This document shows, one piece after another, positions 1 through 33,110 of a stretch of 33,110 bases of DNA (positions are counted from its first letter, which is position 1; each line of letters opens with the position of its first letter). The position numbers and the translations under genes are program-made. The notes under the pieces were generated by a model that saw only the letters and a program-made list of their open reading frames with translations, was not told the DNA's origin and searched no databases. Origin of the DNA: Leptolyngbya sp. SIO4C1 (GTDB lineage: Bacteria; Cyanobacteriota; Cyanobacteriia; Phormidesmidales; Phormidesmidaceae); NCBI GenBank assembly GCA_010671975.1, contig JAAHIA010000008.1, positions 1 through 33,110 on the forward strand. Direction: 5' to 3'.

Positions 1-251
1 AGTCGCCCCTGACCCACCGCTGCTACCGCCTGCTTCATAGAAATGGTTTTAGGTCGCTCAGTCAGCCCTAGGCGCGCGCAGCCCACCCCTACTGCTCCAG
101 AGGAGACTAAAATTACCCGATTGCCCTGACGCCGCAGCTGACTCAGTGTCTCTACCAGTCGCGCTAGGGTCGAGAGGGCCAAATATCCGGTAACCGGCTG
201 CGTCAGGCTCGATGTGCCAATCTTAACCACCACCGTCAGCGAAGTCTGCAC
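1..251 (-). CDS. proB: Glutamate 5-kinase, N-terminal part (runs off the window's left edge)
   Basis: Reverse-strand translation from a GTG at 251: [63 protein letters not shown]...[11 protein letters not shown]. Contains the KIGTSSLT and VSSGAVGVG motifs of glutamate 5-kinase; in-frame TAA just upstream. Confidence 0.9.
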
Positions 252-291
252 CGCAGCTTACCTAAATCTCAACAGCCCTAACAGGAAAGCA

Positions 292-321
292 TAAAAACAG
301 GGACATAGCGAGCTACGTCCC
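292..321 (-). terminator. Candidate intrinsic terminator downstream of yqeG
   Basis: Minus strand GGGACGTAG-ctcg-CTATGTCCC (one mismatch) followed by TGTTTTTATG. Confidence 0.55.
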
Positions 322-463
322 CAGTCTTTTATTATGTTCGCGCGCACTTGTATAAGCTTGGGGTCTTTATATGGCGATGACCCCATTCAATACTCCCATG
401 ATCCCAGCAAAACTGAAGCGTCCCGAAAGCTGTAATCTTTTCTTTAGATTTTGCGATCGCGCT

Positions 464-988
464 TTACGACAGCGCTTTCAGCGTCACACCTAGCCGGGCT
501 GAGAGCCAAATTTCAAAATTGCGCACGCACTTTTTAGGATTGGCAGCCAGCGGATCAACCATCGGATCGACCAGGATGGTAAACATGCCAATCCGGTTAC
601 CGGCCAGCACGTCGGTAAACAGCCGATCGCCCACCATGCCAATTTGGTGAGGCGGTCGATCTAAAATGGCCGCTGCCTGTCGCAGCTTGCGACGGGAGGG
701 CTTGCCTGCAGCGGTAAAGTAGGGCACATCCAGCGCGGTGGCGATGCGGCGAATTCGCACCTGATTCAGGTTATTGCTCACCAGCACAATCGCAACCGAA
801 GCCTTCACCCGATCGGCCCACTGCTTGACGTCAGCCATTGGGTCGCTCTGTCGAAAAGGGACCAGCGTCTCGTCAACGTCTAAAATCAGTCCGCTGAGCT
901 GATGCTGGCGAATGATATCGGGCGTGAGCCCTAAAATTGAATCTCCGAGCACCAGATCCGGCTGCAGTAGCGGTCCCCATTCAAACAT
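464..988 (-). CDS. yqeG: YqeG family HAD IIIA-type phosphatase
   Basis: 174 aa; GLILDVDETLVPF motif I, VLVSNN motif II, GKPSRRKLRQA and GMVGDRLFTDVLAGNRIGM motif III. Confidence 0.88.
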   Translation of the reverse strand: MFEWGPLLQPDLVLGDSILGLTPDIIRQHQLSGLILDVDETLVPFRQSDPMADVKQWADRVKASVAIVLVSNNLNQVRIRRIATALDVPYFTAAGKPSRRKLRQAAAILDRPPHQIGMVGDRLFTDVLAGNRIGMFTILVDPMVDPLAANPKKCVRNFEIWLSARLGVTLKALS

Positions 989-1068
989 GGCGATTCATCG
1001 ATCTCCTGATAAGATATCTCCTGGTAAAGGTCACCTCGGCGCTGCACGAATGCGAAACAGGCGCTTTG

Positions 1069-2142
1069 CTAGTTTATCTCAGGATTTTCCTGCTGAGCAT
1101 CGATGCCGTCGCGGATTCGCGCTTGGGCAATTTCATGCTCGGCCAGCGTACTGCTAAACACGTGAGTGCCATCATAGCGGGCGACAAAGTACAAATAGTC
1201 TGTGTAAGGCGGATTCAAGGACGCTTCTAGGCTGGCTAGGCCAGGACTGGCAATCGGCGTCGGCGGCAGCCCCGGATTGAGGTAGGTATTGTAGTCGTTA
1301 GGCGTATTGACCTGAGCCAGCGTCAGCGGATTTTCGGGCGTCTGGGTCACACCTAGGCCATATTCTACGGTCGGATCGGCCCCGAGCGTCATGCCCTCTT
1401 CGAGGCGGCGCGCAAAGACGCTGGCAATGGTTGAGCGCTCATCGGCAATCACGGCTTCTTTTTCGACGATGCTGGCCAAAGTCACCCAGTCTACCAGGTC
1501 ATAGCGGCTGCGCTGCTGCTGGTAGAGCGGTAGCGCCACCTGCTCAAAGCGGGTCAGCATCATGTCAATGATGGCCTCAGCGCTGATGGCTTCGCTCGGC
1601 AGCTGATAGGTATCAGGATAGAGAAATCCTTCTAGGTGAGGCAGCGCCTGCGGTAGCCAGGGATAGCGGTCATACGGAATCTGCTCGGTCGCTGCTAGAA
1701 ATTCGTCGGCTGACACCAGCCCCTGAGACGCTAACGAAGCTGCCATCTGACCGCGATTCCAGCCTTCAGGAATGGTGAAGCTGAGCTCTACCACATCACC
1801 AGACCAAATCTGCTCAGCAATTTCGGCCAGCGGCTGCGACGGTGAAACTGCGTAGGTGCCGGCCTGAAAGCCGCCTTCGGCTTCTCGCCAGAGCTTCCAG
1901 CGGGTTAGCAGCTTCCAAGCGGTGGTGGAGCGAATCAGGCCAGCAGCTTCAAGATCTTGACCAATCTGCTGTGCTGAGGTCCCGGAAGGAATTTGAATTT
2001 GCACCAGCTCATCAGGCTCAGTGGCTTCGGCCTGTACCGGCTCTTTGGCCCAGCTCCACCAGGCCCAGCTTTGCCAGGCAATGCCGGCAAAAAATGCCAG
2101 GGTTGCTAAATACAGTATCCGTCTGAAAAGTTTTAATTTCAT
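1069..2142 (-). CDS. mltG: Endolytic transglycosylase MltG (YceG-like)
   Basis: 357 aa; N-terminal TM segment; LEGFLYPDTYQLP, ASIVEKEAV, LGADPTVEYGLG, YNTYLNPGLPPTPIASPGLASLEA and YFVARYDGTHVFSSTLAEH are MltG signatures. Confidence 0.93.
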   Translation of the reverse strand: MKLKLFRRILYLATLAFFAGIAWQSWAWWSWAKEPVQAEATEPDELVQIQIPSGTSAQQIGQDLEAAGLIRSTTAWKLLTRWKLWREAEGGFQAGTYAVSPSQPLAEIAEQIWSGDVVELSFTIPEGWNRGQMAASLASQGLVSADEFLAATEQIPYDRYPWLPQALPHLEGFLYPDTYQLPSEAISAEAIIDMMLTRFEQVALPLYQQQRSRYDLVDWVTLASIVEKEAVIADERSTIASVFARRLEEGMTLGADPTVEYGLGVTQTPENPLTLAQVNTPNDYNTYLNPGLPPTPIASPGLASLEASLNPPYTDYLYFVARYDGTHVFSSTLAEHEIAQARIRDGIDAQQENPEIN

Positions 2143-2169
2143 GACTCAGGGGCAAGTCAACCAGGTTGA

Positions 2170-2733
2170 CTACTCTAATACATCAAACAGCTGATCTTCT
2201 AGCTGTGGCTGAATGCGCTGAAATTCTTCCGGAGAAAGTAAAACGGTTTGACCATTGCGATCGCGCTTTGCAAAGAATAGCAGAGGTTCTAACGGAGTAC
2301 AGAGCGTATATTGCTCATCCTCGTGAAAAAAGGTGGCCAGCATTTGAAATTCGTCCACGGTAGACTCACTGGCGTCGTCGCTTGGCACCTCTAGCGAAAA
2401 GCAGTTTTCTTCTTGAATTTCTGGCAGCTCGCCCGCTGCGGTCAGGGTGTGAGCACTGCGCTGCAGCGTGAGATCTAATTCGGCTAGCACGGCTTTAGCA
2501 GTCGGAAACAGCTCGTCAATGTCGCCTTCGTCAATATCTGCCAGCAGCTCCTCGTCATCGTCATCTTCTGACTGCCAGACAAACACTTCGATCGGGGCGT
2601 CGACGGGCAGCAGCAGCAGGTAGTCTTCGCCATCGACCGTCAGCGTTTGCTCAATAAAGCAGTCAAGGGTGCGGCCAGCCTCATCGCTTAGCGTCACAGT
2701 AGGGCTGTCAAAATCGTCTGTAAAGTCCGGCAT
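2170..2733 (-). CDS. DUF3727 (DUF1292-like) domain protein
   Basis: 187 aa acidic protein (VTLSDEAGRTLDCFIEQTLTVDGEDYLLLLPVDAPIEVFVWQ) adjacent to mltG and ruvX, as in other cyanobacteria. Confidence 0.75.
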   Translation of the reverse strand: MPDFTDDFDSPTVTLSDEAGRTLDCFIEQTLTVDGEDYLLLLPVDAPIEVFVWQSEDDDDEELLADIDEGDIDELFPTAKAVLAELDLTLQRSAHTLTAAGELPEIQEENCFSLEVPSDDASESTVDEFQMLATFFHEDEQYTLCTPLEPLLFFAKRDRNGQTVLLSPEEFQRIQPQLEDQLFDVLE

Positions 2734-2806
2734 GCAAAATCTCCCTAGCAGCTGATTGCAAGAATAGTCTATGACTGCCCCTCGAAGCAGCTAAATCTAG
2801 GAAAAA

Positions 2807-3226
2807 TTAGCGCGAGCGTCGCTGATCTAACCACTGCTGCAGAATAATCGCGGCGGCCTTGCGATCGATCAGGGCTCGATTGCGCCTAGGCGAGAGCTTT
2901 TCAGCAATCAGTAGCTGCTCTGCTTGAAACGACGTCAGTCGCTCATCGACGAATTCGACCGGCAGTGAGAGCGCTTGCGATAGGCGGCTGGCGAATTTTT
3001 GCACCTGGCGGGCCTGAAAGCCTAAGCTGCCGCTCATCGTATAGGGCAGCCCCACCACCAGCACGCTCACCTGCCGCTCGGCAATCAGCGCCTGCAGCTG
3101 CTCAACCACCTGCTGAAAGGACCTGTATTCTAAAGTCGTTAGGCCAGTGGCAATCAGACCGGTGCGATCGCAGCCAGCCACACCAATCCGCTTTCGCCCC
3201 ACATCTAGCCCCAGTGCCGAAATCAT
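2807..3226 (-). CDS. ruvX: Holliday junction resolvase RuvX / YqgF
   Basis: 139 aa; ISALGLDVGRKRIGVAGCD, VLVVGLPYTMSGSLGFQARQVQKF, VEFVDERLTSFQAE, RKAAAIILQQWLD. Confidence 0.93.
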   Translation of the reverse strand: MISALGLDVGRKRIGVAGCDRTGLIATGLTTLEYRSFQQVVEQLQALIAERQVSVLVVGLPYTMSGSLGFQARQVQKFASRLSQALSLPVEFVDERLTSFQAEQLLIAEKLSPRRNRALIDRKAAAIILQQWLDQRRSR

Positions 3227-3261
3227 TGCATGCTTTACGAATCGCAGCTCTAGCTCAGCCC

Positions 3262-4479
3262 TCAGATCGTCGGCTGAGCCGGATCGTCAAAGCCCGGCGG
3301 CAATTCTGTAGACCTGCAGTCGGGCAGCGGCGCTGAGTCCGAAGCGCGGCGCGGATGCAGCGAGAAGCGGCCAGGAATCGGCTTACCGGAAGGCTGTAGT
3401 CCTTGAAGCACGTCTGGCAGGTGCAGCCCCTCTAGCGACACCATCTTAGATTCGCGAACCTTGTGCCACACCGAGCGAGACATCATCAGCGTATGCTCGA
3501 CTTCTGCTGCGCCCATGCTCTTGAGATAGCTCTCACGCTCGGGCTGATAGTCTAGCGAGGCCAGCCGCAGCGACTGGTCCGGGAACCCCTGCACTATCTG
3601 CGCCATCTGTGCCATCAGCTCGGCGTAAAGCCAGGTGTAGGCCGGATGTACCGTCAGCTTCGCGGCATGAGGGTAGCCGCCGTCGCGACAGATTTTCAGC
3701 TGAAAGTAGCCAATAGCCGCCTTGCGCTGCGGCTCAAAAACATAGGCCGAGACGGTCTCGGTACGGCGCATCCAGCGGCCAATCTGGCTGCCTACGGCGC
3801 TGACCAGGTTAGTCTTAAAGTCTTGAATCTGATGGTCAAACACCTGTCGCACCAGCGGCGGCATCGACACGGTCTCTAGCTGATAAATCAGCTGTGCATC
3901 GGCGTTGCTAACCGGCAGCAGGTTGGGCAGATCGGGCTCATGCTGAGCCAGCTGGGCCAGCTGCTCAGCGGCAATTGACCAGTAGGTAATGTGAGCTAGC
4001 GGCTGAAAGCCGTTCTGGCGATAGAGCGCCAGGCCAAACTTGTCGCCAATGTCGGTTTCACTAATCCAGGTGTGGGCTTCCCAAATCGTTTCAAAGCAGT
4101 GACGTAGCAGCTGACTGGCGGCATCCAAGCTCAGCGTTAGCTGCCCTGTCTGCCCGGATTTCACCACTACCCGGTCCACTCGCCAGGTGCTGCGCGTTCG
4201 ATTGAAGGGCGAGGCTTCGATCAGGCCGCGCACCTGATGGTCCTTTTCTGCGACGAAGGCCGCAAACTGACGCTGCAGCGGATTGGGCAGCAGCGTTAGC
4301 AGCTGCATCGGCCCGTACCATTTGCGCATCTGCTGCAGATAGGACGGCAGCTTTGTCCCTGCCGTAAACTGACCAGCCGAAACGACCTCGGTCTCGCTGC
4401 TAGAGACGAGCTTGTCAATATCGCGAAAATGAACAGACCGGATCGTTAACGATCCATCATCGGCATTGGCTTGCGGCAT
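3262..4479 (-). CDS. GNAT-like acetyltransferase-related cyanobacterial protein
   Basis: 405 aa; overall layout resembles cyanobacterial proteins annotated GNAT (SLTIRSVHFRDIDKL..., GLALYRQNGFQPLAHITYW). Confidence 0.6.
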   Translation of the reverse strand: MPQANADDGSLTIRSVHFRDIDKLVSSSETEVVSAGQFTAGTKLPSYLQQMRKWYGPMQLLTLLPNPLQRQFAAFVAEKDHQVRGLIEASPFNRTRSTWRVDRVVVKSGQTGQLTLSLDAASQLLRHCFETIWEAHTWISETDIGDKFGLALYRQNGFQPLAHITYWSIAAEQLAQLAQHEPDLPNLLPVSNADAQLIYQLETVSMPPLVRQVFDHQIQDFKTNLVSAVGSQIGRWMRRTETVSAYVFEPQRKAAIGYFQLKICRDGGYPHAAKLTVHPAYTWLYAELMAQMAQIVQGFPDQSLRLASLDYQPERESYLKSMGAAEVEHTLMMSRSVWHKVRESKMVSLEGLHLPDVLQGLQPSGKPIPGRFSLHPRRASDSAPLPDCRSTELPPGFDDPAQPTI

Positions 4480-4512
4480 AGAGGCTACGCTTGCAACAGT
4501 GCCTAGCGCAGG

Positions 4513-5685
4513 CTAGGGCTTAGGACGAATGAGCACCACCGGGGTCTGCTCATCAGCATTCCCAGCTGGGTTATCAATCAGAGCCTTACTAATTAAGTCT
4601 AGATCGGTATCTGGGGTGGCTGCCAATATCTTAACTGCTTTAAGGTCGTTGACGTCGACAATCGCCGCTTTTAAGCCGGTTTCTTGATGAATTTGCTGCA
4701 CCAGCCCTGCCGCATCTTTGGGACCTAGCACAATGAACTGATCGTAGGGTGGCAGCGTACCGGTAACGTCGTCAATCAGGCGAGCCTGCTCGCCAGCTAG
4801 CTCGTAGAACAAGCCGGGCTTACCCAGGAACTTTTTCGCGATCGCGCCAGCTGCAAAGGCATAGACCACTCGCCAAGGGCCAACGATATCGATCAGCGTT
4901 TGCATCCCGCAGGCGGTCGCCAGGCTAGAGGTCGGCATAAAGAAATAGCAGATGCGCTTGGCTACCCAGCCCGGTCGAACATCGCTGGGATGCCGCCAGC
5001 GGCCCTGCATAATGGCGATCGGCGTTTCTCCTAGGGTGACAATATCGCCGGGTTTGGCATGCAGACTGACATAGCGCTTGACCACCTCGATGGGTGAATC
5101 CAGATGCGTGAGCAGATGCGTTGGCACCGGCAGCACATCGGCAACGGCCGTCTCCCGCCAGCGGTTAGCTGCCTCGGGCTTTGGAAACCGCAGCGGCACA
5201 ATCACATGCCCGGCTTTCGGAATGCGGCCTTCGGGGCCGTAGGTCAGATAGCGCACTCGCACCCACACGGCTTTGAGCGCGCGCAGGTCGGGACCTTGGA
5301 TCTCTACCCGAACCTTCATGCCGGTGGTTTTGCCAATTTTGACAATGTAGGCAAACCAGTAGCCATCCGATCGGGCTGGAGCATCTTCATGGTGGGGCAC
5401 CACGCTGATGCGAACCGTCACCCCCTTAAGCGATTCACCCGAGAGCAGCGTTGCCTCGGCGCTGACCTCAGGCACCATAATTTCTAGTTGCCGCGTCTGG
5501 TTGATCAGCTTTGGACTGCCGACGATCACATAGCGCTCAGGTTCATAGGTGGTGATATTCCATTCACCGGCAGCAAACTCTAGCCGATTGCCCGGTCGCT
5601 GCCGATACTGCCACTCTATCAGCAGCCAGACAACCACGGCCGCTAGCACCAGCAGGCCAATTAGCGTTCCCAAAATCCCTGCCAT
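4513..5685 (-). CDS. CofE-like F420-0:gamma-glutamyl ligase family protein
   Basis: 390 aa; N-terminal TM; PGDIVTLGETPIAIMQGRWRHPSDVRPGWVAKRICYFFMPTSSLATACGMQTLIDIVGPWRVVYAF, typical of the cyanobacterial F420-0 ligase-like family. Confidence 0.78.
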   Translation of the reverse strand: MAGILGTLIGLLVLAAVVVWLLIEWQYRQRPGNRLEFAAGEWNITTYEPERYVIVGSPKLINQTRQLEIMVPEVSAEATLLSGESLKGVTVRISVVPHHEDAPARSDGYWFAYIVKIGKTTGMKVRVEIQGPDLRALKAVWVRVRYLTYGPEGRIPKAGHVIVPLRFPKPEAANRWRETAVADVLPVPTHLLTHLDSPIEVVKRYVSLHAKPGDIVTLGETPIAIMQGRWRHPSDVRPGWVAKRICYFFMPTSSLATACGMQTLIDIVGPWRVVYAFAAGAIAKKFLGKPGLFYELAGEQARLIDDVTGTLPPYDQFIVLGPKDAAGLVQQIHQETGLKAAIVDVNDLKAVKILAATPDTDLDLISKALIDNPAGNADEQTPVVLIRPKP

Positions 5686-5784
5686 TCGGGGGTCTCCTTA
5701 TCAGCACGGGGTGGCGTGCCAGATTACATCAGTACGAGTTGTATCGCACTCTTGAACCAGAGGCAATCAATGCAGTGCTTTCGC

Positions 5785-5837
5785 CCGCCTGGGCAGCCGC
5801 CAGGTGAGGATTCAGCCCAGGCGGTCAGCCCTGAATC
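5785..5837. promoter_or_regulatory. Interlocked inverted repeats in the divergent cofE-like / cruF intergenic region
   Basis: CCGCCTGGGC (5785-5794) pairs perfectly with GCCCAGGCGG (5815-5824). GATTCAG (5809-5815) pairs with CTGAATC (5831-5837). The two pairings are interleaved. Confidence 0.5.
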
Positions 5838-5930
5838 GCCAGCACCCTGCAATTTTGACGTTTACAAAACTTAAAGCTTGCGTCACGATGCAGGTGTCGG
5901 CTCTCTCAATTTTAATCTCGGGCATCTTTC

Positions 5931-6809
5931 ATGAATCAGCTAGCGCAGACGACTCAGGCCTTCCTATGGAGCCATATCTTGGCGATGTTCTTTGGTTTAG
6001 CCGGACTTCTGTGGGTGATGCCGCATCCTGAATGGTTGGCCGCTGTGCCCGCTGGTACGCAGCTCTTTCGCTGGAGCATGGCCGGGGGCGGCGTGATCTA
6101 CATTGTGCTGGGTGCGATCGCGGTGGCGCTGTATGCAGCACATCATCTCGGTTACAAAGCCTTAATCATCTTTAGCCTAGCGGCGATCGGCATTTCGCTC
6201 ACCAGCGAGCTGCTCGGCACCAGCACTGGCTTTCCGTTCGGCCATTACAGCTACCTCAACGGGCTAGGCTACAAAATTGCCGGGCTAGTGCCGTTTACAA
6301 TTCCGCTATCTTGGTTTTACCTAGGTCTGTCGGCCTACTGTCTGGCCCGAGGCGCGCTGGTTAGCTCCCCCCGACAGTGGCTGCGACAGGGCCTAGCGGT
6401 GGTCTTGGGGGCAGGATTACTCACCGCCTGGGACTTTGTGCTGGATCCGGCCATGAGTCAAACTGCCTTACCGTTCTGGTACTGGCATCAGCCAGGCGCC
6501 TTTTTTGGCATGCCCTATCAGAATTTTTGGGGCTGGCTGGGCACTGGGATTGTCTTCATGGGCGTTGCTGCCTTTGGCTGGCGCCGTCTGCCGAGCACCT
6601 ACGGGCTCTCGCGATCGCAGCTGAGCTTCTGGCTTTGGATGTACCTCGCTAACTTTGGCTTTGCACTGGTCATGAGCCTCTCAGCCGGGTTTGGGCGGCT
6701 GGCGCTGCTGGGACTGACGGTTGGGGTGATGCCGGCGCTGCTCTGCTGGTGGCAAACGCCGGCTGAGCCCTCAGCAGAGACTGCCAGCGCGCTTGCCGCT
6801 GAGCGGTGA
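5931..6809 (+). CDS. cruF: Carotenoid 1'-hydroxylase CruF (gamma-carotene hydratase family)
   Basis: 292 aa multi-TM protein; SELLGTSTGFPFGHYSYLNGLGYKIAGLVPFTIPLSWFYLGLSAY and AWDFVLDPAMSQTALPFWYWHQPGAFFGMPYQNFWGW; immediately followed by a cruG-like gene. Confidence 0.88.
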   Translation: MNQLAQTTQAFLWSHILAMFFGLAGLLWVMPHPEWLAAVPAGTQLFRWSMAGGGVIYIVLGAIAVALYAAHHLGYKALIIFSLAAIGISLTSELLGTSTGFPFGHYSYLNGLGYKIAGLVPFTIPLSWFYLGLSAYCLARGALVSSPRQWLRQGLAVVLGAGLLTAWDFVLDPAMSQTALPFWYWHQPGAFFGMPYQNFWGWLGTGIVFMGVAAFGWRRLPSTYGLSRSQLSFWLWMYLANFGFALVMSLSAGFGRLALLGLTVGVMPALLCWWQTPAEPSAETASALAAER

Positions 6810-6834
6810 GTTATTCCTTCCGGCTGGACCTCTG

Positions 6835-8058
6835 ATGCTCGCAACGACAACGATGGATGCCTGCAGCTGGGTTAGCGCAATCGCGCTGCTGGCCCTGTTT
6901 TATCAGCTGCCGGCGGTGGCTCTCTGGCTGAGCCGGTTGCTGCAAGGACCCAGCCGTCGCCCACCAGTGCAGCCGGTTGCTGCAGGAGAACAGAAAAGCC
7001 CAAATAGCGGTGCCATCACTATCGTTGTACCCACGCTAAATGAGGCTGCCCGCATTGGTCCTTGCCTGGCAGGACTGCGCCAGCAGGGGGACGACGTGCG
7101 TGAAATTTTGATTGTTGATAGCGAGTCGCAGGATGGCACGCGCGAGCAGGTCAAAGCTGTTGCCGCGCAGGATTCGCGCTTTCAGCTGCTGAGCGACGCA
7201 CCGCTGCCGCCAGGCTGGATCGGTCGTCCCTGGGCACTGCACACCGGTTTTTTGAACAGCTCACCTCACAGCCACTGGATTTTGGGCATTGATGCCGATA
7301 CGCAACCAGCCCCGCAGCTCGCAGCCAGCCTAGCCAGCGCTGCCGATGCCGCAGGCTACGACTTAGTCTCTCTATCCCCCCGGTTTATTCTCAAAACTTG
7401 GCCAGAATGCTGGCTGCAGCCGGCCCTGCTGATGACGCTGCTCTACCGATTTGGACCGGTGGGTCAGCCGCCCCTGACAGCCGAGCGAGTGATGGCCAAC
7501 GGTCAGTGCTTTCTCTGCCGGCGTCAGCTGCTGCGATCGCTAAACGGCTATACCGCTGCTCGCAGCTCTTTTTGCGATGATGTGACCTTGGCTCGCCAGG
7601 CTGCCCTGCAGGGGGCCAAGGTCGGCTTTTGGGACGGTGCTGAACTGCTGGATGTGCGCATGTATGAAGGCTTTTGGGAAACTTGGCAAGAGTGGGGCCG
7701 ATCGCTCGATCTCAAAGATGCCAGTTCTCGGTCGCAGCTATGGAGCGATATTTGGCTGCTCTCAGCCGTGCAGGCACTACCCTGGCTGCTGCTGCCGCTT
7801 GGCTTTGGGGCTATCTACACCAATCTCGTCAGCCCAATGGTCTGGTGGCTACTGAGCGTCAACGGCAGCCTGATTGTCATCCGGGTTGCGCTGCTAGCAG
7901 CGCTGCGACCTAGCTACCGGCTAGAAGCTGGCGGCTGGGCCTTTTGGCTATCGCCGCTGGCTGACCCGCTAGCCACGCTGCGGATTGTGCTATCGGCGCT
8001 ACAGCGCCCGACCCAGTGGCGCGGTCGCATCTATGCTACAAGCGTTGCTGACCGCTAG
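6835..8058 (+). CDS. cruG: Glycosyltransferase family 2, CruG-like (carotenoid/myxol 2'-O-glycosyltransferase)
   Basis: TIVVPTLNEAARIGPCLAGLRQQ, ILIVDSESQDGTREQV, GIDADTQPAP, directly downstream of cruF. ATG at 6835 preferred; the ORF opens at 6793 (TTG) overlapping cruF. Confidence 0.82.
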   Translation: MLATTTMDACSWVSAIALLALFYQLPAVALWLSRLLQGPSRRPPVQPVAAGEQKSPNSGAITIVVPTLNEAARIGPCLAGLRQQGDDVREILIVDSESQDGTREQVKAVAAQDSRFQLLSDAPLPPGWIGRPWALHTGFLNSSPHSHWILGIDADTQPAPQLAASLASAADAAGYDLVSLSPRFILKTWPECWLQPALLMTLLYRFGPVGQPPLTAERVMANGQCFLCRRQLLRSLNGYTAARSSFCDDVTLARQAALQGAKVGFWDGAELLDVRMYEGFWETWQEWGRSLDLKDASSRSQLWSDIWLLSAVQALPWLLLPLGFGAIYTNLVSPMVWWLLSVNGSLIVIRVALLAALRPSYRLEAGGWAFWLSPLADPLATLRIVLSALQRPTQWRGRIYATSVADR

Positions 8059-8534
8059 GCCTTAGACAGCAGCGCAAACAGGTCATCCTCGATGTCGTAG
8101 CCGAGCAAATGCGTCATCTGCTTCAGGCGATTGCGGCCTGCAACGTCATGAGTTTCTAGCCAGCGGTGCAGCACAAAAATCTTACGCATAACAAAAATTT
8201 CTAGCGCTTCGGGATTGTAGCGAATGCCGTCAATCGGGCTGAACTGGTGCGGCACGAGCATAGCCGTGTAGCGCGCCAGTTCGCCTGCTTCCCAATCTAA
8301 ATAAAGCGGCAGCCAGGGATAGCGGCTGTCTAGCCGAATAAACCACAGCCGCACTTCTGGAACCTCTGAAAGCTCTCTAGGGTCGGAGGCTTCACGGGGA
8401 TAGTCAATCTCAAACCGGATTGGCTCAGCCGCCTGTAGCGCAGGATTCGCAAGCAGCGGTGATAAAACCGTCTCAGCCGGCTCTAAATTGAGGGTCTGCA
8501 TTTCCTCTGTGTTCACAGTAATGGTGTAGGTCAT
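8055..8534 (-). CDS. crr6: CRR6-family NdhI maturation factor (DUF1817)
   Basis: 159 aa; VRLWFIRLDSRYPWLPLYLDWEAGELARYTAMLVPHQFSPIDGIRYNPEALEIFVMRKIFVLHRWL is the CRR6/DUF1817 core. Confidence 0.82.
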   Translation of the reverse strand: MTYTITVNTEEMQTLNLEPAETVLSPLLANPALQAAEPIRFEIDYPREASDPRELSEVPEVRLWFIRLDSRYPWLPLYLDWEAGELARYTAMLVPHQFSPIDGIRYNPEALEIFVMRKIFVLHRWLETHDVAGRNRLKQMTHLLGYDIEDDLFALLSKA

Positions 8535-8587
8535 AAACCCCGTATGCTGAAATTGCCTTCCTCTATCAAACCAAGTTTCTAACCCCT

Positions 8588-9727
8588 ATGGCAGCTCATC
8601 CTTCCGTTCATGCGCCTATTCGCGTCTGCATCACGCTAGGCACCCGACCCGAAGCGATTAAAATGGCGCCAGTCATTCAGCAGTTTCGGCAAGCGTCCGG
8701 TTTTGAGACACAGGTTGTGCTCACCGGACAGCATCGAGAGATGGTCGATCAGGTGATGCAGCTGTTTGAGCTTCAGGCCGATCGCGATCTTAAGATCATG
8801 CAGCCAAAGCAGACGCTGACTGAGATTACCTGCCGCAGCCTGCAGGGCCTAGAAACGCTGTTTAAGGAGCTTGCGCCTCAGATTGTTCTGGTTCAAGGCG
8901 ACACCACCACCGCCTTTGCAGCGGCGCTCGCTGCTTTCTATCAGCAGATTCCCGTGGGTCACGTCGAGGCGGGACTGCGCACAGATAACATCTTTAATCC
9001 TTTTCCGGAAGAAGCTAATCGGCGGCTGATCTCTCAGATCACGACGCTGCACTTTGCCCCAACGGCGACCTCGGTCGCTAATATCGAAGCGTCGGGGACG
9101 GTCGGCGCTATCCATCAGACAGGCAACACGGTAATTGATGCGCTTTTAACCGTCGCTCAGAAGCAGCCGGCCTGCAAAGTCCCAGGCTTAGACTGGAGCC
9201 AGTATCGGGTAATTCTCTCAACCGTACATCGGCGCGAAAACTGGGGCACACCGCTGACCGATATCGCGCAGAGCTTTCTGCAGATTTTAGATAAGTTTCC
9301 TGATACGGCACTGCTGCTGCCGCTGCACCGCAATCCCACCGTGCGCGATCCGCTTACAGCTGCGCTCGGGGATCATCCGCGCGTCTTTCTTACCGAGCCG
9401 CTAGACTACGCTCAGCTCGTTGGAGCAATGCAGCGCTGCTATCTGCTGCTGACTGACTCAGGCGGCCTGCAAGAAGAAGCACCCGGCCTGGGTAAACCGG
9501 TGCTAGTTTTACGCGAGACCACGGAGCGTCCAGAAGCGGTTCAAGCCGGAACGGCCAAGCTGGTTGGCACTGACCCCAGCCGCGTAACGGCAGCAGCGGC
9601 CGAGCTATTGGGCAATGCCGCCGCCTATGAAGCGATGGCTAAAGCCGTCAATCCGTTTGGTGACGGTCAGGCTGCGAAGCGGATTGTACAGCTGGTCACA
9701 GACTACTTTAATCGCGAGTTATTCTAG
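8588..9727 (+). CDS. wecB: UDP-N-acetylglucosamine 2-epimerase (non-hydrolysing)
   Basis: 379 aa; VCITLGTRPEAIKMAPVI, VLTGQHREMVDQV, LVQGDTTTAFAAALAAFYQQIPVGHVEAGLRT, FPEEANRRLI, TVHRRENWG, LLTDSGGLQEEAPGLGKPVLVLRETTERPEAV. Confidence 0.96.
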   Translation: MAAHPSVHAPIRVCITLGTRPEAIKMAPVIQQFRQASGFETQVVLTGQHREMVDQVMQLFELQADRDLKIMQPKQTLTEITCRSLQGLETLFKELAPQIVLVQGDTTTAFAAALAAFYQQIPVGHVEAGLRTDNIFNPFPEEANRRLISQITTLHFAPTATSVANIEASGTVGAIHQTGNTVIDALLTVAQKQPACKVPGLDWSQYRVILSTVHRRENWGTPLTDIAQSFLQILDKFPDTALLLPLHRNPTVRDPLTAALGDHPRVFLTEPLDYAQLVGAMQRCYLLLTDSGGLQEEAPGLGKPVLVLRETTERPEAVQAGTAKLVGTDPSRVTAAAAELLGNAAAYEAMAKAVNPFGDGQAAKRIVQLVTDYFNRELF

Positions 9728-9761
9728 TTGCGATTACTTTAGCTAATGCCTGGCTGATTGC

Positions 9762-10076
9762 TTAGCTACCGGCAGCTGGATCGGTCGGCGGCTCTGAGTC
9801 TTCATCGATGACAAGATTCTTTTTAGAGGCTTTTAACTCTTTCCAAAGGGCTCTAATTTGCTCGTAGGCGTCGGCCGAAGAAATTTTGCCACCCGTTTCT
9901 AGGCTACAAATCAGCGACACCCGGCTGGCAAATTCTTGTAAATTCGAATTAAATACCAGATTTTCTGGTGTGAATTTGCCCCGATAGGACGCCCTTGGCA
10001 TGATGAAATTGTCTCGCTGCTGTTGAGGATTTTCTGCCACGGACTGGGCCCCCTGAATGTCTAAAAATCTTGCCAA
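9762..10076 (-). CDS. Small cyanobacterial conserved protein (DUF7219-like)
   Basis: 104 aa; PRASYRGKFTPENLVFNSNLQEFASRVSLICSLETGGKISSADAYEQIRALWKELKASKKNL. The ORF opens with TTG; the first ATG (10001) would lose part of the apparently conserved N-terminus. Confidence 0.6.
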   Translation of the reverse strand: MARFLDIQGAQSVAENPQQQRDNFIMPRASYRGKFTPENLVFNSNLQEFASRVSLICSLETGGKISSADAYEQIRALWKELKASKKNLVIDEDSEPPTDPAAGS

Positions 10077-10150
10077 GTGATAGCTTCATGATAGCAACCA
10101 GTTCTGAGTCGCCGGCTGCCAGTCATCGAGCTGCCTATTCAGCTGCCGAC

Positions 10151-10657
10151 CTAGTCGCTCAAGCTACCCAGAGCGGATTGAATCTGCGCGATCGCAGCTT
10201 CTACTGTCTCAGCCGCTGTCACCGCATTCGGGGTGAGCGATTGGAAAAACTGGACTGCGAGCTCGCTCATCTGCAATAAAACCACCGGCCGTCCTGCTTT
10301 TAGCGCCAGCGCGACCTCAGCGACCGTCCCTGGCCCTAGCCCACAGGCAACCACCACCTGGCTAGTGAGCACGTTGAGCCCGTTACGGGCATTGCCTAGC
10401 CCGGTCAGAATGGGAACACTGACGTAGTCGGATAGCCCGGCTGCCTCAGTACCCGGCAAAATGCCGAGGGTTAACCCGCCAGCGAGCGCGGCACCGCGAC
10501 TGGCAGCGTCCATCACTCCAGCATTTCGCCCCCCGGTTAGCAGCACCCAGTTGTGCCGCGCAATCTGCTGACCCAGCTCAAAAGCTGTCTGCTGTACCTG
10601 GGCGCTAGCGGTCTCTCCTGGTCCCATAACCCCGATAATCGGTCTGCGCGCCTGCAT
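10151..10657 (-). CDS. TIGR00725 family / LOG-like protein
   Basis: 168 aa; IGVMGPGETAS, WVLLTGGRNAGVMDAASRGAALAGGLTLGILPG, GLGPGTVAEVALALKAGRPVVLL. Confidence 0.85.
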   Translation of the reverse strand: MQARRPIIGVMGPGETASAQVQQTAFELGQQIARHNWVLLTGGRNAGVMDAASRGAALAGGLTLGILPGTEAAGLSDYVSVPILTGLGNARNGLNVLTSQVVVACGLGPGTVAEVALALKAGRPVVLLQMSELAVQFFQSLTPNAVTAAETVEAAIAQIQSALGSLSD

Positions 10658-10848
10658 AAGCTATCTCGGTCTGTCGCTGAGCCAAAGCACTGGCGAAGCT
10701 ATTTCAAATTGCTATGCTGAATTGAAGTTAAATCTAATGAAAGTTTAAGAAAAGCAGACGTCATCCGCTAATTTCTTTTACTCTACACAAAGCTGTCCAA
10801 GTTCGCTCCTGGTAGAGGCATATCCGTTATCGATCCAATGGTTTGCCG

Positions 10849-12690
10849 ATGAAACGCACCTCTCGTCCCAGCTTGGGACTTTTTTCGTCTGTTCGATGGC
10901 GGCGACGGCTCCTGCCTAGCTGCTTGGGGCTAATCGCAGCGATTGGGCTACAGACCGCTGCGAGCGCTGCCGAACGCATCACGCTCAAAGTTGGACCGCT
11001 CAGCCAGAGTATCTATCTCGAAGATTTAGCAGTTTTTGCCCGCACGGGTACGGTACCAGAGCGGCTACAGCTATACCGCTCGGTACTGACGCCGGAAGTG
11101 CAGCAGGCGCTAGGCAATCGCCTGGCGCTCGATCCGGCCATGAGCCAGCGGATGATTGACGATATTCTGGCTTCACCCAACGGAGAGCTGCTGTTAGATA
11201 CGCTAGCCACCGTTGCACCTGATCTAACGGTTGAGCAGCTCCAGGCCGCGATTAGAATTGCCGCCAATCAGGCCGAGGGACTTAGCCTCATCAGCATTTT
11301 GCAAGCGGTGCCGCAGGAAACGCTAGAAGTGGATGTCACAGCTGCGATCGCGCTATTGTCGCAGCTGAACCTGTCACGGCTGCAGGGTCAGGCGCTCAGC
11401 AGCGTGCTGGCTAACGAGCTGCTCGATGCCACCCCAACGCCGCTGCCGCGCAACCTTGATCCAGCCCGACAGGGCGTACAGCCGATAGAAGAGCGCACGC
11501 TAATTTTTTACGATCGCAGTCGCAAGCGGTCAATCCCAGTTGATGTCTACTGGGGACAGCAGACGCAGCCCGGACCAATGGTGGTGCTCTCGCACGGGTT
11601 TGGGGCCGACCGGCGGTTTCTGGCATACCTGGCCACTCATCTCGCCTCTCACGGCGTCACCGTAGTCTCGATTGAGCATCCTGGCAGCAATGTCGAAGCC
11701 CTCACACAGGTCGCCCTTGATCCCGGTCTGCTAGAGCAGCCAAGTCGGATCCTGCCGGCCACCGAATTTCTGGATCGACCGCGCGACGTCAGCCATGTGC
11801 TCGATCGGCTGACTTGGATGAACCAAACCCGCACGGCTTTTGCCGGTCGATTTAACACTGCAGAAGTGGTACTAATAGGTCATTCGCTGGGGGGCTATAC
11901 AGGCCTAGCGCTGGCCGGTGCTCAAATCGACCTGAGTCACCTCAATCAGTTCTGCGACGAGCTGCAGCCGGTTGGACTGACCCCGGCTGACTGGCTACAG
12001 TGCGCGGCAGTTGAGCTACCTGAGAAGCAGGCGGACCTGAGCGATCCGCGCATTATTCAAGTGATGGCAATGAACCCGCTGGTCGGTCAGCTGTTTGGTG
12101 AAGCCGGGCTATCTCAGGTCAGCGTACCTACGGTTATTTTGACTGGCACCCAAGACAGCGTTACCCCAACGCTGAGCCAGCAGCTAATGCCGTTTACCCA
12201 GCTATCTCAGCCTAAATATTTAGCAGTTGTGATTGGCGGCACTCATCTGAGCGTTGGCGACCCGGACAACATCAACCAATCGCTGACTCAGGTTCCCTTT
12301 ATGCCAGAGCTGCATGGCGAGCAAAGCATCGAGCTGCGACGCTTCCTCAAGGGCATGGCGCTGGCCTTTGTCATGCAGCAAACGCCAGAAGCTGAGCGCT
12401 ATGCTCCCTTCCTCAGCTCAGCCTATGCTCAGCAGTTTTCTACCGAAGCACTGTCGCTGCGATTTACGCAAACTCTGCCTGACAGCGTTCTTAGCTGGCT
12501 GCGCCTGATTCAGCAAACCCCGATCGGGTCGCAGCCAAGCCTGACAGTGGCTGCCTCCTGGCTTCATCTCGAAGCGCTGGGCGCAAAGCATCGACTCGGT
12601 CGCTGGCAGCAGCAAGTAACGGCCTATCTAAACCAGGAACATATTGCCATTACGGTACTGCAGTGGCCGCTGCCGACGCTTTTGCTTTGA
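10849..12690 (+). CDS. Exported alpha/beta hydrolase with N-terminal DUF1400 domain
   Basis: About 613 aa; signal peptide; SQSIYLEDLAVFARTGTVPERLQLYRSVLTPEVQQAL (DUF1400); MVVLSHGFGADRRFLAYLATHLASHGVTVVSIEHPGSN and VVLIGHSLGGYTGLALAG nucleophile elbow. Confidence 0.88.
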   Translation: MKRTSRPSLGLFSSVRWRRRLLPSCLGLIAAIGLQTAASAAERITLKVGPLSQSIYLEDLAVFARTGTVPERLQLYRSVLTPEVQQALGNRLALDPAMSQRMIDDILASPNGELLLDTLATVAPDLTVEQLQAAIRIAANQAEGLSLISILQAVPQETLEVDVTAAIALLSQLNLSRLQGQALSSVLANELLDATPTPLPRNLDPARQGVQPIEERTLIFYDRSRKRSIPVDVYWGQQTQPGPMVVLSHGFGADRRFLAYLATHLASHGVTVVSIEHPGSNVEALTQVALDPGLLEQPSRILPATEFLDRPRDVSHVLDRLTWMNQTRTAFAGRFNTAEVVLIGHSLGGYTGLALAGAQIDLSHLNQFCDELQPVGLTPADWLQCAAVELPEKQADLSDPRIIQVMAMNPLVGQLFGEAGLSQVSVPTVILTGTQDSVTPTLSQQLMPFTQLSQPKYLAVVIGGTHLSVGDPDNINQSLTQVPFMPELHGEQSIELRRFLKGMALAFVMQQTPEAERYAPFLSSAYAQQFSTEALSLRFTQTLPDSVLSWLRLIQQTPIGSQPSLTVAASWLHLEALGAKHRLGRWQQQVTAYLNQEHIAITVLQWPLPTLLL

Positions 12691-12696
12691 CGCCGC

Positions 12697-13605
12697 TCAT
12701 TGCAGCAAGTGAGTGCTGGGCGGCGTTCGGTTAGGCAGCGACTCTGGCAGGATGGCGCCGCTGAGCTCGGCATTGCGAAAGTTAGTGTGATACAGATGAG
12801 CATTCATCATTACCGCATCTGTGAGAATGGCATCCGACAGATTAGACCAGTTGAGCTTTGTGCGGTAGAGCGTCGCCCCGCGCAGGTTAGCGCTGCGCAG
12901 TGAGCTCCAGCTGAGGTTAGCGCCGCGTAAGTTCGCTTGAATAAGCACCGTGTGTCGCAGGTTGCAGCCATTGAGCCGGGCTCGCGTCAGGTCGGCTTGA
13001 GTAAAGTTGGCTCGCTCTAGCGAAGCCCCGTTGAGCATAGCGCCAATCAGCCGCGCTTTGTTAAAGATGGCTCGGCTCAGCGAAGCGCCTGCTAGATTAG
13101 CCTGATCGAGCGTAGCGCTGGTCAAGTTAGCAGCAGTAAGCCGCGCTCGGCTCAGGCTAGCCTCTGTGAGGTGAGCACCGCAAAAAATGGCTCCTTCAGC
13201 ATTGGCTTCATTGAGAATGGCTTCGCCCAGCTGAGCCTGACTCAGGTCGCAGCGCTGCAGACCAGCGCTGCGCAGTCCCGCCTCTCTGAGGTCGGCAGCA
13301 ATTAAGTTGGCCTGGGTAAGATTAACGTTGATTAGGTTGGCCTGTCTGAGCCGTGCGCCCTGTAGATTGGCACGCACTAGCGCCGCTTCTCGCAGATTGG
13401 CGCCGGTCAGATCGCTACCGGCGAGGTTCACATTCTCCAGCCGAGCCTGGCGCAAATCAATGCCCGCTAGCGACTGCTGAGATAGATCTGCGTCGATTAG
13501 CTGCACTGCTTGGAAGTTGCGATCGCCCACCTGATAGCGCCGGATGAGCTCAGCCGCCGTTAGGACTGTGCCCTGCAGCGATTGAGACAGAGTGGAGTGA
13601 GTCAT
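12697..13605 (-). CDS. Pentapeptide repeat protein
   Basis: 302 aa with dozens of A(D/N)LxxA repeats (ANLQGARLRQANLINVNLTQANLIAADL...). Confidence 0.95.
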   Translation of the reverse strand: MTHSTLSQSLQGTVLTAAELIRRYQVGDRNFQAVQLIDADLSQQSLAGIDLRQARLENVNLAGSDLTGANLREAALVRANLQGARLRQANLINVNLTQANLIAADLREAGLRSAGLQRCDLSQAQLGEAILNEANAEGAIFCGAHLTEASLSRARLTAANLTSATLDQANLAGASLSRAIFNKARLIGAMLNGASLERANFTQADLTRARLNGCNLRHTVLIQANLRGANLSWSSLRSANLRGATLYRTKLNWSNLSDAILTDAVMMNAHLYHTNFRNAELSGAILPESLPNRTPPSTHLLQ

Positions 13606-13773
13606 GAAACCAGTGACCGGTCAACAGCTGACAAAATTGATACCGACAAAATTGCTAGAAAAATTGGTACACAGTACAGAATGCCCGCTCAGCCAGCCGA
13701 GCTGCCAAAATTCCGCAAAATCATTTCGCAAAATTACTGTTGCTGACGCTGTCGCTGTCTGGGGGAATTCTGC

Positions 13774-13803
13774 GTGAATACGGTCAAAGTGAATACAGTC
13801 AAA
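13774..13803. repeat. 15-bp tandem direct repeat x2 upstream of ilvD
   Basis: GTGAATACGGTCAAA|GTGAATACAGTCAAA, 14/15 identical. Confidence 0.8.
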
Positions 13804-13941
13804 AGGCGCTAGATTCCGGGCAAAGACTTAACCCTTTGCAACCAGAGCAGGTTAACAACTAGTCGAGAGCTGCCCCAATCTGAGAGAATAAAGGTCCTAA
13901 GCAGACTCAAATTGGCAACCCCATAGGCGAAGGACTTCACC

Positions 13942-15624
13942 ATGCCCGAGAATCTCAGAAGCCAGGTAGTGACTCAAGGCGTCCAGCGCAGCCCCAACCG
14001 CGCCATGCTGCGGGCGGTCGGCTTTCAAGATGGCGACTTTAATAAGCCGATTGTAGGCCTTGCCAACGGCTACAGCACGATTACGCCCTGCAATATGGGG
14101 ATTAACAGCCTGGCGCTGCGGGCGGAGCAGGCGCTGCGAGATGCCAGCGCCATGCCGCAAATGTTTGGCACCATCACCATCAGCGACGGCATCTCGATGG
14201 GCACCGAAGGGATGAAATATTCGCTGGTCTCGCGCGAGGTGATCGCCGACTCGATTGAGACAGCCTGCATGGGGCAGAGCATGGACGGGGTACTTGCCAT
14301 TGGCGGCTGCGACAAAAATATGCCAGGAGCCGTGATTGCGATCGCGCGCATGAATATTCCTGCCGTGTTTGTCTATGGCGGCACTATCAAGCCGGGTCAC
14401 CTCAACGGCAAAGACCTGACGGTAGTCAGCGCTTTTGAAGCCGTGGGTGAATACAGCGCTGGCAAAATCAGCGAGCAAGAGCTGATGGAGGTGGAACGCC
14501 ACGCCTGCCCTGGTGCTGGTTCCTGTGGCGGCATGTATACCGCTAATACGATGTCTTCAGCGATTGAGGCTATGGGCCTGAGTCTGCCCTACTCTTCTAC
14601 GATGGCAGCTGAGGATGCCGAGAAGGCCGACAGCGCTGAAAAGTCTGCGTTTGTGCTGGTAGATGCCATTCGACAGCAGATTTTGCCCAGCCAGATTCTT
14701 ACCCGCAAAGCGTTTGAAAACGCCATGGCAGTGATTATGGCCGTGGGGGGCTCAACCAATTCCGTTCTACACCTGCTGGCCATTGCCCATGCAGTGGGTA
14801 TAGACCTCACTATCGACGACTTCGAAACCATTCGCGCTAAAGTCCCGGTCTTCTGCGATCTGAAGCCGTCAGGCCGCTACGTAGCCACTGACCTGCACCG
14901 GGCCGGCGGCATTCCGCAGGTAATGAAGATGCTGCTAGCCAACGGGCTGCTGCACGGCGATGCCCTGACGGTGACGGGCCAAACGGTTGAAGAGGTGCTG
15001 GCAGACGTCCTAGCCGAACCGCGCGCCGATCAGGATGTGATTCGCCCCTTTGAGCAGCCAATCTATGCGCAGGGCCACCTTGGCATCTTGAAAGGCAATT
15101 TGGCCACAGAGGGCGCGGTCGCCAAGCTCACGGGCATCAAAAAGCGGCAGATCACCGGCCCGGCTCGCGTGTTTGAGTCGGAAGAAGACTGCCTCGATGC
15201 AATTTTAGCTAAGCAAATTCAGGCCGGCGACGTCATTATTGTTCGCTACGAGGGTCCCAAGGGCGGCCCCGGCATGCGAGAAATGCTGGCGCCGACCTCG
15301 GCAATTATTGGTGCGGGCCTAGGCGATGCGGTGGGCCTGATCACAGACGGACGCTTTTCGGGCGGCACCTACGGCATGGTAGTGGGCCATGTCGCGCCAG
15401 AGGCAGCCGTTGGCGGCGCGATCGCGCTGGTGCAGGAAGGCGATTCTATTACAATTGACGCCGATGCGCGCCTGCTGCAGCTGAATGTGTCTGACGACGA
15501 ACTTGAGCGCCGCCGGGCTGATTGGACGCCCCCGGAGCCACGCTACCAGCGCGGGGTGCTAGCCAAATATGCCAAACTGGTCTCCTCCAGCAGTCAGGGG
15601 GCAGTCACCGACAAAGCGCTCTAG
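13942..15624 (+). CDS. ilvD: Dihydroxy-acid dehydratase
   Basis: 560 aa; [122 protein letters not shown]. Confidence 0.98.
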
Positions 15625-15777
15625 CAAGCTGAGGAGGCAGGCATGAGTCAGACGCCTAAAATTCTAGATCCCGGTGCAACCCATACCTTGATATTGAACT
15701 TAATCTCCAAGCTCACTCTCAGCTGCGCTTAAGCTTCAGCCGCTATTTCTAGACAGGTAAGCATTTGAGAGCGCAGC

Positions 15778-16338
15778 ATGATCTTACTTCCTCGAGTTTC
15801 TTCCGCGATCGCAGCAACGCTGGGCCTGTGCCTGATGGTTGGCTGCACCTCTGACCCTGTAACCTCGGTTGATGAAACCACTCCAGCCGTCTCTGCTGAG
15901 ACAGTCCCTGCTGAAACGCCCTCTGCTGAAACACAGGCTGCTACCGCTCCTAGCGAGGGGCCAGCAGCCGTCTTTGCCGAGGACGGGGTTGCCATTCGCG
16001 GGGCGGACTCGGTGGCTTACTTCACGGTGGGTGAGTACGTGCCAGGCAGTGCCGACTTTACACACGACTGGGGCGGGGCGACTTGGCAGTTTGCCAGCGC
16101 TGAAAATCGCGACCTATTTGCTAGCAACCCCGAGCAGTATGCGCCGCAGTACGGCGGTTTCTGCGCCTGGGCGGTGAGTCAAGGTAGCGTCGCACCGATT
16201 GACCCAACCGCTTGGAGAATTGTCGATGACAGACTCTATCTCAACGTCAGCCCCAGTATTCAAGAGCGCTGGGAGAAAGACATTCCTGGCAACATCGCCA
16301 AAGCTGACCAAAACTGGCCAGGCGTGTTGAATAACTAG
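15778..16338 (+). CDS. YHS-domain lipoprotein
   Basis: 186 aa; signal with LMVGC lipobox; AIRGADSVAYFTVGEYVPGSADFTHDWGGATWQFASAENRDLFASNPEQYAPQYGGFCAWAVSQG. Confidence 0.85.
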   Translation: MILLPRVSSAIAATLGLCLMVGCTSDPVTSVDETTPAVSAETVPAETPSAETQAATAPSEGPAAVFAEDGVAIRGADSVAYFTVGEYVPGSADFTHDWGGATWQFASAENRDLFASNPEQYAPQYGGFCAWAVSQGSVAPIDPTAWRIVDDRLYLNVSPSIQERWEKDIPGNIAKADQNWPGVLNN

Positions 16339-16353
16339 GCGTGCTTGCCGCTA

Positions 16354-17475
16354 TTAGTCAACTTCGTCGAGCAAGGTTGCGATCGCCAGCTGGCCGTGAT
16401 ACTCCGTGGTGATCCCCTGGGCCATGACGTTGACCACCTGCCCGCGCTTGAGGCAAATGCGAAACGTCAGCTCAAACAGGCTGTGCTTGCCCTGTAGGCA
16501 CTGCTCAATGGCAGCCATGACGCGATCGCGATCTTCGTAGGCAATTAGGCTGGCAATCGACGGCAGCTTTAGCAGCTCGCTGCGCGGATAGTCAAACAGC
16601 TGCGCCAGTTTGGCATTGACATAAACAAACCGGTTGTCCTGCAGCAGACCAGTACCAATTAGCGGTGTCTTCATCAGGTGGCGCACATAGTCTTGGCTGT
16701 GCGCTAGTCGCTCTTGCAGATCGCGGTTGGCGCGACTCAGATGCATACTTTCTAACAGCAGCGCCATCTGATCGGCAATGGCCAGCATCAGTTCGCTATT
16801 TTGCAGTGTGAAATGTCGAGTCTCGGGATGGGTTAGCGTCAAAATGCCATAGACCTGCTGATCGCGCAGCAAAGGCACACAGAGCGCGGAGCGTACCTTA
16901 TAGGGCTGCTCAGGCAGATTAATCCAGCGCTCGTCTAAGGCCGTATCGCCAATCGAGACCGCACTTTGATGCCGACAGACCCAGCCGGCGAGTCCCCTTT
17001 CTAAAACGCTACCCACCAGCATAGTGCGCTCTTCTTCGGTTGTACCAGAGCGGGCCAAAATGCTCTCGGTAACGATCTGCTGTTCGTCTAATAAAAAGAT
17101 GCTGCCAGTATCAGCCTGCGTGATCTCGACTGCGGTATCCAACGTTTGCTTCAGCGTAGCTTTGAGCATCAGCTTGCCGGTGGTTGCGCGCGATAGTGCA
17201 ATGTGGTTCTTTAACCACTGCAGCTGCTTGTGATAGGCCGTATTCTCTGCCTTGAGCAGCTGCAGCTCGCGCTGCAAGGTCTGTAGATCGGTAGACTGGC
17301 TGCTGCCCGACGGCTGAACCTGATGGGCCGCGAACTGAGACAGCGACACCAGGCCGCGCAGCAGCTGCAGTTGCGTATCTGGCACGCTATCCGAGCGCGT
17401 CAGCTGATTAACGGTTTTATAGAGCGATTCCAGCTCAGACACGAGCGCAGCGCGTAGAGAATCCTGACTGTCCAT
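16354..17475 (-). CDS. GAF and PAS domain protein
   Basis: Probable start MDSQDSLRAAL (ATG at 17475; the ORF extends to 17619). GAF-like DTAVEITQADTGSIFLLDEQQIVTESILARSG...GLAGWVCRHQSAVSIGDTALDERW...SALCVPLLRDQQVYGILTLTHPE; PAS-like PLIGTGLLQDNRFVYVNAKLAQLFDYPRSELL. Confidence 0.82.
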   Translation of the reverse strand: MDSQDSLRAALVSELESLYKTVNQLTRSDSVPDTQLQLLRGLVSLSQFAAHQVQPSGSSQSTDLQTLQRELQLLKAENTAYHKQLQWLKNHIALSRATTGKLMLKATLKQTLDTAVEITQADTGSIFLLDEQQIVTESILARSGTTEEERTMLVGSVLERGLAGWVCRHQSAVSIGDTALDERWINLPEQPYKVRSALCVPLLRDQQVYGILTLTHPETRHFTLQNSELMLAIADQMALLLESMHLSRANRDLQERLAHSQDYVRHLMKTPLIGTGLLQDNRFVYVNAKLAQLFDYPRSELLKLPSIASLIAYEDRDRVMAAIEQCLQGKHSLFELTFRICLKRGQVVNVMAQGITTEYHGQLAIATLLDEVD

Positions 17476-17584
17476 TGCGGCCTTTGCAGGTAGGCGATTT
17501 GCAGCGAAGCTAACCGCATCATACAGGGGGATTTTAGAATCGCGATAAGCTAGAAAAACATCCTTACATTCCTCTTTAATTTTA

Positions 17585-18391
17585 ATGACTCCGCTGTTTT
17601 GGAAACGATTGCGCCGCAACCTGCTTTGGCTAGGGCTGCTGTTTGCAGTTTGGCTGCTGTGCAGCGGTCAGGCGCTGGCTGATTCGCTGACTGAGCGATT
17701 GGAGGCGTTTCCCGACTGGCACAGCAAGCCTGCCGTGCAGCCTTCTGAGGGCGATTTAGTCTATCCGACCTGGCTGGAAGGGACCTGGCAGATGACCTCT
17801 ACCCTAGTTGAGATGCAGGCCCCGCTTGCTCCTGAACTGATGACGCCGGGGTTTGAAGGCAATCGGCAGTTTCTCAATCAGCCAGTAGTGGCACCCATTC
17901 GATTTGTGACCGCTCGCGCCGGCAGCGGCAGGTTTCTCAATCGGCTGCTCAATACGCAGGTCAATGTTGTTTCAGACCGCGCCTTCAACAGTCTTAGCTT
18001 AGCTCGGGCCTATCTAGGTGACGACTGGGTGGAAGCAGTCAAAGTCGATCCCAACAATCCTAATCGGCAGATTACGTTCTTAAAGGACAGCCAGCAGCTG
18101 ATTTCGACTGTCACCGGGCGGCGAGTAGAAATACCGTCTGAAAACGACTTTGTCACCACTGAAATTTTTCAGCAGTTTTTTCGCGGCGGCCGCCCCTCGG
18201 TCTACCTCAATCAGGTAGAAAACACGACCGCCTATCACCATAGGTCAGATCTAGACAGCAGCCCTGCGATCGCAGCCGAGCAGGTGACCGCCATCTACCT
18301 ATCGCCGCAGGATCCCGACTACTTTAAGGCGATCGATCAGCCGGTGGCACTGTACCGCTATCAGCTGGAGTTTCGTCACGCGGCGCTATAG
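17585..18391 (+). CDS. DUF6816 family protein (predicted exported)
   Basis: 268 aa; N-terminal signal/TM; YPTWLEGTWQMTSTLVEMQAPLAPELMTPGFEGNRQFLNQPVVAPIRFV. Confidence 0.75.
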   Translation: MTPLFWKRLRRNLLWLGLLFAVWLLCSGQALADSLTERLEAFPDWHSKPAVQPSEGDLVYPTWLEGTWQMTSTLVEMQAPLAPELMTPGFEGNRQFLNQPVVAPIRFVTARAGSGRFLNRLLNTQVNVVSDRAFNSLSLARAYLGDDWVEAVKVDPNNPNRQITFLKDSQQLISTVTGRRVEIPSENDFVTTEIFQQFFRGGRPSVYLNQVENTTAYHHRSDLDSSPAIAAEQVTAIYLSPQDPDYFKAIDQPVALYRYQLEFRHAAL

Positions 18392-18424
18392 CGGCGCTCA
18401 CAATAGCGCTGTCCTGATGCGGCG

Positions 18425-18919
18425 CTAATATCGATAGGAGCGATAGCGATCGGGCTCACGTCTGTAGCGCCGACGCGGGCTGCGTCCCTGCCCTTCTACA
18501 TAGCGCTTTAGCTGCTGAGCCATGCGCCGCAGCCCCTGCTTTTCATCCTGGCGAATAAACGGCAGAAATACCTTAGACAGCAGCCCCGAAAACGTTTCGC
18601 GGTGTAGATAGCGCGTTCGTCCGGGCGTAATCTCTTGGAGTTCAAAGATATGCTCGCTGCGCAGCCCAGGAATTTTTGACACCCACTTGAGACAGACGCC
18701 CGGCTGCATCACCGTGACAACCGGCTGAAATTCAGTCTCCTCATCGCCCTCTAGCCGCTGCATTGCTAGAAAGACTTCCTGTCCGGGCGCAAATCTTAGA
18801 CTGGTATCACAGTCAAACAAAAACGTATTCCAAAGGCGCCAATCTTCCTTACGAATGAGCGCGTCCCAAACGCGCTCTGCAGGCGCATTGATTTCGATTT
18901 CTGCATATAGGCTGGGCAT
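18425..18919 (-). CDS. SRPBCC domain-containing protein
   Basis: MPSLYAEIEINAPAERVWDALIRKEDWRLWNTFLFDCDTSLRFAPGQEVFLAM...GVCLKWVSKIPGLRSEHIFELQEI; ATG at 18919 preferred. Confidence 0.82.
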   Translation of the reverse strand: MPSLYAEIEINAPAERVWDALIRKEDWRLWNTFLFDCDTSLRFAPGQEVFLAMQRLEGDEETEFQPVVTVMQPGVCLKWVSKIPGLRSEHIFELQEITPGRTRYLHRETFSGLLSKVFLPFIRQDEKQGLRRMAQQLKRYVEGQGRSPRRRYRREPDRYRSYRY

Positions 18920-19075
18920 GACTCGATACCGTTTTGAGCAACCGTGGAGAGCAGCAGCGAAGCAGCAACTCAGTATCAAACAATTCGATTTAAGATCCCT
19001 TTGCAGCGTACCATTTTCTAAGCCTGCCCTTTTTTAGCAGTGCTAAAGCCCACTCTAAAGAGAACCTTTGTCAAT

Positions 19076-20473
19076 ATGGTCAGCCTGACGCCAAACCCTA
19101 GCTTTAGTTTAACCATTCGCCTCAAACTGCCCAACTATGCTGGCATGCTAGCCAAAGTAACGCAGGCGATTGCTGAAGCCGGTGGCAGCTTAGGACATAT
19201 CGACGTCGTTACGCGCACGCGGCAGGACGTGGTGCGCGACATCTCAGTAGATGCGTCGAGCACCGAGCACGCTGAGCAAATTGTCAATCTAGTGCAGGCA
19301 CTAGATGCCATTGAAGTCATCAAGATTTATGATCGCACCTTCGCCCTACATGAAGGCGGCAAAATCCACGTCGAACCTAAAATTGGCCTGCGCAGCCAGG
19401 ACGATCTAGCGATGGCTTACACGCCAGGCGTGGGTCGCATCTGTACCGAAATCGCCAATCATCCTGAGCGGGTCTACGACCTGACAATCAAGTCGAACAT
19501 GGTGGCCATTGTCACCGATGGTAGCGCCGTTTTAGGCTTAGGCAATCTAGGTCCAGCCGGGGCGCTGCCGGTGATGGAAGGCAAAGCCATGCTGTTCAAA
19601 GAATTTTCAGGGCTAGACGCCTTTCCCATTTGCTTAGATACGCAGGATACGGACGAAATTGTCGAGACCGTAAAGCGAATTGCGCCCGTATTTGGGGGCG
19701 TCAATTTAGAAGATATCAGCGCGCCGCGCTGCTTTGAGATTGAGGCACGGCTGCAGCAGGCGCTAGATATTCCCATCTTTCATGACGATCAGCACGGCAC
19801 GGCCATCGTTAGCCTAGCAGCGCTGATCAATGCGCTCAAAGTAGTGGACAAGGAGTCCCGCATTGGCGATATTCGCTTGGTAATCAACGGTGCCGGAGCA
19901 GCTGGCCTGGCGATGGCTCGACTGTTTCGGAAAGCCGGCGTGACCAACATTTTGGTTTGCGATTCTAAAGGCATTGTCAGCCGCGATCGCGCTGACCTAA
20001 CGCCACAAAAGCAGCAGGTGGCCGTTGCAGAAGCCGGTACGCTGGCTGATGCTATGCGCGGTGCTGACGTGTTTATGGGCGTTAGCGTGCCAGGCGTGGT
20101 CACCGTTGAGATGGTGCAGTCGATGGCAAAGGACCCGATTGTCTTCGCGATGGCAAACCCAGTGCCCGAGATTCAGCCCGAACTGGTCAGCGATCTTGTG
20201 GCCGTGATGGCGACCGGACGCAGCGACTATCCCAATCAGATCAATAACGTACTGGCTTTTCCGGGCGTGCTGCGCGGCGCGATCGACTGCCGTGCCGAAG
20301 CGATTACGGCCACCATGTTCTTGAATGCGGCCCATGCGATCGCCACCTTGATCCCCGAGAGCGAGCTGCGTCCCGATCACATCGTCCCCTCGGTGTTTGA
20401 TAAGCGCGTCGCCCCAGCAGTGGCAGCAGCAGTACAGCAGGCTGCTCGCGATGCCGGCGTCGCTAGAAACTAA
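19076..20473 (+). CDS. NAD(P)-dependent malic enzyme with N-terminal ACT domain
   Basis: ACT-like IRLKLPNYAGMLAKVTQAIAEAGGSLGHID; AMAYTPGVGRICTEIANHPERVYDLTIKSNMVAIVTDGSAVLGLGNLGPAGALPVMEGKAMLFKEF; FHDDQHGTAIVSLAALINAL; MANPVPEI; NNVLAFPGVLRGAID. ATG at 19076 preferred. Confidence 0.93.
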   Translation: MVSLTPNPSFSLTIRLKLPNYAGMLAKVTQAIAEAGGSLGHIDVVTRTRQDVVRDISVDASSTEHAEQIVNLVQALDAIEVIKIYDRTFALHEGGKIHVEPKIGLRSQDDLAMAYTPGVGRICTEIANHPERVYDLTIKSNMVAIVTDGSAVLGLGNLGPAGALPVMEGKAMLFKEFSGLDAFPICLDTQDTDEIVETVKRIAPVFGGVNLEDISAPRCFEIEARLQQALDIPIFHDDQHGTAIVSLAALINALKVVDKESRIGDIRLVINGAGAAGLAMARLFRKAGVTNILVCDSKGIVSRDRADLTPQKQQVAVAEAGTLADAMRGADVFMGVSVPGVVTVEMVQSMAKDPIVFAMANPVPEIQPELVSDLVAVMATGRSDYPNQINNVLAFPGVLRGAIDCRAEAITATMFLNAAHAIATLIPESELRPDHIVPSVFDKRVAPAVAAAVQQAARDAGVARN

Positions 20474-20665
20474 ACCTTTAGAAAGCTGCAAGGAAATAGC
20501 TAAAGCGCTACCCTTAAAAGTTAACTGTCTTCCGGTAACTCGAAGAAGACACTGCTTTGACTTGACCACCTGATACTAAGGGCTTGCCTACGCAGCGGTT
20601 GCTATCAGCGTCGCTCAACTCAGCGTAATACGCTACCGCTACCGAACTGTATAGGGAGCCTGATT

Positions 20666-22390
20666 ATGCTGGCAGAGCAGCTACCCTTTAAAGCGTCACG
20701 GGCATCTCGATTGGCCTGGCTATGGCCGATTGCCATTCTTGGTATAGCTGCAATAGCGCTGAACCTCAGAATGATTCGAGACGGCTTGAATGGTCAAGTC
20801 GATCTGATTTGGCACGTCACTTGGCTACAGCATTTTTCCAAACAGCTGCTAGAAGGCAGCTGGTATCCGCGCTGGCTAGCCGGCACCAACTACGGGTATG
20901 GCAGTCCTACCTTTGTGTTTTACCCACCTCTGGTGTATTACGCCGGTACAGCCTTAAAGGCGTTAGGTCTAAGCGTTGAACAGACAGTCACCGTTCTATT
21001 TTCCCTGGCGATTTTTCTATCCGGGCTCACTTTCTATCTCTATGGCAAAAGTCGCTGGTCAACGATTCCGGCGCTAGCTGGTGCACTGGCCTACATGGGG
21101 ATGCCCTATCTGGCTTTCACCACCTATCAGGTGGGCAGTCTTTCGTCGATGGTTGCGATCGCCTGGCTGCCGCTGGGCTGGTGGCTGACAGAAAAAACGG
21201 CGCGGCAAGCTGCCTGGGGAATTGGGCTGGCTCTATTTTGGACCATGCTGACCCTGACCCACATGCCAACGCTGCTGATCTGCTTTATCGGTTGGCTGCC
21301 CTGCATTTTTATTCTCTATCGCAGTCGCAGCTGGACAATCTTATTCAATTTGGTAAAGTCAGCTGCTCTAGGAATAGGGATGGCGTCATTCTATTTACTG
21401 CCTGCCCTGCTAGAGAAAAAGCTGGTCAATATTGATGCGATGAAGGACATTGGCGGCGGCTTTCGCAACATGATGATTGGCTCATCGGCGCTGCCGATTT
21501 TGCCGCTCAGCCTTGATTATGGCTTTTCGCATGTGTTTATTCATCAGGCGCTGATAATCCTCATTCTGACTGCTGCGGCCGTGCTGCTCTATCGAGTAGA
21601 TGCTCGCATTGCCCGAGAAGGATGGCTTTGGTTTGGGTTTGCAGCAGCTATCGCTTTTTTTATTAGCTCACTCTCTTGGCCGCTCTGGCAGCTCAGCCCA
21701 ACGCTACAGCGCGTGCAAAGCTCAACTCGGCTGCTGCCGATCTTTTCTTTTCAGGCAGCGGCGCTACTCGGGCTGGTTACCAGTGGAACTCTAAAGCTGC
21801 GCAATAAGTTTTTCAAGCTGTGTCTAGCAGCGGTGATTGCGCTGCTGCTGCTGGCTAACTTTAGTTTTGCCTACAAAATCTCTCGAAAGTTTCCTGCCCT
21901 GCACAATCCAGGCAGAGCTAATCTAGAATATCTGGATTATTTCAAAACGGCGCTTTACGCCCCCCATCCTGACAAGCTGATAGATGTCCCTGAATATCGA
22001 CCGCTCTTGCCCAGTGGTAAAGCCGTACCCAAGCCGGTGATAGGGCAGCCTCGGCTATCCGTGGTCAAAGGCCAGGCTGATACCAAGCTTCAAGCCTGGC
22101 AAAGCTACCACAGAGCCTTTCAAGCAGAGGTATCGGCAGAGTCACTGATCCGAATACGCACCTACTACTATCCTGGCTGGCAGCTATGGGTTAACGGCCA
22201 GCAACAGACCATAGAGGTGCTAGACGATGGCACGATAGGCGTCAGACTGCTGCCCGGCAGCTACGCTATCCGGCTGGGCTTTCAGCGAACAGCTGCTCTG
22301 ACAATCGGTCTCCTCCTGAGCTTCGTCTGCGCTGTCTACCTCGTCTACTTCGACAGACAGCTAGGTCGCTTTTGGACACCTGCGCGCTAG
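20666..22390 (+). CDS. Multi-TM membrane protein of the 6-pyruvoyl-tetrahydropterin synthase-related / YfhO-like class
   Basis: 574 aa; DLIWHVTWLQHFSKQLLEGSWYPRWLAGTNYGYGSPTFVFYPPLVYYAGTAL; many TM segments; C-terminal YYPGWQLWVNGQ. Confidence 0.7.
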   Translation: MLAEQLPFKASRASRLAWLWPIAILGIAAIALNLRMIRDGLNGQVDLIWHVTWLQHFSKQLLEGSWYPRWLAGTNYGYGSPTFVFYPPLVYYAGTALKALGLSVEQTVTVLFSLAIFLSGLTFYLYGKSRWSTIPALAGALAYMGMPYLAFTTYQVGSLSSMVAIAWLPLGWWLTEKTARQAAWGIGLALFWTMLTLTHMPTLLICFIGWLPCIFILYRSRSWTILFNLVKSAALGIGMASFYLLPALLEKKLVNIDAMKDIGGGFRNMMIGSSALPILPLSLDYGFSHVFIHQALIILILTAAAVLLYRVDARIAREGWLWFGFAAAIAFFISSLSWPLWQLSPTLQRVQSSTRLLPIFSFQAAALLGLVTSGTLKLRNKFFKLCLAAVIALLLLANFSFAYKISRKFPALHNPGRANLEYLDYFKTALYAPHPDKLIDVPEYRPLLPSGKAVPKPVIGQPRLSVVKGQADTKLQAWQSYHRAFQAEVSAESLIRIRTYYYPGWQLWVNGQQQTIEVLDDGTIGVRLLPGSYAIRLGFQRTAALTIGLLLSFVCAVYLVYFDRQLGRFWTPAR

Positions 22391-22465
22391 AAACACGGTC
22401 ACTATAAGCCTGAATAGATCGTAGATGGTAAATAATAAGAAGCGTTGTGCAAACTTTCATCCACT

Positions 22466-22924
22466 ATGGCTATTCCCCAAAATCTAACCACCCTCGATGG
22501 CCAACCGCTGCCGCCGGACGCGCTAGAAGGCAAGGCCGTTCTGTTTGTGAACGTTGCCAGTAAGTGCGGTCTGACGCCGCAGTACAGCGGCCTAGTCGAG
22601 CTCGACCAGGCGTATAGCGACCTCGTTGTTGTCGGAGTACCCTGTAACCAGTTCGGCAGCCAAGAGCCCGGCAGTCCCGAAGAAATCAAAGATTTCACCC
22701 AGTCTAAGTACGACGTTGATTTTACGCTGCTCGAAAAGCAGGACGTCAACGGTCCCAACCGCAGTCCGCTCTATCAGTTTTTGGTTGGAGACGGTCCTGA
22801 TATCGCCTGGAACTTTGGCAAGTTTGTGATCAGCCGCGATGGCGAAGTGGTGGCTCGCTTTGAGCCCCAGACAGCCCCCGACGATCCTGAGCTCAAAGCG
22901 GCCGTTGAAAAAGCGCTGGGGTAG
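22466..22924 (+). CDS. Glutathione peroxidase family protein (Cys type)
   Basis: VLFVNVASKCGLTPQYSGLVELDQAYSDLVVVGVPCNQFGSQEPGSPEEIKDF; WNFGKFVISRDGEVVARFEP. Confidence 0.93.
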   Translation: MAIPQNLTTLDGQPLPPDALEGKAVLFVNVASKCGLTPQYSGLVELDQAYSDLVVVGVPCNQFGSQEPGSPEEIKDFTQSKYDVDFTLLEKQDVNGPNRSPLYQFLVGDGPDIAWNFGKFVISRDGEVVARFEPQTAPDDPELKAAVEKALG

Positions 22925-22946
22925 CGCCTGAGCCGCTTCGCCTAGC

Positions 22947-22974
22947 CAGCGCGATCGCAGCTGCGATCGCGCTG
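22947..22974. repeat. 28-bp perfect palindrome built from two HIP1 octamers
   Basis: CAGCGCGATCGCAGCTGCGATCGCGCTG, self-complementary end to end, 23 bp after the gpx stop codon. Confidence 0.9.
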
Positions 22975-23049
22975 CTTCTATCTCTGGGCGGCTGCTGGCC
23001 AATCGCGCATATATTAAACTGAGCGTTGTACCTCAATCGAGAAGATCTC

Positions 23050-23532
23050 ATGTTAGACGAACAGGCCAAAAAGACAATGCTGCGCAAGATCCCTCACGGC
23101 ATCTACGTCTGCGGCGTCAAAGATGGCGATGAGCTCAACGGCTTTACCGCCAGCTGGGTGATGCAGGCTTCTTTTACGCCACCGCTTGTCATCAACTGTG
23201 TTAAGTCTGACTCTACTTCTCACGCCATGATCAAATCCAGCGGAGTCTTTGCCCTCAGCGTGCTGGAAGCCGGCCAAAAAGAGATTGCGCAAAACTTCTT
23301 CAAGCCAATTCGCCGCGTTGGCAATAAGTTTGAAGACGTCGAATTTTACACAGGCGAAGAAACCGGCTGCCCTATCATCAAAGCCTCGCTGGGCTACGTT
23401 GAATGCAAAGTGGTAGGCAGCGTCGCTGAGGGCGACCATACCGTCTTTGTGGGCGAAGTTATTGGCGCTGGCGTTCATAAGGACGGTGAGCCGCTGCTGC
23501 TAGAAAGCACAGGTTGGAACTACGGAGGATAG
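23050..23532 (+). CDS. Flavin reductase family protein (FMN-binding split barrel)
   Basis: MLRKIPHGIYVCGVKDGDELNGFTASWVMQASFTPPLVINCVKSDSTSHAMIKSSGVFALSVLEAGQKEIAQNF; GYVECKVVGSVAEGDHTVFVGEVIGAG. Confidence 0.9.
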   Translation: MLDEQAKKTMLRKIPHGIYVCGVKDGDELNGFTASWVMQASFTPPLVINCVKSDSTSHAMIKSSGVFALSVLEAGQKEIAQNFFKPIRRVGNKFEDVEFYTGEETGCPIIKASLGYVECKVVGSVAEGDHTVFVGEVIGAGVHKDGEPLLLESTGWNYGG

Positions 23533-23534
23533 AC

Positions 23535-23888
23535 ATGCCGCTCATCAAAGTTCAAACTTCAGTCGAAGGACCCGCTAAAACCACTGTCGAAGCTTTGCTC
23601 AAAGATCTCTCAGCTAGCCTATCCAAGCATCTTGGTAAGCCGGAGTCATACGTCATGACGGCATTCGAGCCGAGCGTTCCCATGACCTTTGCCGGCACCA
23701 CAGATCCGGCCTGCTTCATTGAAATAAAAAGCGTGGGCACCATGGGCGGCGGTAAAACTAAAGCCATGAGTCAGGACTTCTGCGCCAAAGTGCAAGCAGC
23801 GCTAGGCGTGCCAACTGATCGCACCTATATTGAATTTGCCGATGCTCAAGGCGCGATGTGGGGCTGGAATGGAACAACTTTCGGCTAG
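23535..23888 (+). CDS. Phenylpyruvate tautomerase / MIF-related protein
   Basis: MPLIKVQTSV with N-terminal Pro after Met; GKPESYVMTAFEPSVPMTFAGTTDPACFIEIKSVGTMGGGKTKAMSQDFCAKVQAALGVPTDRTYIEFADAQGAMWGWNGTTFG. Confidence 0.9.
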   Translation: MPLIKVQTSVEGPAKTTVEALLKDLSASLSKHLGKPESYVMTAFEPSVPMTFAGTTDPACFIEIKSVGTMGGGKTKAMSQDFCAKVQAALGVPTDRTYIEFADAQGAMWGWNGTTFG

Positions 23889-23897
23889 CGGTATCAT

Positions 23898-23963
23898 CTT
23901 TAGCGTTCCTTTATTGATATTCACAGGGCTTTTACGACGTGGCCCAGATCAAAAGGGTAGAGT
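23898..23963 (+). promoter_or_regulatory. Unit 1 promoter: four-box TTTAC-like array plus -10-like hexamer
   Basis: CTTTAG, CTTTAT, ATTCAC, TTTTAC; box A residues at 23902, 23913, 23923, 23934 (spacing 11/10/11). TAGAGT at 23958-23963, 24 bp after the last A. Confidence 0.65.
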
Positions 23964-23969
23964 AAATTT

Positions 23970-24041
23970 AATTCCTGAACAAAACCCGTGCTGAAAGCTC
24001 TATGGGTAAAGCCCTGGCAAGCCTGCCAGGGCTATTTTATT
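23970..24041 (+). ncRNA. Candidate small RNA, unit 1 (about 70 nt)
   Basis: No convincing ORF. Starts 7 nt past the -10-like box; 5' CCTGAACAAAACCC; one small hairpin (ACCCgtGCTgaaAGCtctatGGGT) then the terminator. TSS is inferred, not measured. Confidence 0.55.
24010..24041 (+). terminator. Intrinsic terminator of unit 1
   Basis: AGCCCTGGCA-agcc-TGCCAGGGCT perfect 10-bp stem followed by ATTTTATT. Confidence 0.8.
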
Positions 24042-24211
24042 GGCCTTTTAAGATGCAGCCTGCCACCAATAGCGCCGGCCGCCTGAGTGAGAATAGCGAC
24101 GATTGCTGAGCGCGCTCTAAGCGGTCTCACCTTTAACGGGCTAGCGATCGCTACGCCGCCGCTACGATGGCAAAATCGCTGGCATCAGCCCGCTAACTTA
24201 GACTAACGAAG

Positions 24212-24277
24212 CTTTAACCCGTCTTTACTATGTTTTACAGCGTTTTTACAGCGGCTGACTGGCGTCTGCTCTACAGT
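24212..24277 (+). promoter_or_regulatory. Unit 2 promoter: four-box TTTAC-like array plus -10-like hexamer
   Basis: CTTTAA, CTTTAC, TTTTAC, TTTTAC; box A residues at 24216, 24227, 24237, 24248 (11/10/11). TACAGT at 24272-24277, 24 bp after the last A. Confidence 0.68.
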
Positions 24278-24283
24278 AAAGAT

Positions 24284-24393
24284 GGCTCCTGAAAATCTCA
24301 CTGTCCACCGACTTTTTATACAGAAACCCTACTTCTTATACGGACATCCCTATAGCTAACCTGCCCCAGTCGCTGAGCGACTGGGGTTATTAA
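24284..24393 (+). ncRNA. Candidate small RNA, unit 2 (about 110 nt)
   Basis: No convincing ORF; CCTGAAAA at 24288 sits at the same offset from the -10-like box as CCTGAACA in unit 1; ends at a strong hairpin. Confidence 0.55.
24364..24393 (+). terminator. Intrinsic terminator of unit 2
   Basis: CCCCAGTCGCT-g-AGCGACTGGGG perfect 11-bp arms (a few loop-closing pairs open in practice) followed by TTATTAATT. Confidence 0.75.
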
Positions 24394-24416
24394 TTACTGA
24401 CATTTCCGCTAACGGT

Positions 24417-24704
24417 CTAAACTGGCTCACCATCTAAGAGTTCAATCTTGCCAGACTCTCTGACGCATTCTAAACGCCACCGCTGCCCGCTCACTTTGCC
24501 TGGCAAAAAGCCCACTACCGTCAAATAAGACTCCCGTCCTTCATAGTCGACCTTCAGCAGTAGCTCACCTCGGCTCTGGCTGACAATCAGCGCGGTTATT
24601 TCAAACTCGCCCTCCTGCGCCCAGGGAGGAAGCGACTGGTCTGTCTCTCGATCGGCAGTGCGCGCCACTGCAGAAATATTGTCATTTTCGTTTGAAGTAG
24701 CCAT
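24417..24704 (-). CDS. Small hypothetical protein located between candidate sRNA units 2 and 3
   Basis: About 95 aa from ATG at 24704 (ORF extends to 24776): MATSNENDNISAVARTADRETDQSLPPWAQEGEFEITALIVSQSRGELLLKVDYEGRESYLTVVGFLPGKVSGQRWRLECVRESGKIELLDGEPV. No family recognised. Confidence 0.6.
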   Translation of the reverse strand: MATSNENDNISAVARTADRETDQSLPPWAQEGEFEITALIVSQSRGELLLKVDYEGRESYLTVVGFLPGKVSGQRWRLECVRESGKIELLDGEPV

Positions 24705-24877
24705 AGTCTTACTCGCAGTTGGTGTACAGGATAGACCCCTCACTATTCTGGCGGATAATTTTGCTGAGCCTATCACTTTTTTAAATAAACTATCGTCTGA
24801 CTGCTCACAGTATCGTTGCCAGCACGGATTTTCGGGATGATCCGCAATACAAATTGAGCAGCGTTTTGTATCGCTAT

Positions 24878-24943
24878 CTTTAGGCGCCCTTCACGGAGAT
24901 TTACATAGCGTTTACGGACACTGCCAAGCAGATCGCTTAGATT
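24878..24943 (+). promoter_or_regulatory. Unit 3 promoter: four-box TTTAC-like array plus -10-like hexamer
   Basis: CTTTAG, CTTCAC, ATTTAC, GTTTAC; box A residues at 24882, 24893, 24903, 24914 (11/10/11). TAGATT at 24938-24943, 24 bp after the last A. Confidence 0.65.
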
Positions 24944-24949
24944 AAATGC

Positions 24950-25125
24950 AGATGTTCGGTTTATGCCGACTGTGCTTGTGTCCTTCCTGACACAGTTTCT
25001 CTAACGCCTACATATTTTTAACGGTCTATATTTCACGCTCTATTGCCAACTCTATATTGTCGACCGCCTGTCGACGTCACCCTATGTGTAATCAGCCCCG
25101 GCTAGCCTGCCGGGGTTATTTAATT
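24950..25125 (+). ncRNA. Candidate small RNA, unit 3 (about 175 nt)
   Basis: No convincing ORF; internal stem candidates (TGTC...GACA near 24980-25000 and GTCGAC...GTCGAC near 25060-25078); ends at a hairpin homologous to the unit 1 terminator. Confidence 0.5.
25094..25125 (+). terminator. Intrinsic terminator of unit 3
   Basis: AGCCCCGGC-tagcct-GCCGGGGTT followed by ATTTAATT; aligns to the unit 1 terminator with a T-A to C-G compensatory change. Confidence 0.75.
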
Positions 25126-25152
25126 GGCTTGAAGCTGGATGACTGACCGTCT

Positions 25153-26940
25153 CTAGAAAGGAACATCTGGGCCAGACTGGGAAGATTTAGGGGCAGTGTC
25201 TGCAGCGCCCTCAGTAGAATCTTCTAAGCTGACTATCTGACCGTTGAAGAACTGAGCAAAGCTTTTAACGCTGCGCTCAAACTCGCTATCAATTGCCATG
25301 GTCAGAGTTTCTTCAGGGGCGTCCACGGCAGGTGATGCAGTCTCTGCCGCCGGAGCAGGATCAGCTTCAGTCGGCACAGGCATCATAGCAGTCGGCACAG
25401 CGGCCGGTACTGCTTCAGCTGGGTCAGCCGCAATCACTTCTAGGGCGACCCGCAGCTTGTGACCAAACACAGCCGCGAAAGCGGCTTCTAGGTTGGGCAC
25501 CCGATCTTGAGCTAGCTTATACAGGCGATCTGACTTAAAGCCGACGCGGGCTTCTGCGCCATCTAGCGCTAGCAGCTTACCTTGCTGCCTCATCAGCATG
25601 CGGGTGGCGCGAGAGCTAAGTTTGGCCAGCACCTGCAGCCAGATGTCTTCGATACTCTTGCTGGCAGCCACGGGGGCCGGGGCAGATGCAGCTGGCCGAT
25701 CGGCCGGTGGTGCAGCTGATTCTGGCTCTTGTTTAGGTGGTGAGGCAGCAGGCGGCGCCGATTTCGGCGGGGCCGGCGCCGGTGAAGGCGAGCCTGAGTT
25801 GGCAGGATGAGCGATCGCACTGGTCTCACCCAGCTGCTCAGCCGCACCTAGCGCAGTAGGCAGCAGCCCCATCAGCGTAATTTCCAACCACAGGCGCGGC
25901 TGCGTCGTATTTTTAATTTGCACTTCAGCCGCGCGCAAATGCTGCTGGCTGGTCAACAATAGCGGAATAGACAGCGCCTCAGCCAAGCGACCCATGTCAG
26001 CCCAAGTTGGCGGCGTGACAGCCACCAGATCTTGCCGGTGCGGTGCCGTTTTAGCAATCAGCAAATCGCGGTAAAAGCCCACGAGACTCTGCAGCACAAT
26101 CAGCGGTTCACGACCGCGATCCATCAGGTGCCTGGCGCGCTCTAGCAGCTGTGAGCTATCGTCTGCGGCAATCGCGCGCACGAGGGCCAGCAGATCACGC
26201 TCTGGCACGGCCCCGACTAGATCCCAAACGCGCTCTACCGTAATTTCGCCCTCGAGCAGCCCTAGCTGATCGAGCAGGCTTTCAGCATCGCGCAGACCGC
26301 CTTGCGAAATCTGCGCCACCAGCTGCACCGCATCCGGCGCGATCGCAATCGCTTCTTTTTCAGCAATCAGGGTGAGATGCTGCACCATATCCGCTAGCGG
26401 AATGCGGCGAAAGTCAAAGCGCTGGCAGCGAGAAATAATGGTTGGCAGCACGCGCTGCGGATCGGTAGTTGCCAAAACAAACACTACTCGCTCTGGCGGC
26501 TCTTCCAGCGTTTTTAGCAGCGCGTTGAACGCAGCGGTGCTGAGCATGTGTACTTCATCAAGAACATACAGCTTGTAGCGACACTGCACCGGGGCAAACT
26601 GGGCCCGCTCAATCAGCTCTCGAATATTATCGACGCCAGTATTGCTCGCCGCGTCGATTTCGACGATGTCAAGCGCGGCCCCTTCGGCAATTTCGCGACA
26701 GACCTGGCAGCGGCCGCAGGGTTCTGGGGTGGGGCTGCTGGCCTGCAGACAGTTGAGCGATTTGGCTAAGATTCTGGCGCTAGAGGTTTTACCGGTGCCT
26801 CTCGGGCCGCAGAATAGGTAGGCTGGCGCTATTCGATTTTGACGCAGCGCGTTAGCCAGCGTTGTTGCGATCGCGGCTTGCCCCACCAGCTGCGCAAACG
26901 TTTGTGGACGGTATTTATGATGTAGGGGTTCATAGTCCAT
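25153..26940 (-). CDS. dnaX: DNA polymerase III subunit gamma/tau
   Basis: 595 aa; YEPLHHKYRPQTFAQLVGQ, AYLFCGPRGTGKTSSARILAKSLNC, zinc-binding Cys cluster, YKLYVLDEVHMLSTAAFNALLKTLEEPPERVVFVLATTDPQRVLPTIISRCQRFDF; Pro/Ala-rich linker. No intein. Confidence 0.97.
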   Translation of the reverse strand: MDYEPLHHKYRPQTFAQLVGQAAIATTLANALRQNRIAPAYLFCGPRGTGKTSSARILAKSLNCLQASSPTPEPCGRCQVCREIAEGAALDIVEIDAASNTGVDNIRELIERAQFAPVQCRYKLYVLDEVHMLSTAAFNALLKTLEEPPERVVFVLATTDPQRVLPTIISRCQRFDFRRIPLADMVQHLTLIAEKEAIAIAPDAVQLVAQISQGGLRDAESLLDQLGLLEGEITVERVWDLVGAVPERDLLALVRAIAADDSSQLLERARHLMDRGREPLIVLQSLVGFYRDLLIAKTAPHRQDLVAVTPPTWADMGRLAEALSIPLLLTSQQHLRAAEVQIKNTTQPRLWLEITLMGLLPTALGAAEQLGETSAIAHPANSGSPSPAPAPPKSAPPAASPPKQEPESAAPPADRPAASAPAPVAASKSIEDIWLQVLAKLSSRATRMLMRQQGKLLALDGAEARVGFKSDRLYKLAQDRVPNLEAAFAAVFGHKLRVALEVIAADPAEAVPAAVPTAMMPVPTEADPAPAAETASPAVDAPEETLTMAIDSEFERSVKSFAQFFNGQIVSLEDSTEGAADTAPKSSQSGPDVPF

Positions 26941-27045
26941 AGGAACTACGATAGCGTCTCAGCTTTGCAATTGCGCACAGGCCCGAGAATTAACCAGCTC
27001 AAGATCTAGTCGGCTTGACAGGCGGCTCTCAGGCCCCTAGCCCCC

Positions 27046-27360
27046 TTAAGAGAGTAATAGATCTAGCACAAACGTGTCGGCATCGTGAATCGACTGCTGG
27101 CGCTGCAGCCGTAGCTGCGCTGCCGTTGGCTGCGACTGTGAACCGCTGGCGGCATAGCCATTGACATAGGCATCAACCAGGCGATCAAACAGCGGCCTGA
27201 GCGCAGCGGATAGCTCCTGACGAATCTCTGCTTGCGTAGCATAGCAGTCGACAAACTGCCCCATCGCTTGAATTAGCTGCGTATTCTCACATTGGCTCAT
27301 AGCATGGCGCTGCTGCAGCGCTGCCCAGCAGGCTTCAAACGCTTCAATTCCGGTTAGCAT
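27046..27360 (-). CDS. Hypothetical protein downstream of gvpF/L-like gene
   Basis: About 104 aa from ATG at 27360 (ORF extends to 27423): MLTGIEAFEACWAALQQRHAMSQCENTQLIQAMGQFVDCYATQAEIRQELSAALRPLFDRLVDAYVNGYA. No family recognised. Confidence 0.55.
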   Translation of the reverse strand: MLTGIEAFEACWAALQQRHAMSQCENTQLIQAMGQFVDCYATQAEIRQELSAALRPLFDRLVDAYVNGYAASGSQSQPTAAQLRLQRQQSIHDADTFVLDLLLS

Positions 27361-27497
27361 ACGGTCTTTATAAATAAAGGCGAATAGCAATAGCGGGGCA
27401 GCCGGCGGGGCGATTACGGCCATAGCTACGTATTCTGCCGCTGTTCATCAGCGTCCGGAAAAGCGTCTGAAAAAATGTTTCAGCGGCTCAGCAGCGC

Positions 27498-28145
27498 TCA
27501 GTTAGCAAAATGATAGGGTGGGCGCGCTTCGCTGAGGCTAATGTCCCAGAGCGGATAGGTGACCTGCCAGGCTTCCACCGTCTGCTGCAGCCCGGCTGAC
27601 GATTGCTCGGTAAGCAGATAGGCCCGACAGGCTGACGTCTCTGAGGATGACTCAAACTGAACGGCTAGAAAAGTTTGCCGCAGCGCGTCCTGCAGCTGCG
27701 TTAGCTGCTGCTCAGCTGGCGCTGCTTGATCGGTCGGCAAGACAAGCGGCGCTAGCTTTAAGCAATATTCTGCTTTACCTACCAGCGACTGCAGCCGCGC
27801 TTGATAGTCAGTCGCATGGCTTTGCAGGTGCGATCGCAGCGCTGCCTCAGACACAAACTGTGTGCCAAATCGTAGCGGCAGTAGCGTCAAGGTTTCAAAC
27901 AGATCGCAAATCACCCGATCGTGGTTAACCACCGCTGTCACGAGCTGAGCATCGTCTTGCTGCATGGCTGTCAAATCAATGTCGGCTTCAATCACTGCCC
28001 CCACCCTGCCCTGGCTGACTAAGCGCACCGTTTGATACAGCCCCGGCGGCAGCCAGTCCAAGTCTGAATTGCCCAAGACTGCACCGTCTAAGGCTGCATC
28101 GTCACCCGGCAGCAAACAAAAAGCATAGAGATAGATAGCAGGCAT
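27498..28145 (-). CDS. GvpL/GvpF family gas-vesicle-related protein
   Basis: 215 aa; IYLYAFCLLP, AVVNHDRVICDLFETLTLLPLRFGTQFVSEAALRSHLQSHATDYQARLQSLVGKAEYCLKLAP is GvpF/L-like. Confidence 0.82.
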   Translation of the reverse strand: MPAIYLYAFCLLPGDDAALDGAVLGNSDLDWLPPGLYQTVRLVSQGRVGAVIEADIDLTAMQQDDAQLVTAVVNHDRVICDLFETLTLLPLRFGTQFVSEAALRSHLQSHATDYQARLQSLVGKAEYCLKLAPLVLPTDQAAPAEQQLTQLQDALRQTFLAVQFESSSETSACRAYLLTEQSSAGLQQTVEAWQVTYPLWDISLSEARPPYHFAN

Positions 28146-28165
28146 CTCTTGAATAAATCATCAGC

Positions 28166-28627
28166 TTAGCGGCGCATCGACAGCGGCAGCCACCGCCTTA
28201 CCTGCTTACACAGATGCACCTCTTTGCCGCCGCTGCTCCAGCGCACTTCATCAAAAATTTGGTACAGAATAAACAGCCCGCGACCGCATTCGTTAGTAGG
28301 CACCTCAACCTCAGCTTCAAAGTTAGCATCAGCCGCCAGGTGACACTGCGCCGGAAAGGGAAACCCGCTCCCCTGATCGGTAATTACCCACCAGTAGGCG
28401 GTCCCCGTTCTGATGTACTGTACCGAAATAGTTTTACGCGGGTCTAGCTGATTACCATGCTTAGCGGCATTTACCAGCGCCTCTTGCAGCCCCAGGCGCA
28501 GCTCATCTCGAAGGTCAGTTGGCGTGTGTCCTAAAAGCGTGTCAAGCACTGGATGCAAGTACAAAGTTGACGCAAAACTTAAGCTGCCCCACTTTGCTTT
28601 GGGAGAAGGCGGCGCAATACCAACCAC
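28166..28627 (-). CDS. ATP-binding protein, anti-sigma (RsbW-like) HATPase_c family
   Basis: 153 aa; LRLGLQEALVNAAKHGNQLDPRKTISVQYIRTGTAYWWVITDQGSGFPF...NECGRGLFILYQIFDEVRW (N, G1, G2 box pattern). Confidence 0.88.
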   Translation of the reverse strand: MVGIAPPSPKAKWGSLSFASTLYLHPVLDTLLGHTPTDLRDELRLGLQEALVNAAKHGNQLDPRKTISVQYIRTGTAYWWVITDQGSGFPFPAQCHLAADANFEAEVEVPTNECGRGLFILYQIFDEVRWSSGGKEVHLCKQVRRWLPLSMRR

Positions 28628-28935
28628 TGAGCGTTACCCCCGATTCACATCTCTAAGTTGACTTCTGAGTTGACTGCAGACTAACTTCAGGCGCGATTCA
28701 GTTAAAACACGCCCCAGCACGGTTCATTTGCAATTTATCTAACAACTAAAACTATCCTAAGCAAATTCTACCGAAACAGCCTCTGTACAAAAGTGATATT
28801 TATGACAGACGCTGACCCAGCACGCTCGCTACGGTCCTTGCGTAGAAAACCTAAAACGGGTTTTGGTGCTGCCCCTGCTTACGATTGTACCAAATCCGCA
28901 TAAAGTCGCACACAAGCGCCCTCTAGCCAAGCAGC

Positions 28936-29601
28936 TTACGCCGCATCTAGATGAACCTGTGCGGCTTCCGCCACGATCGGCGAATCATCGTTAGTCATCT
29001 GCTCTAAAGCCGAACGCGCGGCTTCATCTTCGTATTGGCTAAGCGCCTGCACCAACCTGTGGCGCGTCTGCCAGTCGGGATGGTCAGTGAATGGCAGCAG
29101 CAGCTCAACAGCGCGGTTGTCACCGAGCTCACCTAGCGCCCCAATAGCGCTGAGGACCACGATACCGTTATCCGAGCTTAGAGCGCTCTGCAGCAGGTCA
29201 AACGCTCGGGGCTCTCCAAGTTCGCCTAAGCAAGCAATCACGCTCATCTGCACCAGCCATTCAGACGTTTGCTCATAAACCCGAGCGAGATCGTCATAGG
29301 CTGTCGTCAGATGCAGCGCCCCGATTGAATCTGCGGCGGCCGCCTGCACATCGGCTTCTGGATCGTTGAGTAGCGCTTCTCGCAGTAGGCGAAGCGCTGT
29401 CGCCTCATCCTGATGGCCAATAGACGAGAGTAGGCTGACGGCAGCGTAGCGCACTCGGGCGCTGCTATCTTGTATCACCAGCTGCACTAGCTTGAACGCC
29501 ACCGCCGGGTCCAGCTCCCGCAGCTGGTTCACTGCCGTGAGCCGATGCCCTAGATTCTCTGATTGCAGCTGCTGCTCAAGCTGCTCGTAAGCACTGTCCA
29601 T
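28936..29601 (-). CDS. HEAT-repeat protein
   Basis: 221 aa; repeated DSSARVRYAAVSLLSSIG / DPEADVQAAAADSIGAL / GEPRAFDLLQSAL / HPDWQTRHRLVQALSQY. Confidence 0.88.
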   Translation of the reverse strand: MDSAYEQLEQQLQSENLGHRLTAVNQLRELDPAVAFKLVQLVIQDSSARVRYAAVSLLSSIGHQDEATALRLLREALLNDPEADVQAAAADSIGALHLTTAYDDLARVYEQTSEWLVQMSVIACLGELGEPRAFDLLQSALSSDNGIVVLSAIGALGELGDNRAVELLLPFTDHPDWQTRHRLVQALSQYEDEAARSALEQMTNDDSPIVAEAAQVHLDAA

Positions 29602-29733
29602 GTTTTACCGTGTCTATACGATTGAATCTTTGCTTCACGCCGCTAGAGCGATCATCCATGCTCTAGCCTAGCAGCGCTCTCGCAATCCCCAAAATACTGA
29701 TAGGTAGAGATATGCACAGCAGTGCAGCAGCGT

Positions 29734-30213
29734 TTATAGCGGTGCGCCCTGTCCATAGCTGCTAGCCATCTCGCGAACGATATCGCCTCTTGTCAAAATA
29801 CCAACTACCTTGTCATTCTCATCGACGACAATCAGACGGCGAACTTGCTCATCGTGCATGATTTGGGCTGCTTTTTTTAAGTCGCCCTTGGCCCCAATGG
29901 TGTGCGCCTTATGGGACATAACATCGGCAACGGTTTGACCCAGCGCTTTGTGCAGCTCTTGATTATAGCGACCTGGATTGGTGAGGTAGATCACGCTGTC
30001 TAGCAGCATGATATAGGCCGGTAAAGTCGCGCCGCTAGCCTGCCACATGAGATCTGTCTCAGACAGTTCACCCACCGCCTTGCCATCGCTATCAACAACC
30101 GGTAGACCGCTGATGCGGTTGTCTGCCAAAAGCTGAATGGCTTCCTTCAGGGGCGTGTCTGGCATTGCCACTAAAGGATCTGAGGTCATAATCTCTGCAA
30201 CCGTTTTGGCCAT
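29734..30213 (-). CDS. CBS-domain pair protein
   Basis: 159 aa; VAEIMTSDPLVAMPDTPLKEAIQLLADNRISGLPVVDSDGKAVGELSETDLM and VADVMSHKAHTIGAKGDLKKAAQIMHDEQVRRLIVVDENDKVVGILTRGDIVR. Confidence 0.95.
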   Translation of the reverse strand: MAKTVAEIMTSDPLVAMPDTPLKEAIQLLADNRISGLPVVDSDGKAVGELSETDLMWQASGATLPAYIMLLDSVIYLTNPGRYNQELHKALGQTVADVMSHKAHTIGAKGDLKKAAQIMHDEQVRRLIVVDENDKVVGILTRGDIVREMASSYGQGAPL

Positions 30214-30416
30214 GCGTTTTTTCTCAACACGGTGAATAGATCTACGTTATCTATTATCTACGTCTATTGTAAAAACCAATGAAACGGCACCGCCAGTCAT
30301 TCATAGGTTGTTACACAGCTTTAGACAACCGCTGAGTGGGAGCATGGCGACTGAGAGCCCCGGCTGAGACTCACCGACGCGGCCCCTCAGCCAGATTAGC
30401 AAACACAGCCTAGGAA

Positions 30417-31154
30417 TCAAGCTGGAAAGGACTGCACAACGCCACGTGCGCTAATGGTCAGTTTGCCAGGCTGCACCTGCAGTTCGTGCAGCTTTAGAGC
30501 CATACCGTCTAGCTCAAAATTTTTCAAATTGAGCAGCGCCTGAGCACTGTCTAGAATTGCGGCAGTCAGCTCGTTCTCAGCGTCGGTGTCGTTCTCATAG
30601 GTCACCTGTTCTAGCACAATCTGCTGCCCATCTTCACCAATTGCCGGCACGGCCGTGAAGGCAACCTGACGCTGCTCGTTCAAATCCACGAGATCAACGG
30701 CTGCTTGCAAATGCGCTTTACCTTCTCCGGGTAGCTGAAACTGAATCTGACGCGGCTGAGCAGCGGTAGTCTGTCCGTTAATTTCCAAAGGGATAGACGC
30801 CAGCTTTTGTCGCAGATAGTCTGAATTAAATGCGCGGGTGATATCTGCTTCAGTCAGCGTCATCTCTGCCTGCGCTTCGGCTGTCTGCTCGAGTTCAATA
30901 TTGCCGAAAGCCGCTTGAAAAGGATCGATTGAAACTGTGCCTGTTTTTACCTGCAGTTTTTCAGTTCGCAAGTCGTCCTGCATTGCCAGCCCTTTGCCTT
31001 CGATGGTGACTGACTCAACTTCGCCGCCGACTATCTTTTGAGGTGAGGTACGCACATCTACATCGAGGTCCTCTGCTGCTTCGAGCTGTGACTTGAGCCC
31101 TACTTCGGCGGCTTTGCTAATGGCCTGCTCACCGATATCTTGATTGCCAGACAT
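30417..31154 (-). CDS. DUF2993 domain-containing protein
   Basis: 245 aa; GEQAISKAAEVGLKSQLEAAEDLDVDVRTSPQKIVGGEVESVTIEGKGLAMQDDLRTEKLQVKTGTVSIDPFQAAFGNIELEQTAEAQAEMTLTEADITRAFNS. Confidence 0.88.
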   Translation of the reverse strand: MSGNQDIGEQAISKAAEVGLKSQLEAAEDLDVDVRTSPQKIVGGEVESVTIEGKGLAMQDDLRTEKLQVKTGTVSIDPFQAAFGNIELEQTAEAQAEMTLTEADITRAFNSDYLRQKLASIPLEINGQTTAAQPRQIQFQLPGEGKAHLQAAVDLVDLNEQRQVAFTAVPAIGEDGQQIVLEQVTYENDTDAENELTAAILDSAQALLNLKNFELDGMALKLHELQVQPGKLTISARGVVQSFPA

Positions 31155-31386
31155 ATTTCTTTGTCCTACTGTGTTGATGCCCTCAATCTAAGAAAGGCGT
31201 GACGGCGATATACTCTTTCCTCTGAAGGAAAAAACAGCATCAGCAAGATAGAGAATCGCCGCTGGTGGCAGCAGACTGACGCTGATGACTCAGGCTATGT
31301 CAGGCTCGCGGTCGATTTATCTATCGGTGTTTTAATCTAGACTTATAGACTAGGTCAATTTGAAACGCCGCCGCCGCGTAAGTGCA

Positions 31387-32934
31387 ATGCCTTCACAGCA
31401 GCCCGATATTATTTTTTTGGTCCTTGATACCCAGCGAGCCGATCGGCTGTCTTGCTATGGTTACGATCAGCTCACTTCGCCGCATATCGATGCATTTGCG
31501 GCTGGCTCAACGCTGTTTAGAAATGCGATCGCACCCGCCCAGTGGACCATTCCTTCGCACGCTTCGATGTTTACCGGGCTCTACCCGTCGCAGCATCAGA
31601 TGCTGCAGTCTTACTCCGTGATGCCGCCGCATGTGCAAACGCTAGCTGAGCGGCTGCTAGCAGGCGGTTACTACACGGCTGCCTTTTGCAATAACCCGCT
31701 GGTTGGGGTGATCAACAACGGCCTGCGACGCGGCTTTCATAGCTTTTTGAACTACAGCGGCTTGATGAGTTCGCGGCCCAATCAAGCCGGTGCGTCACCC
31801 AGCTTCTTAGATCGCTACCGGCAGCTGTTTAAGCGGCTAGTGGCCGGCATTTTGAACCGGGTGCAGGATGCCTTTGCCCGCTCCGACTGGCTGCTGTCGC
31901 TGTCATTTACACCGCTGATGGTGCCCTTGTGGCAAACGGCGCTGAGCTTTAAAGGCAATACCCGTAAATCACTCGAAGACGCGGCCAAGCTGCATCTTCA
32001 GCGGCAGGGCGTCGCGCCCGATCAGCCAGTTTTTACTTTTATCAACCTGATGGGCGTCCACATGCCCTACCATCCGCCGCGCGAACAGATTGAAAAATTT
32101 GCCCCGCACGTGCTTCAAGATCGCGATGCCCAAAGCTACCTACGCCGGTTCAACAGCGATGTTTACGGCTGGCTAGCGCCGCTGATGGGGTCACTAGACG
32201 AGCAGCAAAAGGCCACGCTAGACGGTATGTACGATGCTGAGGTGGCGGCTCAAGACGCCCAAGTGGGAGCCTTTTTAGACAAACTGCAGCAGGCAGGCCG
32301 GCTCGATAATACGGTGGTGATCATCTGCGCCGATCACGGCGAGCATTTGGGCGAAAAGCAGCTGATTGGCCACAGCCTGTCTATTTATAACGAGCTGATT
32401 CAGGTGCCGCTGATTATTCACGACTCGCAAAATCGGCTGGTGCGTGAGACGGTGCGTGAGGATGTGGTCTCAACCCGCTGCCTATTCCATACGGTACTTT
32501 CGCTGGCGGGGCTAGCAACCGAGGCTGAAGCCGAGCTGAGCCTAGAGCAGGTCGGCACCACGGCCTCGGATAGCGTCTTTGCTGAAGCCGTGACGCCGCA
32601 GAACGTGCTGAACCTGATTCAGCGACGGCAGCCCGAACTGGTGCGATCGCGCGCCTGCGATCAGGCCCGCCGCGCCGTTTGGCTCGGGCACCACAAGCTA
32701 ATTGAAACCGGCAATGCCTCACTTGAGCTGTACGACGTCGCAGAAGACCCGCAGGAAAACCTAGACCTGAGCGAAATTTTTCCAGAAATGGTGGAATCGC
32801 TGCAGGCATCGCTAGCTGCGTTTGGCACCGATGCTGCCGCGCATGAGCGCGTTTTCTCAGACGCCCGCGCCTCCGGTTTCGATGACCCCGACGTTCGCCG
32901 CCGCCTGCAAGATTTGGGCTATTTAGAGGACTAA
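31387..32934 (+). CDS. Sulfatase-like hydrolase/transferase (alkaline phosphatase superfamily)
   Basis: PDIIFLVLDTQRADRLSCYGY, QWTIPSHASMFTGLYPSQHQM, VVIICADHGEHLGEKQLIGHSLSIYNELIQVPLIIHD. ATG at 31387 preferred; ORF opens at 31360 (TTG). Confidence 0.88.
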   Translation: MPSQQPDIIFLVLDTQRADRLSCYGYDQLTSPHIDAFAAGSTLFRNAIAPAQWTIPSHASMFTGLYPSQHQMLQSYSVMPPHVQTLAERLLAGGYYTAAFCNNPLVGVINNGLRRGFHSFLNYSGLMSSRPNQAGASPSFLDRYRQLFKRLVAGILNRVQDAFARSDWLLSLSFTPLMVPLWQTALSFKGNTRKSLEDAAKLHLQRQGVAPDQPVFTFINLMGVHMPYHPPREQIEKFAPHVLQDRDAQSYLRRFNSDVYGWLAPLMGSLDEQQKATLDGMYDAEVAAQDAQVGAFLDKLQQAGRLDNTVVIICADHGEHLGEKQLIGHSLSIYNELIQVPLIIHDSQNRLVRETVREDVVSTRCLFHTVLSLAGLATEAEAELSLEQVGTTASDSVFAEAVTPQNVLNLIQRRQPELVRSRACDQARRAVWLGHHKLIETGNASLELYDVAEDPQENLDLSEIFPEMVESLQASLAAFGTDAAAHERVFSDARASGFDDPDVRRRLQDLGYLED

Positions 32935-32935
32935 G

Positions 32936-32993
32936 CTTCCCCCCTACCCCCCTCACCTTCCTCATCCCCATACCCCTACATCCCCACACACCA
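32936..32993. repeat. 58-nt G-free C-rich low-complexity spacer between sulfatase-like gene and lgt
   Basis: CTTCCCCCCTACCCCCCTCACCTTCCTCATCCCCATACCCCTACATCCCCACACACCA: no G on + strand; complement carries runs of G4, G4, G4, G6, G6. Confidence 0.8.
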
Positions 32994-33012
32994 GGCACGG
33001 CCCCTACGCGCT

Positions 33013-33110
33013 ATGTACCCTCCCGTTGACCCAACTATCTTTGAAATTGGCCCGTTTGCGCTGCGCTGGTATGGCCTACTGATGGCGGCTGCCGTACTGG
33101 TCGGTTCGTG
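33013..33110 (+). CDS. lgt: Prolipoprotein diacylglyceryl transferase, N-terminal part (runs off right edge)
   Basis: Translation from ATG 33013: [32 protein letters not shown], the conserved Lgt N-terminus. Confidence 0.93.

Follow-up and report, generated by a model that had tools for sequence, protein, structure and literature searches.

The window analysed here, a 33,110-nucleotide stretch of DNA from the cyanobacterium Leptolyngbya sp. SIO4C1, contains a seemingly empty region in which three small regulatory RNA genes most likely lie in tandem, each behind the same rare four-box switch. The order of features is flavin reductase, MIF/tautomerase gene, unit 1, unit 2, a 95-codon frame on the minus strand, unit 3 and dnaX (minus strand). 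The 95-codon frame has no Pfam match and no homologue among the 80 MIF loci described below. The features are as follows.

23535-23888, plus strand: MIF/tautomerase-family gene directly upstream of unit 1; context, outside the units
23899-23938, plus strand: unit 1 four-box array TTTAG/TTTAT/TTCAC/TTTAC, A's at 23902, 23913, 23923 and 23934
23958-23963, plus strand: unit 1 -10 element TAGAGT (T1, A2 and T6 invariant in 25 arrays)
23970-24041, plus strand: predicted sRNA of unit 1 (about 72 nt), of the unit 3 type, with its terminator hairpin at 24010-24033; model R1 E 0.009
24213-24252, plus strand: unit 2 four-box array TTTAA/TTTAC/TTTAC/TTTAC, A's at 24216, 24227, 24237 and 24248
24272-24277, plus strand: unit 2 -10 element TACAGT (pattern match and array alignment)
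24284-24393, plus strand: predicted sRNA of unit 2 (about 110 nt), the second of the two RNA types, with its terminator hairpin at 24363-24387
24316-24344, plus strand: two copies of the TTATACNGA motif in unit 2, TTATACAGA (24316-24324) and TTATACGGA (24336-24344), 20 nt apart
24417-24704, minus strand: 95-codon open reading frame between units 2 and 3
24879-24918, plus strand: unit 3 four-box array TTTAG/TTCAC/TTTAC/TTTAC, A's at 24882, 24893, 24903 and 24914
24938-24943, plus strand: unit 3 -10 element TAGATT (pattern match and array alignment)
24950-25125, plus strand: unit 3 predicted sRNA, about 176 nt; terminator hairpin 25094-25117; model R1 E 1.8e-4
From 25016, plus strand: conserved 3' part of unit 3, containing TATGTGTAA at 25083-25091

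Promoter arrays and predicted RNAs

A sequence-only reading of this region had described three plus-strand units in which the A residues of the boxes are spaced 11/10/11 bp, with a TA[CG]A[GT]TAAA element 24 bp past the last box A and 56 bp between box 1 and the -10 element. Checking of the positions bears this out exactly in all three units; the 9-mers start at 23958, 24272 and 24938, and the 56 bp hold when measured from the first box A. When both strands of the window were searched for the eight combinations of 10- and 11-bp spacing, matches were obtained for 11/10/11 only and at these three arrays only, and the plus-strand matches to the 9-mer in the window are likewise confined to these three. 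A genome-wide pattern search of the kind proposed by the same reading, run with TTYA-N7-TTYA-N6-TTYA-N7-TTTA, returned four matches in the 5.3-Mb assembly, three of them here, and none for the reversed control; the array combined with the -10 pattern, allowing up to two mismatches, again gave these four sites and none in the reversed control. The fourth site (G000 contig 557, 8480-8544; L001 1501-1565) has a poorer -10 element, TATTAG; neither a recognised gene start nor an evident hairpin RNA follows it, and the site may be a chance match.

Each unit closes with a strong, terminator-like GC hairpin followed by a short AT tail, as had been claimed, and the predicted sizes of about 72, 110 and 176 nt agree with the earlier 70, 110 and 175 nt, both sets being derived from sequence only. 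Folding z-scores of the predicted RNAs against shuffled sequence are -4.4, -2.9 and -2.7 for units 1, 2 and 3, respectively, all in the direction of better folding. The alignment of the RNAs contains no base pair with a change on both sides, leaving the conservation of structure unproven. No credible coding sequence was found, consistent with the earlier reading: closed frames inside the predicted RNAs have at most 20 codons, and the reading frame is not kept in relatives. It is very improbable that the units encode tiny proteins or are leader or attenuator RNAs rather than sRNA genes, a notion to which the short frames in unit 3 lend some support, but which is at odds with the lack of conservation of these frames in relatives, with the terminator that closes each unit ahead of any gene, and with the position of the downstream annotated-size frames on the opposite strand. 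With a terminator, an intergenic location, no conserved ORF and a promoter of its own, recognised by its letters and their conservation, each unit has the sequence features expected of a trans-encoded sRNA gene.

Distribution in relatives and two RNA types

The window locus aligns weakly with two genomes of the same family, and these matches pointed to relatives. Scanning of named genomes with the MIF protein yielded 80 loci, seven of which, all from the Leptolyngbya/Leptothoe/Adonisia group, have one to three units right after MIF; the MIF-like gene of the window is the orthologue of the gene preceding the units in these relatives. The seven relatives contain 14 promoters in all, each with the 11/10/11 and 24-bp spacing, and their RNAs of about 75 nt end in UAUGUGUAA and then a CCCCGGC hairpin. 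A covariance model (R1), built from 13 RNAs of the relatives with the window left out, was searched over 391 genomes of the class. In this genome it found two places only, unit 3 and unit 1, which also match each other and the 75-nt RNAs of relatives (0 of 500 shuffles were as good). The model further detects members in other genera of the family, one (G013) with a recognisable array of the same spacing and one (G004) with a degenerate array. Both the exact search and the model search confine the arrangement of units after MIF to the Leptolyngbya/Leptothoe/Adonisia group and the window.

The sequence-only reading had held that absence of the arrays from close relatives with the same flanking genes would count against it, and this is partly what was found. 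The seven relatives keep the array, but in the nearest relatives by MIF gene, Leptolyngbya BC1307 and Phormidesmis, MIF is followed by another gene and no array, and in Leptolyngbya SIO4C5 (L034) MIF adjoins dnaX, again with no array as judged by eye. The locus thus occurs patchily and within a restricted lineage. On the MIF tree, the distribution of arrays requires at least two gains or losses; given the arrayless closest MIF relatives and SIO4C5, either there has been more than one gain or loss of the locus, or the species tree differs from that of MIF.

In the relatives, CRP-like palindromes (GTGA-N6-TCAC, mostly GTGATCTAAGTCAC-like) cluster in the spaces that separate and follow the sRNA units, with 12 in arrays (L025 1889, 2238 and 2485; L029 4499, 4848 and 4906; L032 5086 and 5342; L035 4712 and 5119; L038 4614; L045 4818) versus one elsewhere in these loci, which suggests cAMP-receptor co-regulation of the units in the Leptolyngbya/Leptothoe/Adonisia group. 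The array of the window has none.

Unit 2 carries repeated UUAUACNGA motifs that are matched in other genera; RNAs from three genera contain two to four copies of the motif each, at intervals of about 14-22 nt. Searching for close pairs of TTATACNGA motifs gave unit 2 as the only match in this genome and, elsewhere, terminator-closed sRNA-like sites in four more genomes belonging to two genera. A profile built from these sequences, unit 2 included, found the RNA in many more genomes of one of the two genera, located before a strong terminator and without a four-box promoter, and this RNA is the best match of unit 2 (0 of 500 shuffles as good). Because its best match is this RNA, while units 1 and 3 match each other, unit 2 represents a separate RNA type. 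A search with the promoter pattern showed a second site in the Leptolyngbya/Leptothoe/Adonisia group (L109, L110, L111, L104, L233 and L234). Where a gene was seen ahead of it, that gene encodes an ABC-transporter ATPase; the same four-box promoter drives other RNAs at this site, two of them in tandem in one genome. One RNA type at this second locus (model R2) occurs in one genus only among 292 genomes, and one has UUAUACAGAAACC in common with unit 2. The RNAs of the second locus were suspected to be PsrR1, an identity rejected on comparison with the provisional S. elongatus candidate discussed below.

Two further observations concern RNAs with repeats. In one genome (L160, about 1500-1620), a psbA gene is followed at a distance of about 400 bp by an RNA of the unit 2 type that contains three CTTATACNGAAAGC repeats. 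In L163 (about 1480-1600) and L164, an RNA has three or four TATACAGA repeats directly before the terminator and CCTCACACACC ahead of them; the latter resembles the Yfr1 core motif, and an Rfam search of this RNA gave no Yfr1 match.

The proposal of co-regulated, non-coding units is strongly supported, both by the exact promoter geometry in three genera and by the fact that a model built from relatives alone retrieves units 1 and 3. The accompanying notion of three paralogous sRNAs is not quite right, as two types of RNA stand behind a single promoter type. Units 1 and 3 can be recognised as paralogues, whereas unit 2 belongs to a second type found elsewhere in other genomes; common descent is consequently established for the promoter but not for the full set of three RNA bodies.

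Promoter code and candidate regulators

Twenty-five distinct arrays from three genera keep the 11/10/11/24 geometry without any indel. In their consensus, CTTTAg-N5-CTTTAa-N2-A-N2-TTTAC-N3-G-N2-TTTAcGG followed by TANNNT, the box letters are nearly fixed, and the second T of each box, the G after box 3, and positions 1, 2 and 6 of the -10 element (T, A and T) are invariant. If transcription starts 7 nt after the -10 element, the boxes would occupy about -71 to -33 on one face of the helix. This is a usual place for an activating dimer pair of the OmpR/PhoB type, and the regulator looks like a response regulator of that type. Since the code is strict, with the same spacing in 25/25 arrays, the promoter offers a means of finding further members and of identifying the regulator.

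The arrays agree in part with the consensus sites of RpaB and SphR, and fully with neither. The HLR1 site of RpaB reads KTTACAWW-N2-KTTACAWW with a 10-bp period, and its activating position is quoted as -66 to -45. It is possible, if doubtful, that RpaB is the regulator, that the arrays are multi-box HLR1 sites, and that the units are part of a light-response regulon that includes the sRNA PsrR1. The TTTAC boxes look like half-sites of HLR1, the 10-bp period is present between boxes 2 and 3 (box 3 with the TTTAC core), which also lie near the activating position, and PsrR1 sets a precedent as an RpaB-controlled sRNA. Against this, the outer periods are 11 bp, the A/W positions are not matched, the psaD promoters of four of these genomes have a two-box, 10-bp site (by eye) rather than four boxes, and the S. 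elongatus PsrR1 candidate has a single canonical HLR1 at its core promoter and an unrelated body.

Somewhat less probable still is that SphR acts on the arrays as variant Pho boxes, making the units phosphate-starvation sRNAs. The SphR Pho box is CTTAACCT, at least three of which mark the Pho regulon, and in E. coli Pho boxes are described as 8 bp with 3-bp spacers, consistent with the outer period of 11 bp seen here. Box 1 of unit 2 is TTTAACCC, and the pstS promoters of these genomes carry CTTAACCT and CTTTACY boxes with an 11-bp spacing, followed after about 23 bp by a -10-like element (by eye). However, the arrays are made of CTTTAG, CTTTAA, TTTACNG and TTTACGG at 11/10/11, so that the middle period is 10 and boxes 3 and 4 read TTTACGG rather than TTAAC, and the pst promoters, which have an 11-bp pair of boxes (by eye), are without the 11/10/11 pattern. 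These comparisons with psaD and pst promoters settle the identity of the regulator neither way. Weak matches to the promoter pattern were also seen ahead of CpeS-like lyase genes.

Proposed action and comparison with known systems

Every unit is equipped with a promoter-like array and a terminator of its own, and two conserved RNA types can be told apart, one formed by units 1 and 3 and the other by unit 2. Judged from the sequence comparisons, the likely reading, held with fair though not full confidence, is that these are three free-standing sRNA genes of two types, switched together through the four-box array by an OmpR/PhoB-type regulator and acting in trans. Such a response regulator would bind the four head-to-tail boxes on one face of the DNA and act as an activator at a promoter without a clear -35 element, turning on all three units together. 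The RNAs would then act in trans, with base-pairing to mRNAs the most probable mode, and the parts involved would be conserved stretches that lie apart from the terminator hairpin: the repeated UUAUACNGA motifs of unit 2 and the UAUGUGUAA region of units 1 and 3. With several units per cell, the dose would rise and one signal could control more than one set of targets. Sitting uneasily with this reading are the unit-2-type RNAs that lack a four-box promoter in another genus, the missing double-sided base-pair changes, and the absence of the units from several relatives that keep the neighbouring gene. Moreover, sites complementary to CUUAUACAGAAACC were no commoner than in the reversed control in ten genomes, and no target was therefore found.

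That result is more in line with the main rival to mRNA pairing, in which the repeated UUAUACNGA motifs would sequester an RNA-binding protein, as CsrB/RsmZ do with CsrA. The recurrence of the motif in RNAs of three genera is consistent with such a sponge, but the motif is unrepeated in units 1 and 3 and in the 75-nt relatives, is not the CsrA (GGA) motif throughout, and has no known binding protein, rendering this rival unlikely. A further, speculative idea, only slightly less unlikely, is that of a dedicated response regulator whose four-box promoter is found on sRNA genes only, forming an sRNA-only regulon with two unrelated bodies, one of them a multivalent UUAUACNGA sponge.

Searches of Rfam 15 covariance models gave no sRNA match at the gathering threshold, weak matches only, and chance-level matches at lax thresholds. 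No description of this sRNA family was found in the open-access literature searched, which is not proof of absence. The units are probably an undescribed family of regulatory RNAs recurring in related species. RNA annotation of this cyanobacterial lineage is sparse, and a conserved sRNA family that has apparently not been described before is an addition to it. The combination of a fixed promoter and a changing RNA body provides a clean case for studying how an sRNA regulon grows.

Several known systems share features with these units. CsrB has repeated short motifs and a terminator. The unit 2 type is similar to CsrB/RsmZ sponge RNAs in both respects, but its motif is not the CsrA GGA loop and a sponge role is putative. 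SphR/PhoB Pho-box promoters resemble the arrays in having tandem head-to-tail boxes with a period of about 11 bp upstream of the -10 element, and differ in box letters, in the middle spacing, and in that their known targets are protein genes. PsrR1 (SyR1) is, like the units, a cyanobacterial sRNA with TTTAC-type promoter boxes; it is trans-acting, about 130 nt long and RpaB-controlled, and targets the ribosome-binding regions of psaL, psaJ, chlN and cpcA. Unlike the units, it has in S. elongatus one canonical HLR1 with a 10-bp period at the core promoter, and its RNA sequence is unrelated. The reference used was the likely gene in the S. elongatus genome, placed by the published PCC 7942 coordinates and to be taken as provisional, and shuffles were as good as the real similarity to it in 487/500 cases for unit 2, 30/500 for unit 3 and 3/500 for unit 1, the likeness of unit 1 being likely due to the shared GC-rich terminator.

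In organisation, the units come closest to NsiR1 of Nostoc sp. PCC 7120, an sRNA of about 60 nt present in tandem copies, some diverged, with individual promoters that have a common motif (PMC9045159). NsiR1 has 12 copies upstream of hetF, under HetR/DIF1 control in heterocysts. The units described here, in contrast, have neither the DIF1 motif nor hetF downstream; in the window and its relatives they come in one to three copies behind a four-box array, have other neighbours (MIF and dnaX), and comprise two RNA types.

Follow-up and report, generated by a model that had tools for sequence, protein, structure and literature searches.

The 33,110-nucleotide stretch of Leptolyngbya sp. SIO4C1 DNA analysed here (hereafter, the window) contains three plus-strand units located between a flavin-reductase/MIF-type tautomerase gene pair, which ends at 23888, and dnaX (25153-26940, minus strand). 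Each unit consists of a four-box array, a TANANT -10 element, and a strong terminator, and is predicted to encode a small RNA (sRNA). The flavin-reductase/tautomerase pair likewise precedes the array in a relative (G002), and thus at least this position of the array is old. Between units 2 and 3, a 119-codon frame with a GTG start (24417-24776, minus strand) showed no Pfam or NCBIfam match. The features are as follows, with inferred ends for the sRNAs.

23898..23936, plus strand: array 1, four boxes, with TTTA/TTCA cores at 23899, 23910, 23920, and 23931
23958..23963, plus strand: predicted -10 of unit 1, TAGAGT, 22 nt past the TTTAC of array 1
23970..24040, plus strand: predicted sRNA of unit 1, about 71 nt, with a CTCTATGGGTAA motif before the terminator (MFE z = -4.3)
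24010..24033, plus strand: terminator of unit 1
24212..24250, plus strand: array 2, four boxes, with cores at 24213, 24224, 24234, and 24245
24272..24277, plus strand: predicted -10 of unit 2, TACAGT
24284..24394, plus strand: predicted sRNA of unit 2, about 110 nt, with repeated TTATACAGAAACC / CTTATACGGACATCC / CCTATAGCTAACC modules read from the sequence
24363..24387, plus strand: terminator of unit 2
24878..24916, plus strand: array 3, four boxes, with cores at 24879, 24890, 24900, and 24911
24938..24943, plus strand: predicted -10 of unit 3, TAGATT
24950..25124, plus strand: predicted sRNA of unit 3, about 175 nt, ending in CCCTATGTGTAATCAGCCCCGGC... as in relatives
25094..25117, plus strand: terminator of unit 3

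The three array sequences quoted in a preliminary description of this DNA were all found on the plus strand. The gap-free alignment claimed for them does not hold as quoted, but is obtained once the extra leading base of the third quoted sequence (AAGCTTTAACC..., corresponding to the middle unit) is removed. In all three arrays, the TTTA-type boxes start at 0, +11, +21, and +32 (11-10-11 spacing), and the distance from the last TTTAx to the TANANT -10 is exactly 22 nt. The arrays extend from about -72 to -34 relative to the inferred start, in agreement with the earlier estimate of approximately 30-70 bp upstream. No sequence fitted a -35 hexamer, and a promoter search found no sigma-70 promoter at the arrays.

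The pattern CTTTA-N6-CTTYA-N6-TTYACA-N4-KTTTACR had three mismatch-free matches in the whole 5.3-Mb draft genome, all within this 1-kb stretch, while the reversed-pattern control had none in the same genome and no four-box match appeared in 60 dinucleotide shuffles of the window. Together with the presence of the same architecture in relatives, these results confirm that the four boxes first noted in the preliminary description are real. The likeness of the arrays might alternatively reflect a recent tandem duplication of the three units, without any function, and the units are indeed paralogous and adjacent. However, the box cores and their distances were kept while the spacers, intervening DNA, and RNA bodies diverged, and the same pattern holds between genera. 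There, the cores were clearly more conserved than the spacers, which refutes duplication as the explanation and leaves it extremely improbable.

The same architecture was identified in 24 further promoters of the Leptothoe/Adonisia group and other genera of the family, giving 27 with those of the window; it occurs in tandem sets in one genus (g3) and at several places in one genome (G013). A free fit returned the 11-10-11 spacing for 25 of the 27 promoters, and the other two fitted with one mismatch. The gap between array and -10 was N22 in 24 of the 27 and N23 in three. The mean information content of the 27 aligned promoters, computed with an effective number of sequences of 24, was 1.62 bits in the box cores, compared with 0.38 in the spacers and 0.26 between the array and the -10, and YTYA fitted 102 of the 108 box cores. 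When 390 genomes of the class were searched for the architecture, 11 of the 62 own-family genomes contributed 24 hits and the reversed-pattern control a single one. Among these 24 hits, 23 precede sRNA-like units, the exception being G005:C1756. The hits obtained outside the family (L230-L245) were no more frequent than those of the controls and appear unrelated.

Intrinsically curved or UP-element-like DNA that acts without a dedicated regulator could also present four helically phased T-rich tracts immediately before a promoter that has no -35 hexamer. In the aligned promoters, however, conservation of the A that follows TTT is about equal to that of the Ts, and a TpA step interrupts A-tract bending. 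The cores are also followed by box-specific letters, namely G for box 1 and C or T for boxes 3-4, and curvature of this kind is, in our estimation, very unlikely to account for the arrays.

Arrays with 11-10-11 spacing and N22 to the -10 were designated class A, and those with 11-11-11 spacing and N11, which lie one helical turn nearer to the -10, class B. Most arrays of genus g6 belong to class B, as does that of one other family. The latter (L287 in G098) is a 16/16 array, CTTTATCC-TTTTAAGC-GTTTATTC-GTTTACGA, with 11-11-11 spacing; it lies 11 nt before TAGTAT (distance by eye) and precedes the same RNA family, and its presence outside the family possibly reflects transfer or an older origin. 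In three g3 genomes (L090, L091, and L092 in G015, G042, and G037, respectively), another conserved intergenic locus, lying between genes for an ABC-transporter ATPase and a LapA-like protein, has one or two arrays that precede RNAs with two or three CTTATACAGAAACC modules.

The sRNAs of the family are about 70-175 nt long and share a layout of YTATANNNAAC modules, CTATGTGTAA, and then GCCCCGG...CCGGGGTTATTTATT. Their terminators are intrinsic, and the sibling units number three in the window and two to eight copies in relatives. In the predicted folds, the terminator forms a hairpin, and in several members the conserved modules stay largely unpaired. The nearest named relatives that an RNA pattern retrieved were Leptothoe kymatousa, Adonisia turfae, Leptolyngbya sp. 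PCC 7375, and Leptolyngbya sp. Heron Island J. A covariance model built solely on the RNA detected the family in 40 of the 62 own-family genomes and in 5 of 328 others; this model was first trained on array-found units, and RNA-only recovery is therefore independent solely for the newly found members. In genus g6, TTTA-type four-box arrays lie upstream of 9 of the 13 RNA-only hits, and the L287 array of the other family likewise lies upstream of a hit of this model. Regarding known families, an Rfam scan of the window and units returned no match. NsiR1 (RF02399) scored 14.4 bits, below its cut-off of 39, and PsrR1 (RF02701) had no gathering match in the window; in a relative it reached no more than 13.7 bits, through the terminator, against a cut-off of 42. 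The PsrR1 model found nothing in 16 relatives either, a weak negative since the control genomes gave no match.

The preliminary description had interpreted the array as a doubled HLR1 or Pho box. These two readings were compared with in-family controls, one promoter per regulator (psaD for HLR1 and sphX/pstS for Pho), using KTTACAWW-N2-KTTACAWW as the HLR1 consensus (PMC13421787) and YTTAAYYW repeats as the Pho-box consensus (PMC13226834, PMC1906773) for scoring. In the same family of genomes, psaD carries a strict HLR1 (GTTACACTTCCTCACA, 10-bp repeat) 28 nt before the -10. It is the sole in-family HLR1 control because the psaE and psaL upstream regions showed no clear conserved forward HLR1. 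The arrays resemble the psaD site in having direct TTA(C)-type half-sites upstream of -35 and one 10-bp pair, but differ in their four boxes, 11-bp outer pairs, loss of the KTTACA pair in relatives, and distance to the -10.

The mean HLR1 score was 10.9/16 for 36 array promoters, compared with 10.1 ± 1.0 for shuffles and 11-13 for psaD. Units 2 and 3 reached 13/16, as good as psaD, which explains the earlier HLR1 impression, and unit 1 reached 10/16. Binding of RpaB through an HLR1-type central pair (boxes 2-3), which would place the sRNAs in the light/redox regulon, agrees with the scores of these two units, the central spacing of 10, and the position of the central pair at about -59 to -45 from the inferred start, inside the range of -66 to -45 reported for RpaB activating sites (PMC13421787). 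However, the mean over the promoters stayed near that of the shuffles, the usual letters in relatives are TTTAAG or TTCATG for box 2 and TTTACG for box 3, and the pair richest in TTTAC (boxes 3-4) has a spacing of 11 bp instead of 10. Class B arrays are without any 10-bp pair, the psaD geometry differs, and the 13/16 match is lost in unit 1 and most relatives. With differences from psaD in letters, spacing, and -10 distance across relatives, the doubled-HLR1 reading is not supported, and control by RpaB is considered quite unlikely. Against a CcaR G-box consensus, the arrays scored no better than about 1 sd above shuffles. In the psaE upstream regions (e.g., L191, L192, and L195), a conserved minus-strand stretch, TTTAAGAATTGTTGCATA, was observed some 118 nt upstream of psaE and could be a reverse-oriented regulator site.

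In the sphX/pstS promoters of the family, a strict Pho box with an 11-bp repeat, CTTAACC-N4-CTTTAC, lies 10 nt upstream of the -10, a form found in 12 of 13 genomes. Pho boxes are described as three or more repeats 11 bp apart, the last one 10 bp from the -10; the array spacing is 11-10-11 in the window and 11-11-11 in most g6 arrays and that of one other family. The mean Pho score of the arrays was 12.0/16, compared with 10.7 ± 1.1 for shuffles and 15 for sphX. If SphR (PhoB) recognized the array as several weak Pho boxes in a row, the sRNAs would be induced by phosphate starvation. Like the sphX site, the arrays contain tandem 11-bp direct repeats and a CTTTAC box; the second sphX box, CTTTAC[CTG], has a core identical to that of array box 4, box 1 of unit 2 is CTTTAACC, and the 11-11-11 spacing and N11 of class B resemble PhoB geometry. 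Unlike the sphX site, most arrays are without the strict CTTAACC box, their score is modest, and they lie N22 or N11, not N10, from the -10. Regulation by SphR is accordingly judged unlikely, and the doubled Pho box is not upheld. The HLR1 scores lie near those of shuffles, the Pho scores are modest, and the HLR1 match of units 2 and 3 does not extend to unit 1 or to relatives. Assigning the arrays to RpaB or SphR thus lacks support. What stands of the earlier reading is four phased direct half-sites, spaced 11-10-11 upstream of sRNA units, as two OmpR-family dimers would use.

OmpR/PhoB-type activators typically bind 10-11 bp direct repeats on one helical face, without a -35 hexamer and at a fixed distance from the -10. 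Judging from the boxes, their spacing, the fixed -10 distance, the conservation, and the tie to the RNA family, all of which can be read directly in the sequences, each array is probably an activator site for a winged-helix response regulator of this class that controls the multi-copy sRNA family. Two head-to-tail dimers may occupy boxes 1-2 and boxes 3-4, respectively, on one face of the helix (this pairing is our suggestion). From there, immediately before a -35 region that has no hexamer, they would recruit RNA polymerase to the TANANT -10, such that the response regulator would activate rather than repress and the sRNA family members would be switched on together by one signal. The sRNAs may in turn act by base pairing via their conserved YTATANNNAAC modules. 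Between N22 in class A and N11 in class B, the 11-bp shift keeps the helical phase, which favours a protein contacting RNA polymerase. Counting against the two-dimer arrangement, the central spacing of 10 in class A versus 11 in class B needs flexibility between the dimers.

Streptococci and Listeria offer well-known examples of multi-copy sRNAs governed by a single two-component regulator. To our knowledge, no such multi-copy case has been described in cyanobacteria, besides the HetR-dependent NsiR1. The closest working parallel, by analogy of organization, is the set of streptococcal csRNAs under CiaR, a member of the OmpR family that binds TTTAAG-N5-TTTAAG (11-bp repeat) 10 nt before the -10 of these multi-copy sRNAs (PMC3091779). 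As in that system, the units in the window are multi-copy, terminator-ended siblings with their own promoters, TTTA-type direct repeats with a period of 11 bp immediately before the -10, and an unpaired conserved stretch before the terminator (PMC3091779); a sequence relation between the RNAs is not part of this likeness. The sites differ in having four boxes instead of two and 22 (or 11) nt to the -10 instead of 10. The LhrC sRNAs of Listeria are likewise multi-copy and all under one two-component regulator, LisR, with upstream elements extending to about -75 (PMC4132741); LhrC has no defined repeat array, and its RNAs are unrelated. What is new relative to csRNA/CiaR and LhrC/LisR is the number of boxes (four), the 11-10-11 spacing, and N22. 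NsiR1 of Nostoc also consists of sibling sRNAs in tandem, each about 60-70 nt long and with its own promoter (PMC9045159); unlike those of the HetR/DIF-dependent NsiR1, the window promoters have no DIF motif.

Tentatively, the arrays may represent a cyanobacterial counterpart of CiaR and the csRNAs, a possibility to which we give somewhat less than even weight: a response regulator other than RpaB and SphR would use a four-box site almost only for lineage-specific, Rfam-less multi-copy sRNAs, and this site would have moved by one helical turn between genera. The arrays would then mark a small regulon made up almost entirely of sRNAs, and their clean and conserved candidate site can be tested by mutation. 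The natural variants (11-10-11 with N22; 11-11-11 with N11) offer a test of how the activator must face RNA polymerase, and the regulator, once found, would place the new sRNA family in a signalling pathway.

Other promoters of the same RNA family were also observed. In g6, array-less sibling sRNAs (L070, L075, L076, and L078) carry TTTTCCGGA about 22 nt before TANTNAGT (distance by eye); this element recalls the DIF motif (TCCGGA), but at another distance. A further conserved promoter, with a CTGCCATAAAGATG / CCCATGAACATG element followed by AGGCATTCTAGGTACAGA, was found in g12 and in dispersed g3 copies (L054-L067, L271-L299). Because some family members, in the same and other genomes, use these quite different array-less promoters, the RNA does not need the array. 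Overall, at least three predicted promoter types, the four-box array among them, are wired to one RNA family.
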